From an uncultured Latescibacterota bacterium (GTDB taxonomy: Bacteria; Latescibacterota; UBA2968), in the NCBI GenBank assembly GCA_951812755.1, contig OX638329.1, positions 1,721,339 through 1,785,338 on the forward strand: 64,000 nt of DNA, given 5' to 3'. The notes under the pieces are model-generated. The model saw only the letters and a list, made by a program, of their open reading frames with translations. It did not search any database and had not been told where the DNA came from. Position numbers and translations under genes: made by a program. Of the stretch, positions 1-64,000 are shown in pieces. Every line of letters begins with the position of its first letter. Within the stretch, counting starts at the first letter, position 1.

Positions 1-1
1 T

Positions 2-76
2 GAGGTGGAAGGCGATGCGGTTGACCTCGAAGGCCAGGTCGTGCGGTTTCTCGTCGAGAAAACAAGTGCGTCATAA
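2..76 (+). CDS. C-terminal end of an upstream gene (partial)
   Basis: An open frame enters from the left edge of the window and ends at a TAA at 74-76, giving about 24 residues rich in acidic and hydrophobic residues and ending in KTSAS. The stop lies 49 bases before the next ATG on the same strand, so this may be the last part of a gene in the same operon. The piece is too short to recognise a family, and it could be a chance open frame. Confidence 0.35.
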   Translation, partial: EVEGDAVDLEGQVVRFLVEKTSAS

Positions 77-125
77 AATCAGCGGCGTTATGCAGCGCTG
101 ATATTTCTTCACCGAAAGGGCTACA

Positions 126-2573
126 ATGCAACATCACGCCCGAGTCGTTATTATCGGTGCCGGTATTGCCGGTACCAGCGTCGCCTACCACCTGGGGCAA
201 CTGGGCTGGAAGGACATTGTGGTTCTGGAAAAGGGTCCGCTGTTCAAAACGGGCGGCTCGACATCCCACGCCCCCGGCCTTGTTTTCCAGGTCAATGTCT
301 CACGCATGATGTCGGTCTTTGCCCGCGAGACGGTGCAACTCTACCAACGCCTTAGTCCCTCCAATGGCGAGCCATTGTGGTTCGGGATCGGCGGAATGGA
401 GGTGGCGACGACGCCCGAGCGGTTCGAAGAGCTCAAGCGCAAGGTCGGGGCTGGTCGGACCTGGGGCATTGATACCGGCTTGCTCGGTCCGGCAGAAGCC
501 CGCGCGAAGATTCCCCTTCTGTCGGACTCGATCTACGGCGCGCTGTACACGCCCAGCGACGGCATTGCACGGGCCTGGCAACTGGCCGAGGCCATGGCCG
601 ACCACGCCCAGGCTGGCGGGGCCGCGAGGTTTTATGGAAATACTACAGTAACCGGCATTGAGGTGGTCGGAGGCCGCGTGTCCGGAGTTCACACTGATCG
701 CGGGTATATCCGCACCGAGGCCATTGTCTGCGCCGCCGGGATATGGGGACGCCTCATCGGCCAGATGGCCGGTGTCTCCCTGCCGCTGGTGCCTTTTTGC
801 CACCTGTACGCCGAAACAGCTCCCCTGCCCGAACTCGCTGACGAGACCATGCAGTACCGGCACCCCATCCTCCGCCATCAGGACCGGGCGATCTACTGTC
901 GGCAGGAGGGCCAGGCCTACATCATCGGCTCCTACGACCACGAGCCTGTGCGCGTCGAGCCGGAGGACATTGAGTCGCACGAGCAAGCACCCGAGATGCC
1001 TTCAATGCGGCCCTGGTCGGCCGCGGCCTTTCGCGAAGGGATGATTTCGGCCGGCAAACTGCTGCCTGCACTCAGCCGCGCCGCGCTGACCCGCAAGGTC
1101 AACGGCCTGTTGCTGTTTACGCCAGACGGAATGCCCGTGCTCGGCGAAGCTCCTCACGTCAAGGGGTTTTGGTCAGCGGAGGCGGTGTGGATCACGCATG
1201 CTGGCGGTGTCGGCAAGGCGGTCGCCGAGTGGATGGCAAACGGCCAGCCGACTATGGATCTGCGCTATGCCGACCTCGCCCGCTTCCTTCCCTTCCAACG
1301 CACCGCGTCCTACGTCTTCCAGCGCAGTACGCAGCAATACCGCGAGGTTTACGACATCATTCACCCGGCCCAGCCGATAGACGCCCCGCGCGGCCTGCGC
1401 CTTCTCCCATACCACCAACGCTATCGGGAACTGGGGGCCGCCTTTGTCGAAAGCGCGGGGTGGGAACGGCCCAGGTGGTTTGAGACCAACGCGGTCCCCA
1501 CCGACCACAGCCACACCCGCAGCGGCTGGGCGGCGCGTTTTTGGTCGCCGATCATCGGCACAGAGCACTGCGCTGTCCGCGAGCGCGTGGGGCTTTTTGA
1601 TCTGACTCCGTTTGCCAAATTTCGCGTATCCGGGCCGGGGTCCCTGGCGTTTTTGGACTATTTGGCCGCCAATCGCATGGACCAACCCCAGGGCCGCATT
1701 ACCTACACCTCTATGCTCACACCGCAGGGGGGCATCCAGTGCGATCTTACTGTAACACGCCTTGCCGAAGATCAATTCCTCATCGTTACAGGCGGCAGTA
1801 CCGCCGAACGCGACAAGGCATGGATCCGCCGCTACATGCCCACTGATGGCTCAGTTGTCCTGTCCGATGAGAGCAGTCGCTGGTGTTGTGTAGGTGTTTG
1901 GGGTCCCAGGGCACGCGAACTGCTGCGTCGCACCACCGATGCGGATGTGTCCGACCGCGGTTTTCCCTACCTGACCGCGCAGCGTCTCTCCATCGGCGCG
2001 ATTCCGGTCCTCGCTTTGCGGATTTCCTACGTCGGCGAACTCGGTTGGGAATTTTACGCGCCGTTCGAGTTTGGGCAAGCCCTGTGGGATGAACTTTGGC
2101 AAGCTGGGCAGCCTGATGGCGCAATTGCCGCCGGGCTGGGGGCCTTTGAGTCCCTGAGGCTCGAAAAGGGCTATCGGCTTTGGGGTAACGAACTCCACAC
2201 CGAGTACAATCCGCTGGAGGCCGGGCTTTCTTTTGCGGTGCGGATGGAGAAGGGGGATTTCATTGGCCGGGAGGCTCTCGCCAGGGCCCGTGTGCAAGGC
2301 CCGGCGCGAAAACTTTGCTGCCTGACCCTTGACGCACCCAACGCGGTGGTGATGGGGAACGAGCCGATTTGGATTGATGGGCGCATAAGCGGTTATGTCA
2401 CCAGTGCCAATTACGGCTACTCTATCAACCGAGGGATCGCCTACGGTTATCTGCCGGTGCAACACGCCCGCGTGGGAACCCATGTGGAGATCGAATACTT
2501 TGGCGAGCATCTCCCAGCTACGGTCGCCGCCGAACCCTTGTGGGATCCGCAGATGACGCGCCTCAAGTGTTGA
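126..2573 (+). CDS. Dimethylglycine/sarcosine dehydrogenase-like flavoprotein with C-terminal GcvT domain
   Basis: A two-part enzyme of 815 aa, the usual length of bacterial dimethylglycine dehydrogenase-like proteins. The N-terminal half is a DAO-type FAD oxidoreductase: a Rossmann motif GAGIAG at residues 11-16, and a GGSTSHAPG segment whose His48 sits where the family carries the histidine that can bind FAD covalently. The second half, from about residue 440, is a GcvT-like folate-binding domain followed by a GcvT C-terminal barrel. Family members oxidatively remove N-methyl groups from glycine derivatives in the cytoplasm and pass the one-carbon unit to tetrahydrofolate. An AAAGGG-type Shine-Dalgarno sequence precedes the ATG. 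It converges on another GcvT-family gene at 2780-4090, which suggests a local theme of methyl-group catabolism. The exact substrate cannot be read from the sequence. Confidence 0.9.
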   Translation: MQHHARVVIIGAGIAGTSVAYHLGQLGWKDIVVLEKGPLFKTGGSTSHAPGLVFQVNVSRMMSVFARETVQLYQRLSPSNGEPLWFGIGGMEVATTPERFEELKRKVGAGRTWGIDTGLLGPAEARAKIPLLSDSIYGALYTPSDGIARAWQLAEAMADHAQAGGAARFYGNTTVTGIEVVGGRVSGVHTDRGYIRTEAIVCAAGIWGRLIGQMAGVSLPLVPFCHLYAETAPLPELADETMQYRHPILRHQDRAIYCRQEGQAYIIGSYDHEPVRVEPEDIESHEQAPEMPSMRPWSAAAFREGMISAGKLLPALSRAALTRKVNGLLLFTPDGMPVLGEAPHVKGFWSAEAVWITHAGGVGKAVAEWMANGQPTMDLRYADLARFLPFQRTASYVFQRSTQQYREVYDIIHPAQPIDAPRGLRLLPYHQRYRELGAAFVESAGWERPRWFETNAVPTDHSHTRSGWAARFWSPIIGTEHCAVRERVGLFDLTPFAKFRVSGPGSLAFLDYLAANRMDQPQGRITYTSMLTPQGGIQCDLTVTRLAEDQFLIVTGGSTAERDKAWIRRYMPTDGSVVLSDESSRWCCVGVWGPRARELLRRTTDADVSDRGFPYLTAQRLSIGAIPVLALRISYVGELGWEFYAPFEFGQALWDELWQAGQPDGAIAAGLGAFESLRLEKGYRLWGNELHTEYNPLEAGLSFAVRMEKGDFIGREALARARVQGPARKLCCLTLDAPNAVVMGNEPIWIDGRISGYVTSANYGYSINRGIAYGYLPVQHARVGTHVEIEYFGEHLPATVAAEPLWDPQMTRLKC

Positions 2574-2610
2574 GGGGTATCACGTCCCCGTCCGCCACCC
2601 CATGAGATAT

Positions 2611-2642
2611 CCACGAAGGACACGAAGAGCACGAAGGGCACG
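2611..2642. repeat. Short tandem CACGAAG-type repeat
   Basis: Three imperfect copies of a unit close to CACGAAGGA follow the stop of the flavoprotein gene. It resembles the ATGAACGC-type repeats found after other genes in this window (near 7745, 23243, 55061 and 60760). No coding function is seen. Confidence 0.6.
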
Positions 2643-2715
2643 GAACGGGGTACAACTGGCCGCTTCTCAGTCCAGTTCACGGTATGAAGGACACGGATTC
2701 GCTTGTGCGTTTTGC

Positions 2716-2755
2716 CAAAAAAATAATACGCCCTCCTTTTGAAGGGCGTATTTTT
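2716..2755. terminator. Bidirectional rho-independent terminator
   Basis: A perfect 10-bp stem (2725-2734 with 2743-2752) and an 8-base loop is flanked by A-rich sequence on the left and T5 on the right, so it can terminate transcription from both sides. It sits between two convergent genes ending at 2573 and 2780, where such a terminator is expected. Confidence 0.85.
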
Positions 2756-2779
2756 GTATCCAGTAATTGGCGCGTCCTG

Positions 2780-4090
2780 TTAGTTGACGTAATCGCGGCC
2801 TTTGCGCCGCGCCACTTCGCGGATGTTGGGGTTTACCGATGGGCGGAAGGGCACTTCGACGATCTCGGCGGGCACCGCGCAGTCGCCGTATTCGGGGGGT
2901 AGGTGGACGCTCAGGGCTGTTCCGATGGCCCGCATTTCCCAGGGCACATAAGCCAGCGCGATGTTGGTTTCCAACTCGGGCGAAAACCACGGCGAGGTGA
3001 CGTAGCCGAGCGGATCGTCGCCCTCTGCGGCACTAATCAGCCAGAAATCGTGGGCATAGTCTGTCACCGGCATGCCTCCGAAGATGATCCCGACCAGCAC
3101 ATTGCGAAATGGCGGTCTCCCGGCCTCAATAGCCGCCCGTGCCTCGTTGAGTTTTTGTTTGCCGATGTAATCGGCCTTTTTTTTGCGGGGTACCTGGTAG
3201 CCGAGGTTGCACTGGAACGGCAGGGTTTCCTGGTCCATGTCCTGACCCCACGAGAGGATGCCTGCGGCGATGCGCCGATGATGCGCTGGGGCAATGACCA
3301 TCAGTTGGTGCCGCTCGCCGGCTTTGAGCAGCGCGTCCCATAGGTCTTCGGCGTACAGGGTGGCGTCTCTGAGGTAGATTTCGTAGCCCTTCTCGCCGGT
3401 GAAGCCGGTTTGCGAAACCACGACTGGGCGTCCGGCCACTTCTCCTTCCATCAAGCCATAATACGGAATATCGCGCACGCGCTCGCCAAACAGATCGACC
3501 ATCAATGCCTCGGATTTCGGTCCTTGAATTTGTACGGGTGCCACGTCAATCTCGCCGATAGATATGTTATGCTGTAGTCCTACATTGACGCCGCGCAACC
3601 ACAGTTCCAGATCGCTGTCCGCCAGTGAAAACCAGTATTCGTCCTCGGCGAGACGCAACAGCACCGGGTCGTTGAGTATGCCGCCATCTTCGTTGCAGAG
3701 GATGACGTACTTGCCGTGCATTGGTTTGATGAGGGTGGCGTCGCGGGTGATGACGTAGTTGACAAAGGCGGCAGCGTCTGGTCCTTTCACCTGGATCTGG
3801 CGTTCGACTGCCACGTTCCACAGCGAGACGTGATTGACCAGCGCGTCGTATTCGGCCATGGCCCCACCATCTTGTGGGCGCACATAGCCGCGCGGGTGGT
3901 ATATGCGGTTGTACACGGTGGCACGCCAGCACCCGGCTTCCATTGACAGGTGCCAATACGGCGATTTGCGGACGCGGGTGGAAATGAGCATTTCCACCGG
4001 GGTCGCGCCGGACTGGCGGAGGTTAATGGGCACGCGCCGGTCAGACTGATCCACGCTGGTGCATTGGGTAACTGATCGAGGGCGGTTCAT
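2780..4090 (-). CDS. GcvT/DmdA-family folate-dependent demethylase (aminomethyltransferase-like)
   Basis: A 436-aa protein of the glycine-cleavage T-protein superfamily. The start at 4090 is chosen because an AAAGGAGA Shine-Dalgarno sequence lies 5-6 bases ahead; a longer frame to 4192 has no such support. Where GcvT has a GG-I-D-D motif, this protein has GGILNDPVLL. That NDPV form, and the preceding LWNVAVERQ block, resemble DMSP demethylase DmdA and related O-demethylases more than true GcvT. Members move a methyl or methylene group to tetrahydrofolate. The N-terminus is about 50 residues longer than usual. There are no H-, L- or P-protein genes nearby, so a role in the glycine cleavage complex is unlikely. 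Substrate unknown. Confidence 0.8.
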   Translation of the reverse strand: MNRPRSVTQCTSVDQSDRRVPINLRQSGATPVEMLISTRVRKSPYWHLSMEAGCWRATVYNRIYHPRGYVRPQDGGAMAEYDALVNHVSLWNVAVERQIQVKGPDAAAFVNYVITRDATLIKPMHGKYVILCNEDGGILNDPVLLRLAEDEYWFSLADSDLELWLRGVNVGLQHNISIGEIDVAPVQIQGPKSEALMVDLFGERVRDIPYYGLMEGEVAGRPVVVSQTGFTGEKGYEIYLRDATLYAEDLWDALLKAGERHQLMVIAPAHHRRIAAGILSWGQDMDQETLPFQCNLGYQVPRKKKADYIGKQKLNEARAAIEAGRPPFRNVLVGIIFGGMPVTDYAHDFWLISAAEGDDPLGYVTSPWFSPELETNIALAYVPWEMRAIGTALSVHLPPEYGDCAVPAEIVEVPFRPSVNPNIREVARRKGRDYVN

Positions 4091-4166
4091 GGAAAATCTC
4101 CTTTTGATGATGCACTGGGGCTCGCCCGGCTCAGATGATCCTTTGAGCAGTTCAGTTGTTATAATT

Positions 4167-4409
4167 TCAGGTTCTGCTTTTGTACAAACCAAAGATACCC
4201 ACCGCGATCAACACGCCCGCTGTTGGTCCCGCTATGTCCAATCCCAGCCAGAATCCTTCTTTCCATTCGACACTTTCAGTACCAAACATTTCATCTACTA
4301 CTACCACTTGCTGCTTGTTCTTTGTAAAGATCTGTGTTCCGTCTATTACCCACTTTGCACCTATACCTATCGCGAGTATAAATGCGATTACGCTGATGAT
4401 TTTCCACAT
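4167..4409 (-). CDS. Small membrane protein, 80 aa
   Basis: Not recognised. It has two hydrophobic stretches, at about residues 3-20 and 57-75, separated by a charged loop, so it probably spans the inner membrane twice. A GGAG Shine-Dalgarno sequence lies 6 bases before the ATG. It starts 19 bases after the stop of the cytochrome/beta-barrel gene and is probably co-transcribed with it. The loop has many Val, Lys and acidic residues but no cysteine or histidine pair, so no cofactor site is visible. Confidence 0.7.
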   Translation of the reverse strand: MWKIISVIAFILAIGIGAKWVIDGTQIFTKNKQQVVVVDEMFGTESVEWKEGFWLGLDIAGPTAGVLIAVGIFGLYKSRT

Positions 4410-4428
4410 GGGTTACTCCACATAGGTG

Positions 4429-5571
4429 TTAATAAAACACATGCAATTGCAGCGCGTAGCGCGATGAGCGGAAGGTCTCTGTGTCGAGGATGCGATATTC
4501 GGGGCGCAGTTCAATTTGTGGCGTTAGAAAAATTTGCATGCCAAATACAGCTTGCCGTGTCATCAAATCAACAGAGCGCGTTGAAGTGCGGATATGCGTT
4601 ACTTCACCGCGTTCTCCTCGCGCAAACAAAAGCCACCCGGGTATTGCTTGAAGCGTGATATCAACCGAGGCGGTTTTTGCCTCGCGTGTGCCATCCTTAT
4701 CGGATAGGGCATATTCGGCCATGAGGGCGATCTTGTCTTGCAATCCGACGCCTGCAAAGAGATTTGTCATCAGAAAGTCGCCGTTTTTGAGCCACGATCC
4801 TCCCAGATAAAAATTCATTTTTTGTTCGACCAATTTGGGCCACAATACTATACGCCCCAGGAATGAGGGTTTGTCGCGGTCTTCGATCAAGGAGGCGTTT
4901 TGTACGGTATTTTCGGAGAGTGCGCGGGCAGAATAAATACCTGCGGTTAGCGATAGCCACAATTTTTTGTAATAGTGTACTTCTGCGCCGTATTCTGCGT
5001 AATTGGGCGCGATAAGCGATGTGGCTCCGGCAACGTCGGGTGTTTGGCGCACGAGCATGGTGTGGTCGTCATACCGCATGCCAATGGATGGCTGAAAATG
5101 CCCCACGCGCAATGCGGGCCAGTTGTAATTGGGCTGATAAATCGCCGATGCTGTCCACGCGCGCTGTCCCGCGTATTTCTCTGGACCAAAATTATAAGAG
5201 CCTTCGATCTTCAGGGCATTTGAGGGGCGGACAACACTGTATAGCGCGACTTGCATTGGAAATACTTTGCGCTCGGCTTCTGGCGATGTATGTGATCGCG
5301 CCATTTGTCCGCGGAGATCTGCACCCATGAGTACCAGGCCATCGGCATAAGCGGTTTTGCCCGGTAAGACGTAATTGGGTGCGAGCAATCCCACGCCGTC
5401 CATCGAATACTGCCCCAATTCGTCTCGCTGCGCTCCACCCTGCGCGGTGATGTGACAGTTCACACACCGATTGGCAGTCAGCAATGCAAACTGCGAGAGG
5501 GCATCGGCCTGGCCCGTAGAGCACAGCAGGATTAATAGTCCCAATAATCTAAAATACGCGGTATTGCTCAT
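4429..5571 (-). CDS. Outer-membrane beta-barrel protein with an N-terminal c-type haem motif
   Basis: A 380-aa exported protein. Residues 1-25 form a signal peptide. A single CVNCH motif (Cys36, Cys39, His40) follows at once and fits covalent haem binding by the c-type cytochrome maturation system. The rest, from about residue 75, alternates aromatic and polar residues in short beta strands and ends in HVFY, a terminal aromatic typical of outer-membrane barrels. No second CxxCH is present. The architecture suggests a haem domain plugging or capping a porin-like barrel, perhaps to pass electrons across the outer membrane. That function is inference; the barrel and haem motif are directly visible. 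The family is not one I can name. Confidence 0.75.
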   Translation of the reverse strand: MSNTAYFRLLGLLILLCSTGQADALSQFALLTANRCVNCHITAQGGAQRDELGQYSMDGVGLLAPNYVLPGKTAYADGLVLMGADLRGQMARSHTSPEAERKVFPMQVALYSVVRPSNALKIEGSYNFGPEKYAGQRAWTASAIYQPNYNWPALRVGHFQPSIGMRYDDHTMLVRQTPDVAGATSLIAPNYAEYGAEVHYYKKLWLSLTAGIYSARALSENTVQNASLIEDRDKPSFLGRIVLWPKLVEQKMNFYLGGSWLKNGDFLMTNLFAGVGLQDKIALMAEYALSDKDGTREAKTASVDITLQAIPGWLLFARGERGEVTHIRTSTRSVDLMTRQAVFGMQIFLTPQIELRPEYRILDTETFRSSRYALQLHVFY

Positions 5572-5619
5572 GTTATGCCTTTATTATTTTGATTCGTGGG
5601 GCACAGTGGTTACCTGACC

Positions 5620-6201
5620 TCATCCTGTTCCTCCATAAGTTTGCCCATCTCCGGGCGGATTGCCGCCGAAGGTTACTGGTGTGCCGGTCAGGTCGCGCAG
5701 AAAGATCTGCAGGCGGATGATGTGTACATTGCCCGCCCCCATGCGCATATTCAGACCATCTATAACTGCTGGCGTCATAAAATCGAGATTTTGCCGCAGA
5801 AAAGTGGCCCCATCGAGATAATCTGCGAAAGCGGCTTCAAATTCCTCGGTGTGCAATCTGAGTAGATACGGATTTGCGGGGCGCATGTCGTGTAGGGTAG
5901 ATTGAATGGCGTTAAGCCGCGCGATCATGTTGCTTATAAATTGCCGCGACCAATAGATAGGGATCAAGTTATTCGTGACTTCGACAGTTACGCCGCCGTA
6001 TTCCGCAAAAAAGACGTCAATAGATAAAAACGCCCGGTTGATGTCGGCGATATAGGCGTTGGCTTCATCCACAGTGACATGGTCATAGACCTGTTCAGCA
6101 GGTGATTCGGGCGCGGGTGTCACGGGATTTGAGGAATCGCATCCCGTGTACAACGCCAGCAATGCAAAACACAAAAGCCATCGTTGCATAAAATGCCTCA
6201 T
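5620..6201 (-). CDS. Predicted lipoprotein of unknown function
   Basis: A 193-aa protein with a lipoprotein signal peptide: a hydrophobic stretch at residues 7-19 ending in LYTGC, with Cys21 as the lipidation site. The mature part begins with a Ser/Pro-rich linker and continues as a mostly helical domain, then a Gly-rich tail. No family recognised. Its ATG overlaps the stop of the upstream carbonic-anhydrase-like gene in an ATGA, so the two are translationally coupled. A start at Met5 (6189) is also possible and keeps the same signal peptide. It probably shares a transcript with the cytochrome/barrel gene 48 bases downstream. Confidence 0.75.
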   Translation of the reverse strand: MRHFMQRWLLCFALLALYTGCDSSNPVTPAPESPAEQVYDHVTVDEANAYIADINRAFLSIDVFFAEYGGVTVEVTNNLIPIYWSRQFISNMIARLNAIQSTLHDMRPANPYLLRLHTEEFEAAFADYLDGATFLRQNLDFMTPAVIDGLNMRMGAGNVHIIRLQIFLRDLTGTPVTFGGNPPGDGQTYGGTG

Positions 6202-6713
6202 TTGTTTTGTCCCATATAAAGCAGACGTCGTTTCTGATATCTTCTGGTATTGTTCAACAAGCGTGTGACTTCGTCATCTGACAATGTGCGACGCGGTTTG
6301 GCGGGTACACCGGCGACAAGTGTGCGCGGCGCGACCTCAGCACCTTCCAATATCAGCGCGTGAGCAGCTACCAGTGCAGATTCGCCCACTGCCGAGCCAG
6401 TCAATACGGTTGCTCCCATTCCAATGGTCACGCCCTGTTCTATTCGACAACCGTGCAAGATCGCATTGTGCCCCACGGTTACATTTTTGCCAACATTACA
6501 GGGATAGCCCGGGTCGGTATGCACCACAGTGCCGTCCTGGATATTCGAGCCTTCACCAATTACAATGGGTTCAACATCGCCCCGAATCACGGCATTGAAC
6601 CAGATACTCGCGCACGCACCGATTACCACGTCGCCAATTACAACAGCACCGGGCGCGATATAAGCCGACGGATCGATGTGAGGGGTTTTGTCCTTATAAG
6701 GCAAAATCGTCAT
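6198..6713 (-). CDS. Gamma-carbonic anhydrase family (left-handed beta-helix) protein
   Basis: A 171-aa hexapeptide-repeat protein, the usual size for this family. The isoleucine-patch repeats run from about residue 15 to 140, and the segment DGTVVHTDPGYPCNVGKNVT followed by GHNAILHGC carries the histidines that bind the metal at trimer interfaces. Members are reversible CO2 hydratases or related YrdA/PaaY-like proteins of unclear activity. The start at 6713 has an AAGGAAA Shine-Dalgarno sequence; the upstream gene ends 4 bases earlier. It overlaps the downstream lipoprotein gene by 4 bases, so three envelope-related genes are tightly packed here. Catalytic activity is not proven by sequence alone. 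Confidence 0.88.
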   Translation of the reverse strand: MTILPYKDKTPHIDPSAYIAPGAVVIGDVVIGACASIWFNAVIRGDVEPIVIGEGSNIQDGTVVHTDPGYPCNVGKNVTVGHNAILHGCRIEQGVTIGMGATVLTGSAVGESALVAAHALILEGAEVAPRTLVAGVPAKPRRTLSDDEVTRLLNNTRRYQKRRLLYMGQNK

Positions 6714-6717
6714 TGGG

Positions 6718-7680
6718 TTATTTCCTTTTGTCACCCTCAACAGGACCCAGTGTGAAAGTCTTGCCGCTTTGCGTGGCTTTGGCACCTATTACCAGTCCGC
6801 TTACAAAACCGAAGATGCCAAAAATTGCAGCGGCCCAGATTGTCGTTTCCTTGACATCGGCATTGGTCTGCCAGGCGGCAAGTGCCCCGGTCAATGCGCC
6901 TGTTACGGCTCCTCCAATCCCCTGTAAAATTGCCCGTTCCATCGCCACTGAACCGCGTTCTCCAAAGAATTGTACTTTTTGAATTTTATCTATGGCGACT
7001 TTTTGAACGCTCAATTCCGTCTCGATCAAAATGTTATCATCTTCATAGGCGGGCAAAAATTCGCCTTTGATTTTTTTACCATCCTTCAGGGTGATCATTC
7101 CGGGGAAGCGCGTTTGCACCCGGAAGCGCGTCTTGCGTTCTTCAAAAGAAATAGTATCCTCGGTATATTGCGGATAGGTCTCGTCTATTTTGGAGGAGTC
7201 AGTTATCGCGTATTCGCCCTTTACGATTTCATCGAAGTGTTCGATGTATTCTCTCAAGCGGCGCAGATCATTTTCACTTTGCAAATTCATCAGTTGCGTT
7301 TCAATGCGAGGGCCTGACCGATATTGAATTTTAATGGCGAGTTTGCCATTGTCTTGCTTCATAAATTCGGCAAATTGAAATCCCGCTACGCCCAGATGCA
7401 AGATTGGAAGATCTATTTTTTGAGAATAAATGGTTGCTCCCTGAAACAAAGCGTAGCGATTGCTCTCCTCTAAGTCGATTTGAGGACCCACCCGGGGACT
7501 TAATACAATGCGCGTGCCCGATACCTGTCGCACATCGACAATCTCCCAGCCATCATGTCCCAATTGGTAAATCCCGCGCTCGTATTGCGTTTTCTTTTCG
7601 CTTTCTGCAGCCCGAACAGGGCAAACCGAAAAGAGTAAAAAGCTCATCGCAGTAATGAATGAAACCGATTTTTTAATCAT
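6718..7680 (-). CDS. Exported protein with C-terminal membrane segments, unknown function
   Basis: A 320-aa protein, read from the ATG at 7680, which has a GAGGAGA Shine-Dalgarno sequence 5 bases upstream. A signal peptide ends at about residue 25 (after ALA-like PVRAA). A beta-rich central part includes a segment reading ITLKDGKKIKGEFLPAYEDD, similar to short SH3-like barrel repeats that describe a surface or membrane-associated fold. The C-terminus has two Gly/Ala-rich hydrophobic segments (about 245-262 and 270-292), like a glycine-zipper hairpin in a membrane. No enzyme motif is seen. It lies directly upstream of the carbonic-anhydrase-like gene and probably shares its transcript. Confidence 0.7.
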   Translation of the reverse strand: MIKKSVSFITAMSFLLFSVCPVRAAESEKKTQYERGIYQLGHDGWEIVDVRQVSGTRIVLSPRVGPQIDLEESNRYALFQGATIYSQKIDLPILHLGVAGFQFAEFMKQDNGKLAIKIQYRSGPRIETQLMNLQSENDLRRLREYIEHFDEIVKGEYAITDSSKIDETYPQYTEDTISFEERKTRFRVQTRFPGMITLKDGKKIKGEFLPAYEDDNILIETELSVQKVAIDKIQKVQFFGERGSVAMERAILQGIGGAVTGALTGALAAWQTNADVKETTIWAAAIFGIFGFVSGLVIGAKATQSGKTFTLGPVEGDKRK

Positions 7681-7743
7681 GAAAATCTCCTCTGATATGA
7701 ACAAACAATAGCGGTCAGACACAGGACACAGCCCTTATGACTT

Positions 7744-8394
7744 TCATCCGCGTCGATCCGCGTCATCCGTTTCATCCGTGTTCACTATTGCTTCGGAAAT
7801 GCCATCTAAAATATACGGACGATACTTGCGAAATTGCAGGCGGGGATGAAACCAGGTGCCTTCAGGGTCTGATGTACCGGGGATCGGGACCATACTGGTC
7901 AGATCAATTTGGGATAATGTCGCCTCTCCCAAAAACCATTCTGCAATTTGTTTTGCCGTGCGATTTGGCCGACCATTTTCGATGGCAATTTCCCTATCCA
8001 TAGGAAAAAATAACGCGCCATCTCCCAATACGGATACATCGTTTTGGTATGCCAGTGCGGCTTCGGTTATTTGGCCGGGTTCCGGTATGACAACACCTGT
8101 TACACACGCAATATCCTCTTTGGATACCACGTCGCTAAATAGCGTGCGAATGCGATTTAGCAGTCCGCCATAGTTATCTAAAAGATGTGACGACCGGGGG
8201 TTTACGCCAGCTTGAAGAAGGCCCAATGTATTGTAGCGCGAACACTCGGATACAAAATCGTCTTCATTGTCAAATAGTCCCACGCCTATCAGGTTTTCGC
8301 CATCCAGGACATTGAGTTGCGTGAGGCCCAAATCTGACTTGTGCTGAAGTAAATCGTAAAAACGCCGCACATCCCGCTCGTGAAAACGCTTCAT
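7744..8394 (-). CDS. Uncharacterised protein, possibly primase-polymerase-like
   Basis: A 216-aa soluble protein whose ATG overlaps the argH stop by 4 bases (ATGA), so it is translated with argH. I do not recognise it with confidence. The N-terminal half (a residue pattern like VGLFDNEDDFVSEC, then a GVNPRS segment) vaguely recalls archaeo-eukaryotic primase-like domains of plasmid and phage proteins, but the metal-binding DxD motif of that fold is not visible, so the link is weak. The last 12 residues are encoded by a degenerate ATGAACGC-type repeat that also supplies the stop codon. Confidence 0.65.
   Translation of the reverse strand: MKRFHERDVRRFYDLLQHKSDLGLTQLNVLDGENLIGVGLFDNEDDFVSECSRYNTLGLLQAGVNPRSSHLLDNYGGLLNRIRTLFSDVVSKEDIACVTGVVIPEPGQITEAALAYQNDVSVLGDGALFFPMDREIAIENGRPNRTAKQIAEWFLGEATLSQIDLTSMVPIPGTSDPEGTWFHPRLQFRKYRPYILDGISEAIVNTDETDDADRRG
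7745..7784. repeat. ATGAACGC-type short tandem repeat at a gene end
   Basis: About four degenerate 9-10-base units (CATCCGCGT/CATCCGTGT on the plus strand; CACGGATGA on the minus strand). The repeat overlaps the 3' end of the minus-strand gene at 7744 and encodes its final residues. It is the same family as the copies at 23243 and 55061. Confidence 0.7.
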
Positions 8395-9782
8395 CCAGAC
8401 GCCTCTCCATCGGTCAGCAAACGCCGCCCTGCTTCGATCTGTCTCAAAACAGAATCGCGTCCTGTTCCGCCATCCAGATTGCGCTGTGCTGTACTGGCTT
8501 CTGCGGACAAAATTGCTTGCGCATCGGTATCGAATACCTCAGATGCTGCGCGCAATGTCTGCATGTCCAATTCTTCTAACTTTTGCCCACGCGCCAGAGC
8601 AGTTCTTACCAGTTCCCCAACGATGCGGTGACATTTGCGAAAAGGTACGCCTTTTCGCACCAGATAATCGGCCAGGTCGGTGGCTAAAATGGTGCCGTCT
8701 ATGGCATCGGCCATCCGCTCGCCTTTAATTTTCATGGTCTGCCATACACCTGCGAAGACAGACAGGGACATCTGTACGGTTTCTGCGGTGTCGAAGACGG
8801 GTTCTTTGTCTTCTTGCATGTCTTTGGCATAAGCCAGCGACACGCCCTTCATCACGGTGAGCAGAGACATCAGATTGCCGTACACGCGCCCTGTTTTGCC
8901 GCGCACCAGTTCCAGTGAATCGGGGTTCTTCTTTTGCGGCATCATGCTCGATCCGGTGCTGAAGGCGTCGGCCAGTTCGACAAATCCAAATTCAGAAGAC
9001 GACCAGATAATCAGATCTTCGCAAAATCGGCTCAAGTGCCCCATCAATATGGATGACGCCGATAAGTACTCCAGAAAATAATCGCGATCACTGACTGCAT
9101 CGATGCTGTTTTCAGTAATGCGATCAAACCCCAGTTCCTCGCGCAGAAATTCTCGGTCAACGGGATATGCACTTCCGGCCAGTGCGCCCGATCCCAGGGG
9201 CATGGCATTTGCGCGTTTCCAACAGTCTTCAAACCGCGAGCGGTCGCGTGATAACATCCAGAACAGGGCCATGGCATAATGCGAGAACCGGATCGGTTGT
9301 GCCTGTTGGACGTGCGTATATCCCGGCATCAGGACATCGATATGCCCTTCGGCAACATCCAATACCACCCCCATTACCCGCTCGATTTGCGCGATCGTAT
9401 TGGCGATTGCCTCGCGCAAAAATAGACGCTCGTCCAGGGCGACTTGATCGTTGCGACTGCGTCCTGTGTGAATTTTCGCGCCGGCATCGCCCGCCAATTC
9501 CGTCAAGCGCTTTTCCACTGCGGTGTGTATGTCTTCCAGATCATCCGTCAATGGCAAGGTGCCTGCGTCGAGTTCACGCTCCACACGATTTAGACCTTCA
9601 AGTACGCGTTCCAGTTCCTGTTTTGTCAATATACCCATTCGGGCCAATGCGCGGGCTTGCGCTCGGCTGCCTTCAATGTCCATTTTGTACAGACGCCGAT
9701 CAAAACCAATGGATGCATTGAATTTTTCCATTAGTTTTTCCGTCGATCCCGCAAATCGCCCTCCCCAGAGCTTTTCAGCCAT
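8391..9782 (-). CDS. argH: Argininosuccinate lyase
   Basis: A 463-aa protein of the fumarase/aspartase superfamily that cleaves argininosuccinate to arginine and fumarate, the last step of arginine synthesis. The N-terminus MAEKLWGGRF is typical of ArgH, and the superfamily signature GSSMMPQKKNPD is present at about residues 275-290; its second serine is the catalytic residue. Start at 9782 is chosen for the conserved N-terminus and a GAGGAAA Shine-Dalgarno sequence; the longer frame beyond it reads through repeats. argG lies 1.6 kb upstream on the same strand, separated by an AAA ATPase gene and a repeat array. Confidence 0.97.
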   Translation of the reverse strand: MAEKLWGGRFAGSTEKLMEKFNASIGFDRRLYKMDIEGSRAQARALARMGILTKQELERVLEGLNRVERELDAGTLPLTDDLEDIHTAVEKRLTELAGDAGAKIHTGRSRNDQVALDERLFLREAIANTIAQIERVMGVVLDVAEGHIDVLMPGYTHVQQAQPIRFSHYAMALFWMLSRDRSRFEDCWKRANAMPLGSGALAGSAYPVDREFLREELGFDRITENSIDAVSDRDYFLEYLSASSILMGHLSRFCEDLIIWSSSEFGFVELADAFSTGSSMMPQKKNPDSLELVRGKTGRVYGNLMSLLTVMKGVSLAYAKDMQEDKEPVFDTAETVQMSLSVFAGVWQTMKIKGERMADAIDGTILATDLADYLVRKGVPFRKCHRIVGELVRTALARGQKLEELDMQTLRAASEVFDTDAQAILSAEASTAQRNLDGGTGRDSVLRQIEAGRRLLTDGEASG

Positions 9783-9806
9783 GGTACATTTCCTCTCAAC
9801 AGAGCC

Positions 9807-9953
9807 GTCATCGCGGCATGGTCCCCGTATAGAATCACTACGGGGCATGCTTGAGCCGCGATCCAGAGTTTTGCCTGTCATCGCGGCATGGTGGTGAGCC
9901 GCGATCCAGAATTTTTGTTTGTCATTGCGGCATGGTTTTAGCCGCAATCCAGT
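9807..9953. repeat. Array of three REP-like inverted repeats
   Basis: Three copies of a unit with the form GTCATYGCGGC - short loop - GCCGCRATCCAG lie at about 9807-9867, 9877-9910 and 9921-9952, just upstream of argH. Each can fold into a hairpin. The same family occurs twice more near 34208-34277. The unit matches the general shape of the GTCATTCCGGC...GCCGGAATCCAG repeats widespread in bacterial genomes. It is not a CRISPR: the intervals are short, unequal and themselves part of the palindrome. Confidence 0.8.
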
Positions 9954-10010
9954 CTATCAAATAAGAACAACAAATATTAGCTAATTTTTTAAGACCGATA
10001 ACTACTCCAC

Positions 10011-11237
10011 TCACTGGAATTTAGCGAGCACGGTTCCCAGTTCGCGGAGAGAGTTGTTACGTCCTGGTGCCTCCATCAAGTCTTGTAGCAATGCGCTATC
10101 GAAAATAGCACTGCCAATGCCGAAATCTGTAATCCAACCATCCAGTGCTGCTTGGTCACCGCGGATATCCTCAAGGTTGATGACTTCTGTGCCGAGTCCG
10201 GGAACGTTTTGTAAGAGTAAAACACCGAGCGAATCCGATAATTTCTCAGAATTAAAGGCATCGAGGAGTTGAGAGCTATGGGTTGTGATAATCACCTGAG
10301 AATGTTCGGAAATTTGCTCAAGAACATTTGTAATGTCCGTTAAAGCACCGGGATGTAGGTTTCGCTCTGGTTCTTCAATGGCAATAAGCGGCGGCAATTC
10401 AGATTCGTTAAGCAAGATGTAATATGCAACCAGACGCAATGTGCCATCCGATGCTCTCTCTAAAGGTATAGACTTCTCGTATCCTTCTAAAAGACATATC
10501 TGGTTATCTCCGTCAATTTTGTACTGGTCCAGTCTAAGATTAGTAGAAGCAGCGAGAGAGTTACTAACGCTTTGGAAACGATCTGGCGTATCCTCGTACC
10601 AGTCCGAGAGTAGTGCCGATAATATCGAACCATCATCATCGAGCTTTGGAGATTTCCCCAACTCTCCTGATAAAAGTAAAGATAATGGAAGCACCTCGAA
10701 ATGCTCTCGTATGAGGTCTGGTCGAAAGTCGTAAAATTTCCACTCCCTAATAAACTCTGTCAAGGCTCTTGTTGTAGGCTTATCACCATAATCACCTGCG
10801 GATTTCAAAGCGAGTTTATTGGACTTATATGGCGTCTCGTTCTTTCCATCTTCATCCTTAACTTTGCCCTGTCCGTCCTGAACTGATATGACGTTTACAT
10901 CGTTAACCAATAATTCTTCAGCAACAACCGGATTGTCAGTCTCCGCTTTCAACTTTAGTTCATACACAGTTAGGGTTTCTTTCACTTTTGTCTGTACTTG
11001 GAAAGTGATATGGCTCGCTTCACCTGCCCAAAGGCGATTTTGGATAAATTCAACTGGAGGCAGTTCTTCTTCTTTCATCATATCATTGAGAAGGTTCAAG
11101 GCGTTCAAGATATTCGATTTTCCACTTGCGTTGGGTCCGACGAGTACTGTCAAAGGCTTTAGCGGTAGCTCAACATCGCGCAAGCTAAGAAAGTTTTTAA
11201 TATGAAATTTCTCTAAAAATGCTTTCTGTTCAGACAT
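10011..11237 (-). CDS. RecF/OLD-like AAA ATPase
   Basis: A 408-aa SMC/RecF-type ATPase. The Walker A motif GPNASGKS is at residues 34-41, just after an F-x-I-K-N-F-L-S-L core typical of these proteins. A Walker B/D-loop region (IAIEEPERNLHPGAL) lies near residue 285, followed by a TTHSSQLLD switch. No TOPRIM nuclease domain is attached and no partner gene for a defence system is adjacent. Members act in DNA repair or anti-phage defence, but many stand alone with unknown roles. Good Shine-Dalgarno sequence (GGAAAGG) before the ATG at 11237. It sits between argH and argG. Confidence 0.85.
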   Translation of the reverse strand: MSEQKAFLEKFHIKNFLSLRDVELPLKPLTVLVGPNASGKSNILNALNLLNDMMKEEELPPVEFIQNRLWAGEASHITFQVQTKVKETLTVYELKLKAETDNPVVAEELLVNDVNVISVQDGQGKVKDEDGKNETPYKSNKLALKSAGDYGDKPTTRALTEFIREWKFYDFRPDLIREHFEVLPLSLLLSGELGKSPKLDDDGSILSALLSDWYEDTPDRFQSVSNSLAASTNLRLDQYKIDGDNQICLLEGYEKSIPLERASDGTLRLVAYYILLNESELPPLIAIEEPERNLHPGALTDITNVLEQISEHSQVIITTHSSQLLDAFNSEKLSDSLGVLLLQNVPGLGTEVINLEDIRGDQAALDGWITDFGIGSAIFDSALLQDLMEAPGRNNSLRELGTVLAKFQ

Positions 11238-11361
11238 GGCTATTCACCTTTCCTTATTTCAGCATCGTCCTTAATGGGCTTGGCCTTTATTCATTCCACG
11301 GCGCCAGTTGTCTGACAATCATGCGGGTTCAAAGTATCGGCCTTCTTGGACTGCTTCCCAT

Positions 11362-12627
11362 TCAGACTTCTCGACGAATGACTTGCTCAGGAATAGCACT
11401 TTGTCCCGCTGCGTGTTGGGCTTTTGCGCCGACGCCGAGGACGTTTAAGAAGCCCTCGGAATCGCGGTGGTCATAGTCGCCGATGTCTTCCATTGAGGCG
11501 GTTTCTTCGGAATAGAGCGAGTGCGGTACATCTTCCGATGACTGAAATAATACTGTGCCCTTGTATGCGGCGACTGTTATTGTGCCAGTCAATAATTTTG
11601 CTATGGGCGCGAGCGCGCCTTGCATCATTTGAGTGGATAAATCGCAGTAATATCCCTGATAGATTTGTTCGGCGAGGGATGAAGAAATCGAATCGTAGAA
11701 TTTTCGCGCGCGTCTGTCCAGAACTTGCTGGAGCAAAAACTCGTAACACACGCCGAGCAGGCAAAGCCCCGGGCTTTCATATACGCCGCGCGATTTAATG
11801 CCGACAAAGCGGTTTTCTACGGTGTGAATACCAATGCCCACGCCGTTTCGCCCGCCAATTTCATTGGCTTTTTGGATTGCGGTCGCGATATCGGTGTCCG
11901 AACCGTTGATTTGCACCGGGCGCCCCGCGTCTATTCTGACGCAGAACAATTCGGGTTTATCCGGCGCTTGCGCGGGAAATACGCCCATGCCCGGTTCGAT
12001 AAAATCGGCGGCGACATCGAGGTATTCGAGTTTGCCCGCTTCGTGTGTGAGGCCCAAAAAATTGGCGTCGGTAGAATACGGTTTTTCATACGTAGCTGTA
12101 ATCGGCAAGTTGTATGCATTGCAAAAATCGATCATTTCTTTGCGCCCGCCAAATATGTCGAGAAACGCGGGGTCGCGCCAGGGGGCATACACGGTTACGC
12201 TGGGCTGGAGCATATTGGCGACGAGTTGAAAACGCACCTGGTCGTTGCCGCGGCCAGTTGCGCCGTGCGCGAGCACATCGATATTGCGGCGTTCCATTTC
12301 CTCCAATAATCCCCGCGTGGTGACATAGCGCGCAATGCCCGTTGTATTCCAATATCCGCCTTCGTAACGCGCTTGTCCAATCAGCATTGCTATGCCCGCT
12401 TCTGCCAGATCGGTTTTTAGATCGATCAGCACGGCTTCACGCGCACCACAAGCCAGCATGCGTTTGGATATATCATCGATATTTTCCTCATCGGGTTGTC
12501 CAATATCGGCGGTTAAACTCACGACATTTACGCCGCGGTCAGCCAGCCATTTTGTCACGGTGCAACTGTCCAATCCTCCCGAGGATGCCAGTGCTACTGT
12601 TTTTCCGCGCAGTTCATTAAGCGTCAT
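11362..12627 (-). CDS. argG: Argininosuccinate synthase
   Basis: A 421-aa enzyme that joins citrulline and aspartate with ATP to make argininosuccinate. The N-terminal PP-loop SSGGLDS (residues 15-21) binds ATP, and the TADIGQPDEE and GATGRGNDQVRFQ blocks are family hallmarks; length is close to the usual 400-450 aa. The downstream neighbour on the minus strand is the AAA ATPase, then argH. It starts 3 bases after the stop of the sugar-isomerase-like gene, so the two are probably co-transcribed although they are functionally unrelated. Confidence 0.96.
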   Translation of the reverse strand: MTLNELRGKTVALASSGGLDSCTVTKWLADRGVNVVSLTADIGQPDEENIDDISKRMLACGAREAVLIDLKTDLAEAGIAMLIGQARYEGGYWNTTGIARYVTTRGLLEEMERRNIDVLAHGATGRGNDQVRFQLVANMLQPSVTVYAPWRDPAFLDIFGGRKEMIDFCNAYNLPITATYEKPYSTDANFLGLTHEAGKLEYLDVAADFIEPGMGVFPAQAPDKPELFCVRIDAGRPVQINGSDTDIATAIQKANEIGGRNGVGIGIHTVENRFVGIKSRGVYESPGLCLLGVCYEFLLQQVLDRRARKFYDSISSSLAEQIYQGYYCDLSTQMMQGALAPIAKLLTGTITVAAYKGTVLFQSSEDVPHSLYSEETASMEDIGDYDHRDSEGFLNVLGVGAKAQHAAGQSAIPEQVIRREV

Positions 12628-12630
12628 GGT

Positions 12631-13485
12631 TCATCCCTCATCTAAAGCAAAACCCGCACTATTCAGTAAATCTATCACATTCTCGCGTGCGTGTCGGATG
12701 CGAATGTCGATTTCTTCAGCGGTAAAATCGCCACCCGTGCCATTTACGCGCTCGACCACCACTGGGCCATCAAAGCCCGATTCGAATGCCGTGGCAAAGA
12801 TGCGCTCAAAATCCACATCCCCTTCGCCGGGAATAGGGAAATTGTTTTCTGCTTTCGGGCCGATGTGATCTTTGGCAATTATTTTACAGGTCTGGTCTGC
12901 AATATGGGGAAAATCATCTTCGGGAGAAATCCCTTCGTAAAAATGGACATTTCCCGGGTCGTAACACGCCCGCACCGAAGGTCGGTCAATTTCGGGTAAT
13001 AACCGGGCCAAATGTTTTGCGGTCGCGGTATTGCCCGTATGCGGTTTGGGGGCGAGGATAATGTCTCGTTCCTGTGCATAGGTCCCCGCTTCTTGCATGT
13101 CTGCGATGTATGCTTCGTGGGCAGCCTGGAAAACTTGGGGCGCGAGCGGTTCATCGGGAAATCGCCGATACCCGCCCGCACCGGCCAGCTGAATCGCCTC
13201 GGCGCCGAGTGCTCGGCACACATCAATTCTGCGCATAAGATAATGTGCGTTATCTCTTGCCGGGGTCGAGCCAAGGCCGATCACGACAGGGGTTAAACCC
13301 GCTTGTTCACACAGGGTCTTCGTTCGATGCACAAGTGGGCCATCGGGATCAAAACCCAGCGTATCTTCGCCTTCGTGGGACCAACCCAAACCCACATAGG
13401 AATATCCCGCGCGGGCAACACCTTCAATTCCTCTCTCGAGGGAGAATTTTGAGTAAGGCAATGTGAGACAGACGAGTTTGACCAA
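12631..13485 (-). CDS. Sugar phosphate isomerase/epimerase-like TIM-barrel protein
   Basis: A 284-aa protein of the AP-endonuclease-2/xylose-isomerase-like TIM-barrel family. Visible metal-site elements include the KPHTGN segment, the CYDPGNVHFYEG block (the DxGN-H signature) and a C-terminal VVVERVNG strand with the last acidic ligand. The start codon is TTG at 13485, supported by a GGAGG Shine-Dalgarno sequence at normal spacing. Family members isomerise or epimerise sugars, inositols or hydroxypyruvate; the substrate is not evident. It fits with the Gfo/Idh/MocA genes further upstream, since these two families often work together in sugar or inositol catabolism. Confidence 0.85.
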   Translation of the reverse strand: MVKLVCLTLPYSKFSLERGIEGVARAGYSYVGLGWSHEGEDTLGFDPDGPLVHRTKTLCEQAGLTPVVIGLGSTPARDNAHYLMRRIDVCRALGAEAIQLAGAGGYRRFPDEPLAPQVFQAAHEAYIADMQEAGTYAQERDIILAPKPHTGNTATAKHLARLLPEIDRPSVRACYDPGNVHFYEGISPEDDFPHIADQTCKIIAKDHIGPKAENNFPIPGEGDVDFERIFATAFESGFDGPVVVERVNGTGGDFTAEEIDIRIRHARENVIDLLNSAGFALDEG

Positions 13486-13503
13486 AAGAGACCTCCACGG
13501 GTG

Positions 13504-14046
13504 TTAGTCGTTTTTCCGCGTTATAAATAGTGCGAGAAATCCGGGTAAAAAGGCGATGGTCCAGGAAAGCAACTTGTAGAGATAATGCGGTCCGCCGAGT
13601 GCGTGACGGGTCCATATACCTAAAATTAAGAAGGCGATCCCGGAAGTCACGGCGGCCAGGATACCCCGGAACAGCGTGCGCTTCAGGTTTTCAGAGATGG
13701 TGCCCACCCACCAGTGGAGCAGGGCCGCGAGGATCCACAATTCCATCCACGCGACGACGATTGCGTTAGCGCGAATGAACGGGCGCAAGAGATAATATCC
13801 ACCGGCGGATAATATGCCGACGGCGAGGCCGCCGAGTGCGCCTAACAAGATCGTTTGTGTTGTTTTGCCGCTGTAGCCAAGGACAGCACCCAAACAGAGG
13901 CACAACAGTGCGCCGTGAAGGATGCCGGCAAACATGCGGTGTTTGATCCCGTGGTGCGCCCACAAAAAATCGCCCAGTGTGCTGAGTGCGGCGAGTATGA
14001 TCGCGGCGACGAGTGCGCGTAATATTCCGTTGAATTGATTGGTCAT
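13504..14046 (-). CDS. Multipass membrane protein, unknown function
   Basis: A 180-aa protein with about five hydrophobic helices (around residues 8-26, 38-57, 64-87, 93-115 and 127-173) and almost no large soluble loops. The charged tail ends in TRKND. No transporter or enzyme signature recognised. It lies between the sulfatase and the isomerase gene with short gaps (17 and 18 bases), so it belongs to the same transcription unit. Confidence 0.7.
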   Translation of the reverse strand: MTNQFNGILRALVAAIILAALSTLGDFLWAHHGIKHRMFAGILHGALLCLCLGAVLGYSGKTTQTILLGALGGLAVGILSAGGYYLLRPFIRANAIVVAWMELWILAALLHWWVGTISENLKRTLFRGILAAVTSGIAFLILGIWTRHALGGPHYLYKLLSWTIAFLPGFLALFITRKND

Positions 14047-14063
14047 GTGCTCGCTCCAGAGAT

Positions 14064-15455
14064 TTATTCCCGATACGCGGGATTGGGCGTGGGTATCACA
14101 GCGCCGGTATCTGTCAGGAATTGGTCTATCAATTTGTCCAATTCGCAGACCAGATCGGGGTATTCGTCCGACAGATTATTTGTTTCGCCAATGTCTTCCG
14201 ATAGGTTGTAGAGTTCTACGCGGTCGCTCAGGTCGTCGTTGTCGCAATAGAATCGGATGAGTTTCCAATCGCCTTTGCGAACATAAGTCGATGGCAGGCC
14301 ATCTGCTGCTGGCGTATAGTGCGGGAAGTGACAGAAAATGGTGTCCCGCGCAAGGGGTGCGCCGCGAAGGGCGGGTGCAAAACTGATGCCGTCAACCGAT
14401 TCAGGGGCGTCGAGGCCGCAGAGTTCGGTCAGTGTGGGAAAGAAATCGATGCTTTGCACGATTGCCTGGTCGTTGCGGCTGCCCGCTTCAATCTGGTTGG
14501 GCCACGCGACAATCAGTGGTTCGCGGGTGCCGCCTTCATAGATATTTGCCTTGCCACCTCTCAGAGGTGCGTTGCTCGTGATGGGTATATCGACATAATC
14601 GGGATGGACGTTTTCTGTCGCGCTCCAGTGTACTCCGCCGTTGTCGGAAAAGAAGATCACGATGGTATTGTCTAAAATTCCCTCTTCCTCCAGCGTTCCA
14701 ATTAATTGTCCTACCGCGTCATCCATTGTTTCAACCATGGCTGCGTAAACGGGATTGTGCTGGGGGTCTTCGATATCGACTTTTTGCGCGTATTTTTCTA
14801 TTACATCCTGTTTGGCGTGCCAGGGTGAATGTACGGAAAACTGCCAGAAATGGAGATAAAAAGGTGTGTCTTTGTTTTCGCGAATAAATTCCATGGCTTC
14901 TTGTGCCATGCGATCTTCCAGATGCTCGCCGGGTTCGCCCTTATTGGGATAGACTTTCCACGGCGCAAACCAGCCATCGGCCAATGGACTGGGGGCAGGT
15001 GTGTGCGGGATATCGATATCGAATCCGTGTTCAAACGGGCTATAAGGCTCGGCACCCAGGTGCCATTTCCCGATGTGTGCGGTTTTATATCCCGCATCGC
15101 GAAATACTGACGATAGGGTTTGATATTCTGTGCTCAAGCGGGTGACGCTTTGCGCGACCAGGGCTTTGTTGTGCGGCGGTCCTTTTTCGCTTAAAAAAGA
15201 TTCGAGTACAATGCGGTCCAGATGGCATCCCGGTGTTGTAATGCCCACGCGTGCGGGCCACAATCCCGTCATGATGCTCGCGCGAGTGGGTGAACACAGC
15301 GGATTGGCTGCGTACGCATTGGTAAACATCATGCCGCGTTTGGCAAGGGCGTCGATATTTGGGGTTTTGCAAAATGCGCTGCCGTATAAGGACGTATCGC
15401 GCCAGCCCAGGTCGTCTGCGAGAATGAATAATACATTTGGTTTGTTTTTTTGCAT
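14064..15455 (-). CDS. Sulfatase (formylglycine-dependent)
   Basis: A 463-aa sulfatase of the alkaline-phosphatase superfamily. The signature CSPTR at Cys54 is the site that maturation enzymes convert to formylglycine; ADDLG near residue 14 supplies metal-binding aspartates, and FSDNGG near residue 270 a further pair. No signal peptide is visible at the chosen start (15455, GAGG Shine-Dalgarno), so either the enzyme is cytoplasmic or the secretion signal is missed. Such enzymes remove sulfate esters from sugars of polysaccharides. A sulfatase fits the carbohydrate-active genes of this window, but the substrate is not readable. No maturation enzyme is encoded here. Confidence 0.93.
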   Translation of the reverse strand: MQKNKPNVLFILADDLGWRDTSLYGSAFCKTPNIDALAKRGMMFTNAYAANPLCSPTRASIMTGLWPARVGITTPGCHLDRIVLESFLSEKGPPHNKALVAQSVTRLSTEYQTLSSVFRDAGYKTAHIGKWHLGAEPYSPFEHGFDIDIPHTPAPSPLADGWFAPWKVYPNKGEPGEHLEDRMAQEAMEFIRENKDTPFYLHFWQFSVHSPWHAKQDVIEKYAQKVDIEDPQHNPVYAAMVETMDDAVGQLIGTLEEEGILDNTIVIFFSDNGGVHWSATENVHPDYVDIPITSNAPLRGGKANIYEGGTREPLIVAWPNQIEAGSRNDQAIVQSIDFFPTLTELCGLDAPESVDGISFAPALRGAPLARDTIFCHFPHYTPAADGLPSTYVRKGDWKLIRFYCDNDDLSDRVELYNLSEDIGETNNLSDEYPDLVCELDKLIDQFLTDTGAVIPTPNPAYRE

Positions 15456-15468
15456 GAGATCCTCTATT

Positions 15469-16614
15469 TCAGACTTTATCAATTCCCTCTTGGGTTTCGG
15501 CAATCAGCAGATCGACAACGTCGCGCAATGCCTCTATTTCAGTGGCACCTTCCAGGGTGCGGATGCGAAAATGGTCAACCTGCCGGTCCGCACTGCTGCC
15601 GTCGCGGATGATTTCGGATACGCGGTGTAATTCGTCTTCGCAGCCGAGTGCGCGGGCGTCTTCGGCTAATTGTTCAATTAGTCCGCGTGCGTAGTCGTCG
15701 ATGTCCATGCGCCCGCCGTCGTGCGTATCACCCAGGAACGCAAATACCCCGTAGCGCTGTGCAAGCCAGCGATTTTCGGCGATGATTTCGGTGCGCGGCT
15801 CGGGAGGCAGGGTGCCTGCCCGCGCCTGTCGCAGCAGCATGCGGATGAGGGATGCGTAGAGTGCGGCTATGCATACTGCGTCTTCAACGCGCGAACAGGT
15901 GTCGCAGATGCGTATTTCCACTGTTGGATAAGCGTTGCCGGGGCGGATGTCCCACCAGAGTTCGCTGCCGTCTTCGATGAAGTTCAGGCGCTGGTAGTCT
16001 TCTACGAGTTGCTCGTATTCGGCAAGAGAATACAGGGCCCCGGGGAGGCCGGTGCGCGGGAGGGCACTGAAGATGTTCAAGCGATAGGACTTGAAGCCAG
16101 TGAGGTTTCCGCCGCTGAACGGCGACGAGGTGGATAGCGCGTGGAAGAGGGGCAGGTACCGGCGAAGTGCGGTCATGACGCGGATGCGTTCATCCTGGTT
16201 GCCGAAGCTGGCGTGGATATGCATGCCCCCGATGAGCAACCGCCGTACGGATTCCTGGTACGTGACTGCAAATTCCTCATAACGCTCTTTGGGCGTGGGC
16301 GTCTGTGCAGACCACGACGCGAAGGGATGAGTAGAGGCAGCTATCACTGCGGCACCGTATTGTGCGGCACCCTCAATGACTATCCGACGGGTCTCTATCA
16401 GTGCCGTGCGGACTTCGGCTATTGATGTGCAGACGCGGGTATTGGCCTCTATTTGGGAGCGGAGAAATTCTGTTACTACTTTGTGCGGTCCGCTGTTCTT
16501 TTCGCAAACGGTGAGGATGCCCGGGTCGGGGTCGGCAAGCAGGTCGCGGGTGTTGGGGTCAACGAGAAAGAATTCTTCTTCGACGCCGAGGGTGATTTTG
16601 AGGTTTTTATCCAT
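15469..16614 (-). CDS. Carboxylate-amine ligase of the GCS2/YbdK family
   Basis: A 381-aa ATP-grasp-like ligase of the glutamate-cysteine ligase type 2 group. It opens with LGVEEEFFLVDP, the conserved start of the family, and contains the GGMHIHASFG and WWDIRPGNAYPTVEIRICD blocks that form the active site. YbdK-type enzymes have weak glutamate-cysteine ligase activity, and their true substrates are mostly unknown. Length is standard. It lies 13 bases upstream of the sulfatase start and 10 bases downstream of the HAD hydrolase, in one run of minus-strand genes. Confidence 0.92.
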   Translation of the reverse strand: MDKNLKITLGVEEEFFLVDPNTRDLLADPDPGILTVCEKNSGPHKVVTEFLRSQIEANTRVCTSIAEVRTALIETRRIVIEGAAQYGAAVIAASTHPFASWSAQTPTPKERYEEFAVTYQESVRRLLIGGMHIHASFGNQDERIRVMTALRRYLPLFHALSTSSPFSGGNLTGFKSYRLNIFSALPRTGLPGALYSLAEYEQLVEDYQRLNFIEDGSELWWDIRPGNAYPTVEIRICDTCSRVEDAVCIAALYASLIRMLLRQARAGTLPPEPRTEIIAENRWLAQRYGVFAFLGDTHDGGRMDIDDYARGLIEQLAEDARALGCEDELHRVSEIIRDGSSADRQVDHFRIRTLEGATEIEALRDVVDLLIAETQEGIDKV

Positions 16615-16624
16615 ATTGGGCCTT

Positions 16625-17320
16625 TTATGCGATTGCTTCAGCCAATTCTGTAAAATTGGCGACGGTTACATCTGCGCGATACGGCGAATCTTCGTATGGC
16701 AGGTCATAGCGGTTCACGTAAGCACCTCGCAAACCGCAGGCGCGGGCACCCACCACATCAAACGAGTTGGCGGATACCATCATGCATTCGCCTACTTCCA
16801 GTCCCAGGATTTGCGCGGCGCGGCGATATACGGCGGGATGTGGCTTGAATGCGCCCATTGTCGTTACTGAGATGACGTCGTCGAAATTCCATTGGATCCG
16901 GTTTTTCGCCAGGTGATCGAGAAAGGCGGGGTCGCCGTTGGATAGTCCGACGAGTTTGTAGCGCGCGCCCAATTTTTCCAGCCCTGCTCTGACTTCGGGA
17001 AAGGGTGACAGTTCCTGCCAGCAGGCGAGAAATGTCTGTACTTCCTCTTTTGACATTTCAATTTTATTCAGGGCGAGCACATATACAAATGCCCGTCGCA
17101 CTGTCTCCAGGTAGCCTCCGTGCCCGAGCATCATGATTGTGTCCTGAAATTGCTCCAATCGCTGGCGATAACGCCATTGCTGCCAGAACTGTTCTGCTGT
17201 GGTGTCGGATCCTTTTTCTCGCAACATGTCGTCGATAAACGGTGTCAAACTGCCACCCAGATCCAAAATCGTGCCAAATAAGTCGAATGTCAATGCCTGT
17301 ACTTGTTCTAATTTTGCCAT
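16625..17320 (-). CDS. HAD-superfamily hydrolase, haloacid dehalogenase type II-like
   Basis: A 231-aa protein with the HAD nucleophile segment FDLFGTILD (Asp13), a GLSNGD motif II, a lysine in FKPHPAVY and the MVSANSFDVVGARACGLRGAYVNR block. The last is characteristic of type II haloacid dehalogenases. The start at 17320 is preferred over the ATG at 17332 because GGAGG lies 5 bases before it; the earlier ATG overlaps the stop of the preceding gene. Homologues act on 2-haloacids or on phosphorylated metabolites, so the name does not prove dehalogenation. Confidence 0.88.
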   Translation of the reverse strand: MAKLEQVQALTFDLFGTILDLGGSLTPFIDDMLREKGSDTTAEQFWQQWRYRQRLEQFQDTIMMLGHGGYLETVRRAFVYVLALNKIEMSKEEVQTFLACWQELSPFPEVRAGLEKLGARYKLVGLSNGDPAFLDHLAKNRIQWNFDDVISVTTMGAFKPHPAVYRRAAQILGLEVGECMMVSANSFDVVGARACGLRGAYVNRYDLPYEDSPYRADVTVANFTELAEAIA

Positions 17321-17331
17321 TGAGGCCTCCA

Positions 17332-18321
17332 TCAGCTATATCCCTGCACTTCCACTTTGCGACCTGTTCGCGCAGATTCATGCGCGGCGAGGGAAATCGC
17401 AATGGTGCGCCGACCGTCGAGGCCGTTGGACTGCGGTTGTTCGCCTGTGCGAATGCACTGCAAAAAATAGGTCATTTCTTCCAGCAGGCCGTTGTTTCGC
17501 TCATGAGTCATGTGTTCGGGTTTTTTGCCTACCCGGTTGAGCGTGAGTTGCGCGCCCGTTCCACTGGTGATTTTTACCGAGCCTTCAGTGCCGGCCACGC
17601 CCAGTTCATAACTTCCGCCTGGATAAATTCGACTGCTGCTCAGAGATCCAATTGCGCCTGAGCAGAATTCCAAATTGATAAAAATACTTTCTTCTACAGT
17701 ATTATCTGACTCATCGTCGTATCGCATCACAGCCTGAACAGCGCGCACATCGCCAGCCATCCAGGTCAGTTGATCCAGTTCGTGGCTGTGCATTGAAAAA
17801 AGCCCGCCATATCTCTCCCGGTCCAACTGCCATCCCGCTACGCCTCCAGGTGCGCCCGTGCCCAAACGCACGGTATGCGCCATACGCACTTCGCCAATTT
17901 GTCCTTCATCGATCAATTGTTTCATTTCGCGGTAGGCATTTTGAAATCGCCGCACATATCCGATCATTAAAAAGACACCGGCATGATCAGCCGCTTCAAT
18001 CATTGCGTCGCAATCTTCAGTTGTGAGTGCCATTGGTTTTTCGCAAAATACATGCGCGCCTGCTTTGGCGGCATCGACTGTGATGGGACTGTGTACAAAA
18101 TTGGGGGTTACTACCAGTACGGCGTCTGGAGATTGCGCCGATAGCATGGTTCGATGATCGTCGTAAACTGCCGGTTGGGATGTGAGTTTAGCGGATAGAG
18201 CCTTTGCCGAAGCGAGTTCATAATCGCAAACTGCCACCAGTTCTGCGCCTTCTATGCTCTCTACATGGGCGGCGTGCCGCGATCCCAGTCCTCCACAGCC
18301 GACGAGTCCTATTTTGAGCAT
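17332..18321 (-). CDS. Gfo/Idh/MocA-family oxidoreductase
   Basis: A 329-aa NAD(P)-dependent dehydrogenase. The Rossmann motif GLVGCGGLGSRH is at the N-terminus and the EKPMAL signature (catalytic lysine) lies near residue 94, followed by a C-terminal alpha/beta dimer domain with an HSHELDQL segment. Enzymes of this family oxidise or reduce sugars, inositols and related compounds. It is followed at 17320 by the HAD hydrolase and preceded at 18338 by a second family member, probably in one operon. Confidence 0.93.
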   Translation of the reverse strand: MLKIGLVGCGGLGSRHAAHVESIEGAELVAVCDYELASAKALSAKLTSQPAVYDDHRTMLSAQSPDAVLVVTPNFVHSPITVDAAKAGAHVFCEKPMALTTEDCDAMIEAADHAGVFLMIGYVRRFQNAYREMKQLIDEGQIGEVRMAHTVRLGTGAPGGVAGWQLDRERYGGLFSMHSHELDQLTWMAGDVRAVQAVMRYDDESDNTVEESIFINLEFCSGAIGSLSSSRIYPGGSYELGVAGTEGSVKITSGTGAQLTLNRVGKKPEHMTHERNNGLLEEMTYFLQCIRTGEQPQSNGLDGRRTIAISLAAHESARTGRKVEVQGYS

Positions 18322-18337
18322 TTGGTCTTCCCCGTTT

Positions 18338-19351
18338 CTATCTCAGGTGAATGGGCGTACCCCGATCCCGCGCAGATGCTTCAGCAGCAAAACATGCCAG
18401 ATGGGTGTTGACCGCTACGGATAGATTATCGTGGGATTCCGCGTCGGTCGAGATACAGTCGATGAAATGGTCGATCATTTCCTGGAAAGGATGGTGTGAT
18501 ACTGCGCCGCTGTCTGGCAATACGGTTGGAATTTCAGCCATATCCTGTTGTCCTACGATTTGTTTTGTGTAGAACCGATTGTTGCGGATTGCGCCTTCGT
18601 CGCCGAATACTTCGAGGTTGAATACATAGGGCATGAAAAATTCGGTCGATCCCGAGATTTTTCCCGCGGTGCCGCGATTAAACTGTACCGTAGCCGCGGT
18701 TGTTGCGAGATATGTTTCGGGATGGCTGGAATTACGAGCGGATACTCCGGATACCTGAACGATGGGGTCATTATCCAGCACATATCGCGCTGCATCCATT
18801 GCGTGACAGCCCCCGTGTACAATAGCCCCGGCAGTCATGGAATTCCACCCGGGTTTTTCAAATTTTTTGGGGTGCTGATGGGTTGGGCCGTGCCAGTAGT
18901 CGGCCTGTACGAGAAGCGGCTGTCCGACCCATCCTTTTTCAATGGCCTGTTTGATGGACAGCACCATTGGGTTCCACCGCAGGACAAAGCTCACGACGGT
19001 TTTTACCCCGGCTTTTTGAACCGCAGCATCCATGGCGTGTAGTTCGTCTGGATTCAGGGCCACGGGTTTTTCGATCAGAATGTGTTTGCCGGCCTCGGCT
19101 GCTGCGATGGTTTCTGATGCGTGCAAATCTGGAGGTGTGCAAATCGATACCAGATCCACGCCTGGATGGGCGAGCATGCGGTCGTAGGAGTCGAATAATT
19201 CACAATCTATACCGCAGGCGATGGCCTTTTTTTTCGCGCTTTCCATTGTGCGACTGCCAATGGCTACGACCCGGGTATGGGGATTATTCTGATAGGCTTT
19301 GATGTGTTCGGTAGATACATTTCCCGCGCCTTGAATTGCCACTCCGATCAT
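18338..19351 (-). CDS. Gfo/Idh/MocA-family oxidoreductase
   Basis: A 337-aa protein, clearly related to but not a close duplicate of its neighbour at 17332. It has the dinucleotide-binding motif QGAGNVSTEH at the start and EKPVALN (catalytic lysine) near residue 95; the metal-independent active-site region around GGCHAMDAARY includes the usual histidine. Length is standard. Two such genes side by side often catalyse successive steps on one sugar. The gene lies 12 bases upstream of nothing but the membrane protein stop at 19364, continuing the minus-strand run. Confidence 0.92.
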   Translation of the reverse strand: MIGVAIQGAGNVSTEHIKAYQNNPHTRVVAIGSRTMESAKKKAIACGIDCELFDSYDRMLAHPGVDLVSICTPPDLHASETIAAAEAGKHILIEKPVALNPDELHAMDAAVQKAGVKTVVSFVLRWNPMVLSIKQAIEKGWVGQPLLVQADYWHGPTHQHPKKFEKPGWNSMTAGAIVHGGCHAMDAARYVLDNDPIVQVSGVSARNSSHPETYLATTAATVQFNRGTAGKISGSTEFFMPYVFNLEVFGDEGAIRNNRFYTKQIVGQQDMAEIPTVLPDSGAVSHHPFQEMIDHFIDCISTDAESHDNLSVAVNTHLACFAAEASARDRGTPIHLR

Positions 19352-19363
19352 TGGGTTTCCTTT

Positions 19364-21328
19364 TTAATAATTGTGTACATTGTGCCCGCGAGCGGGGAAC
19401 CACACGCAATCGATGGCAAAAACCAGGGCTGTGCTCACAGCCTGGGCGACGATTAATCCAATAAAAAAGGGCTTGCCGCGTTCGTAGAGATCCACGCCGC
19501 CTATTCTCATCAGTAGCGATTTGATTGCCCAGACAATCAGAATTGAAAATACGACCTTTGTGACGCCGTAGTTGCCCTGTATGGCCAGGCCAATGGGATG
19601 CAGGGGCCACCAGGGAAGCCAATAGCGGGCCATCGTGAACGCGGCCATAGCTGCCGCACCGATTAAAGCCCATATTGCCAACCCGCCTTTGCCACCCATT
19701 GGAATTGGGTTGCGGATGGAGTTGATCGCTTTGTTAAATGCGCCAGGCGCGGCGTTTTTGAGTCCCATGTTGCCCAGGTTGTACGCGCCATAAGCATATC
19801 CCAGGTACAGTGTGTTGGCGATAGAAACCACATAGCCCAGGATGAGTGATACCCCGATCATCAGGGCAATCTGTCTGGGTTTTACCACGCGATCTACGGC
19901 TTTGACCGATTGTGTCATAGCGGGCATGACATAGCCCTTGCCAGCGCTGTTAAATATCCGCATAAACGACAGGATTGTGACACTTTGCCCGCTGATTGTT
20001 GGCGTGCCCCAAATTTGCAACGCCGCGTCAAAGGGCTGTACCTGATAGTACACGTACACGAGGCCGAGTTCGGCAACTACGCGCGAGAGCCCCAAAAATG
20101 TCAACAGGGCAATTGGCAAAAATGTGAGAATGACGAATAGTGCCAGGCCCGCAGCGTATAACCAGGTAGCGACAAATAATAGGGAGACAGCCAGGCCGAC
20201 CACAGCCGTGCGATACGATAGCAATTCGCCGCTGTCATCGACATCACAACCTGGATGCACGGCTTTTCGCCAGACATCTGTGAGGTGTGCGCGGCCCATC
20301 CACAGGCTCCAAATCGCCAGAAAAATGAGCGCCCCCCCGCTTTGCCAACCCAGTGCCGGACTTTGCCACTGTCGGTCTGCTGCGCCCGGCGTGTACCCAA
20401 ATTTGTTGAATAGAAGGACCTCAAAGCCAGACAAAAATACCCATACCCAAACGCTGAACAGCACGTCCAATCGCGCAAAATAACCAAAGCCTATTGCGTA
20501 AAAACTGACTCTGCGAATTAAAAAAGGATAGTCGGGGTAGAACCGAAACTGCCCGCCTTCAAACGGGATGTGCGGAAAAATCGGTGTGAAGTACGACCCG
20601 ATGTTCCAGACTTTCAGCAGCATCACGAGTCCAAATGCGATCCAGAACAGAGGCGACGAAAAAACCTGGGATAGCCTGCCCCCTTTTTGGGTCTCGGTCA
20701 ATAGGGTGCCCACTTCTACGATGGGATAGGTCAAGCGTTCGTGATCTACCCACTGTCGGCGCAACATGACGACCACACAAAAGACGGCGAATGCGACTGC
20801 GCCGAGGAAGCATGTCCACCAGAAAAGTGGGGTTATCCACGCGCCGAGTGCGGGAACATGGCCTGCGGGCGTGCCCTCGTAAAACCAGTTCATCGCGCCC
20901 GTATCATTTTGCGGTGCCAGCCAGGTTGGGATATTGTGATGGAGATAAAAATTCCATCCATTTTCTGGCGTGGCAAAATAGTACACCCCGGCTAAGACAC
21001 CGATGAGATGCCCGGTAACACCGTCATAAGGCACAATTGCGGCGACGAGTCCCATACCCAAAACCACGCGCAATTCCGGTGGTGTGAGCACGAGAGAAGG
21101 CAAGAACCGGCGCGCGATGATGTTCAATACGGCCAGCGATAAGAATGGAAAGAACAGCGCCAGAGGAAAATGGCTGCGGCTGATATTGGAGCCGCCCATG
21201 TAGTAGGCCATCCACTCGTCCCACAGGACGGTTGCGACGATGATCACGATGGCCACAAAAATGGCCCGGGGCGTTACGGCGCGCTCGCTTTGAACCTCAG
21301 TTGTCCGATATGTCGATGCTTCTGCCAT
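19364..21328 (-). CDS. Large polytopic membrane protein (DUF6785/DUF6784-type)
   Basis: A 654-aa protein with about 14 hydrophobic helices from residue 20 to the C-terminus, in a pattern like the DUF6785/DUF6784 proteins of planctomycete and related genomes. They recall oligopeptide-transporter folds, but transport has not been shown. The start at 21328 (MAEAST) is used because it lies one base after the stop of the phosphodiesterase gene. Translation is probably coupled to that gene, since there is only a weak Shine-Dalgarno sequence. Conserved polar loops such as HHNIPTWLAPQND and DRQWQSPALGW lie between helices. Substrate unknown. Confidence 0.8.
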   Translation of the reverse strand: MAEASTYRTTEVQSERAVTPRAIFVAIVIIVATVLWDEWMAYYMGGSNISRSHFPLALFFPFLSLAVLNIIARRFLPSLVLTPPELRVVLGMGLVAAIVPYDGVTGHLIGVLAGVYYFATPENGWNFYLHHNIPTWLAPQNDTGAMNWFYEGTPAGHVPALGAWITPLFWWTCFLGAVAFAVFCVVVMLRRQWVDHERLTYPIVEVGTLLTETQKGGRLSQVFSSPLFWIAFGLVMLLKVWNIGSYFTPIFPHIPFEGGQFRFYPDYPFLIRRVSFYAIGFGYFARLDVLFSVWVWVFLSGFEVLLFNKFGYTPGAADRQWQSPALGWQSGGALIFLAIWSLWMGRAHLTDVWRKAVHPGCDVDDSGELLSYRTAVVGLAVSLLFVATWLYAAGLALFVILTFLPIALLTFLGLSRVVAELGLVYVYYQVQPFDAALQIWGTPTISGQSVTILSFMRIFNSAGKGYVMPAMTQSVKAVDRVVKPRQIALMIGVSLILGYVVSIANTLYLGYAYGAYNLGNMGLKNAAPGAFNKAINSIRNPIPMGGKGGLAIWALIGAAAMAAFTMARYWLPWWPLHPIGLAIQGNYGVTKVVFSILIVWAIKSLLMRIGGVDLYERGKPFFIGLIVAQAVSTALVFAIDCVWFPARGHNVHNY

Positions 21329-21329
21329 C

Positions 21330-23225
21330 TTATTCCAAATGCCAATCGGGTTCTTCGAGGGCTTCGTAAACCACGCCGCCTTCAACCTGCATCGGCATGG
21401 GTACACCGGTGAGATAACAGATTGTGGGGGCGACATCAATGGAGCGCACTTGTTTTGTGAGCAGGCCTGCCTGTTTAATCCCCGCGCCCGCTATTACAAA
21501 TGTCGAATGTTGCCCAGCCATGCCAAAGCTCACCGAGGGCAATTGTTTGCCGTGCGCGCCGTCAAATTCGGGATGCAGTGCATAGACCACATCGCCGACC
21601 AGATCGCTCCACAAGTTGACCATTTCGGCATTTTCGCGGCTCAGAGCCAGCGCGAAGGGGTGGCGCCCGGTGGCTTCGTCTTTGTATTCCATAAGCGCGG
21701 CAATCAGCTCTCGGCGCACAGTTTCGTAATCGTCCTGGGAAACAATCCCGTCGGGTTCGCGTCCTTCCAGATTGATGAAGATATGCACCAGCCCCACGTC
21801 GCAGGCGCGCGTTTTGCTCCAGTCGATTTGTCCATTTTCGTGGTATTTCACAAATCCCGTTTCTGCGAGGACCTTGCGGATGTTGACTGCGGGGAATTGA
21901 TTGGATGTGCCGCCGTGATCGGCTACGACTGCGACGACGGTATCGTCATCGGCAATATCGTCAACGATGCGCCCGATCATGCGATCAATCGACTGGTAGG
22001 TGCGGAAGACGCCTTCGCGCGATCGTTCGAGGACCGATTGCTCGGCACCGCTCGTGGGATCGGCCTGACCCAGGAAGAAGTGGCTCGTATAATCCGATGC
22101 GTGCGTCTCAATCATCAGCAGATCCCAGGTGCGAGATCCCGTCAGGTACTGCGCCACATCGGCCAGTCGCTGGTGGTGGAACTCCAGCAATTCAAAATAC
22201 GTGTCGTCGTCAATTGTGCCCAGGGCATCGCGGGCGGGATTTTGCAAGAAGTTACCGACGTTTTCATCGATTTCTCGCGCGATTGACGCCGGTTTGGTAT
22301 AGCCATCGGGAGGCCAGATTTGCGGTACGAATAGCTCGAACATATCGGCATTTTCGGTGAGGGAGATCAATTTCATCTGTACGTAGCCGCTTACCTCTTC
22401 GCCGTCAATTTCAAATGTGTCGAGCCACCAATCGCTCCATTCGCCCGCGCCGAGGTCACATACTTTTGAACCTCCATCGCGCGCGCGACAGACGGATATG
22501 CGATCGTATCCCTTTGCGGTTGTCGCGTAGATCAAACCGTAAAACGGTTTGGGCGTGCCTTTCTTTCCCCGGTTCATGGGTCCGCGCCCGCGCGCCAGGG
22601 GCGTGATCACCATTTCGACCTCGAGCGGCGGCTTTTCGGAGTCAGGTAGTGCGGTCCATCCATCTGCCGCTTTGGGGGTGACGGGATCGAATTCCGACAC
22701 TGTTTGCAGGGCGCTCGGGTCCAGTGTTTCGGGATCGCGCTGTACGACCAGTCGCCGCGGTGCCCACTTTCCCCCTACAAATAAGTGATAGCCCGCGACC
22801 TGATGGTGATTGGATACACCGGGTCCCGTGCCTTCCACCTGGATCCCAGTTGTCACGGTGGGCGGCCATGACATTTCCCATTTGACCAGAATCGGCGTTT
22901 TGCCCGCACGCTCATAAGTGTTCCAGATGTATTCGGATTTGGACAGATCCGTATTGATGCCCCAGACGGTCTGATCCAGTTGCTTGCCCAGGGCGCGGAT
23001 GTTAAAATCCATCACTTCGTGATTGCCCGGCCATGATCCCGTGGCTACAGCCGTCCATCCCGGTGGCGTGAGGGTGGGAAACACGCCAATCATGGGTCGC
23101 CATGCCCCGCGCTCGATAAGTTTTGCGACATTGGGCATGTGCCCCCAGTCGGCCAGATTTTTTACAATTTCCATGCTCGCTCCATCCATCCCAATAACAA
23201 TTGCCTTCTTTGCTGGACTTTCCAT
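21330..23225 (-). CDS. Type I phosphodiesterase/nucleotide pyrophosphatase-like protein
   Basis: A 631-aa alkaline-phosphatase-superfamily enzyme. The metal-binding start VIGMDGAS (Asp14) and a threonine nucleophile in FPTLTPPGWT (Thr53) match the NPP family; VADHGG near residue 460 and a late HG region supply further zinc ligands. These enzymes split phosphodiesters or pyrophosphates, or act as phosphonate or phosphoglycerol hydrolases. An AAGGAGGAG Shine-Dalgarno sequence precedes the ATG at 23225. There is no signal peptide, so the enzyme is likely cytoplasmic or membrane-associated. It is translationally coupled to the large membrane protein downstream. Confidence 0.9.
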   Translation of the reverse strand: MESPAKKAIVIGMDGASMEIVKNLADWGHMPNVAKLIERGAWRPMIGVFPTLTPPGWTAVATGSWPGNHEVMDFNIRALGKQLDQTVWGINTDLSKSEYIWNTYERAGKTPILVKWEMSWPPTVTTGIQVEGTGPGVSNHHQVAGYHLFVGGKWAPRRLVVQRDPETLDPSALQTVSEFDPVTPKAADGWTALPDSEKPPLEVEMVITPLARGRGPMNRGKKGTPKPFYGLIYATTAKGYDRISVCRARDGGSKVCDLGAGEWSDWWLDTFEIDGEEVSGYVQMKLISLTENADMFELFVPQIWPPDGYTKPASIAREIDENVGNFLQNPARDALGTIDDDTYFELLEFHHQRLADVAQYLTGSRTWDLLMIETHASDYTSHFFLGQADPTSGAEQSVLERSREGVFRTYQSIDRMIGRIVDDIADDDTVVAVVADHGGTSNQFPAVNIRKVLAETGFVKYHENGQIDWSKTRACDVGLVHIFINLEGREPDGIVSQDDYETVRRELIAALMEYKDEATGRHPFALALSRENAEMVNLWSDLVGDVVYALHPEFDGAHGKQLPSVSFGMAGQHSTFVIAGAGIKQAGLLTKQVRSIDVAPTICYLTGVPMPMQVEGGVVYEALEEPDWHLE

Positions 23226-23242
23226 ATACTCCTCCTTGTTGA

Positions 23243-23357
23243 AACCACGGATGAACACGGATGAACACGGATGGTTACATTGTTGCTCATCACGAAATAT
23301 GTGCAAACATGCGTAAAAAGCCTTTTATCTGTGTCTATCTGTGTTAATCTGTGGTTG
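23243..23357. repeat. ATGAACAC repeat arms forming a long imperfect inverted repeat
   Basis: Three CACGGATGAA units at 23243-23273 are followed about 55 bases later by their degenerate reverse complement at 23328-23357 (TCTGTGT/TATCTGTGTT units). The two arms could pair in a long hairpin between the aminotransferase gene end and the phosphodiesterase gene start. It belongs to the same family as the repeats at 7745 and 55061. It may serve as a transcription stop, but this is not certain. Confidence 0.65.
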
Positions 23358-23371
23358 CTTTTGAATTTTGA

Positions 23372-24676
23372 CTATAGTGTTTGAAGAACGTCTCGCGTTT
23401 TTGAGAGCGTCTCATCTATATCCGCTTGTGAATGTGCAAACGAAATACTGCCTTGTTTTGTTGCCAGTGGAAAGTGATAAATGCCCTTTTCAATCAATGC
23501 GCGGCGATAGCGCTCGTCAAGCGCGAAATCGTGGTGTTCGGCAATATCGTGCCAATCAACGGGCGCGTGGTCCATAAAATAAACGCAAAAAGCCGATCCC
23601 TGTCGGACAATTGCCACTTCTATGCCGGTTTCTTCGAATAATGCCGTCAATTCCGTTTCCAATTGTTCGCCTACGGCGTAAAGTTGTTCAAATTCTGCCG
23701 ATGCCAATTTTTCCATTGTGGCTATGGCGCCCGCGCATGATATGGGATGGGCATTGTACGTTCCGGCAATTAACACGCGCTTTGCTGGATCATTGTGGAC
23801 AAAATAATCCATGAGCGACGCCCGCCCACCAATCGCGCCAATGGGATAGCCATTGGCTATTGCTTTGCCAAATACGGACAGGTCTGGCATGATGCCACAT
23901 ACGCTTTGATAGCCTCCCATCGCATGGCGAAATCCCGTTTTTACTTCGTCAAATATCAGTACAACTCCTCGCGTATCGCACAAATTGCGCAATCCCTGCA
24001 AATAGCCCGTTTGCGGATGTACGATGCCGATATTTTGCAAAATTGGCTCGAGAATCAGCGCGGCAATATCGTACTGATCCATTGCCCAGCGCACGGAACT
24101 CAGGTCGTTAAAATTTACCACATGTATATCGTCTAATACGCTTTCGGGTACGCCAGCAGAGAGTGGTATTTTTTTGTATTCACCCGGCGAGACCCGCGGA
24201 CCAATCGCATCTATCGGCGTCATCACATTCAAAGCCACGTCATTGTGCCAGCCATTATATCCTCCCTGCATTACAATGACGCCATTGCGCCCCGTGTGCG
24301 CCCGCGCGATTCGAATGGCGTGATAGGTGGCTTCCGATCCCGTATTTGTGAGCATGACCTTTTCGACGGAGGGTACGTGTTTTACAATTAACGCGGCACA
24401 ACGCCCTTCCCACGGATTGGTGCCCGATCCCATCAGTGTTGAGCCGTCGGCGAGCACTTTTGCCACTGCTGCGTTCACATCCGGGTCGTTGTGTCCCAGA
24501 ATAAATGGCGCGAATGCCGCGTGATAGTCGATGTATTCATTGCCGTCTGCATCCCACACATGGCTGCCCTGCCCGCGCACAAAGGCAATTTCCGGCGCGA
24601 CGGCGCGGTTGACTGATACCACGCCTCCGGGGATAACTTTGCGGTTTTTTTGGAAAATTGTTTTGGAAGACGACAT
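23372..24676 (-). CDS. Class III aminotransferase (glutamate-1-semialdehyde aminomutase-like)
   Basis: A 434-aa pyridoxal-phosphate enzyme. The cofactor lysine is in SVFGKAIANGYPIGAIGG near residue 268; TNTGSEATYHAIRIARAHTGR and IFDEVKTGFR are the other family blocks. It resembles the HemL-like aminotransferase group, but haem-synthesis enzymes are not nearby and HemL's full signature is not claimed. Gene neighbours are two SDR epimerases, which would suit an amino-sugar or modified-sugar pathway. Start at 24676 overlaps none of the neighbours; the next gene stop lies 6 bases away. Confidence 0.9.
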   Translation of the reverse strand: MSSSKTIFQKNRKVIPGGVVSVNRAVAPEIAFVRGQGSHVWDADGNEYIDYHAAFAPFILGHNDPDVNAAVAKVLADGSTLMGSGTNPWEGRCAALIVKHVPSVEKVMLTNTGSEATYHAIRIARAHTGRNGVIVMQGGYNGWHNDVALNVMTPIDAIGPRVSPGEYKKIPLSAGVPESVLDDIHVVNFNDLSSVRWAMDQYDIAALILEPILQNIGIVHPQTGYLQGLRNLCDTRGVVLIFDEVKTGFRHAMGGYQSVCGIMPDLSVFGKAIANGYPIGAIGGRASLMDYFVHNDPAKRVLIAGTYNAHPISCAGAIATMEKLASAEFEQLYAVGEQLETELTALFEETGIEVAIVRQGSAFCVYFMDHAPVDWHDIAEHHDFALDERYRRALIEKGIYHFPLATKQGSISFAHSQADIDETLSKTRDVLQTL

Positions 24677-24682
24677 AGTTTA

Positions 24683-25396
24683 TCACACTTCGCGTTTGTA
24701 ATAATTTTCCCAGCGTTCAGCCGGTTCGTAACCCAAAATGCGTTTTGCTTTTTCCAGGTTGTATTTCTGGTGCGCTGTCATGCTCACCATGTTGAATTCC
24801 TGATAATTGTCCGGCACGGATTCGATATCCAGCGCGAGGCAACACGCATGCGCCAGGTCTTTCCAGAATATGCGAAATGGGGGGAAGTCCTCGCCTTTGA
24901 TCGGCTCATTCGGCTCTGGGCCCAGACCGTTGAATACAAAACAAATTGTTTGAATATCGTAAATCCGCGCATACGTGCGACAAATCTCGTAACTGAGCAT
25001 TTTGGTCACGCCGTAATACCCGGTGCCGGGTGCGCGAGGGACATCGGCGATTTCAAAATCCTGATCGTAGTAACTCCGCACCAGTTGCGGCCCCGTATGC
25101 ACTACTTTTTTTATGCCCAATTCGGCCGCGGCTTTCATGACGTGTAATGCACCCAGTACATTGACGTGAAAGCTCAAGATGGGATCGGGACGGTTCACCG
25201 TAAAATTCATCACCGCATCCATGCCCCGCATGGCTTCTCGCACCTGGTCGTACTGGCGCATATCTACATGTTCGATGGGCCTGCCATCGGGATAGGGCTT
25301 TATATCGGTCAGTATGAGATCGCAATGCGATTCCATGTCCGGTATAATATTGGGGGCAATCTGTCCCGAAGCACCCAGCAGAAGTACTTTTTTCAC
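24683..25396 (-). CDS. NAD-dependent epimerase/dehydratase family protein
   Basis: A 237-aa extended SDR. The N-terminal GASGQIA motif binds NAD, and a YYGVTK motif (catalytic Tyr and Lys) lies near residue 135. It is shorter than a full-length epimerase (about 310 aa). The upstream SDR gene's stop overlaps this gene's ATG by 4 bases (25393-25396, ATGA), so the pair is translationally coupled. The two SDRs could form a heteromer or act in succession on one substrate, which cannot be inferred. Confidence 0.88.
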   Translation of the reverse strand: MKKVLLLGASGQIAPNIIPDMESHCDLILTDIKPYPDGRPIEHVDMRQYDQVREAMRGMDAVMNFTVNRPDPILSFHVNVLGALHVMKAAAELGIKKVVHTGPQLVRSYYDQDFEIADVPRAPGTGYYGVTKMLSYEICRTYARIYDIQTICFVFNGLGPEPNEPIKGEDFPPFRIFWKDLAHACCLALDIESVPDNYQEFNMVSMTAHQKYNLEKAKRILGYEPAERWENYYKREV

Positions 25397-26160
25397 GCGC
25401 CACCTCCACGCCAGATGGCTTCAAAATTGTGTTGCGGTTGAAAACCGCGCAACTGAGATCCACTAATTTGGCCGACCAGATATTTTGGATTCGAAATGTC
25501 TGCACAAATGTGATGGATGGCAAAGCGCCTGTTCCACTTCAATTCGGATTGTGCATCTCGATTGAGAGATAGGCGAAATGCCCGCGCCGCATCGCGGTAA
25601 TCGACCCACATGAGGTCTGGTGCCTGTGCGGAAGCGTCTTCTTCTGCCATCAGCTTGCCCAATCGCAATACTGTGACGGCTACGGGAAAATCGCGTGCAA
25701 ATTCGCGCGCTGTCATTTCGCCGAGATACCGCGTGAGCTGAAATTTATCTGTCGATGGCATGGGTCGCCACATTTCGCTGATATACACATCATCGGGATA
25801 AGCTTCAAATATTTGGAGGGTGCTTCCATATACAAATCGCTTTATACCCGCATCCACACCGGCTTTGAATAAGACATGGGTGCCCCGCGTTGCCAGGTCC
25901 AGCAGTTCTTGTTCGCAGGCGAGGTCGTCTTCGGGCAGATTGGGCGGTGGCTCACCTGTGTATATAATAGCCTGGATGTTTCGAACTGCTCTCCACGCTA
26001 CGTCTGGGTCGCGCATGTCGCCTTCAAAATAGGTGATATTTTCACCCTGTTCGGAAGGCGGATCGCCCGTTCCCCAGAGTCGCAACCGGTTGCCCGGTGC
26101 CAATTCTCTGGCGATGGCCTGTCCCAAATGGCTCTCGGCTCCTGTGATCAATACATTCAT
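25393..26160 (-). CDS. NAD-dependent epimerase/dehydratase family protein
   Basis: A 255-aa SDR beginning MNVLITGAESHLGQAIAREL, where GAESHLG is the NAD-binding loop. The expected YxxxK is represented by RYLGEM near residue 145, so the catalytic Tyr is recognisable but the Lys is replaced. This suggests altered or lost dehydrogenase activity. The start at 26160 is chosen because GGAGG lies 8 bases upstream; the longer frame to 26208 has no such support. Coupled by ATGA to the next gene. Confidence 0.82.
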   Translation of the reverse strand: MNVLITGAESHLGQAIARELAPGNRLRLWGTGDPPSEQGENITYFEGDMRDPDVAWRAVRNIQAIIYTGEPPPNLPEDDLACEQELLDLATRGTHVLFKAGVDAGIKRFVYGSTLQIFEAYPDDVYISEMWRPMPSTDKFQLTRYLGEMTAREFARDFPVAVTVLRLGKLMAEEDASAQAPDLMWVDYRDAARAFRLSLNRDAQSELKWNRRFAIHHICADISNPKYLVGQISGSQLRGFQPQHNFEAIWRGGGA

Positions 26161-26263
26161 AAGTCGTCCTCCAGATCTAATTCCCAGCCAAATTGCTGGA
26201 ATAAGCACTGAATTGGACCGGGGATTGGCGCGAAAATAGTGAAAATCGATACCAATTCCTGTA

Positions 26264-26291
26264 AAAAATAGGGCAGACCATGCGTCTGCCC
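26264..26291 (-). terminator. Rho-independent terminator after the FKBP gene
   Basis: A perfect 8-bp stem (26271-26278 with 26284-26291; GGGCAGAC arms) with a 5-base loop. Read on the minus strand it is followed by a U-rich tract (TATTTTTTAC), so it terminates the minus-strand gene ending at 26317. Confidence 0.85.
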
Positions 26292-26316
26292 GTCAAGACT
26301 TCAGATTATATGTCCA

Positions 26317-27015
26317 TTATTTGATCTCGAGCAATTCCAATTCGAATATAAGCGTTGAATTGGGGCTAATTTGCCCGGCCTGTCGCGCACCGTAGGCCAG
26401 ATAAGATGGGATATAAAGTTCCCATTTCGATCCCGCGGGCATGAGTTGCAGGGCTTCTGTCCAGCCGGGAATGAGTTGATCTACGCGAAATTGCGCTGGT
26501 TCTCCTCGGCTATAAGAACTGTCAAATTCCGTGCCGTCGAGCAATGTCCCGCGATAGTGGCATACTACTGCATCGGTTTTTTGGGGTTTCTGCCCGTCAC
26601 CGGCTTTGATCACTTTGTATTGCAAGCCGCTGTCCAATGTCACCACGCCTTCTTTTTTCATGTTTTCTGCGAGAAAAGTCTCGCCAGCCTTTTTGTTTTC
26701 TGCTGCCATTTTGTTTTTCTCCGCGAGTTGTTGTGCCCTTTGTTCTTCTTGTGTCTCCATTAGAATTTTTAGTGCTTCGTCAGAGGAAAGCAGGGGAGAT
26801 TCTCCAGTATAACCGTCTTTGAACCCCTGTACAAATACATCCACATCAATTGGCATGTCCAGTTGCTTTTTCAAATTATCGGACAGATTTAAGCCCAGCG
26901 CATAACTCAGCTTGTGTTCCTTGTCCTCGAGGTTGACTTCTACAAATTCGGGTTCTTCTTTTGCCTGGCAACCCAATAAGCCAGCGGCAATGAATACGGC
27001 AAAAAGACGCTTCAT
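26317..27015 (-). CDS. FKBP-type peptidyl-prolyl isomerase lipoprotein (FkpA/Mip-like)
   Basis: A 232-aa periplasmic folding factor. Residues 1-15 form a signal peptide ending in the lipobox LLGC (Cys16). A helical dimerisation domain with a long Lys/Glu-rich helix covers about residues 30-125, and the C-terminal FKBP domain (about 130-232) carries the DGTEFDSSY, VIPGW-like LIPGWTEAL and AYG motifs of the active site. Such proteins isomerise prolyl bonds and act as chaperones for exported proteins. It forms its own transcription unit, with a terminator right after the stop. Confidence 0.95.
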   Translation of the reverse strand: MKRLFAVFIAAGLLGCQAKEEPEFVEVNLEDKEHKLSYALGLNLSDNLKKQLDMPIDVDVFVQGFKDGYTGESPLLSSDEALKILMETQEEQRAQQLAEKNKMAAENKKAGETFLAENMKKEGVVTLDSGLQYKVIKAGDGQKPQKTDAVVCHYRGTLLDGTEFDSSYSRGEPAQFRVDQLIPGWTEALQLMPAGSKWELYIPSYLAYGARQAGQISPNSTLIFELELLEIK

Positions 27016-27089
27016 AATTGCTCCTAAATAAACAGGTAAACGTCCGCCTGCGAGGTCTGTCCCGGCAGGTCTGTGAGGACGTGTACAGA

Positions 27090-28613
27090 CTAAATAGCCT
27101 GAAATCGCGTTTTTACTTCCGATAGCACAATATGTGGAATATCTTCTGTGCGTTCAACCGCATAAACGCAAATGTGATCTGCAGCTGCAGCCCGCTGGCG
27201 AAATCGATGGGCGTCCCGATTTTGCGCTACATGAACAGCGGTTACCCGGTTTTCTTTTTGGATTAGAAATTGCATGAGGGCATCGAGATTGGTAATCTGC
27301 ATATCTGTAATGAGAAAAATATCCACATGATTTTTGAGAAGGGGTTCCAGATCGGGCAGATGTAATGCGGTTCCACCGCCGAAGTAGCGACACAGTGCGA
27401 AAAATACGCGCTTGCGATCTCTTGAGAAATCCAGGATCTCTTTCCCCCCTGCCTGTGCATCGCTAAAATTGTAAACGGCCACGCGCTTTCCCCGTCGCAA
27501 ATACGCGTCGGCCGCGCATCCGGCACCTAAGACAGCGTGGGATATTTCTCGGCACGGATCGACCATACTGCCCGAGGAATCGACAATGACCACACAATCG
27601 GGTATGCCATCGCCATCGCCGTGGGTTTCGCCATCTCGCCAGTTCCACATCTGGGAAATGCCCGGCATGACCCGCCCAAAACTCGTCCACACATCGATGT
27701 GCTGGACGGGTTTGCCAATTTCCCAGGGCGAATGTGAATGCGGATGTAATCCGCCTACCTTTTCCAATGGCATGGTTTGCACGGGCAGGCGAAATGCAGA
27801 TGCGCGCGCCATGTAAAATAAGAGGTCGGCATCCGTGGGCGTGCCTTTGCCCCGGCCCATATCGGGCATCATATTGGCATCTTGTAGTTCGTCGGCAAAA
27901 TCGCGCACCATTTCTCGAAAGGCATAAAATCCCTGCTCGGCAAATTGCGCCATTCCCTCCGCGAGTTCGCCTGCGGAATACTGCTGGGTATCGCCCATCA
28001 TGCCACCCTGTCCATTCCCATCGTCCATTTCTTTTTGGATCAATGGGGCAATTACCTGTGCAAACGACCGAAGGCTGTCACCCCACTGCGAGGCGTCCAG
28101 ATAGGGTATGCGGGCGAGCCGATCTACTTCGCCGCGATCTTCCACACCCAAATTTTCACCCCAAAGGCGCTGATACAATGCCCGAATTACGTCTGTTGCT
28201 TCATTTGATTCAGTATGGCGATACACTTCGGGCAATTTCGATTCGCGCTCGCGCACGGCATGGGTATCGACTACCACGTCCGAGAAATACTCGACCACCT
28301 GCTTGACCAATGCCCCATCTAATAATACGGGTTTGAGCGCGGCATATAGTTTTAAGTGCGTCTCAAAATCCCAGGGACAAATGGTGTGATGCCCCACGCC
28401 GTGATCCAGGAGTGCAGAGGTGGCGTCTTCTATGTCCATTACTTGCGCGAGGGCGGCCAGCCGATTGGCATTCAATTGGATCACTTTGTCCGTCATTTGA
28501 ATGCTCGCGGCTTCGTCGCCTGTTTCGATTACTTCTGGCGTCGGCAATTCGGGAAATAGGTGTCGCTTGCGAACAGCGGGCCAAACGCGCTGGATGATGT
28601 CGTTGAAGTTCAT
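27090..28613 (-). CDS. VWA-domain protein, third gene of a MoxR/GXGXG/VWA module
   Basis: A 507-aa protein read from the ATG at 28613; the longer frame upstream is out-of-phase sequence of the preceding gene. The C-terminal third is a von Willebrand A domain with an intact MIDAS: DSSGS at residues 345-349, a Thr in FGGGTA (415) and an Asp in LITDMQI (437). The N-terminal part has a DHGVGHHTICPWD segment (His71, His75, His76), which looks like an HxxxH metal site without the usual glutamate. It overlaps the GXGXG gene by 4 bases (ATGA). VWA proteins next to MoxR ATPases usually act in cofactor insertion or complex assembly. The target is unknown. Confidence 0.88.
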   Translation of the reverse strand: MNFNDIIQRVWPAVRKRHLFPELPTPEVIETGDEAASIQMTDKVIQLNANRLAALAQVMDIEDATSALLDHGVGHHTICPWDFETHLKLYAALKPVLLDGALVKQVVEYFSDVVVDTHAVRERESKLPEVYRHTESNEATDVIRALYQRLWGENLGVEDRGEVDRLARIPYLDASQWGDSLRSFAQVIAPLIQKEMDDGNGQGGMMGDTQQYSAGELAEGMAQFAEQGFYAFREMVRDFADELQDANMMPDMGRGKGTPTDADLLFYMARASAFRLPVQTMPLEKVGGLHPHSHSPWEIGKPVQHIDVWTSFGRVMPGISQMWNWRDGETHGDGDGIPDCVVIVDSSGSMVDPCREISHAVLGAGCAADAYLRRGKRVAVYNFSDAQAGGKEILDFSRDRKRVFFALCRYFGGGTALHLPDLEPLLKNHVDIFLITDMQITNLDALMQFLIQKENRVTAVHVAQNRDAHRFRQRAAAADHICVYAVERTEDIPHIVLSEVKTRFQAI

Positions 28614-29386
28614 TTTGTTTTGGTTCCTCTGAGCATCTGGTCGCGGTGATAAATCGCGCCGCCTTCTGCATTGCCCACCCCCCCCAGGCGTCCATTGATG
28701 TGGATTTCGCCAGCTTGCATTTGTTCTCCGATAGATCTGCCAGCGTCTCCCGAGACTTCGATCCGTCCGTCTATCATGCCTGCGCCGAGGTAGTGACGGA
28801 CATTTCCCTCGACCTTCAGGTAGCCTCCCATGAGCGAAATGCCCGTGAGGTCGCCCAGGTCGCCCACAATGGTCAGTGTGATGCCTTTGCGAAGGTGATA
28901 TCCCATAAGAGATAGGCGCAGGTCGTGACCCGTGAGATCGAGATGAATATCCTCTTGGGATGATGCGTTGCAAAAGGCCGATAAGAATAAGCCGAGGGGT
29001 TCCATGACAAAAAAAGCCGCGTCATTGCTTTGCAGGGCGTGCGCGCAAAATGCTTCGATATCGGTCATTTCCCAATCGATTTGTCCCACAATCCGCAAGG
29101 CCACAGCATAGGTCGATTCAATGGTTTTGCGATCGGCTTGCCAGAGTCCCTCGCCTACGCATTCGTCGATTAGTGCGCGATAAGCTGCTGTCAATCGATC
29201 CATTGCCGCGGCATGAGAGGCGAGAATTTCATCCATGGGCATGGCGCGTTTTTTGCGTGTCTCTTCGACAAATTCGACAAAGGGATTGCGCTTTGTAGAT
29301 AGCAAGCCGTTGACTTGCACTGCGTTTTCGGGGTTCAAATCGGATGGTACAATCCGTTCAAATTCTCGAAATGGATTTTGTCGCAT
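28610..29386 (-). CDS. GXGXG-type beta-helix protein, second gene of the MoxR/VWA module
   Basis: A 258-aa protein. The N-terminal half is helical with no recognised motif. The C-terminal half, from about residue 145 to 250, consists of glycine-rich repeats (such as GDLGDLTGISLMGGYLKVEG and AGRSIGEQMQAGEIHINGR) that match the beta-helix of the GXGXG family. That fold is the C-terminal domain of glutamate synthase and subunit C of formylmethanofuran dehydrogenases. The start at 29386 is the first ATG followed by a plausible N-terminus; its Shine-Dalgarno sequence is weak. It lies between the ATPase and VWA genes with a 4-base overlap on one side, so the three form one operon. Confidence 0.78.
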   Translation of the reverse strand: MRQNPFREFERIVPSDLNPENAVQVNGLLSTKRNPFVEFVEETRKKRAMPMDEILASHAAAMDRLTAAYRALIDECVGEGLWQADRKTIESTYAVALRIVGQIDWEMTDIEAFCAHALQSNDAAFFVMEPLGLFLSAFCNASSQEDIHLDLTGHDLRLSLMGYHLRKGITLTIVGDLGDLTGISLMGGYLKVEGNVRHYLGAGMIDGRIEVSGDAGRSIGEQMQAGEIHINGRLGGVGNAEGGAIYHRDQMLRGTKTK

Positions 29387-29408
29387 GTCTGGCTCTGTAA
29401 AATTGGAA

Positions 29409-30731
29409 TTACGAAAATTCTGGACGCACAGGCTCTTGTCCCAGATCGCGCATAATTTCCATGTAAATGGGGTGTTCGCCCTGAATGGGTGTCTCGTCTT
29501 CACCATTCAAGATGCGATTGGCAGTCATCAGAGCCGTTTGGATGCGTTCGCTCTGTTCGGTATAGCGCCGAAAGACCTGGCGCACCGCTTCTCGCGCTCT
29601 GTGAATGGGCAATACATCATCCCGGTGATCTTGCGTTTCTTCTTCATCTCGCCATTGGATGCGATGAGCACATGTGTATGGCAATATCGTGCGAATATGT
29701 TCGAGATGCACTTCTTTGTCGCGCAGTACCCAGGCAAGTGCCTGTGCGTAGCGCCGGATGGAAATGGGCAGGCGATTGGACGGGCAGGTTTGTACTTCGT
29801 AACACAGGTAGCCCGTGTAGTGACAGCCTTCGCCACAGACTTCATTTGTGCGTTTTTGTCCGTATTTGCAGCAGAAAGACAGTTCGGCCAAAAAGGTCCG
29901 AATATAGGCACTGGCATCGGCCTGGAAAGGCAATGCGCTCATTTCACTGCGAATGGTTTTGCGTTCGGCACGCCCCAGGGTGGGCACGGACAAACGCTCG
30001 GAAATCGCTTTTCCGTAATCCGTGCAAATCGCTTCTACCTCTGCTTCGGCATTGGGATTGAGCAGGCACGCCTGAAGTGCTTGCTCGCGTTGTGGATCTC
30101 GCAGGAGATGTGCAGGAGAGGATTCGGTGCCGATCATCCAGGACAAATTCGCGCCCGGATATTTGGATTCCACCATTACGTCAAAGCGATCCAAAAGGGG
30201 TACAACGATGGTATTTGTGCCGCGGTCCTGATAATTGGCCGTTGCAAACAAACAGTATTCATCATTGATTTGCATCTGGTTCAAGTAGGACCAGTTGCCG
30301 CGATCCACGCCATTGAGGATCAAGCTCTGCTTTGTTTCTGGCAGGCGGTTGATTTCATCTACAACTTTGACGGGTAAGACGGAAAATGCCGACCAGACCA
30401 CATCTTCTTCGCCGCGGTTGAGTGCGCCGAGGTTTGGGCGTCCGACAATTTTTTCTTCGGTCTGTTCGGGATGGCCGCTCACTTCGGCTTCCCAAACCGC
30501 CCCCAATGGCATGCGGTATAGCAGTGCGCCGATATACTCCGCCGATGTTGTTTTGCCCAGGCCGGGTTCGCCCACGATCAGAATTTTGCCGCCCAATAAT
30601 CCCGTTAGTGTGCTGAGGAGCAAAGCGGCATTGTGTTTTTGTCCTTCGATCTCCAGGTCTGCCCGATTAAAATACAACCGATCCTGGATAAAGGTCAAAA
30701 TATCGCTTACTGTTGTTTGTAAATCGGCCAT
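29409..30731 (-). CDS. MoxR-family AAA+ ATPase with a cysteine cluster
   Basis: A 440-aa AAA+ ATPase. Walker A GEPGLGKT is at residues 54-61, Walker B VVDEIN at 123-128, and the sensor region ATANYQDRGT at about 164-172. Between about residues 287 and 316 there are six cysteines (287, 288, 299, 303, 310, 316) in a CCKYGQK...CGEGCHYTGYLC...CP arrangement that could bind an iron-sulfur cluster or zinc. MoxR proteins are chaperones that work with VWA partners, and here the partner lies two genes downstream. The transporter permease gene ends 9 bases upstream, so the trio may be transcribed with the ABC transporter. Confidence 0.9.
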   Translation of the reverse strand: MADLQTTVSDILTFIQDRLYFNRADLEIEGQKHNAALLLSTLTGLLGGKILIVGEPGLGKTTSAEYIGALLYRMPLGAVWEAEVSGHPEQTEEKIVGRPNLGALNRGEEDVVWSAFSVLPVKVVDEINRLPETKQSLILNGVDRGNWSYLNQMQINDEYCLFATANYQDRGTNTIVVPLLDRFDVMVESKYPGANLSWMIGTESSPAHLLRDPQREQALQACLLNPNAEAEVEAICTDYGKAISERLSVPTLGRAERKTIRSEMSALPFQADASAYIRTFLAELSFCCKYGQKRTNEVCGEGCHYTGYLCYEVQTCPSNRLPISIRRYAQALAWVLRDKEVHLEHIRTILPYTCAHRIQWRDEEETQDHRDDVLPIHRAREAVRQVFRRYTEQSERIQTALMTANRILNGEDETPIQGEHPIYMEIMRDLGQEPVRPEFS

Positions 30732-30740
30732 GTTTTGATC

Positions 30741-31568
30741 TCAGTCTGCCTGCGGAGAGGCGACAGAGCGCCGGCGCAGCCATTCGACGGTGAGCAGTAG
30801 CAACACGGCAAAGGCGATCAGGAATGTTGCGACGGCGAGGATGGTCGGGCTGATTTGCTCGCGGATGCCCGCCCACATCTGGCGCGGGATTGTGCGCTGT
30901 TCGATGCCGCCCATAAAAAGGACTACGACTACTTCGTCGAAAGATGTTGCAAACGCAAAGAGCGCGCCAGAAATAACGCCCGGTGCGATTATCGGTAGTT
31001 GTACTCTGCGGAACGTGAGTAATGGTGAGGCGCCGAGGCTTGCCGCAGCGCGCGTCAGGTTTGTATCAAAGGCGGATAGGGTAGCGGTTACGGTAATTAC
31101 GACAAATGGCGTGCCCAGTGCAGCGTGAGATAGGATCAATCCGATGTGGGTCTGTGCGAGGCTCAGGGATGAGTAAAAAAAGAACATGCCCGCCGCAGAG
31201 ATGATCACTGGCGTGACCATCGGCGAGATTAATAGCGCCATTGCGAAGCGGCGACCGGGCATGGCGGGGCTGGATAGCCCCAGCGCGGCGAGTGTGCCCA
31301 GCGCGGTTGCCAGTGCGGTAGAGGCGATGCCGATGATCAGGCTGTTGATCAGTCCGCGCGTCCACAGTTCGTTTTCGATGATCTGCCGGTACCAGCGCAG
31401 GGAATACGCTTCGGCATCCAGGCGCAGCATGCCTTCGGTGAAGGTGAAGTAGGGTTCGGCATTGAAGCTCAGCGGTACGATCACCAGAATTGGCGCGATC
31501 AGGAACGCGAAGATCAGGGTACAGGAGGCCAGGTAAGCGCCCCGGCCAATGCGTTGTGTCGAGATCAT
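30741..31568 (-). CDS. ABC transporter permease, polyamine/PotC-type
   Basis: A 275-aa inner-membrane permease with about six transmembrane helices and the cytoplasmic coupling loop AAASLGASPLLTFRRVQLPIIAPG near residue 180 (the EAA motif). This is the shape of the second permease of spermidine/putrescine-type importers. It follows the first permease with a one-base gap, so they are translationally coupled. The ATPase and binding proteins are about 2.2 kb away on the same strand. A polyamine-like substrate is inferred only from family; it may differ. Confidence 0.92.
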   Translation of the reverse strand: MISTQRIGRGAYLASCTLIFAFLIAPILVIVPLSFNAEPYFTFTEGMLRLDAEAYSLRWYRQIIENELWTRGLINSLIIGIASTALATALGTLAALGLSSPAMPGRRFAMALLISPMVTPVIISAAGMFFFYSSLSLAQTHIGLILSHAALGTPFVVITVTATLSAFDTNLTRAAASLGASPLLTFRRVQLPIIAPGVISGALFAFATSFDEVVVVLFMGGIEQRTIPRQMWAGIREQISPTILAVATFLIAFAVLLLLTVEWLRRRSVASPQAD

Positions 31569-31569
31569 G

Positions 31570-32784
31570 TTAGCCCAATTTCATGCGGTCAATGCCGACT
31601 ATGCGGTCGTATAGCAGATAGAGCGCGATTACGCATACCAGCAAGATGCCGCCAAGTGCCCCAGCCAGACTCCAGTTGAGCGAGGTCTGCATGTGGTAGG
31701 CGATCATGTTGGAGATGAGTTGTCCGGTGCTGCCGCCTACCAGAGCGGGGGTGATGTAGTAGCCTATGGCGAGGATGAATACCAGCAGTGATCCGGCACC
31801 TACGCCGGGCAGGGTCTGTGGCCAGTACACGCGCCAAAATGACTGAAAAGAACTCGCACCCAGCGATGCCGCGGCACTCATCTGGCCCGGTGGGATGGCG
31901 CGCATGATGGAGTAAAGGGGCAGGATCATAAAGGGCAGGAGCACATGGGTCATTGCCACGAGTGTGCCAGTCATATTGTAGATCATGGCGAGGCGGCCAT
32001 CGTCGCCGATCAGCCCAAGTGTGACGAGCAGGTCGTTGATTACGCCCTGGGTCTGGAGCAGTACGATCCAGGATGTTGTTCTCACCAGGAGCGATGTCCA
32101 GAAGGGTACGAGTACGAGGATGAGGAGCAGGTTTGCGATGCGCGGAGGCGAATGCGCGATCAGGTGGGCGATGGGATAGCCGAGCAGCAGGCAAAGCGCG
32201 GTGATGCTCAGGCTGACGATAAAGGTGCGCCACAAGAGGGCCAGATAGATGCGGCGTTCTGGAGGCTGACGATCGATGGAACCGTCGGACAGGGGTTGCA
32301 GGTCGAGGGCATTGAGATAGTGCCGCGCGGTGAAATGCGCCCCAGCACTGCGGATAGCGTGCCAGGTTTGCACGTCGCCCCATGCGGTATTAAGGCCGAT
32401 CATGGCGTCACGCCAGGGACCTTCGCGGACATCTTGCAATTCTCTCGCGCTACGCGTGAAAACGCTGCGAAGTCCCGAATGCACGCGGTTGACGCGGGTG
32501 GCGACCCGACCCAGTGAGCGATCCTGGCGCGCTTTTAATAGTTCGCGTGCAGCCGTTGCGTACACCACCTCGTCAGGCGTACTATTTCCATCCCACTCTT
32601 TCAGCAGTTTGAGGGTTTCGGGCAGGGCATCCGCGACGGTGGGATCGTACACACTGTGGACGAGCATTGTCGCCAAAGGCGCGATAAAGGTGACGGCAAT
32701 GAAAGCCAATAGCGGTAGCACCAATCCCGTAGCGCGTAGCCGCGGGCGGAGAGTGTTGGTTTTAATGTTTGTATTTGATTGCAT
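31570..32784 (-). CDS. ABC transporter permease, polyamine/PotB-type, with long periplasmic loop
   Basis: A 404-aa inner-membrane permease. It has a first helix at about residues 20-40, then an unusual soluble insertion of about 150 residues (about 45-190), and five more helices with the EAA loop AAASLGASSFQSFWRVYWPQTLPG near residue 308. Normal PotB is about 285 aa, so the periplasmic loop is extra. It might help dock the binding proteins. No clear Shine-Dalgarno sequence lies before the ATG at 32784. A hairpin and repeat lie just upstream, which suggests the operon was broken there. Confidence 0.9.
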   Translation of the reverse strand: MQSNTNIKTNTLRPRLRATGLVLPLLAFIAVTFIAPLATMLVHSVYDPTVADALPETLKLLKEWDGNSTPDEVVYATAARELLKARQDRSLGRVATRVNRVHSGLRSVFTRSARELQDVREGPWRDAMIGLNTAWGDVQTWHAIRSAGAHFTARHYLNALDLQPLSDGSIDRQPPERRIYLALLWRTFIVSLSITALCLLLGYPIAHLIAHSPPRIANLLLILVLVPFWTSLLVRTTSWIVLLQTQGVINDLLVTLGLIGDDGRLAMIYNMTGTLVAMTHVLLPFMILPLYSIMRAIPPGQMSAAASLGASSFQSFWRVYWPQTLPGVGAGSLLVFILAIGYYITPALVGGSTGQLISNMIAYHMQTSLNWSLAGALGGILLVCVIALYLLYDRIVGIDRMKLG

Positions 32785-32806
32785 AGGTTAGTTTTGATTT
32801 CGTGGG

Positions 32807-32833
32807 AAAACTCGTGACACTGTTGCGAGTTTT
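32807..32833. terminator. Hairpin between the antitoxin-like gene and the permease
   Basis: An 8-bp perfect stem (32807-32814 with 32826-32833; AAAACTCG arms) with an 11-base loop. Since the arms begin and end with A4/T4, it could act as a weak terminator in either direction. It lies 22 bases upstream of the permease ATG and may limit read-through from the island into the permease genes. Confidence 0.45.
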
Positions 32834-32863
32834 TACCCTAAATCACTCGAAGTAGCCGGACTT

Positions 32864-32899
32864 AGGGGGTAACTTGGGGGGTAACTTGGGGGGTAACTT
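32864..32899. repeat. Three 12-base G6-TAACTT repeats
   Basis: Three near-perfect tandem copies of a 12-base unit. On the minus strand they read as Val-Thr-Pro-Gln repeats in an open frame that stops right afterwards. VTPQ repeats are common linkers in Fic- and AlbA/RecG-like DNA-binding proteins, so this may be a remnant of such a gene. No intact gene is present. Confidence 0.6.
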
Positions 32900-32925
32900 C
32901 CCCAGTCCGATCTTTCCCTCCTGAG

Positions 32926-33219
32926 TTAGACGCCTTCGTACTTTTGGATCTGGCTGATAACCTTGAACAAGCTACGGGCTTGTGGGTTGCCATTTGGTTC
33001 GAACATTTGGATGAAGCTCTTGGGTGATTTATGAGTGAGATTGCCGAGTTCCTCAAATCCGATTGTCGCGTTGATATAGTCGCGCATCACGGCTTTACCA
33101 GTGTCCCCATCGCCAGAGCGTATGCACCGGATGGCTTCTTTTATCAATTCCTCCCGAAAGGCTGGGTCACGCTGAACACGGGCCTTTATCGTTTCTTTGA
33201 AATCACATGTAAGTGCCAT
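32926..33219 (-). CDS. HigA-like antitoxin/regulator (orphan)
   Basis: A 97-aa protein of the COG3636-type family of predicted addiction-module regulators. It contains the pattern REELIKEAIRCIRSGDGDTG, an RDYINATIGFEELG helix and a C-terminal HTH-like region ending in SLFKVISQIQKYEGV. In most genomes this antitoxin follows a RelE/HigB toxin gene, but there is none in the 42 bases upstream, where the neighbour is a lipoprotein gene. The base composition is richer in AT than the transporter genes on both sides, which fits recent arrival. It may act as an orphan regulator or be a leftover of a lost pair. Confidence 0.75.
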   Translation of the reverse strand: MALTCDFKETIKARVQRDPAFREELIKEAIRCIRSGDGDTGKAVMRDYINATIGFEELGNLTHKSPKSFIQMFEPNGNPQARSLFKVISQIQKYEGV

Positions 33220-33261
33220 ATTTTTTTGTATTTTATACCATTTATACTCTCACCACAGAAG

Positions 33262-34125
33262 TTATCGTGCGCTTCGCTGACCAAGCTCTTGGAGAACTAC
33301 ACCGAGTTGATCTATTGCGTTGAGAGCTTCTTCTTCAAGGGCTTCAAACCGCCGATGTATTACCTCGTTTCTCATGGTTATCAGGACTTTCGCGGCCTGC
33401 TCTGCCTCCTCCTCAATGTATCCCAAGAATCCCTTCCTTGCTACATCCTTTCCAGCATATCCATAACTGCTATCCCTCCACAGCGTGACAAAGCGCTTGT
33501 GTGGTTTATTGTCTCTATAAAAGATAATTGATTCCCGAAGTTCTACCCCCAATACATAAGAGGCGAATATCTTATCTTCGTTCCATAAAGCGTCAATAAT
33601 AAGCAAGAGATAATAGGGGTTGGCGGAATTCGATAATGGCACACCATATCGTCTCAGCGTTAACTCGAATTTGTCCTTCGCACGTTGTTCGGGAAGTATA
33701 TCCTCAGCCGCCTCATTCATTGTAACATGGACTTCTATACTGTTCAGACCTGAAAAGCATGTCTCCTCATCAGCGATAGGTGCAAGCGACTCGGCAACCA
33801 GTTTTTTCAACGCATTCTCGTAGAACAAGGGTATCTCAGCAGGCACTTCAACTCTCTTTATGACTTCTTTCTCCACCAACGTAGTGTCTCGTAAGATAAT
33901 CTTCTTTTCCACCAACATAGTATCCACCACTACAATGGTATCTCGTAAGGTGATGGTATCTCTCACAGTAAAAGTATCTACTCTTGATCCAGAGAACCAG
34001 GAGCCAGTTTCTCCTTTCTCTCCTGCGCGATCACAGCCTGTCATCAACATCAGGCTTACAGCAAGGATGGAAAGGATACCTGCTATTCTTGAACAGCGTA
34101 TTAATGCTGGTTGCAACTGGCTCAT
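33262..34125 (-). CDS. Predicted lipoprotein of unknown function
   Basis: A 287-aa protein with a lipoprotein signal peptide: hydrophobic residues 14-29, lipobox LMTGC with Cys31. A stretch of alternating DT/V residues (about 50-90, with repeated RDTI and DTTLVEKE) forms a beta-rich or fibrous linker. A soluble domain of about 190 residues follows, with many charged helices. No family recognised. It is flanked by an orphan antitoxin gene and repeats, and lies in the AT-richer island inside the transporter operon. Confidence 0.75.
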   Translation of the reverse strand: MSQLQPALIRCSRIAGILSILAVSLMLMTGCDRAGEKGETGSWFSGSRVDTFTVRDTITLRDTIVVVDTMLVEKKIILRDTTLVEKEVIKRVEVPAEIPLFYENALKKLVAESLAPIADEETCFSGLNSIEVHVTMNEAAEDILPEQRAKDKFELTLRRYGVPLSNSANPYYLLLIIDALWNEDKIFASYVLGVELRESIIFYRDNKPHKRFVTLWRDSSYGYAGKDVARKGFLGYIEEEAEQAAKVLITMRNEVIHRRFEALEEEALNAIDQLGVVLQELGQRSAR

Positions 34126-34349
34126 ACCCTGTCCTATCGCAACTTTTTTCTCTCGCTCACCCTGAGTACTCTTTCAAAAAAATTTGTTGATATGTTTTTT
34201 CGATAGACTGGATTGCGGCTAACCCCCTGCCGCAATGACAACCGTCGTTCGTCACTCCGGCGGAAGCCGGAGTCCAGTGGGTTTAGACACGAAACTTATT
34301 TGAAAGATTACTGAGTTTTTTCATTCAACCAGATCGTCCAATTCCACGT
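34126..34349. repeat. Intergenic stretch with two REP-like repeats
   Basis: No gene is seen here. Two copies of the GTCATTGCGGC...GCCGCAATCCAG-type repeat lie at 34208-34239 (reverse orientation) and 34251-34277 (GTCACTCCGGC...GCCGGAGTCCAG). They belong to the family of the array at 9807. The rest is AT-rich with no clear promoter or terminator. Confidence 0.7.
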
Positions 34350-34469
34350 TTAAAACGGCCGAGAGTCGATGGCGACACAATCTGAGTTATCATCCAGCAA
34401 GTCGATCATGCGGCGGTAATCCTCAAAGGGAAGGACAGCATATTCGGGCCGGTCATCCTTTTTAGCCCT
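34350..34469 (-). pseudogene. Antitoxin gene fragment (Xre/HigA or Phd-like N-terminus)
   Basis: Directly after the cupin stop codon and in the same frame, the minus strand encodes about 39 residues: AKKDDRPEYAVLPFEDYRRM, then IDLLDDNSDCVAIDSRPF and a stop. The PEYAVLPFEDYRRMIDL block is the typical N-terminus of antitoxins whose DNA-binding half is missing here. There is no start codon ahead of it, so it is a dead fragment. Its position next to an orphan HigA-like gene suggests a decayed toxin-antitoxin region. Confidence 0.6.
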
Positions 34470-34856
34470 CTATTCGCACCTGCCGCCGATCACGAGCAAA
34501 AAGGCACTATCCTCCAGAGCTTTGACACTATGGGGTAAGTGGGCAGCGCAAACCGCAGCGTCACCTGTTCTCAATGGTTTAGATTCAGTGGCTGTGGAGA
34601 ACTCGAGATGTCCAGATAGGGCTGTGACGGTGATTGGTCCAGGGGCGGTATGTTCATGAAGCACGGCTTGGGCCTTTAATACTATCAAGACAACCGTCAA
34701 ATCATTTCCATGCACTAAGGACAAGGAGTTTCGTCCCGCATGGTCAATAACATCCTCCGTCATGAGTTGTTCGGCCATACTCAACAGCGAAAAAGACGTA
34801 ACGGTAGAATCGATTATTTCGACAGGCCGAAAAGGACGTTCATAGGCTTGGCTCAT
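34470..34856 (-). CDS. Small cupin-domain protein
   Basis: A 128-aa single-domain cupin. The conserved double-psi fold is suggested by VLHEHTAPGPITVTALSGHLEF (motif 1, with His and Glu ligands) and the later LPHSVKALEDSAFLLV (motif 2, a His). It could bind a metal and act as an enzyme or a sensor. There is a stop followed in frame by an antitoxin fragment. It lies within the island between transporter genes and has no obvious functional partner there. Confidence 0.8.
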   Translation of the reverse strand: MSQAYERPFRPVEIIDSTVTSFSLLSMAEQLMTEDVIDHAGRNSLSLVHGNDLTVVLIVLKAQAVLHEHTAPGPITVTALSGHLEFSTATESKPLRTGDAAVCAAHLPHSVKALEDSAFLLVIGGRCE

Positions 34857-34982
34857 GATTAGAGTTCCTTAAGAATTTATGTGAGTTATCTCAAATGCCG
34901 CGATGTTGCGACTCTCTCGGCTGAACTCTACTTACCTGGCGATTTCAGACGTCTTACTTAGATGGGCAGCATGATACTTGTC

Positions 34983-36089
34983 TCACTGAGCCAGCCAGGC
35001 ACTGAAGCGCTCGTTCATTTCGTCGATGTGATCGCTCCACCATTCCCAGGAATTTCGCAGGGCGCGCTTAGAATTTTGCGGGTTATTGGGCATGTGGGGG
35101 TTCATGTCCACACCCTTCTCGGCGTGTGTCGATATCAGTGCCTCCGCAGATATGCGCGTGGGGCTGTAGGCGATGTAACGGCCGACGCCAGCTATGGCTT
35201 TCGCTGTTGCGGAAAAGTGGAGAAACTTCTTTGCAGCTTCGAGGTTCCGCGTTCCCGCGACAATCACCAGTCCGCCCGTGTCCAGTATTTGCCCGTCCCA
35301 CACAATGACAAAGGGCTGATTTTCCAATACCTGTGCATTGAAGATGCGCCCGTTGTAGGCTGTGGACATCACTACCTCGCCATCGGCGAGCATCTGCGGT
35401 GGCTGTGCTCCGGCTTCCCACCATACGATGTGGTCTTTGATGGTGTCTAACTTGCGAAAGGCACGATCTACGCCTTCGGGCGTATTGAGGGTGGGATATA
35501 CTTTGTTGAGCGGTACGCCGTCGGCAATCAGCGCGAATTCCAGGTTTGCCAGAGGTGTGCGGCGCATGCCTCTGCGTCCGGGGAATTTTTCGAGGTCAAA
35601 GAAGTCGGCCATTGTGGTGGGTTTTTCACCCGGGATATTCTTCTCGTTGTACGCATATACGGTGGAGTAAAATATCGTTGCCGGGCCGCAATCCGTCATC
35701 GTTCCGAGCGGAAAATCTTGTGCCGCAGGCGTTCCATCGGCTCCTGCTGGTAGCGATTTGACAGGAATGGGTTCGAGCAGGCCCTCATCGCAGCCTCGCA
35801 CCATGTCGGGAATTTCCATATCGACGACGTCCCAATGCACATTGCCCGATTCGACCTGTGCGCGGATTTGTGCCAGCCCGCCGTTGTAGTCTTCGAGGTT
35901 GATTTTAATGCCTGTTTCAGCGGTGAACGCTTCGTGGTAGCCTTTGACACAGGCGCGCGCATAAGATCCGCCCCAGGAGACCACGGTCAGGGGTCGGTCG
36001 TTGGCAACTGCCCGACTCGCAGTTAATATCGCCAGTGCGGTCAGTACAATTAGATAAAATGCCGTTTTACACTTGTTTTTCCACTTCAA
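34983..36089 (-). CDS. Polyamine-type ABC transporter substrate-binding protein (copy 1)
   Basis: A 368-aa periplasmic binding protein of the PotD/PotF group. It has a cleavable signal peptide (residues 1-29, ending AVA) without lipobox, then a binding fold beginning RPLTVVSWGGSYARACVKG. It starts with TTG at 36089, supported by GAGGAGG at 8 bases. It is a tandem duplicate of the gene at 36155, with long identical stretches. The two lie downstream of the ATPase on the same strand. The ligand is likely a polyamine or another small cation, but family members also bind other compounds. Confidence 0.92.
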   Translation of the reverse strand: MKWKNKCKTAFYLIVLTALAILTASRAVANDRPLTVVSWGGSYARACVKGYHEAFTAETGIKINLEDYNGGLAQIRAQVESGNVHWDVVDMEIPDMVRGCDEGLLEPIPVKSLPAGADGTPAAQDFPLGTMTDCGPATIFYSTVYAYNEKNIPGEKPTTMADFFDLEKFPGRRGMRRTPLANLEFALIADGVPLNKVYPTLNTPEGVDRAFRKLDTIKDHIVWWEAGAQPPQMLADGEVVMSTAYNGRIFNAQVLENQPFVIVWDGQILDTGGLVIVAGTRNLEAAKKFLHFSATAKAIAGVGRYIAYSPTRISAEALISTHAEKGVDMNPHMPNNPQNSKRALRNSWEWWSDHIDEMNERFSAWLAQ

Positions 36090-36154
36090 GTTATGTCCTC
36101 CTCATATGGTATGGTTAGAAGATGCAGTAGTCTATAGGTGTTCAAACATATTCC

Positions 36155-37255
36155 TTACTGCGCCAGCCAGGTGCTGAATTGCTCGTTTATTTCGTCGATG
36201 TGAACGCTCCACCATTCCCAGGCATTTCGCAGGGCGCGCTTAGAATTTTGTGGGTTGTTGGGCATGTGGGGGTTCATATCGACATCCTTTTCGGCGTGTT
36301 TCGATATCAGTGCCTCCGCAGAGTGGCGCGTGGGGCTATAGGCGATGTAGCTACCGACGCCAGCCATGGCCTTCGCTGTTGAGGCGAAATTGAGAAACTT
36401 TTTTGCGGCTTCGAGGTTCTGCGTTCCCGCGACAATAGCGAGTCCAGACAGATCCAGTATTTGTCCATCCCACACGATGACAAAGGGCTGATTTTCCAAT
36501 ACCTGTGCATTGAAGATGCGCCCGTTGTAAGCCGTGGTCATCACCACTTCGCCATCGGCGAGCATCTGTGGAGGCTGCGCCCCGGCTTCCCACCATACGA
36601 TGTGGTCTTTGATGGTGTCCAATTTGCGGAAGGCGCGATCCACGCCTTCGGGCGTGTCGAGGGTGGCATATACCTTATTGAGCGGTACGCCGTCGGCGAT
36701 TAGTGCGAATTCCAGGTTCTCCTGGGGTGAGCGGCGCATGCCTCGGCGTCCGGGAAATTTTTCGATGTCAAAGAAATCGGCTATTGTGGTGGGTTTTTCA
36801 CCCGGGATATTCTCTTCATTGTACGCGTATATAGTGGAGTAAAACAGTGTTGCTACGCCACAGTCTGTCGATGTCCCGAATAGAAAATCCTCTTCCGCAG
36901 GCGTTCCGTCGGCTCCCGCTGGCAGCGAGTCGATCTCAACGCGTTCGAGCAGGCCCTCATCGCAGCCTTGCGCCCATGTCGGAAATCTCAAATCGACGAC
37001 ATCCCAATGCACATTGCCCGCTTGAACCTGTGCGCGGATCTGCGCCAGCCCACCGTTGTAGTCTTCGAGATTGATTTTAATGCCTGTTTCAGCGGTGAAC
37101 GCTTCGTGGTAGCCTTTGACGCATGCGCGTGCATAAGATCCGCCCCAGGAAACCACAGTCAGCGGTCGGTCTTCCGAGATATCACAGCCCAGAGTCAACA
37201 TCGCCAGCGCGGTTATTATCGCGGTGCATAATGTCTTTCTCTGTTTGGTATTCAT
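36155..37255 (-). CDS. Polyamine-type ABC transporter substrate-binding protein (copy 2, lipoprotein)
   Basis: A 366-aa binding protein, nearly the same as copy 1 in the mature part. Here the signal peptide ends in a lipobox TLGC (Cys24), so this copy is membrane-anchored while copy 1 is free in the periplasm. The ATG at 37255 overlaps the ATPase stop (ATGA) and has GAGGAGG upstream, so it is the first binding protein of the operon. The divergence is concentrated at the N-terminus and in residues around 80-130. Confidence 0.93.
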   Translation of the reverse strand: MNTKQRKTLCTAIITALAMLTLGCDISEDRPLTVVSWGGSYARACVKGYHEAFTAETGIKINLEDYNGGLAQIRAQVQAGNVHWDVVDLRFPTWAQGCDEGLLERVEIDSLPAGADGTPAEEDFLFGTSTDCGVATLFYSTIYAYNEENIPGEKPTTIADFFDIEKFPGRRGMRRSPQENLEFALIADGVPLNKVYATLDTPEGVDRAFRKLDTIKDHIVWWEAGAQPPQMLADGEVVMTTAYNGRIFNAQVLENQPFVIVWDGQILDLSGLAIVAGTQNLEAAKKFLNFASTAKAMAGVGSYIAYSPTRHSAEALISKHAEKDVDMNPHMPNNPQNSKRALRNAWEWWSVHIDEINEQFSTWLAQ

Positions 37256-38361
37256 GTCGTATCCTCCTCGTCGTCCGGGTCGAGTACCCGGCAGTCTGTT
37301 GGTGTCCAGCCGATGCGAATTTTATCGCCTTTCAACACGGCTCCGTGTCCCACGATATTGGGTATTTTTGCGATGAAATCCGAGGACTCACATACGTTCA
37401 TGCGAAAGCGCAGATGGTCGCCTAAAAAGGTGATGTCCTCGACTTTTACTTCGAGTTCGTTGGTGTACAGGCCCGGTTCGGGTTCGATGGCGACGCGTTC
37501 CGGGCGAATCGATAGCGTGGTGGCGTCGCCGCGCTGGCAGGGTGCAACGCGCAATGCCTGAATGATTTGGCCGCCGGTTTCCACTTCGCAGATGTCTCCA
37601 TTTACTTCTATCACGCGGCCGTGCAGGCGGTTGTTTTCGCCAATGAAGCGGGCTACAAATGAACGCGCTGGCTCTTCGTAGAGGGCCTCGGGTTCGGCAA
37701 TCTGCACAATGTCTCCCTCCTGCAGGACAGCGATGCGGTTCGACATTACCATGGCCTCTTGCTGGTCGTGCGTGACGTAAACGACGGTCACGCCGAGGCT
37801 CTGGTGGATACGGCGGATTTCGTACTGCATCTCTTCGCGCAGGCGCCGGTCAAGTGCGCCGAGGGGTTCGTCCATTAGCACCAGATCGGGTTCGAATACC
37901 AGCGCGCGGGCGATTGCTACGCGCTGCTGCTGACCGCCAGAGAGCTGGTTGGGGCGCCGGTCTTCCAGGCCGCTGAGGCGAACAAGGTCCAGGGCACGCG
38001 CTACGCGTTCGCGGCACTGTTCTCGGTCAAAGCCACGCACCTCGAGGGGAAATGCGAGGTTCCCGCCTACTGTCATATGCGGGAAGAGCGCGTAGCTCTG
38101 AAATACCATGCCAATGCCTCGCTTTCGCGGGGGCAGTGCGTGTACAGAACGCCCGTCAATGCGGATGTCGCCCGATGTGGGTGTCTCGAAGCCGGCGAGC
38201 ATCATCAAGCAGGTTGTTTTCCCCGACCCGGATGGGCCGAGCAGGGTCAGAAATTCGCCCTTGCGGACGCTGAAGGTGACGTTTTGGACAATTAGAGTGC
38301 GTCCATCGTAACTTTTGCAGACATTCTCAAATTCGACGTAGTTGTTATCATTTGCATTCAT
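37252..38361 (-). CDS. ABC transporter ATPase, PotA-type
   Basis: A 369-aa nucleotide-binding subunit. Walker A GPSGSGKT at residues 42-49, signature LSGGQQQR, Walker B LVLMDEPLGALD, and a C-terminal TOBE-like beta domain from about residue 240. Length is close to PotA (378 aa). It is the first gene of a minus-strand transporter operon: ATPase, two binding proteins, then, after the 2.2 kb island, two permeases. It powers import across the inner membrane. Confidence 0.95.
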   Translation of the reverse strand: MNANDNNYVEFENVCKSYDGRTLIVQNVTFSVRKGEFLTLLGPSGSGKTTCLMMLAGFETPTSGDIRIDGRSVHALPPRKRGIGMVFQSYALFPHMTVGGNLAFPLEVRGFDREQCRERVARALDLVRLSGLEDRRPNQLSGGQQQRVAIARALVFEPDLVLMDEPLGALDRRLREEMQYEIRRIHQSLGVTVVYVTHDQQEAMVMSNRIAVLQEGDIVQIAEPEALYEEPARSFVARFIGENNRLHGRVIEVNGDICEVETGGQIIQALRVAPCQRGDATTLSIRPERVAIEPEPGLYTNELEVKVEDITFLGDHLRFRMNVCESSDFIAKIPNIVGHGAVLKGDKIRIGWTPTDCRVLDPDDEEDTT

Positions 38362-38547
38362 TCGGATATCCTATCCGAGGTTTGAAATCTCGTAAAAAAT
38401 AGATTGATAAGCCTGCGGAATCACGTTTGAAGTTCGTTGAAAATGAATCAAAAGTCAACGTCTTTCCTCTTTCGCCATATCTCGCTTCGCTATATATTTT
38501 AGAAGCTATCATTAACATTTATTATTTTTTCAGAGGAGTCAGATTAT

Positions 38548-39306
38548 ATGCGGTATAAACGCGTTGTTCTCAAACTCAGTGGCGGTGCTGTTTCAGGTGC
38601 TTTGGAATCGGGGTTTGACCCGGAGGCCCTCGAACATATTGCTGATGAAATTCTCGACATTCGCAGCCGGGGTATTGAAATCGGCATTGTGATTGGAGGG
38701 GGCAATATCTTTCGGGGCGAACAGAGTGTGCGGTGGGGTATTGAACGCTCCGAAGCCGATAATATCGGCATGCTCGGCACCATTATCAACAGCCTGATGC
38801 TGCGCGGTGTGCTCAATGCCAAAAGCGATGCCGAGGTGCGCGTGATGACCGCGATTCCGATTAACGCAGTGGCAGAACCCTTTATCCGCCTGGTTGCTGC
38901 TCGGCATCTCGATAAGGGGTATATTGTCATTTTTGCCGGTGGTATTGGCAATCCCTTTCTCACGACTGACTATCCCGGTGTACAGCGCGCGCTCGAGGTG
39001 CGTGCAGAAGCCATTTTGTTTGCCAAGCACAAAGCCAATGGCATTTATACAGACGACCCGAACAAAAATCCCGATGCCAAGCTCTATCGCCGCATCAATC
39101 ACGATACAATTATTCAAAAAAATCTGGGTGCGTTGGATCAGTCCGCAGTGATTCTCGCGCGAGACCATCATTTGCCGATTCACGTTTTTGACTTTGAACA
39201 AAAAGGCCTGATGCGCCGTATTGCGGAGGGCGAGGATGTCGGCACACTGATTACCCAAACGCCAGAAGATGTGCTCGAAGAAGAAAACAGCTATGACACC
39301 GTGTGA
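38548..39306 (+). CDS. pyrH: UMP kinase
   Basis: A 252-aa amino-acid-kinase-fold enzyme that phosphorylates UMP to UDP. N-terminal YKRVVLKLSGGAVSG, the IVIGGGNIFRG loop and the GIYTDDPNKNPDAKLY region are PyrH hallmarks. Hexameric bacterial UMP kinases are usually about 240 aa, so the length is normal. An AGGAG Shine-Dalgarno sequence lies about 9 bases upstream. The intergenic space before it (38362-38547) separates it from the divergent ABC operon and must hold both promoters. The MNT gene begins inside its last codons. Confidence 0.96.
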   Translation: MRYKRVVLKLSGGAVSGALESGFDPEALEHIADEILDIRSRGIEIGIVIGGGNIFRGEQSVRWGIERSEADNIGMLGTIINSLMLRGVLNAKSDAEVRVMTAIPINAVAEPFIRLVAARHLDKGYIVIFAGGIGNPFLTTDYPGVQRALEVRAEAILFAKHKANGIYTDDPNKNPDAKLYRRINHDTIIQKNLGALDQSAVILARDHHLPIHVFDFEQKGLMRRIAEGEDVGTLITQTPEDVLEEENSYDTV

Positions 39307-39616
39307 AAAGAGTCTCAAACTCGCAAAAAAAGTCAAGCTACTGTTGATCCAACGTGGCATTTCCCCCATTAAAACAGTCATGTTTGGATCCAGGGCGCGT
39401 GGTGATGCAGATCCAAGATCAGATCTGGACCTTTTGGTTGTTGTCGAGAAACGTACGCCAGAAATTCGAAAAAAAATTAGCCATTGTGCTTGGGAAGTTG
39501 GATTTGATGCCGAAGTTATCATCCAAACGGTTGTTATGACAAACGATCAGTTAAATGGCCCAGAGGGGTCATCTTTACTCATAAGTGATGTCAATGCAGA
39601 AGGAGTGGCCGTTTGA
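39293..39616 (+). CDS. MNT-type nucleotidyltransferase, antitoxin of an MNT-HEPN pair
   Basis: A 107-aa minimal nucleotidyltransferase. The motif GSRARGDADPRSDLD spells GSX10DXD exactly (Gly32, Ser33, Asp44, Asp46), the catalytic core of the MNT family. In known pairs it transfers nucleotides to the HEPN partner and silences its RNase. The ATG at 39293 overlaps pyrH by 14 bases, and the gene overlaps the HEPN gene by 4 bases. It therefore forms part of a chain of overlapping genes. Confidence 0.85.
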   Translation: MTPCEKSLKLAKKVKLLLIQRGISPIKTVMFGSRARGDADPRSDLDLLVVVEKRTPEIRKKISHCAWEVGFDAEVIIQTVVMTNDQLNGPEGSSLLISDVNAEGVAV

Positions 39617-40038
39617 ATCAGGACGATGTAAAAGCACTTATTCAAAGCCGCTTTAAGCAGGCCAGAGAAGCACTGGATGATGCTCAATTTTTATCAAAAG
39701 CAGGACGAGGGAATCGCACAATTGTCAACCGGGCCTATTATGCTGCGTTTTATGCATGTCTTGCGCTATTGCAAACCGTCGAGCTAACACCTCGCAGACA
39801 CCGAGGAGTGTTGTCATTTTTTGATCGAGAATTTGTTAGAACCGGTCATTTTTCGAAAGAAAATTCCCAACAATTTCATCAACTTTTCGACCTGCGTCTG
39901 GAAGATGATTATACACGAATGGACCTCATTTCAAAAGAAGAGGCCGAGCAGGCTCTATCATTATCCAAAAAATTTGTAGAAGCCATCCGCATATACCTCG
40001 TACAAAATCAATATCTCGATTCGGAGGACCCCACATGA
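39613..40038 (+). CDS. HEPN-domain protein, toxin of an MNT-HEPN pair
   Basis: A 141-aa HEPN protein of the UPF0332/COG1895 group. The helical NRAYYAAFYACLALL block (residues 39-53) is the family mark; the later RRHRGVLSFFDREFVRTGH section includes an Arg72-x6-His79 spacing that could be the RNase motif. It starts with TTG at 39613, with GAAGGAG about 8 bases before, and its coding region overlaps the MNT gene by 4 bases and purD by 4. This is a tight toxin-antitoxin pair. Toxic activity is inferred from family. Confidence 0.85.
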   Translation: MNQDDVKALIQSRFKQAREALDDAQFLSKAGRGNRTIVNRAYYAAFYACLALLQTVELTPRRHRGVLSFFDREFVRTGHFSKENSQQFHQLFDLRLEDDYTRMDLISKEEAEQALSLSKKFVEAIRIYLVQNQYLDSEDPT

Positions 40039-41309
40039 AACTCCTGGTCATTGGTAGAGGCGGGCGCGAACACGCCTTTGTCTGGAAGCTCGCTCAGAGC
40101 AACAAGATTACCAGGTTATACGCAGCGCCCGGAAGCCCGGGTATGGCACAATATGCCGAGTGTGTCGATATCTCGGATAGCGATCTCAATGGTCTGGCAG
40201 ATTTTGCACAACGAGAGGGCATTGACATTTCGGTCATCGGTCCCGAAGCACCCCTCGCAGATGGTATTGTCGATATTTTTACAGAACGGGGGCTTGTGGT
40301 TTTTGGTCCCACACAGGCAGCGGCGCAAATTGAAGCGGATAAAGATTTTGCGCTTGAACTCATGCACAAATACGATATTCCAACCGGTGCTTACGAAACT
40401 TTTGTGGATGCGGAAACAGCCAGAGAACGGCTCAGGGAATGGCAACACCCGCTCTATCTCAAAGTGAGCGGCCTCGCTGCGGGTAAAGGGGCGATTTATT
40501 GTGAGACTCTGCAAGATTCGTATAAAACCGTGGATGAAGTGATGGTGCAACGCGCTTTTGGCGCATCGGGTGACAAGCTGGTTGCAATGGAGTTGCTCGA
40601 GGGGGAAGAAGCGTCGATATTTGGATTTTCAGATGGCAAAAATATTGTTTGTGTTGTGCCTTCGCAGGACCACAAGACGATTGGTGAAGGTGATGTGGGG
40701 CTAAACACGGGCGGTATGGGCGCGTATGCGCCTGCTCCGGTTGTTACGCCGGAACTCTTTGACGATATTGTTCAGCGCATTATGAAACGCACGGTACATG
40801 CCCTGTCACAGGAGGATCGTCCATACAAAGGCATTCTCTACGGTGGTATTATTGTCACGGCTGATGGTCCCAAAGTAATTGAATTTAACTGCCGCATGGG
40901 AGATCCGGAAACGCAGGTGGTTCTCCCGTTGATCAAAACCGATTTCGTAGATATAATTGAGGCTGTGTGCAATGGTTCGGTGGCGGATCTCGATATTGAA
41001 CTCGACAATCGCGCGGCGACCTGCGTGGTCATGGCATCGGGGGGCTATCCCGAAGCATACGATACTGGCTTCCCCATTTCCGGGATTGACCGCGCCGAGG
41101 CACCGGGTGATGTGATTGTTTTTCACGCTGGCACGGGACGCAAAGATGGCCAGCTCGTCACCAATGGCGGGCGCGTTATCGGCGTTACTGCAATCGGTGA
41201 TACCATCAAATCTTCTATTGACCGCGCTTACGGGGCTGTAGGTAAAATTGATTTTGACAACGCCTATTGCCGGCGAGATATTGGGCATCGCGCTTTGACA
41301 AATGTTTGA
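40035..41309 (+). CDS. purD: Phosphoribosylamine-glycine ligase
   Basis: A 424-aa ATP-grasp enzyme of purine synthesis that joins glycine to phosphoribosylamine. The opening MKLLVIGRGGREHAF, the SPGMAQYAECVDI section, the ATP-grasp segment LKVSGLAAGKG and the final metal site EFNCRMGDPETQ are all present. The ATG at 40035 overlaps the HEPN stop (ATGA). The gene is standard in length and intact. It is followed after 34 bases by the VapB-like gene. Confidence 0.97.
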   Translation: MKLLVIGRGGREHAFVWKLAQSNKITRLYAAPGSPGMAQYAECVDISDSDLNGLADFAQREGIDISVIGPEAPLADGIVDIFTERGLVVFGPTQAAAQIEADKDFALELMHKYDIPTGAYETFVDAETARERLREWQHPLYLKVSGLAAGKGAIYCETLQDSYKTVDEVMVQRAFGASGDKLVAMELLEGEEASIFGFSDGKNIVCVVPSQDHKTIGEGDVGLNTGGMGAYAPAPVVTPELFDDIVQRIMKRTVHALSQEDRPYKGILYGGIIVTADGPKVIEFNCRMGDPETQVVLPLIKTDFVDIIEAVCNGSVADLDIELDNRAATCVVMASGGYPEAYDTGFPISGIDRAEAPGDVIVFHAGTGRKDGQLVTNGGRVIGVTAIGDTIKSSIDRAYGAVGKIDFDNAYCRRDIGHRALTNV

Positions 41310-41343
41310 GCAAGAGAGTCCTCTTACAATGAGGAGGTAAAAA

Positions 41344-41607
41344 ATGGCACTTATAGAACATGGTAAGGTACAAGACGGGAGTATTTTGCTCTCAAAGCCT
41401 TTGCCCTTACCCGAAGGGACAGAGGTGGTCATATATGTTGAAACGATTAACACCGCCCACCAAAGCACTACATCCGATGAGCGCGAGGATTTTACCGCCT
41501 TACCTTTCTTTGGTATGTGGGCAGAACGCGAAGATATGAGTGATAGTGCATCATGGGTGCGAAAGGATAGAAAAAAGTGGCACCAACGAATCATACCCCA
41601 GGAGTGA
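41344..41607 (+). CDS. VapB-like antitoxin
   Basis: An 87-aa protein that lies just upstream of a PIN-domain gene and overlaps it by 31 bases. The N-terminal half (MALIEHGKVQDGSILLSKP...LPEGTEVVIYVE) is a small beta-rich DNA-binding fold like AbrB or DUF104-type antitoxins; the C-terminal charged helix would bind the toxin. A GAGGAGG Shine-Dalgarno sequence precedes the ATG. The role as antitoxin is inferred from position and fold. Confidence 0.78.
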   Translation: MALIEHGKVQDGSILLSKPLPLPEGTEVVIYVETINTAHQSTTSDEREDFTALPFFGMWAEREDMSDSASWVRKDRKKWHQRIIPQE

Positions 41608-41975
41608 TTGATACTGATATTCTTATTGATGCGGCGAGGGGTATCGTAGATGCGGTCACGTTTTTGGTTGCTCAGCAAGTATCGGGCATCCAAATTAGCA
41701 CCATTTCCGCTATGGAATTAGTCGTGGGATGTCGCAACAAGACTGAGTTAACTCAGGTACAGCAATTTCTTCAAAAATGTACTGTTTTATCCATTACTAC
41801 CACCGCCTCACAGGTCGCCTATCAACTGATGGAGTCATTCTTCCTGAGTCACGGGCTACTTATGCCCGACGCGCTTATTGCAGCGACGGTTAAGGAACGT
41901 GGACAGACTCTCTATACCAAGAATGTGCGCCACTTTGATATGATTCCAGGATTAACGGTTATGCGACCATACTGA
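41577..41975 (+). CDS. PIN-domain RNase toxin, VapC-like
   Basis: A 132-aa PIN nuclease. Asp12 in GVIDTDILID and a downstream acidic region around LLMPDALIAATV (Asp near residue 98) are the metal-binding carboxylates; a third lies in the SAMELVVG helix. It starts with GTG at 41577, with AGGAT six bases upstream, inside the antitoxin gene. VapC enzymes cleave tRNA or rRNA; the target here is unknown. The pair lies between purD and an oxidoreductase gene. Confidence 0.88.
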   Translation: MAPTNHTPGVIDTDILIDAARGIVDAVTFLVAQQVSGIQISTISAMELVVGCRNKTELTQVQQFLQKCTVLSITTTASQVAYQLMESFFLSHGLLMPDALIAATVKERGQTLYTKNVRHFDMIPGLTVMRPY

Positions 41976-41984
41976 ATACGAGTT

Positions 41985-42011
41985 TTAGTTGCCAACCAAT
42001 TTGGCAACTAA
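41985..42011. terminator. Stem-loop after the VapBC-like pair
   Basis: An 11-bp perfect stem (41985-41995 with 42001-42011; TTAGTTGCCAA arms) and a 5-base loop. The plus-strand sequence after it is not strongly T-rich, so it is only a possible terminator. It separates the purD/VapBC group from the downstream oxidoreductase gene. Confidence 0.45.
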
Positions 42012-42057
42012 GCGTTATAACGTGTATCTTTCTTAAATAAATTTATAGGGACATACA

Positions 42058-43152
42058 ATGTATAGAGCAGCGGTTATTGGTCTGGGGCGTATGGGCAGTA
42101 CATTTGATGACGAAATCACGCAGGGCGGGTCTATTTTCTTGCCCTATTGTCACGCGCCCACTTATTGCGCGCATCCGCAAACCGATCTTATTGCGGGGGC
42201 TGATCCCCACGATGAGCAGCGCGCTCTGTTTGGCGAGCGGTGGGGTGTTGATGGCGAGCACTTGTATGCCAATCATCACGATTTGCTGGAAAATGTAAAA
42301 CCCGATATCGTCAGTGTGACCACCACAGCGCGTTACCGTCCGCAAATTGTGCTGGATGCTGTTGAAGCCGGTGTGAAAGCCTTATGGGTGGAAAAACCCA
42401 TTGCCTTTAGCCTTGAAGAAGCCGATGCTATGGTTAATACTTGCCGGGAAAGTGGCGTTCCCATTGCCGTGTATTGCTCGCGTCGTTACAATCCCTATTT
42501 CAGTGAAGCCCGTCGCATGGTCGAAGCCGGGGAACTCGGCGATATTCTCCAGATCACGGCTTATGCCCAGTGCGGTTTGTCGCACAATGGCAGCCACGCG
42601 ATAGACACTATTCGCTATCTTGCAGGTGGCGATGTTTCATGGGTTTTTGGAGAGATGGCGTCAGATGAGGAAGCGGCATCTGATGATGATCTGATGGGCA
42701 ATGGGTATCTCGCTTTTGACAATGGCGTTCGGGCATATCTTCGCGGGACATCGACGGGTGTTGCTTCGTGGGAATTTGATATTATTGGGACACAGGGCAG
42801 GGTGCGTACGTTATCGGATGCGCTTGAGTTTGAGTTTTTCCAGAGGGTTTCAGGCGGCTTGGGAAACCGGGGTGTCCCCGCCAGGTCTCCTTTCCCGCAG
42901 CCAGCGCGTCCCGTAGGGCAGGGTATTATCACTGTTGATGATTTGATTGATGCTATGGAGAATAACCGTCCGCCGCGTTGCTCGGGAGCTGATGGTCGCG
43001 CTGCTCTCGAGGTTGCTATTGCTCTGCGGGAATCCCATCGGCGTGGTGGCGTCCGTATTGATCTGCCGATTGAGGACAGGTCGCTCAAAGTTTTTTCCAG
43101 CGAGACTCAAGGAGACCACACACCTGCGCGCGTGCGCCGGTTGAATCAGTGA
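42058..43152 (+). CDS. Gfo/Idh/MocA-family oxidoreductase
   Basis: A 364-aa dehydrogenase with the Rossmann start MYRAAVIGLGRMGS and the EKPIAFSLEE block (catalytic Lys near residue 114), followed by a C-terminal domain with HAIDTIRYLAG. It has an insert at the N-terminus (FDDEITQGGSIFLPYCH) before the second Rossmann strand. It is the third member of this family in the window but not a close copy of the other two. It ends 26 bases before the purE start and may be in the same operon. Confidence 0.92.
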   Translation: MYRAAVIGLGRMGSTFDDEITQGGSIFLPYCHAPTYCAHPQTDLIAGADPHDEQRALFGERWGVDGEHLYANHHDLLENVKPDIVSVTTTARYRPQIVLDAVEAGVKALWVEKPIAFSLEEADAMVNTCRESGVPIAVYCSRRYNPYFSEARRMVEAGELGDILQITAYAQCGLSHNGSHAIDTIRYLAGGDVSWVFGEMASDEEAASDDDLMGNGYLAFDNGVRAYLRGTSTGVASWEFDIIGTQGRVRTLSDALEFEFFQRVSGGLGNRGVPARSPFPQPARPVGQGIITVDDLIDAMENNRPPRCSGADGRAALEVAIALRESHRRGGVRIDLPIEDRSLKVFSSETQGDHTPARVRRLNQ

Positions 43153-43178
43153 AAAACCAAATACTAAAGGAGATTTTT

Positions 43179-43634
43179 ATGGCAGATCCAGTTGTTGGCA
43201 TTATTATGGGCAGTTCATCGGATGAACCCACGATGCAAAAAGGCTGCGCCATTCTCGACGAACTTCAGATTCCCTACGATATGATCGTATGTTCCGCCCA
43301 TCGCAATCCCGAGCGTACCGCTGAATACGCCAGTACGGCAAAAGCGCGTGGTTTTAAGGTGATCATTGCAGGTGCTGGATTGGCCGCAGCACTGCCCGGT
43401 GTGGTTGCCGCGCATACGACCTTGCCGGTTGTTGGCGTTCCATGCGCTTCGGGTGCGCTCAACGGCGTTGATGCTTTATACGCTATTGTTCAGATGCCTC
43501 CGGGGGTTCCCGTTGCGACTGTGGGTATTGACAATGCGCGCAATGCCGCTGTGCTGGCAGCACAAATTCTCGCGCTTTCAGACGAGGGCATACAAGAGCG
43601 CCTGCAAGCCTATAAAGACGCCCTGGGTGGATAA
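43179..43634 (+). CDS. purE: N5-carboxyaminoimidazole ribonucleotide mutase
   Basis: A 151-aa class I PurE. GIIMGSSSDEPTM, the SAHRNPERTAEYA motif with the catalytic His, and the GAGLAAALPGVVAAHTTLPVVGVP section are typical. It moves the carboxyl group from N5-CAIR to C4 in purine synthesis. Start at 43179 has AAAGGAGA upstream; the longer frame to 43149 adds a non-conserved tail that overlaps the oxidoreductase. No purK is seen in the window. purD lies 1.9 kb upstream. Confidence 0.96.
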   Translation: MADPVVGIIMGSSSDEPTMQKGCAILDELQIPYDMIVCSAHRNPERTAEYASTAKARGFKVIIAGAGLAAALPGVVAAHTTLPVVGVPCASGALNGVDALYAIVQMPPGVPVATVGIDNARNAAVLAAQILALSDEGIQERLQAYKDALGG

Positions 43635-43650
43635 TACACGGAGGTCTTTT

Positions 43651-44208
43651 TTGAAACGTCATATATTTGTTTTTGTTGCTCTTCTTTTTATAAGTTGCGA
43701 CGCACCCAAAACAGATCGCGCATCGAATACCGACGAATATCTCATTCCCGCTACCGCGGAGGAGATTCTCAAGAATGTCAAAAATGCCGATGCCAGGGTC
43801 GTTCTCGTCAATGTCTGGGCAACGTGGTGTCAACCATGTGTTGAAGAGTTTCCCGATTTGATGGCTGTTTATCAGCAATACAAAGAACAAGGCGTAAAGC
43901 TCGTCTTTATTTCTGCTGATTTTGAAGGTCAAGCCGATGGCGCGATTGCCTTTCTCAAAGCGCAAGGTGTTGACTTTCCGAGCTATCTCAAGTTGAGGAG
44001 CGATAGGGCGTTTATCAATACATTAGACCCCAACTGGTCGGGCGCAATACCCGCTACATGGTTATACGATAGCGAGGGCAATAAACGCTATTTTTGGCTT
44101 GGGAAGACCTCGCATGAACAATTTGAGAAGCAAATACGCGATGTATTGATGGAGGGCGATCAGCAATCAGGTCTTCATACACCCTTAAAGGCGAGAGGCG
44201 AGACGTGA
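43651..44208 (+). CDS. TlpA-like thioredoxin-fold lipoprotein
   Basis: A 185-aa periplasmic redox protein. It starts with TTG at 43651, supported by GGAGG six bases upstream; the frame is open further back but that part overlaps purE. A lipoprotein signal ends in LFISC (Cys16), and the active site WATWCQPC gives Cys60 and Cys63. The WSGAIPATWLYD segment contains the cis-proline loop of thioredoxin folds. It probably reduces disulfides of envelope proteins, for example in cytochrome c maturation, but the partner is unknown. Confidence 0.88.
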   Translation: MKRHIFVFVALLFISCDAPKTDRASNTDEYLIPATAEEILKNVKNADARVVLVNVWATWCQPCVEEFPDLMAVYQQYKEQGVKLVFISADFEGQADGAIAFLKAQGVDFPSYLKLRSDRAFINTLDPNWSGAIPATWLYDSEGNKRYFWLGKTSHEQFEKQIRDVLMEGDQQSGLHTPLKARGET

Positions 44209-44279
44209 TAGCTTGCCCTGAGGATGCGTCTATCTGAGAATCCAGATGCTCTCATACCACCAAATATCAGGAGGATTCC

Positions 44280-44891
44280 ATGCGTAAATTATTAGCTATT
44301 GCACTTGTCGCAGCGATGGGTTTCAATGCCGAAGCAGGCAAAAGCGAAACCCTCGCATTGGGCGCGGAAGCACCGGCAGCCGACCTGGAGATGAAAGGAA
44401 CCGATGGTAAGATGTACACTCTGGTTAGTGTGCAGGGCGAGAAGGGCACTCTGGTCATTTTTTCGTGTAATTCCTGCCCGTGGGCCGTCAAATGGGAAAG
44501 TCGCGTAGCCAGTATTGGCAATGCGTATCGCGACAGGGGCTTTGGCGTTATTGTGATTAACCCCAATGATCCTGCACGCGTTGCAGAAGATAGCTTTGAT
44601 GAGATGGTCACTCGCGCTAAAACCCTATCTTACGGATTTCCCTATGTGGTTGATCCCGAATCCCAGGTCGCCCGCGCATTTGGTGCCAGTCGTACGCCAG
44701 AAATTTTTCTTTTTAATGATAAAGGCAAGCTGGCGTATCACGGTGCGATTGACGATAATGCTTCGGATGCCAATGCCGTGGAAGCGGCCTATCTCAAAGA
44801 CGCGCTCGACGCATTGTTGGCCGGAGAAGAGATTTCAGTATCTGAGACCAAAGCCCTCGGTTGTAGCATCAAGTTCAACGAAGACTCGTAA
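44280..44891 (+). CDS. Exported thioredoxin-like (redoxin) protein
   Basis: A 203-aa protein with a signal peptide (residues 1-19, AEAG cleavage) and a peroxiredoxin/AhpC-TSA-like fold. The FSCNSCPWAVKWE segment contains a CNSC motif (Cys63, Cys66), a form used by a group of redoxin proteins that are annotated as thioredoxin-family. The ASRTPEIFLFND section holds the cis-proline. It has no lipobox, unlike the previous gene. It lies after a 71-base gap from the TlpA-like gene; the two may share a redox role in the envelope. Confidence 0.88.
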   Translation: MRKLLAIALVAAMGFNAEAGKSETLALGAEAPAADLEMKGTDGKMYTLVSVQGEKGTLVIFSCNSCPWAVKWESRVASIGNAYRDRGFGVIVINPNDPARVAEDSFDEMVTRAKTLSYGFPYVVDPESQVARAFGASRTPEIFLFNDKGKLAYHGAIDDNASDANAVEAAYLKDALDALLAGEEISVSETKALGCSIKFNEDS

Positions 44892-45078
44892 GAAGCTGTT
44901 TTAAAATTAATACCTGATGTTACGCATGTCCGGCGTTTTGTCATGCTGAGCGTAGCCGAAGCATCTTTTCCACCTGAGTTGGTATGAGATTCTTCGACTC
45001 CGCTGCGCTCCGCTCAGAATGACAGGGCAATAGCGCGTCGCCGAGCAGGGGCAAAATGAATTTTAAAACAGTCTCTAA
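44889..45078. mobile_element. MITE-like element, copy A
   Basis: About 190 bases bounded by imperfect inverted ends: left TAAGAAGCTGTTTTAAAATT, right the reverse complement of TTAGAGACTGTTTTAAAATT (3 of 20 bases differ). It carries no gene. A second copy lies at 56002-56262, and a fragment near 60703. Inside are smaller inverted repeats (for example TGCTGAGCGTAGCCGAAGCAT and TTCGACTCCGCTGCGCTCCG). It is likely a non-autonomous element moved by a transposase encoded elsewhere. It ends 17 bases before the next gene's ATG, and the left end touches the stop codon of the preceding gene. Confidence 0.7.
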
Positions 45079-45095
45079 GGAAGGAGGATGAGAAG

Positions 45096-45338
45096 ATGAG
45101 TGTATCATCTGCTTATAGAGAAATCATCGATTTTATTGCAGAGGGGATAACCCCCGAAGATTTGGTAGCTTTTCATCCATCTGAAACTGCCAAAAAGCAA
45201 GTCGCCGATCTGGTCTATCGCGAGAAAACAACAGGACTTACTGCAGAAGAGACGGCTGAACTCAATCATTATTTGGAACTTGAGCATCTGATGCGTCTTG
45301 CTAAGGCTCGTACTCGCCACTATTTGAAAGATGAGTAA
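45096..45338 (+). CDS. Small protein paired with an HNH nuclease
   Basis: An 80-aa helical protein, rich in Glu and Lys, with no metal-binding or DNA-binding motif visible. An AAGGAGGATGAGAAG leader gives a strong Shine-Dalgarno sequence. It overlaps the HNH gene by 8 bases, so they are translated together. The compact helical form and coupling are like antitoxins or nuclease-inhibitor partners, but the role is not proven. I do not recognise the family. Confidence 0.7.
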   Translation: MSVSSAYREIIDFIAEGITPEDLVAFHPSETAKKQVADLVYREKTTGLTAEETAELNHYLELEHLMRLAKARTRHYLKDE

Positions 45339-45774
45339 AACCTATATCAGCGTTGCCTTGCGACAACTTGTGATAACACGCGCCAGGAGTCTGTGCGAGT
45401 ACTGCCTGATTCACGAAGATGATGCTTATTTCGGATGCGAAATTGATCACATCATTAGTGAGAAACATGGCGGACCAACAGAAGATAGCAATCTGGCCTA
45501 TGCGTGTTTGTTCTGCAATCGCAACAAGGGCAGTGACATTGGATCTATCGTGAGACAAACGGGGCAATTTAGTCGTTTTTTTAATCCCCGTATTGATCAT
45601 TGGGCAGACCATTTCGCTTTGAACGGCGTGAGAATTGATACCCTTACAGAAATAGGCGAAGTGACTGCTCGTATTTTGGATTTCAATCATATAGACCGTT
45701 TAATTGAGCGTCAGGAATTGGAGGCATTTGGCTATTATCCTCCTCCTGACGCTCTTATATTAATCTCAAGGTAG
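45331..45774 (+). CDS. HNH-type endonuclease
   Basis: A 147-aa HNH nuclease. Cys22 and Cys25 (CEYC), the EIDHII motif (Asp39-His40), and Cys59-x2-Cys62 with Asn63 (CLFCNRNKG) form a zinc-finger-type HNH core. No restriction-enzyme specificity domain or methyltransferase is nearby in the operon. The overlapping small gene upstream may control it. The orphan methyltransferase at 47067 is on the other strand and is not an obvious partner. Confidence 0.88.
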   Translation: MSKTYISVALRQLVITRARSLCEYCLIHEDDAYFGCEIDHIISEKHGGPTEDSNLAYACLFCNRNKGSDIGSIVRQTGQFSRFFNPRIDHWADHFALNGVRIDTLTEIGEVTARILDFNHIDRLIERQELEAFGYYPPPDALILISR

Positions 45775-45851
45775 CATAACAGAACGCCCGAGTTGTATCG
45801 GATTTTACCCAGACTAAAAAAGTCGCGTTCATTTTGAAAGGAGTTCTCATT

Positions 45852-47057
45852 ATGACTATACCGATCACCCCATCTCTCAGCGAGCAACAGATTGCGGATT
45901 ATCATGAGGATGGTTATTTGATTATTCGCAATATGTTATCCGTAGCTGAAGCGAATGACCTTCGTCGCGTCGTGCAAGAACAGGTTAAACGCGGTGCGTA
46001 TCCACCAAAGCTTTCGTATCCCGAGCCTGCGAAGTACACAGTTAGTGGCAACAGACTATCAGAACCGGGGCTTACTCCGATTGCCGAACATCCGACGGTT
46101 ATTGGTGCGGTAGAGTCCGTGCTGGGGCAACCGGCTCATTTGACGGCTTTTGTCGCGTATCTGAGGACGCCGGGCGATAAGGGGGGTGGTGCCCACTGCG
46201 ATTACAAGCGGTGGCGCCCCGTGGGGTCGTCGATGAACTGGGTGTTTGCCATTATTCCGCTGACTGATTTTGATCCGGTGTATGGTCCCTTTCTGGTGTC
46301 GCCTAAATCGCATAAACTGACGCGGGTAATTGACGAGGAGGCACATATTTTAGATGTCAACCGTCCCGATAGGAGCCAATTGCCGGATTTTATCGATCCT
46401 GAGCTTAAAGCAGGGGATTTGCTGATTGTCAATGAGCATGTCTGGCATGAAGCACCTGCGGGTACGAGTACAGAGGACCGTTGCGGTATTTTTAATAAGT
46501 ATTGTGCGGTAAACGCGCCGCCTGCCGCAGGGTATTATCCGTATAATCCCGCTGCGCTTGAGGCTTTGAGCGACGACGGGAAACGGCTTATTCCCGTGTG
46601 TTTTGACAAATCGATTGAGACGACACGTTTGCTGATTGAGTGTCCGAATGGTGGGGAACCGAGGTTCTTGCTGAGACGCGATGATGAGACAGGTTGTTGG
46701 GAGTTGCCGGGAGGCGAGGGGTGGGAAGAGGAAAAGTTGGTCGGCTGGGATGTCGGCGCGCGTGTCGGCTCTTTGCAAGAACTTACTAGGACGCAGCTCG
46801 GGATAGAGGTGCCGTGGATGTCCTATATCGAAGATGTCGAAGAGGAAGATGGCATTTGTCGCGTTTATGGATTTTCGGATGAGCATATAGATGCCGATGC
46901 GCTGGCAAATGGGCGCTGCGATTGGTTTACCAGAGCACAGATACAACGTCTCGGCGAGAGCGATGCGATTAGTCGCACTGTTGGGCTATGGCAACAAGCA
47001 GATATTATCCGCGGCAAGGGCAAGGCGTGCAATCAGAGTAAAAAACAGTTTGAATGA
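45852..47057 (+). CDS. Phytanoyl-CoA dioxygenase-like domain fused to a Nudix-like domain
   Basis: A 401-aa protein, start at 45852 with GAAAGGAG ahead. The first part (about 1-245) is a PhyH-type Fe(II)/2-oxoglutarate dioxygenase: His115 and Asp117 (AHCDYKRW) form the HxD, and His199 (HVWHEAP) with Arg210 complete the expected site. The second part (about 255-385) looks like a Nudix fold: WELPGGEGWEEEK followed by SLQELTRTQLGI. In the Nudix box the expected REUXEEXGU reads QELTRTQLGI, so the key glutamates are replaced and hydrolysis is doubtful. The fusion is unusual. Perhaps the Nudix part binds a nucleotide-like or sugar substrate for the oxygenase. Confidence 0.82.
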   Translation: MTIPITPSLSEQQIADYHEDGYLIIRNMLSVAEANDLRRVVQEQVKRGAYPPKLSYPEPAKYTVSGNRLSEPGLTPIAEHPTVIGAVESVLGQPAHLTAFVAYLRTPGDKGGGAHCDYKRWRPVGSSMNWVFAIIPLTDFDPVYGPFLVSPKSHKLTRVIDEEAHILDVNRPDRSQLPDFIDPELKAGDLLIVNEHVWHEAPAGTSTEDRCGIFNKYCAVNAPPAAGYYPYNPAALEALSDDGKRLIPVCFDKSIETTRLLIECPNGGEPRFLLRRDDETGCWELPGGEGWEEEKLVGWDVGARVGSLQELTRTQLGIEVPWMSYIEDVEEEDGICRVYGFSDEHIDADALANGRCDWFTRAQIQRLGESDAISRTVGLWQQADIIRGKGKACNQSKKQFE

Positions 47058-47066
47058 AAAAGTGAA

Positions 47067-48344
47067 TTATTCTTTTTTGAACACGACGACTCGGTTGGTA
47101 TTTGTCCCCTTTGTCGTATTATCGATGCCCCAAACATTGGCGGTTTTGGTGAATTTTTGATCGTTGATTAAGACGAGCAATGGCGTGAGTCTCGCTTCGA
47201 TGCCGCAGGGGATAACCGCTTCTTCGAGTTTTACTTTGCCGTGTCTGACTTCGCCGACTTCAAAGGCGATATGTCCGCCGGGTTTTAAAACGCGCTCTAA
47301 TTCCAAAAAGACCTTTGTCATCTCATGTTGCCACTGTTCGACTTTTCTCGCCATAGTGATGGGTACAGTTGCAGGGTCTATCCCGCAAAACCAGCACCGC
47401 AACCAGTTGTCCTGTGCGTAGTTGACGACATCGAGAAATGGTGGGGAGGTTACGACAAGGGAGACGGAGTTGGACGCGATTTCGGGAATGCTATCTGATG
47501 GTTGCGTAAGAAAACGCGCCTGATTAGAAGCATATCTCAATATCTTTCGAATTTGGTCGTCGCAGTCTTTTAAAAGAGTACGCGTTTTTTTAAGGATGTT
47601 ATTTTTGATATCTCTTAACGGTGGTTCTTGATTTCTTTTTTCGTTGATTTTTTTTTGCGAATCAACTGAGACAGCTTGATTGGGTGGCAGAGTATAAACC
47701 GAGAAAAACCCCGAAGAGTGACCTGTCAATCTGCTCAGTGCGACCAGGCGAATCCATTGATCAACCTGATCAGATTCTCCATTTTTTTCTTTTTCTTTAA
47801 GATATTTTTTTAAGGCGCAAATCTGCTTTAGAGTTTCCGGGTGATAAAAGACCAGTAATTCTTCCGGATCTTCATCGACATCTTCGAGTTCTATATGGGA
47901 TAGTCTGTCGGCGACTTGATCAATGGTGGGTGGATTCAGGCGGGGAAGCGTCATAATGGAACTCAACGGATTAATATCGCATCCTATGGGAACGCGCCCC
48001 AAAAGAGTAGATTCGATGAGTGTAGTACCCCGTCCAGCAAAGGGGTCATAGACCACGTCGCCCGGTAAGGTCAACCGTTCGATAAAGAATCTGGGGAGTT
48101 GGGGCTTGAAGCACGCTCGGTATGATATTTCGTGGAGTGCATTGGCCTCTCTTTGTTTTGAGGTCCAAAATTCGTTAATGTATGTTTCAATTTGACCCTG
48201 TTTGAATTCGGTCTCGACTTCTGTAGAAGTCACAATTGTATTTTTGCCAAATGCGTTGAAGTCCGCCAGTTCTCGTTTGAGCCAGTCAGATTCAGAGGAT
48301 TTGGAGCGCGTGTTTATCGCTAATGTAGGTTGTTTTGCAGTCAT
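47067..48344 (-). CDS. Orphan DNA (N4-cytosine/N6-adenine) methyltransferase
   Basis: A 425-aa amino-methyltransferase. Motif I appears as VVYDPFAGRGTTLIES (residues 98-110) and motif IV as VTSPPF near residue 308, so the order of motifs is that of N4/N6 DNA methyltransferases with a long internal insertion. The long Lys/Glu-rich stretch between them may hold the target-recognition region. There is no restriction enzyme gene next to it. Its 3' end converges on the PhyH-Nudix gene with a 9-base gap. Confidence 0.85.
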   Translation of the reverse strand: MTAKQPTLAINTRSKSSESDWLKRELADFNAFGKNTIVTSTEVETEFKQGQIETYINEFWTSKQREANALHEISYRACFKPQLPRFFIERLTLPGDVVYDPFAGRGTTLIESTLLGRVPIGCDINPLSSIMTLPRLNPPTIDQVADRLSHIELEDVDEDPEELLVFYHPETLKQICALKKYLKEKEKNGESDQVDQWIRLVALSRLTGHSSGFFSVYTLPPNQAVSVDSQKKINEKRNQEPPLRDIKNNILKKTRTLLKDCDDQIRKILRYASNQARFLTQPSDSIPEIASNSVSLVVTSPPFLDVVNYAQDNWLRCWFCGIDPATVPITMARKVEQWQHEMTKVFLELERVLKPGGHIAFEVGEVRHGKVKLEEAVIPCGIEARLTPLLVLINDQKFTKTANVWGIDNTTKGTNTNRVVVFKKE

Positions 48345-48407
48345 ATATGTGTTCGTTATAGAGAAGTTTACCGCAAGTATTTATAGATACAAAACTGCCT
48401 GATGTCA

Positions 48408-48447
48408 AGGAGGAGGGAATATTCCATTCGGTGAATGGAAACGGATT
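48408..48447 (+). promoter_or_regulatory. Distant Shine-Dalgarno sequence and hairpin before the debranching-enzyme gene
   Basis: A strong AAGGAGGAGGG sequence lies at 48408-48418, about 30 bases from the ATG at 48448. Between them is an 8-bp hairpin with a 3-base loop (48422-48429 with 48433-48440). If the hairpin forms, the Shine-Dalgarno sequence comes to about 10 bases from the ATG. Alternatively translation starts at the in-frame ATT at 48421, which has ideal spacing. Confidence 0.5.
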
Positions 48448-50409
48448 ATGAGTATTTTTATTAAAAAAGAAATATGCCGAGATCTCGATCAGGCGATGGG
48501 ACGGGAGTGGCTTGAAACCAATGGTATGGGTGGTTTTGCGTGTTCTACGATTGTCGGGATGAATACGCGGCGGTACCACGGCTTGCTCATTCCCGCACAA
48601 AATGAGTCGCACGGTCGATTTGTCGCGCTGTCCAAATTCGAAGAGACGCTTATTGCGCCCGATATGGGGACTTTTGAACTGAGTAGTAATTGCTACGCTG
48701 GTGCCATCCACCCGGATGGCTACCGACATCTCGAACACGTTCGCCTGGATCCCTTTCCCATCTTTACCTATTGCGTCGGCGATTTGAGTTTTGAAAAGCA
48801 AATTTTTATGGTCTATGGTCAAAATACCACTGTGATTTCTTACGGTCCCTTTGATCGCTCTGTTACGCTTACGCTGCGTCCGCTCGCGGCCTTCCGGGAT
48901 TATCATCACCTGACGCGCCGGAATGATATGCTCAATGGCGATGTCGATATTTGTGATGGTTTGATGAGTTTTCAGCCTTATTCGGAATACCCGCCTTTGT
49001 ATATCGCGCACAATGGAGAATTTCAATCTCGTGGCGATTGGTATTACAATTTTGAATATGCCGTTGAAGCCTATCGCGGTCTCGACAACCGGGAAGACCT
49101 GTATTGTCCCGGAGAATTTACCTTTGATCTCGAAGCGGGTGAATCCGCGCATTTGCTCGTTAGCCTTGAATGCGGCACATGCGATCAGGTGGATGCGCTT
49201 CGGCAGGCTGAGATAGATCGGAGAAATAAAATTGTCCAAACAGTTCCCAAATGCACGGGTCTCAGTTTGAGTGCGGATGCTTTTCTCGTCAAGGGTAGCG
49301 ACGCACGCGCTACCATTATTGCGGGTTATCCCTGGTTTACGGATTGGGGGCGCGATACGATGATTGCGCTGCCCGGTCTCGCGCTGGTGACCGGACGATT
49401 TGAAGAGGCCCGCGATATTCTCGCTGCTTATGCACATTTTTGCGACAAAGGGATGATTCCAAACCGTTTTCCCGATTGCGGTGATATACCCGAGTACAAT
49501 AGCGTGGATGCAACGCTGTGGTATGTCTATGCGGTGGATCGCTTTTTGGCGTACACAGATGATTATACTTTTGTGCGTGAAACTCTCTGGCCGGTGCTAC
49601 AAGAGATCATCCACTATTTTGTTCGGGGAACGCGCTATAATATTCATCTGGATTGCGATGGGTTGCTCTATGCCGGGGAACCCGGTGTGCAACTCACATG
49701 GATGGATGCCAGGGTCGAAAATTGGGTCGTTACTCCGCGGCAGGGCAAACCCGTTGAAGTCAATGCGTTGTGGTACAATGCGCTGTGTGTGATGCGGGAC
49801 CTATCTGATAGATATGGCGAACCCGATCTCAGTGCCGAATACGCTGGCCTTGCAGAAAGAACAGCCGCGCGCTTTGTGGAGGCATTCTGGAACTCCGATG
49901 CCGGATGTCTGTACGATTGCCTGACCGATACGGTGCCCGATGCGGCGATTCGTCCGAATCAGATCTTTGCTCTTAGTCTGCCGCATCGCATGCTCAATGC
50001 CGCGCGTGAACGCAGTATTCTCGATGTGGTCGAACGCGCATTGCTCACGCCTTACGGTTTGCGAAGCCTGTCGCCATCCGACGCGGCATACAGGGGCACT
50101 TATGGCGGGGATCCGTATAGTCGCGATAGCGCGTATCATCAGGGGACGGTTTGGGCATGGCTTATGGGTTCATTTATCACTTCCTGGGTTCGCATTCACG
50201 GCGACGAGGCAGATGTTCATACCAATGCGAGACGCATGTTGTGCCCTTTGTTGCGGCATGTTGAAGAGTCGGGTCTGGGACATATTTCTGAAATTTTCGA
50301 TGGCGATCCTCCCCATGTATCTCGCGGTTGTTTTGCCCAGGCGTGGAGCACTGCCGAAGTTTTGCGCGCTTTTGTAGAAGATGTGCTGGACCAGGGACCT
50401 GAAAAATGA
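48448..50409 (+). CDS. Amylo-alpha-1,6-glucosidase (glycogen-debranching type, GH133-like)
   Basis: A 653-aa protein. The N-terminal domain (REWLETNGMGGFACSTIVGMNTRRYHGLLIP) is the GDE N-terminal type; the C-terminal alpha/alpha-barrel carries PWFTDWGRDTMIALPGL, the DATLWYVYAVDRFL section and the late PYSRDSAYHQGTVWAWLMG block that provide catalytic acids. Such enzymes hydrolyse alpha-1,6 branches of glycogen in archaea and bacteria. The start is uncertain because of the unusual leader before it. It overlaps nothing downstream: the DUF4038 gene starts 13 bases later. Confidence 0.93.
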   Translation: MSIFIKKEICRDLDQAMGREWLETNGMGGFACSTIVGMNTRRYHGLLIPAQNESHGRFVALSKFEETLIAPDMGTFELSSNCYAGAIHPDGYRHLEHVRLDPFPIFTYCVGDLSFEKQIFMVYGQNTTVISYGPFDRSVTLTLRPLAAFRDYHHLTRRNDMLNGDVDICDGLMSFQPYSEYPPLYIAHNGEFQSRGDWYYNFEYAVEAYRGLDNREDLYCPGEFTFDLEAGESAHLLVSLECGTCDQVDALRQAEIDRRNKIVQTVPKCTGLSLSADAFLVKGSDARATIIAGYPWFTDWGRDTMIALPGLALVTGRFEEARDILAAYAHFCDKGMIPNRFPDCGDIPEYNSVDATLWYVYAVDRFLAYTDDYTFVRETLWPVLQEIIHYFVRGTRYNIHLDCDGLLYAGEPGVQLTWMDARVENWVVTPRQGKPVEVNALWYNALCVMRDLSDRYGEPDLSAEYAGLAERTAARFVEAFWNSDAGCLYDCLTDTVPDAAIRPNQIFALSLPHRMLNAARERSILDVVERALLTPYGLRSLSPSDAAYRGTYGGDPYSRDSAYHQGTVWAWLMGSFITSWVRIHGDEADVHTNARRMLCPLLRHVEESGLGHISEIFDGDPPHVSRGCFAQAWSTAEVLRAFVEDVLDQGPEK

Positions 50410-50422
50410 AATAGAGGGAAAT

Positions 50423-52027
50423 ATGAACGAAATAGATCAAAACGGCCACGCGCCAGTTGTGACAAAATGGGGACGCATTGAGATCGATTTTGAAAGTGAT
50501 AAAGATTACGGGAATCCCATTCAAGAAGCGGCATTGCAGGTGGTATTTACCTCGCCTTTTGGATCAATTTACAATGTGATGGGATTTTGGGATGGCGGGC
50601 GGCAATGGCGCGTGCGTTTTTGTCCAGAGGAAGAGGGCGAGTGGTCGTATGCGACGTTTTTTTCAGATGCGGAAAACGCGGGATTGCACAATCGCGAGGG
50701 GCGTTTTATATGCGGGCCATCGCAGACGAGCAGTGAATTTGATGTACACGGCCCGATTGCGCTGGCCGCAAACAGGCGGCATTTTGTTTATGCGGATGAG
50801 AAGCCGTTTTTCTATATGGCGGATACGGCGTGGAATGGGTGTTTGCGGGCGACGCGAGATGAATGGCGTTATTATCTCAGCGAGCGCGTGCGGCAGGGGT
50901 TTAATACCGTGCAATGGGTGGCTACGCAGTGGCGTGCGGCTCCTGATGGCGATATCGAAGGCAATCTGGCGTTTTACGGTGTGGAGAAGATCGCGATAAA
51001 TCCGGCCTTTTTTCAGCGTTTGGATGACTGGGTGGAGATGACTTTTCAGGCGGGCCTGGTCAATGCGCCCGTGATGTTGTGGGCACTGGGGGGGCGCAAT
51101 CATCCGGAAAAGAGTCCGGGCGTATCGTTGTCAGAGGACCAGATGATTCTATTGGCTGAGTATATGGTCGCGCGCTGGGCGTGTTATCCCGTGGTGTGGA
51201 TTCTGGGTGGGGATGGCAATTACGATGGCGAGAATGCCGAGCGGTGGCAGCGCGTTGGTAGCGCGGTTTTCGGGAAAGGTCCTCACGCGCCTGTGGCGAT
51301 GCACAGTTCGGGGCGGCGATTCCCGACTGATGAATTTCGATCTGAAAATTGGCTCGATGTGGTGGGATATCAAAGCGGTCACGGCGATAGTGACGAGACT
51401 TTGCAGTGGATTGTGACGGGACCGCCTTCGGAAGATTGGAAAAAGACGCCGCGCCAGTTTTATATTAATATGGAGCCTTCTTATGAAAATCACGTGGCCT
51501 ATCATTCAAAGCGGCCACACGATGCAGCGTCGGTTAGAAGGGCGATGTACTGGAGCCTGCTCAATGCGCCAACCGCTGGCGTGACTTATGGGGGGCATGG
51601 TGTATGGGGATGGGACGATGGCAGCGGCCCGCCCGTTGATCATTCCAATTCGGGAACGCCTCTGCCCTGGCATGATGCGTTGTTGATGGATGGGGCAGAA
51701 CAAGTGCGCCATCTTGTGGATGCATTCGATTCGATCAGGTGGTGGACGTTGCGCCCGGCTCCGGAGTTGTTGGGCGCGCAGCCCGGTGAGGAAGATGTAC
51801 ATAAACACATTTTGATTTCTAAATCTGTGGCAAACGATCTCGTGGTTGCCTATACACCACAGGGCGAGGCAGTGGTGGTGAAGATGGCGGGTTTGGCACC
51901 ACATTTGCGGGGTATCTGGTACAATCCGCGCGATGGCGATGTCGAAGCAGCAGAAGTGTGCGAGGTCAATGGCAGGCGCGTTTACGAAGCACCGGGAGAT
52001 GGCGATTGGCTTCTGGTTTTGGCATGA
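50423..52027 (+). CDS. DUF4038/apiosidase-like (GH140-type) TIM-barrel protein
   Basis: A 534-aa protein with an N-terminal beta domain of the DUF5060 type (about 1-95, GRIEIDFESDKDYGNPIQEA, GFWDGGRQWRVRFCPEEEG) and a DUF4038 barrel starting with FFYMADTAWNGCLRATRDEW and RQGFNTVQW. Such barrels occur in enzymes that cleave apiose or related branched sugars. A C-terminal beta domain (about 455-534) ends the protein. There is no signal peptide. Start at 50423 has AGAGGGAAA upstream. Substrate unknown; the gene follows the debranching enzyme closely. Confidence 0.87.
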   Translation: MNEIDQNGHAPVVTKWGRIEIDFESDKDYGNPIQEAALQVVFTSPFGSIYNVMGFWDGGRQWRVRFCPEEEGEWSYATFFSDAENAGLHNREGRFICGPSQTSSEFDVHGPIALAANRRHFVYADEKPFFYMADTAWNGCLRATRDEWRYYLSERVRQGFNTVQWVATQWRAAPDGDIEGNLAFYGVEKIAINPAFFQRLDDWVEMTFQAGLVNAPVMLWALGGRNHPEKSPGVSLSEDQMILLAEYMVARWACYPVVWILGGDGNYDGENAERWQRVGSAVFGKGPHAPVAMHSSGRRFPTDEFRSENWLDVVGYQSGHGDSDETLQWIVTGPPSEDWKKTPRQFYINMEPSYENHVAYHSKRPHDAASVRRAMYWSLLNAPTAGVTYGGHGVWGWDDGSGPPVDHSNSGTPLPWHDALLMDGAEQVRHLVDAFDSIRWWTLRPAPELLGAQPGEEDVHKHILISKSVANDLVVAYTPQGEAVVVKMAGLAPHLRGIWYNPRDGDVEAAEVCEVNGRRVYEAPGDGDWLLVLA

Positions 52028-52036
52028 GGAGATGAT

Positions 52037-52876
52037 ATGGATCACACTTTTGAACAGAATTGCACAGTGTCTTATAAGGTTCTCAGTCCCAATACCCGCG
52101 GATCAGACCACCATTACGAAATAGATGTTTATGCATCGGCAGAGGAGTTGCTGCAATTTGACCGAGAGGGATATCTGGTGCGCGAGGGATTGTTTGCGGG
52201 CGAAGCCTTGAAAGCATTGCAAGACGCGCTGGATCGGTTGGAGGATCGGGAATCGGGCGCGTTTCGAGATACTGGAAAGCGGTCCTGGGGGCGTATCCCG
52301 CGGCATTTGATGGATAAAGATCCGGTGTTTTTGGATTTGTTGAAATTTCCTCCTGTGTTATCTATTGCGCGGGCGATGATGGGGCCGCTGGTCAGGCTTC
52401 GGGGACTGAGCGCGCGGATCAGTTATCCGGCTGTGACGCCTCATCAGACTCCATGGCACCAGCATTTGCGCGTGGTTTCCGATCCTTTGCCGCCCTGGTT
52501 TTCCAGACCCCATGGGCTGGATGCCCTGATTTATTTGGATGATTTGAATGACGATACGGGAGCTGTGGGAATTGTGCCGGGGTCGCATAATTGGTTGGAC
52601 AGAGCACCACCTCCTGATGTTTATGAGCCGGTTGAAGGTGAGCTTGTGGTTCGCGTGAAAGCCGGGGGCGGCGTGTTGATTCACAGCAATCTGTGGCATC
52701 GCGGATTGCCGACGTTGAGAACAAAGCGCAGGATGTTGATTTTGAGTTATACGCCGACCTGGTTGCGCCGATCACCCCACGGTGGCCCGCCTCCCGATGG
52801 CGGGTTGACGCAGGCGATTTTAGAGGGCGATGACGAGGAGGCGCGTATTTTGTTGGGCAAAGGTGGATATACTTGA
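52037..52876 (+). CDS. Phytanoyl-CoA dioxygenase-like protein with an HxH site
   Basis: A 279-aa protein of the PhyH family. In place of the expected H-x-D of the iron site it has [13 protein letters not shown], that is His141-Gln-His143, so the usual aspartate is a histidine; Asp149 is nearby. The distal histidine is His221 (SNLWHRG), followed by an arginine-rich strand ([13 protein letters not shown]) that would bind 2-oxoglutarate. It lies 9 bases after the DUF4038 gene and 19 before malate synthase. Whether iron is bound in the standard way is uncertain. Confidence 0.85.
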
Positions 52877-52895
52877 GTTTTCAAAGGAGTGGTAT

Positions 52896-55076
52896 ATGAG
52901 CAGGATAGCTGTTGGAGAATTGAATGTAGATGCCGCGCTCTACGCATTGGTCAAAGATGAAATCGCGCCCGATACGGGCGTGGATGCAGAGGCTTTTTGG
53001 CAGGGGTTGGAAGAGATTGTAAGAGATCTGGGGATGGAGAACCGGCGTTTATTGGAAAAACGCGATGTCTTACAGGCAAAGATCGATGCCTGGCACAAGG
53101 GGCGCGAATCTATTGATCGAGAAGCGTACAGGACATTTTTGCAGGAGATCGGGTATTTATTGCCCGAAGGGGATCATTTTCAGGTGTTGACGACTGGCGT
53201 TGATCCAGAAGTTGCGACGGTGGCCGGACCGCAGTTGGTCGTGCCGGTGGATAATGCGCGTTATTGTTTGAATGCGGCCAATGCGCGCTGGGGCAGTTTG
53301 TACGATGCACTGTATGGGACAGATGTGATCCCGGAAGATGATGGCGCGGATAAGGGAACGGCGTATAATCCCATGCGCGGCGAGAAGGTGATTGCCAGTG
53401 CGAATGAATTTTTGGATGCGACTGTGCCGCTGTCCGATGGGTCTTATGCAGAAGTGACGGCGGTTGTCCTGCGTGAAGAGGGCGGGCAGAAGGTGCTTGT
53501 CGCAGAGGTTGATGGTCGGGATGCGGGGCTGTCAGATCCGAGTCAGTTTGTGGGTTATGCGGAGCGAGATGGGGAATTGTCCAGCGTGTTGTTGGCGCAC
53601 AATGGATTGCATATTGAGATTCAGATCGATCCAGACCATCCCATTGGAAAAGAGCATCCGGCGGGGGTAAAAGATGTGGTGCTGGAGTCCGCTATTACCA
53701 CGATTCAGGATTGTGAGGATTCCGTATCGGCTGTAGATGCCGCGGATAAGGTGCTCGTATATCGCAACTGGTGCGGTCTGATGAAGGGTACGCTGGAGAC
53801 GACTTTTGAAAAGAATGGACAACCCCTGAATCGCAGATTGAATCCCGATAGGAAGTATATCCGACCAGATGGCGGTGCATTGACATTGCCGGGGCGAAGC
53901 ACGCTGCTGGTGCGAAATGTGGGTATTCACATGTACACCGATGCGGTGACGACTGCGGATGGAGAGGCGATTCCCGAAGGGTTTTTGGATGCGATGGTAA
54001 CGTCGCTGGCGGCTATTCACGATCTGAAGGGCAATGGCGTGTTCCAAAATAGCCGCTCGGGTAGCGTGTATATCGTAAAGCCCAAGATGCACGGGCCTGA
54101 AGAAGTGGCGGCGACAGTAGAATTATTTGGGCGCGTGGAAGATGCGCTTGGCCTTGAGCGAAATACGCTAAAGATCGGCATTATGGATGAGGAACGGCGC
54201 ACGACTGTCAATTTGAAACGCGCTATGTGGGAAGCCCGCGAGCGCGTCATTTTCATCAATACGGGATTTTTGGATCGCACGGGTGATGAGATACACACGA
54301 GTATGGAAGCCGGTGCTATGCTTCCGAAGAGTGAAATTAGGGCACAACCGTGGTTGACTGCTTATGAAGATTGGAATGTGGATGTGGGGATTGAGACGGG
54401 GTTGATCGGCAAAGGGCAAATTGGCAAGGGGATGTGGGCGATGCCCGATGCGATGCGGGAGATGGTGGAGACGAAGATGAATCACCCCGAAGCGGGAGCG
54501 ACAACCGCGTGGGTTCCTTCGCCAACTGCGGCCACATTGCACGCGATGCACTATCATCAGGTGAATGTTTCGGCGCGGCAGGCAGAACTCGCAAGGCGAG
54601 AACGCGCGAGTCTGGATGCGATTTTGACGCCGCCTTTGCTGGATAGGGATCTGACGGCTGAGGAGATTGTGCAAGAATTGGATAATAATGCACAGAGCAT
54701 TTTGGGCTATGTGGTGCGCTGGGTTAATCAGGGCGTTGGCTGTTCTAAGGTGCCGGATATTCACGATGTGGGCCTGATGGAAGATCGCGCGACATTGCGT
54801 ATTTCGAGCCAGCATATTGCCAACTGGCTGCATCACGGGATTGTGAGTGCAGAGCAAGTCCGAGAGACATTTGAGAAGATGGCCGCGGTTGTGGATCGGC
54901 AGAATGCGGGCGATGCGGCGTATCGCAATATGGCTCCAAATTTTGATGAGAGTATTGCGTTTCAAGCGGCGCTCGATCTGGTTTTCAAGGGCCGCGAAGT
55001 TGCCAATGGATATACCGAACTGGTTTTACACGCGCGGCGGCGAGAGGTGATGGGATCCGCAGATGAACGCAGATGA
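52896..55076 (+). CDS. glcB: Malate synthase G
   Basis: A 726-aa single-subunit malate synthase. The conserved [21 protein letters not shown] start, the [27 protein letters not shown] region, the [17 protein letters not shown] section and the [20 protein letters not shown] block are present. It condenses glyoxylate and acetyl-CoA to malate. Start at 52896 has AAAGGAG six bases upstream; the longer frame overlaps the preceding gene. No isocitrate lyase is in the window, so glyoxylate may come from another source such as glycolate or purine breakdown. The last residues (SADERR) come from a tandem repeat that also gives the stop codon. Confidence 0.97.
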
Positions 55077-55104
55077 ACGCAGATGAACGCAGATGAATGC
55101 AGAT
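55061..55104. repeat. Tandem AGATGAACGC repeat at the malate synthase gene end
   Basis: Four 10-base units (three identical, one with T for C) and a partial fifth. The first unit lies within the coding region and provides the TGA stop of the malate synthase gene. The same sequence type occurs at 7745, 23243 and 60760. Confidence 0.85.
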
Positions 55105-55141
55105 AAAATGCAAGATACAAGAAGTGGAAAATGGAAACAAC

Positions 55142-55230
55142 TGTAGGGGCGAGGCATGCCTCGCCCGTCGCGTTGTGATATGCAGATGCAAAAAGGGCTG
55201 GTTGTGGGGGCGTCTCGCGTCTCACCCGTC
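55142..55230. repeat. Two GC-rich palindromic repeats
   Basis: A perfect 20-base palindrome (55147-55166, GGGCGAGGCATGCCTCGCCC) is followed at about 55204-55230 by a degenerate relative (GGGGGCGTCTCGCGTCTCACCCGTC). They lie between the malate synthase and CoaX genes. Each could form a stem-loop. They look like REP-type elements and might stop transcription. Confidence 0.65.
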
Positions 55231-55247
55231 TAAACAGGACCTGAATA

Positions 55248-55997
55248 ATGGGGCGAAAGCTGCTGGTTTTTGATGTGGGTAATTCGCGTTTGAAGGCGGC
55301 TCTATACGATGATGATCGTCTGATTGCGCGTGCGTCTCTGAGCGGAGTGCGAGACGGGACACAGGTCGTGAATGTTCTTGGATCGCGTTTTGCCCCAAGG
55401 GGGATGCCCGACCGTTGCTTGATTGCTTCTGTGGTGCGCGGTGCAGATGCGGTGATCCACAAGGCGGTGCAGACGGTATGGGAGATAGCGCCGCAGGTAG
55501 TCGATACGGATATGGATCTGGGGATTGATGTCGCTGTGCCTCGTCCCGACCATGTTGGCATTGATCGGCTATTGCAAGCTAGCGAGGCGTTTCGCGTATG
55601 CGCGAGTGGTGTGGTTGTCGCTGCTTTTGGCTCTGCGCTGACTGTGGATCTGGTGACAGCAGATGGTGTTTTTTGCGGGGGGACGATTGCACCGGGTTTG
55701 GGTATGGGGTTGCGCGCACTGCACGATGAAACGAGTTTGCTTCCCCATGTGGCACTTCAACCGCCGGATTCGGCTGTTGGGACGGATACTGCTTCTTGTA
55801 TTCAGGCGGGTATTGTTTATGGGGCTGCAGGTGCCGTAGAGCGACTGTTTTGTGAATTGGTTCCGGATGGGCGCGCGACGCTTGTTTTGACTGGGGGCGA
55901 TGCCGAGTTGATTGCGCCTTTCATAAACTACCCTCACCGTGTAGAGCCAGATCTGGTCATGCGTGCGCTGGTTTCGTTAGATCGCAGGATTTTTTGA
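55248..55997 (+). CDS. coaX: Type III pantothenate kinase-like protein (CoaX)
   Basis: A 249-aa ASKHA-fold protein of normal CoaX length. The N-terminal DVGNSRLKAALY, HVGIDRLLQASEAF, and GGTIAPGLGMGLRALHDETSLLP segments match CoaX. CoaX proteins phosphorylate pantothenate in the first step of CoA synthesis. The family's second motif D-x-G-T-A-x-T-x-D reads AFGSALTVD here, so the conserved aspartate, regarded as the catalytic base, is Ala126. Activity is therefore uncertain. No other CoA gene is adjacent. A MITE copy follows the stop at once. Confidence 0.85.
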   Translation: MGRKLLVFDVGNSRLKAALYDDDRLIARASLSGVRDGTQVVNVLGSRFAPRGMPDRCLIASVVRGADAVIHKAVQTVWEIAPQVVDTDMDLGIDVAVPRPDHVGIDRLLQASEAFRVCASGVVVAAFGSALTVDLVTADGVFCGGTIAPGLGMGLRALHDETSLLPHVALQPPDSAVGTDTASCIQAGIVYGAAGAVERLFCELVPDGRATLVLTGGDAELIAPFINYPHRVEPDLVMRALVSLDRRIF

Positions 55998-56001
55998 CTA
56001 T

Positions 56002-56262
56002 TAAGAAGCTGTTTTAAAATTAATACCTGATGTTACGCATGTCAGGCGTTTTGTCATGCTGAGCGTAGCCGAAGCATCTTTTCCACCTGAGTTGGTAAGA
56101 GATGAACTGCTACGCAGTCATGCTCGATTTACTCGCCTTCATACCCCGCTCCTTCGACTCCGCTGCGCGGAGTTTATCTTGAGCGAAGCCGAAAGGCTCA
56201 GAATGACAGGGCAATAGCGCATCGCCGAGAAGGGGCAAAATGAGTTTTAAAACAGTCTCTAA
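56002..56262. mobile_element. MITE-like element, copy B
   Basis: About 261 bases with the same ends as the copy at 44889 (TAAGAAGCTGTTTTAAAATT on the left; its near reverse complement on the right). The ends are almost the same as copy A for about 90 bases on the left and 60 on the right; the middle is about 70 bases longer and holds extra inverted sequences (for example CTCCTTCGACTCCGCTGCGCGGAG). It contains no gene. The right end supplies the stop codon (TAG at 56259-56261) of the minus-strand heparinase-like gene. Confidence 0.7.
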
Positions 56263-59200
56263 GGGTCAAAGGTGGTGGCGTTGAGAAGAATAATGCGGTC
56301 GCACGCGATGGCGGGATAGTCTCGCACGGTGATGGATTTTTTCGAGGCGGATTCGATTTCGTAGCCGGTGTCTGCGGCTAATAGATAGGTTCCGGGGAGG
56401 TTGTTGGGGTCGGGCACGGTTTGCGATAGGTGATAAGTGCGATTGTCAACTGAGGTGACGTTGAGCGGGGTCTGTGCCTGCGAGAGTGTGAGGGTGTGAT
56501 TGCCACAGCGGAGTTCAGTGCCACAGAGCAGATAAGCCCGTTGGAGATTGCCCTGATTGTCGATGGATGCATAAGCGAATTGGCCTGTGATGGAGACGGG
56601 GCCGAGGTCGTGGGTTGTACCTTTTGGGGCTGAGAGGATGTAGTCGGTACAGTCATCGCGTTTTACGGCGATTGCCATGGCACTGGTGTCGGGGTCGTCC
56701 AGGATCAGGTGTGCGGATTGGATGGGTGATTTGTCGGTGTAGGGTGCGATGACGGCGGCGTACCTTGTGTTCGCATCGTTTTTGCGTTCGGCCAGGATTT
56801 GCTGGACGGGTGGGGCTTTGAGCTGGTTGCCCAGGTCTGAGCGCCAGCCAGGGGCGTCTGCGAGCAGGAGGCGATGGATGGGGTTGAGCAGGGTGAGGTC
56901 CATTCGCAGGTCCTGGTTTTGCCATGTGGCGGTGAAGGGGTTTTGAGGATGGTCGGCACGGATGTTGTCGAGCCATTGGATTTGTTCCTCAATGGGTTGG
57001 GGATCGGCCCCGCGAATGCCGATAAGGCGGCCGTTGCAGTGGAAGCCATACTGGTGGAGATTTCCGCCGTTTATTCGAAAGAAGTCGATGGCATAGGTTT
57101 GTTCGCCGGGGACCTGGATGAGTGTGCAGGTGCGCTGGTAGAGATCGCACTGTTCATAAGGGGTGGCGGATGCTTGGACGATTTCGATGCCTGCACCCGT
57201 GCCGAAGAGTTTTAGGGTGGCGGGTTTTGGGTTGCCGCTTTGATTTTGGGCGTCAACGGTGACGATGTTGTGGGAGAGGGTGCTTTTGGTCCAGGCATTT
57301 CTGGGGTCGTCCCAGATATAACCCCTGTCTGCAGCCATTTCTCGCCCATGGGTGATGTAGATGATGCCGAGGCTGTCGTAGTGGCGATGGCCGCCATAGC
57401 CGTAACCGTTGAAGTAGAAGGCGGTGTGACCTTTTGGGTTTCCGCCGCGCAGGACGGCAACGTGCCAGCCGGGGAACCATTCGGTGTGGTGGGGCAGGTC
57501 GATGTTTTGTTCGGCTACTATATCGGGATTTCGATGCCAGAGGGCGTATTCGTCGCCTTTTTGTGAGAGCGGGGCGTTCTGTGATTTTTCTAGCAGGCTG
57601 GCGTAGCGATTGCCGTAGTGGGCGGTCAAAATTTCGGCGTATATGGGGTCGATGCTTCGGCCTTCTCGGGAGTCTCCGATGACGGGGTCTTGCAGGTTCG
57701 GGTCGAGCATGCGGACCATGCTTTCCAGGGCGAGGCGGTATCGGTCAAAGTGTTGAAAGGGGTCCAGGTTTTTAAGGGGTGGGCCGGTTTCGGGTTCGTA
57801 GCCGTCTGGGTCGGAGTATCCGGCGAGCAGTTCTGGTATGTCGCGCAACAGGTTGAGGTGCATGGCGGAATAGGCGGGAGATTCGGTGCAGAAGCCGTCG
57901 TAGTGGAAGGCATTTTCGAGGAGGGCTTCAAGGCCTTCGATGGCGCGGCGCACGCTTTGTGGTTTATTGAAGAGTATGCCGACAGCGGCGCTTAGTGCGC
58001 GGCCGGGACCGCATTTGTTGTTGATTTCGCTCCAGTTTTCGGTGTCTGCACAGCCGGCGAGGATGAGGTCGTTGACGATGCGTTGATCCATTGCGGGTGT
58101 GATGACGGGTGAGCCATCCGGGTATTGGGCAGTTCGGATGAGGTCGTAGGATAGGGCGACCTGAAGGATGCTTCCGCCGTCGGAGCCGCTGCAGCCAAAG
58201 CGTCCGGCGCCCCAGAAGCCGTTGTTGAGTATTGCATGGTCGGCCTCTCGATGGCGGCCTTCAAAGGCGGTGATAATGGTTTCGACGGGAAAACGTCCGG
58301 CGCGGGGATATTTGCCCAGGGAAATAGCTACTTCGGCCGGTGGACAATCTGCCATGGTGCCGTCGTAGGAATGGAAGAGCCAGTTGGGATATCGCCGCGC
58401 CATGCAGTCCATGATATAGGCGCTCCACTGGGCGTATAATACGTCATCGGTGAGGGCGTATAATTTGGCAAGTGGCAGGATATGTTCGAAGCACCAGCGG
58501 CTTTTTTTTGTGCGGATGATACCGGTCCAGCTCGTGTGTACGGGCCAGTTGACCCATTTGAAGGCGTGTTTGCCCGATTTGTCTTCGGGGTGGGCGCGTT
58601 CTTCGTCGGTGAGGTAGAAGGTGAAGGTCTGGCTCATTCTGGGCGCGGTGATACTGCCGGTTTCGGGATAGTTGGCGTTGGGGTACTCGGTTTTGCAGTA
58701 TTTGCATAAGAGTCTGTCTGGATCGGTGGGATCCCATTCGTACAGGCCGGTTTCACCCATGGAGGAGAGGCGGTTGACGCAAACGGGACAGTTCTGGCCG
58801 TATTCGGGCCAGGGGGTGAGTTCGGGCATCATGGCGTCGATGAAGTAGCGGCTCTGGCCCATGAGGTAGGCGACCTGTTCTTTCCAGCTTTCGAGGATGG
58901 CCTGCGCCCAGGGGTAGCGGCTGAGGTTTTCGCGGGCGTTTTCGACATTGAGTAGCGGCATGGGTATTCCTGCAGATTCATCCAGCGGCACGTCTCGCGC
59001 ACAGTCAACACACGCACCAAACCACGACTCAGAACCCATCCCTTCAGGCGGCTTCATCAATGAGGCAAACGGAAGCAAGCCCGAATGACCCGCTTCAAGA
59101 ACGCGATGTCCTTCTACTTCAGTCAGTCTGATCACCTTGTATTGGATAATGAACTGGCAACCATAACGATCTTGGGCATAGTACCCCGGATCGTTTCGCC

Positions 59201-59279
59201 CTGCATCGGGACGCAAGTAAATGACAGCGGAATGGATGGGCAGGCCATATATTGGAAAAAAGAAGCGCAAACATCTCAT
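56259..59279 (-). CDS. Heparinase II/III-like protein
   Basis: A large protein (about 1006 aa) in the heparinase II/III superfamily. The central region (about 130-530) is a helical toroid; CPVC and CKYC pairs near residues 160-200 suggest a small zinc-binding loop. The C-terminal beta-sandwich domain contains GGHRHYDSLGIIYITHG and HNIVTVDAQNQ, with the His and Asp residues of the domain. Such enzymes cleave glycosaminoglycans or alginate-like chains. The start is uncertain: ATG at 59279 has an AGGA upstream, but a GTG at 59315 is possible. No clear signal peptide. The stop lies in the MITE end. Confidence 0.88.
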   Translation of the reverse strand: MRCLRFFFPIYGLPIHSAVIYLRPDAGRNDPGYYAQDRYGCQFIIQYKVIRLTEVEGHRVLEAGHSGLLPFASLMKPPEGMGSESWFGACVDCARDVPLDESAGIPMPLLNVENARENLSRYPWAQAILESWKEQVAYLMGQSRYFIDAMMPELTPWPEYGQNCPVCVNRLSSMGETGLYEWDPTDPDRLLCKYCKTEYPNANYPETGSITAPRMSQTFTFYLTDEERAHPEDKSGKHAFKWVNWPVHTSWTGIIRTKKSRWCFEHILPLAKLYALTDDVLYAQWSAYIMDCMARRYPNWLFHSYDGTMADCPPAEVAISLGKYPRAGRFPVETIITAFEGRHREADHAILNNGFWGAGRFGCSGSDGGSILQVALSYDLIRTAQYPDGSPVITPAMDQRIVNDLILAGCADTENWSEINNKCGPGRALSAAVGILFNKPQSVRRAIEGLEALLENAFHYDGFCTESPAYSAMHLNLLRDIPELLAGYSDPDGYEPETGPPLKNLDPFQHFDRYRLALESMVRMLDPNLQDPVIGDSREGRSIDPIYAEILTAHYGNRYASLLEKSQNAPLSQKGDEYALWHRNPDIVAEQNIDLPHHTEWFPGWHVAVLRGGNPKGHTAFYFNGYGYGGHRHYDSLGIIYITHGREMAADRGYIWDDPRNAWTKSTLSHNIVTVDAQNQSGNPKPATLKLFGTGAGIEIVQASATPYEQCDLYQRTCTLIQVPGEQTYAIDFFRINGGNLHQYGFHCNGRLIGIRGADPQPIEEQIQWLDNIRADHPQNPFTATWQNQDLRMDLTLLNPIHRLLLADAPGWRSDLGNQLKAPPVQQILAERKNDANTRYAAVIAPYTDKSPIQSAHLILDDPDTSAMAIAVKRDDCTDYILSAPKGTTHDLGPVSITGQFAYASIDNQGNLQRAYLLCGTELRCGNHTLTLSQAQTPLNVTSVDNRTYHLSQTVPDPNNLPGTYLLAADTGYEIESASKKSITVRDYPAIACDRIILLNATTFDP

Positions 59280-59623
59280 TTTTCCTGAAATATGCAGTAT
59301 TGCGCCGTTGTTCACAACTTGAATTTAAGGACCCCCTGCTGAAACACAAGCGGATGGGAACATTTTGAGCCATGAATGGGCGGTATTGTGAAAGATATTT
59401 GCATCTGTGACCTGGAATTTGGGCGATGTGTTGACGCACATTGAGTTAAAAAGGGGTTGCTTAACGTGTGTGTGTCGGTATCTTTTCCAATGCTTCGGAC
59501 AGTTTGGTAATTTTATAGCTGATTGTCTCTCATTTCTTGCGTGTTGTGGCTCATTTTTGTAATATCTCCACTGATCAGACGCATAATACCCATAATACGG
59601 ACTATTGACTTTGGAGGAGTACG
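59280..59623. other. Intergenic region between divergent genes
   Basis: A 344-base region between the heparinase-like gene (minus) and the epimerase gene (plus). It has no convincing gene; short open frames here lack start signals and family features. It must hold the promoters of both genes, but no clear -35/-10 pair stood out. GGAGG at 59613-59617 is the Shine-Dalgarno sequence of the epimerase. Confidence 0.6.
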
Positions 59624-60661
59624 ATGGGAAAGCAGCAAATAGCAGCAACAACGCTCAACAAAGACGATTTGATCGTCGTTTGTGGGGCGGGCGGTTTTAT
59701 TGCCGGTGCATTGACGCGATATTTTCACGATCAGGGGTTTGTGCGGCTTCGGGCTGTTGATAAGAAGCCTTTGCCCGAATGGTACCAGCGCGTGCCGGGG
59801 GTGGAGAATTTGTGTTTGGATTTAAGCGATGAAGACAATTGCAAACGCGCCGTTGAAGGTGCTGTCGAAGTGTACAATCTCGCGGCGGATATGGGGGGAA
59901 TGGGATTTATTGAGCGGTTCAGGGTCGAGTGTTTGCGGAGTATTCTGATCAATACCCATCTGATTGAAGCGGCCTATTGGGCAGGTGTTGAGCGGTATTT
60001 CTTTTCTTCTTCTGCCTGTGCGTATAATACCGAGTTGCAGGAAGATCCCAATGTGCGGGCACTCAAGGAATCAGATGCCTATCCAGCAATGGCCGAGCGC
60101 GGATACGGTTGGGAGAAGTTGGTTTCGGAAATGTTTTGCGAGGAATACTGGTCCGAGCGCGGCATGAAGACCGCGATTGCGCGGTTCCACAATGTGTATG
60201 GTCCTTATGGGACGTGGGATGGCGGACGAGAGAAGGCACCTGCAGCGCTTTGCCGCAAAGCGATTGAGGCCAAAGATAGCGGCAATTTCGAGATTGATAT
60301 TTGGGGCGATGGCAACCAGACGCGCAGTTTTATGTATGTTGACGATTGTATCAGAGGCGTCGATATGATTATGCATAGTGAAGACCTGGTTGCAACGCCT
60401 ATCAATCTCGGTTCGAGTGAATTGGTTTCTATCAATGAACTGGTCAGTGTTATTGAGGAAATCGGCGATGTTAAACTCAATCGCACGTATGATTTGACCG
60501 CGCCTCAGGGCGTTGCTGGTCGCAATAGTGACAATGCGATGATTAAAGAAATTCTCGGCTGGGAGCCTGATACCTCTTTGCGCGATGGTATGGCTAAGAC
60601 TTATGCCTGGATTGCACAGCAATACGCCGACCGCAAAGCGGGTAAGCGGACGGTGAGTTAG
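59624..60661 (+). CDS. GDP-mannose 3,5-epimerase-like NAD-dependent epimerase
   Basis: A 345-aa extended SDR. VVCGAGGFIAGAL binds NAD, and the LAADMGGMGFIERF section, the YGWEKLVSEMF catalytic block (Tyr, Lys) and RFHNVYGPYGTWDGGREKAPAA follow GDP-mannose 3,5-epimerase closely. That enzyme makes GDP-L-galactose and GDP-L-gulose and is well known from plants; bacterial relatives exist. The later genes, a GHMP-type kinase and a cytidylyltransferase-like protein, suggest a nucleotide-sugar pathway, although the nucleotide may differ from GDP. Start at 59624 with GGAGG six bases upstream. Confidence 0.88.
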   Translation: MGKQQIAATTLNKDDLIVVCGAGGFIAGALTRYFHDQGFVRLRAVDKKPLPEWYQRVPGVENLCLDLSDEDNCKRAVEGAVEVYNLAADMGGMGFIERFRVECLRSILINTHLIEAAYWAGVERYFFSSSACAYNTELQEDPNVRALKESDAYPAMAERGYGWEKLVSEMFCEEYWSERGMKTAIARFHNVYGPYGTWDGGREKAPAALCRKAIEAKDSGNFEIDIWGDGNQTRSFMYVDDCIRGVDMIMHSEDLVATPINLGSSELVSINELVSVIEEIGDVKLNRTYDLTAPQGVAGRNSDNAMIKEILGWEPDTSLRDGMAKTYAWIAQQYADRKAGKRTVS

Positions 60662-60790
60662 GAATTAGGAATTAGGAATTAAAAATTAAGAATTAGGAAC
60701 TGACGTTACGCAGGGCTGGGTTTTTGTCATGCTGAGCAGATTGGAACGGAGCCGAAGCATCCCATCTGTGTGCATCTGCGTTCATCTGCG
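60661..60790. repeat. Repeat-rich stretch with a MITE fragment
   Basis: Starts with about four copies of AATTAGGA-type units (60661-60700), followed by a fragment like the inner part of the MITE element (GACGTTACGCAGGGCTGGG...TGTCATGCTGAGC...CCGAAGCATC, about 60703-60760) and then ATCTGCGTTCATCTGCGG units like those at 55061 (about 60761-60790). No gene. Confidence 0.6.
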
Positions 60791-60810
60791 GATGCTTTTG
60801 GAAAATTTTT

Positions 60811-61605
60811 ATGAGTAAAGATATTACGAGTGTTATTGGCAATATTCCTTTTCGCATGGCTTTTGCTGGCGGGTGGATTGATCAGCCGTTTTTGTCACAG
60901 CGCAATCCATCGCCTCCCGGGTCTATGGTTGTGGTTTCTCTCAGACCTTCCAGCCGTTTTATGAATCGCTGCGGTATGGCGACGAGTACGAGGGATGTTG
61001 CGATGAATCTCTGGGGAGCTACCTTTCCCGATCGCGCGCCGTCTGATCTGGTGAAGGAATTGTACACGGTTGAAAATGAGGGGAAGTCCGAGCCATCGGG
61101 TTCACAGGATATGATTGGGTTGCTTTATCCGGGTGTGAGCAGGCTCGACTACGATTGCGAATATGAGGGGGGGTATTTTCCGGTTCATATTGAGTCTAAT
61201 AATGATCCCGATGTCGCGCGTTGGCTCGAGGATGTGATCTATATGGTTCCCGTTGCTCCGCGCCCCGATGGCTATGAGCCGCTGGGTGAGAAGAATTTAG
61301 ATCCGATATGGATTGAGAGATTGAGTCAGTCGGGCAAAGATTGTTATGATGCGATTATTGCCAGAGATGCGCGGGGGTTGGGCGCGTCTCTGAATGAGTG
61401 TATGGTGTGTTGGGTGACTCTTTTGCCGCATACGGTGCGTCATCCGACTATTCGGATTGATTTGATGGGTATTTTGGAATATTATCAATCGCGATATATC
61501 GGGGCGATGTATTCGGGGTGTGGCGGTGGGTATATTTACGTTGTTTCTGAGGAACCCGTGCCGGGCGCACTTCGCGTAGATGTTCGATATGATAAAGGGA
61601 TGTAA
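60811..61605 (+). CDS. GHMP kinase-like protein
   Basis: A 264-aa protein with a GHMP fold. IPFRMAFAGGWID at the start corresponds to the sugar-binding FAGGxxD motif of HddA/galactokinase-like enzymes, the PSGSQDMIGLLYPG segment to their GxQDxxAA(x)GG, and YSGCGGGYIYVVSEE is the C-terminal motif 3. The phosphate-binding loop PxxxGLxSSA is degenerate (CGMATSTRD, residues 54-61). It is shorter than usual (300-350 aa). Probably a kinase for a sugar used by the neighbouring enzymes. The next ATG is 2 bases after its stop. Confidence 0.78.
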   Translation: MSKDITSVIGNIPFRMAFAGGWIDQPFLSQRNPSPPGSMVVVSLRPSSRFMNRCGMATSTRDVAMNLWGATFPDRAPSDLVKELYTVENEGKSEPSGSQDMIGLLYPGVSRLDYDCEYEGGYFPVHIESNNDPDVARWLEDVIYMVPVAPRPDGYEPLGEKNLDPIWIERLSQSGKDCYDAIIARDARGLGASLNECMVCWVTLLPHTVRHPTIRIDLMGILEYYQSRYIGAMYSGCGGGYIYVVSEEPVPGALRVDVRYDKGM

Positions 61606-61606
61606 T

Positions 61607-62404
61607 ATGAAGACTGTCATTGTTTCAGGCAGTTTTGACGATATGAGGGCGCGCGATATACGTTTTTTGCAGGAAGCATCCAGATATGGATATCTTCACG
61701 CGCTGGTATGGGGCGATGATGTCATTGAAGGGCAAACCAAATTTCCACAAGAAGAACGCATGTATATGATGGATGCGATTCGCTATGTGGATCGCGCGAC
61801 GCTTGTGACGGGATTGGGAGATAGGGATGGTCTGCCCGATAAGATTCAGGCGGATGTTTGGGTGGTGGATGAACGAGATGATACACCGCAAAGACGCCAT
61901 TTTTGCAAGGCGCATAATATTACATACCGCGTTTTGACCGCAGATGATATTAGAGGGTTTCCGATAACGGAGATAGCGGATGGAGATGGGAAGAATAAAA
62001 AAGTAATTGTGACAGGGTGTTTTGACTGGTTTCACTCCGGGCATATCCGTTTTTTTGAAGAGGTGTCGGAGTTGGGCGATTTGTACGTGGTTGTGGGGCA
62101 CGATGCAAATGTCCGTCTGCTCAAAGGCGAACATCATCCCATGTTCGATGAATACGAGCGCCGATATGTCGTGCAGTCTATCCGTTTTGTCACACAGGGC
62201 CTGATTTCCTCTGGCGATGGGTGGATGGATGCCGCGCCAGAGATCGCGGTTCTCAAACCCGATATTTACGCGGTGAATGAAGATGGCGACAAGCCGGAGA
62301 AGAGAGTTTTTTGCGAGGAACACGGTTTGGAATACGTTGTGTTAAAACGCGCGCCGAAGGAGGGATTGCCCCGCAGAGAAAGTACGGTTTTGCGGGGGTT
62401 TTGA
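61607..62404 (+). CDS. Tandem cytidylyltransferase-like protein
   Basis: A 265-aa protein made of two cytidylyltransferase domains. The second (about 131-265) has CFDWFHSGHIRFFEEV with an intact HxGH (His143, His146), and ends with a RRESTVLRGF segment resembling the family's R-x-x-x-S/T-S/T. The first (about 1-125) has SFDDMRARDIRFLQEA where HxGH is replaced by RARD, so it is likely inactive. The layout recalls eukaryotic ethanolamine-phosphate cytidylyltransferase, and also HldE-like sugar enzymes. Start at 61607 (AAAGGGA upstream). It lies in the operon with the GHMP kinase-like gene. Confidence 0.85.
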   Translation: MKTVIVSGSFDDMRARDIRFLQEASRYGYLHALVWGDDVIEGQTKFPQEERMYMMDAIRYVDRATLVTGLGDRDGLPDKIQADVWVVDERDDTPQRRHFCKAHNITYRVLTADDIRGFPITEIADGDGKNKKVIVTGCFDWFHSGHIRFFEEVSELGDLYVVVGHDANVRLLKGEHHPMFDEYERRYVVQSIRFVTQGLISSGDGWMDAAPEIAVLKPDIYAVNEDGDKPEKRVFCEEHGLEYVVLKRAPKEGLPRRESTVLRGF

Positions 62405-62444
62405 TTTTTTACAATGAAACTTCATGGCGGAGCGTTTTGTCTTT

Positions 62445-62481
62445 GTATGTAGGTGCGGGTTTCAAACCCGCACCTACATAC
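62445..62481. terminator. 37-base perfect palindrome, probable terminator or REP element
   Basis: Two 18-base arms (62445-62462 and 62464-62481) match perfectly around a single base, giving a very stable hairpin with core GGTGCGGGTTT. It lies 40 bases after the cytidylyltransferase stop and 20 bases before the PcfJ-like gene. No T-tract follows. It could stop transcription or be one copy of a wider repeat family. Confidence 0.6.
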
Positions 62482-62501
62482 ACAAATAACAGGATTGTGC
62501 G

Positions 62502-64000
62502 ATGTCAAATGTTCTTCTCGATAAACCCGATCTCGAATCCCATTTTAAGACGCTCGGCTTTGACAGGGTGCTCGCTTATAAACTCTGGTGTTACCGCAAT
62601 GGGTTGGATACTGGTCTGGATAAAACTGCTGCTCAGCGTCAGGCAGAAATTGATCTTTTGCAACGCGAGGTTGAGCAGCGCGATCCCGATATTAGCCCGA
62701 GGCACAATGCCCACCGCGCCAAATTTATCGCCCGTATCTTCAAAGGCGAGCTTCAGGACGAGACTGTTTCAGATTTGCTCTTTCGCATTCGCGCGATTTA
62801 CAATAATCTCGACGGTGATCCCGACGCACAACAAGCACTGGGGCACCTTGTTCTTCACGTTGAAAAATACGGCGATTTGATGCGGCCCGCACGCGCCTGC
62901 AAGCGTTTTGGTCATACGGTTGTCAATACCTATATTGCCGCTCTTGAGCAACTCGCCCGCAATTATGAGAATTGGATTCGGCCCGTTGAGGATTGGCGAC
63001 CAGATAGCTATAAACCAGTGCACCAATTCTATAGCCTTGCGCGCCATCTCCTGGCACAATACGATGTGCCCGCATTTTTTGATACGGCATTTTTGCAGGG
63101 CAATACACCAAAGGCGCGACAGGAACAAGCGTGGTTCATACACGTTGGCATGGGGCAAAATATCCGCACAGCCGGTGTGCAGATGCGGATCACAAAGCGC
63201 ATGGCGCATTTGCTTTTGCAAGAGAGACGCAATTATCACACTGTTGTTCAGTGCCTTCGCAAGGTTCAGTACATAGCTTATGGCGGCAACCCGAAAAGTG
63301 CCTGGGAAATTGCCCACGGACCTCTGGGGGAAGGATTCGAGAACGAAGATTTTTGGGAGACCGTTGTCCATTTTCTCGCCAATCAGGCTTTTCTCGAACG
63401 CAGCTATATCAATCCCATCATCGATTATATCCGCAATCAAAAATTCACGCCTCAGCGCATGCCACAACCCGATGGCACGGAGATTGAAGGGCCGCCGCCA
63501 CATCCCAATTTTTGCATGAAGGGCCGCAGTATTAACAAGCTTCTCCGCCAGGTTGATCAGTGGCATCAAGAACTCACGGGTTTGGAAGATGTCGAGTTGG
63601 AAATCTGGAAGCCCTCTGGATTCAGAGAATTTGAACACGTTGCGCTGGATCCCAAGCTCAAACGCAATATTCAGTGGACGGTTCACGAGCTCATTACTTC
63701 GCAACAACTCTACGCCGAGGGGCGCATTATGCATCACTGTGCTGGGTCTTATACCAGACGCTGTGCCTCGGGTGAGAAATCTATGTGGTCTTTGCGCGCG
63801 CTCGATCTCGACGCTGCTGAGGAAAATCAGGTGCAGGAACATGTGCTTACCATTGCGGTTAATAATAAGAAAAAAGCCGTCGAGCAGAACGCCGGCAAAT
63901 TCAATCTCAAACCCTTTGGCAAAAAACATCTCGCCAAGCAACGCCAAACGGGGAATGTTTACCTCCATCTCCTCCGCGAGGCGCCGACGATTATGCGTCT
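62502..64000 (+). CDS. PcfJ-like protein (partial, runs off the window)
   Basis: An open frame from ATG 62502 to the window end gives 499 residues without a stop. The early part is helical and has no clear motif. Around residue 400-425 it has LYAEGRIMHHCAGSYTRRCASGEKSMWSLR, the mark of the PcfJ domain: a conserved HHC, S-Y and CASG-x-S-x-W-SLR. PcfJ was named from a conjugative plasmid gene, but the family is common in chromosomes and its function is unknown. The 3' end lies outside the window. Confidence 0.85.
   Translation, partial: MSNVLLDKPDLESHFKTLGFDRVLAYKLWCYRNGLDTGLDKTAAQRQAEIDLLQREVEQRDPDISPRHNAHRAKFIARIFKGELQDETVSDLLFRIRAIYNNLDGDPDAQQALGHLVLHVEKYGDLMRPARACKRFGHTVVNTYIAALEQLARNYENWIRPVEDWRPDSYKPVHQFYSLARHLLAQYDVPAFFDTAFLQGNTPKARQEQAWFIHVGMGQNIRTAGVQMRITKRMAHLLLQERRNYHTVVQCLRKVQYIAYGGNPKSAWEIAHGPLGEGFENEDFWETVVHFLANQAFLERSYINPIIDYIRNQKFTPQRMPQPDGTEIEGPPPHPNFCMKGRSINKLLRQVDQWHQELTGLEDVELEIWKPSGFREFEHVALDPKLKRNIQWTVHELITSQQLYAEGRIMHHCAGSYTRRCASGEKSMWSLRALDLDAAEENQVQEHVLTIAVNNKKKAVEQNAGKFNLKPFGKKHLAKQRQTGNVYLHLLREAPTIMR

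Follow-up and report, generated by a model that had tools for sequence, protein, structure and literature searches.

A three-gene set on the minus strand of a Latescibacterota genome was found to be a real, conserved and apparently previously undescribed variant of the MoxR-VWA ternary systems. We infer that the products, here named A, B and C in the order of transcription, act as a single MoxR-VWA-type chaperone that remodels proteins at the expense of ATP, similar to NorQ/NorD, with B as an adaptor or scaffold and with two putative metal sites; a probability of about 0.5 was assigned to this reading. The window (the whole stretch of DNA that was analysed, 64,000 nucleotides) belongs to a genome assembled as one contig of 6.53 Mb. 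The region 27090-30731 was occupied by exactly three genes, which are given below together with the downstream neighbour.

29409..30731, minus strand: gene A, a MoxR-clade AAA+ ATPase of 440 aa (AAA_5 and AAA_lid_2), assigned from Pfam and invariant motifs
28613..29386, minus strand, ATG at 29386 and stop extending to 28610: gene B, a dedicated third protein of 258 aa with a predicted helical N-terminal half and a GXGXG beta-helix C-terminal half
27093..28613, minus strand, ATG at 28613 and stop extending to 27090: gene C, a protein of 507 aa with a zincin-like N-terminal half and a VWA C-terminal half
26317..27015, minus strand: an FKBP-type lipoprotein PPIase, the downstream neighbour, kept beside the trio in families f1 and f2

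The gap between A and B was 22 bp, and the stop of B overlapped the start of C by 4 bp (ATGA), as reported by the first-pass annotation. A mechanical ORF call had placed the start of C at 28973; this was judged spurious and the ATG at 28613 was taken instead. The three co-oriented genes were all under purifying selection, with dN/dS values of 0.07-0.10 for A, 0.16-0.18 for B and 0.05-0.09 for C, so that B evolved at approximately two to four times the rate of A and C (0.16-0.18 compared with 0.05-0.10). Their order was also kept in relatives, and the three-gene set initially proposed from the window was upheld.

The start of A lay 9 bp past two PotB/PotC-like permease genes, and the FKBP lipoprotein gene began 74 bp downstream of C. 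Neither was accepted as part of the system. The permeases adjoined A only in the genus of the window, and the FKBP gene was present throughout the order, also in genomes lacking the trio, and was regarded as a neighbour only. Together with the FKBP gene, the YhbY, RsuA-type and SDR/aminotransferase neighbours were classed as housekeeping or lineage-specific. The permeases form part of a PotABCD-like importer (30741-38361) that includes two solute-binding protein genes side by side (34983-36089 and 36155-37255), and in its PotB-like permease of 404 aa the PotB match began only at residue 179. Between the importer genes, approximately 2 kb (32926-34856) encoded a 97-aa and a 287-aa protein; this stretch was missing at the corresponding place in loci L037 and L038, and related genes were found in L010. 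A short GTTACCCCCCAA repeat was present near 32870-32900, by the importer genes. Elsewhere in the window, a sulfatase gene with an SGSH_C domain was located at 14064-15503.

Within Latescibacterota, the trio was identified in 19 of 64 genomes, comprising all 15 genomes of family f1, one of six in f2 and all three in f6. In 14 of the 19, spread over the three families, A, B and C were contiguous and in order. For four genomes (G025, G026, G030 and G004) a contig end fell inside the cluster. In G038, which is assembled as one contig, A was found at 3.785 Mb beside permeases and B-C-FKBP at 0.785 Mb; A had moved 3 Mb away and all three genes were retained. As three families of the phylum share one gene order, the arrangement is more than chance. 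In searches with the B profile, 18 genomes were found to have B, either at full length or cut by a contig end, and every one of them also had A and/or C, and a further 67 genomes were matched over the repeat part only (columns ~155-244). As full-length B occurred only with A and/or C, B is a dedicated partner in Latescibacterota. It was kept across the trio genomes of the phylum and, in the loci seen, full-length B was never away from C and the three genes were conserved together, which bears out the suggestion that a GXGXG protein is a fixed partner of this MoxR-VWA pair.

Approximately 320 genomes of other phyla were then sampled. A and C were both matched at high score only in G285, with weaker C matches in G323 and G091. 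In G285 and G386, both of family f91, A was followed directly by C with no B. In G323, A was fused to an FGE-sulfatase domain and followed by C, again with no B. The phylum of G091 is probably Myxococcota (hereafter Myxococcota-like), and C was matched in 55 of its 193 genomes. The Myxococcota-like loci that were read had A, a middle gene of 274-292 aa and C, in that order. Neither GXGXG nor any other Pfam match was obtained for the three middle proteins scanned, and homology between the middle protein and the N-terminal half of B was not detectable (hhalign probability 0.3%), the two having only position and a similar size in common. The AAA motifs and the MIDAS were invariant in at least three phyla. 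As the A-C pair occurs elsewhere with no B or with an unrelated middle gene, the core of the system is A-C and the third protein varies by lineage.

Several features of these loci were recorded in passing. Both f91 loci (L060 and L112) were devoid of a third gene and of both putative metal sites described below, namely the lid cysteines of A and the His and Asp residues of C. In L113 (4785-7268), a MoxR-clade ATPase carries a fused FGE-sulfatase (formylglycine-generating-like) domain and is adjoined by a VWA protein with HEIGHH. In seven Myxococcota-like loci (L154 7929-9796; also L114, L145-L148 and L153), the set was followed by a conserved pair of genes, one for a protein of ~185 aa and one for an AMP-binding enzyme.

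For A, two features were located by alignment:

30546..30572, minus strand: Walker A motif GEPGLGKTT, residues 54-62, with K60 and T61 invariant in 30 relatives
29784..29873, minus strand: conserved lid Cys cluster (C287, C299, C303 and C310, with H304 and C316)

In the alignment of 30 relatives, the Walker A, Walker B, sensor 1, Arg finger and sensor 2 motifs were all invariant. The Pfam models AAA_5 (26.6 bits, cut-off 22) and AAA_lid_2 (26.2 bits, cut-off 22.7) were both matched above cut-off, whereas AAA_3, the usual MoxR model, was below it (19.3 vs 27 bits). Based on these scores, we class A as MoxR-clade-like rather than as a core MoxR protein. In a tblastn search of plasmids, A matched only a DUF58-linked MoxR, at 28% identity. 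In the lid, C287, C299 and C303 were present in all Latescibacterota and Myxococcota-like sequences and C310 in 25 of 27, with H304 and C316 in addition in Latescibacterota. The cluster was absent from the A proteins of f91 and G323. It is possibly a Zn or Fe-S site.

For C, three features were located:

27564..27581, minus strand: MIDAS motif DSSGSM, residues 345-350, completed by T415 and D437 (from alignment)
28386..28403, minus strand: HGVGHH, residues 71-76, HExxH-like with the Glu lost (from alignment)
28278..28280, minus strand: D112, a putative third metal ligand, kept and lost jointly with H71 and H75

The protein of the window alone gave a weak match to the VWA model (E 0.1); VWA_2 was matched by eight of nine family members, and the MIDAS residues D345, S347, S349, T415 and D437 were conserved wherever the sequence was complete. 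The description of C as a VWA protein with an intact MIDAS was thus correct. C ends after the VWA domain and is conserved from end to end; no match was obtained by plasmid tblastn, and the predicted structure, built from five close sequences, had a pLDDT of 32. In the motif alignment, in which some genomes were counted more than once, H71, H75, H76 and D112 were found in all Latescibacterota, all Myxococcota-like sequences and G323, and all were lost in f91. Position 72 was Glu in every Myxococcota-like and G323 sequence (HEIGHH) and Gly or Ala in every Latescibacterota sequence (HGVxHH), so that HExxH with the catalytic Glu was not seen in any Latescibacterota C. The N-terminal half is therefore best read, at the level of sequence, as a zincin-like domain that has kept its metal ligands and lost its general base. 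With the ligands kept and the Glu gone, it most likely binds metal or a client without cutting.

These residues also raise the prospect that the ancestral machine was an ATP-gated metalloprotease, formed by an AAA+ ring and a VWA-zincin, of which the Latescibacterota version would be a pseudo-protease serving as a regulator or unfoldase. The HEIGHH and Asp in the Myxococcota-like and G323 C proteins agree with such an ancestry, as do the loss of the Glu throughout Latescibacterota and a match of the C protein of L114 to Peptidase_M48 (PF01435). This match was, however, just under cut-off (20.2 vs 20.3 bits) and covered 33 residues, proteolysis is not known in the family, and f91 has lost the entire site and still kept the A-C pair. 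A protease ancestor was accordingly considered doubtful.

For B, the two halves were delimited as follows:

28952..29386, minus strand: N-terminal half, residues 1-145, with predicted helices (structure prediction at low confidence) and a conserved NPFxEF/NPFxxF motif
28637..28894, minus strand: GXGXG repeats, residues 165-250, with a ~19-residue period and five predicted coils (profile matches and AlphaFold)

The N-terminal half had no Pfam match and no known relative, and N34, P35, F36 and F39, near its start, were invariant in the family alignment. For the C-terminal half, the GXGXG model was matched by B alone at 21 bits, below the cut-off of 32.5, and by all eight aligned family members, the best at 1.6e-8. 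The family profile matched FwdC chains in the PDB at 2.7e-24, which substantiates the GXGXG beta-helix half first noticed in the translation. B also matched TIGR03122 (E 1.2e-17; 64 bits, cut-off 130.65) over residues 162-237 only. In the AlphaFold model, likewise built from only five close sequences and confident in the beta-helix only, strands started at residues 170, 189, 208, 227 and 244. A Foldseek search with this model gave nothing at E<=0.001, the top match being the FwdC-type chain 8rja_C. Plasmid tblastn returned FhcC-type matches only, and a scan of genome contigs with B returned close relatives only.

That B always adjoins C, and that its fold is found in FwdC and glutamate synthase as parts of large enzymes, could mean that B is itself the client: A and C would fold B or load a cofactor onto it, and B would then act alone or in a larger complex. 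Against this, C139 is the sole invariant Cys of B, and B shows no arrangement of His that would be usual for a cofactor site. In addition, f91 and G323 retain A-C in the absence of B, and in the Myxococcota-like loci the pair flanks an unrelated middle gene. From the f91 and G323 loci it follows that B is not generally required by the core. We regard B as client as a rather unlikely arrangement.

From the GXGXG fold, the first-pass annotation had drawn a link to large redox complexes, namely formylmethanofuran dehydrogenase and glutamate synthase, and this link was not sustained. No client gene was conserved beside the trio in the Latescibacterota loci, where the conserved neighbours were housekeeping genes only. 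The only other GXGXG match in the genome of the window was a 1529-aa frame of glutamate-synthase size, and such long matches were missing in one trio genome (G019) and present in many genomes with no trio. FwdC and GltB were therefore rejected as general clients. CobN/BchH was found in three of the 19 trio genomes and was absent from the other 16, including that of the window, which disposes of a chelatase as general client. CO-dehydrogenase-like large subunits occurred with and without the trio, and none was present in the three trio genomes of f6, so a Mo hydroxylase was likewise rejected. The trio as assembly factor for a known enzyme (a cobalto- or magnesium chelatase, a CO-dehydrogenase-type Mo enzyme, formylmethanofuran dehydrogenase or glutamate synthase) would fit the fold of B and the weak resemblance between A and BchI/Cob-chelatase models. 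In view of these three distributions, and with CO-dehydrogenase-like subunits common where the trio is lacking, a known-enzyme client is disfavoured as a general rule and was considered very improbable, although individual lineages may have such a client.

A chaperone role is established for MoxR-VWA pairs (PMC13036017, PMC9976466, PMC7159879). NorQ forms a hexameric ring, into whose pore the VWA domain of NorD inserts a finger. The MIDAS is believed to be the site at which the target binds, and ATP hydrolysis has been proposed to twist NorD, opening the target for Fe insertion (PMC13036017, PMC9976466). A general MoxR-vWA mechanism has also been described (PMC7159879). For the chaperone reading of the trio, homology to NorQ suggests that A would form a ring, onto which C would dock via its VWA domain. 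The metal-loaded MIDAS of C would then grip an acidic surface or peptide of the client, in the manner described for NorQ/NorD. B may be the client-recognition adaptor or a scaffold, because it is exclusive to A and C and faster-evolving; the helical half, which carries the NPF motif, may bind A or C, and the GXGXG coil may bind or mimic the client. The probably non-cutting N-terminal half of C would hold one putative metal site and the Cys cluster in the lid of A the second. Given these two sites, metal insertion into a client is plausible but weakly supported, and both could instead have a purely structural role. Of the chaperone originally proposed for these genes, the MoxR-VWA role and the fixed partner B were retained and the redox-complex client was dropped. 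A further, tentative extension is that the Latescibacterota trio arose from an AAA+-driven VWA-metalloprotease that ceased to cut and became a chaperone. This would make the trio a new MoxR-VWA class with two metal sites, in which the Glu was lost and the beta-helix protein B gained, B occupying the place that a different third protein holds in the Myxococcota-like machine.

Among the open-access papers searched, none mentions GXGXG together with MoxR, and the combination appears undescribed in them. The apparently zincin-derived half of C and the conserved lid Cys cluster of A are, as predicted features, new observations here. A close parallel in overall design is provided by the MoxR-vWA ternary systems with VMAP, iSTAND, FtsH or beta-propeller components (Burroughs et al. 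2020, PMC7159879), which share a MoxR-vWA core with one lineage-specific third protein. This parallel would also suit a biological-conflict (defence) system in the sense of those authors, the phylum-specific third component being B. The third protein of the trio is, however, of another kind: Pfam searches with the three proteins gave no VMAP, iSTAND, FtsH or beta-propeller domain, C has no variable effector domains, the genes are single copy and strongly conserved rather than highly variable, and PADLOC gave a weak P-loop match only. A defence role was considered improbable.

With NorQ/NorD, CoxD/CoxE, CbbQ/CbbO and RavA/ViaA, the trio shares a MoxR-clade AAA+ gene adjoining one whose product ends in a VWA domain with intact MIDAS. 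It differs from them in having the GXGXG-coil gene B, a zincin-like N-terminal half of C and a cluster of lid cysteines in A, and in the lack of target enzyme genes nearby. The beta-helix repeats of B resemble those of formylmethanofuran dehydrogenase subunit C (FhcC) and the C-terminal domain of glutamate synthase (GXGXG, PF01493), but the resemblance is confined to residues ~162-237, with fewer coils, an unrelated helical N-terminal half and no adjoining Fwd genes. M48-type metallopeptidases have in common with the C proteins of other phyla the HExxH and downstream Asp, whereas Latescibacterota C has Gly or Ala for the Glu, and the C domain is fused to VWA. If the chaperone reading is true, a class of third component would be added to the MoxR-VWA machines and an AAA+/VWA couple would be tied to an HExxH-derived metal site. 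The versions occurring in nature with B, without B and with another partner would then be material for asking what role third components play.
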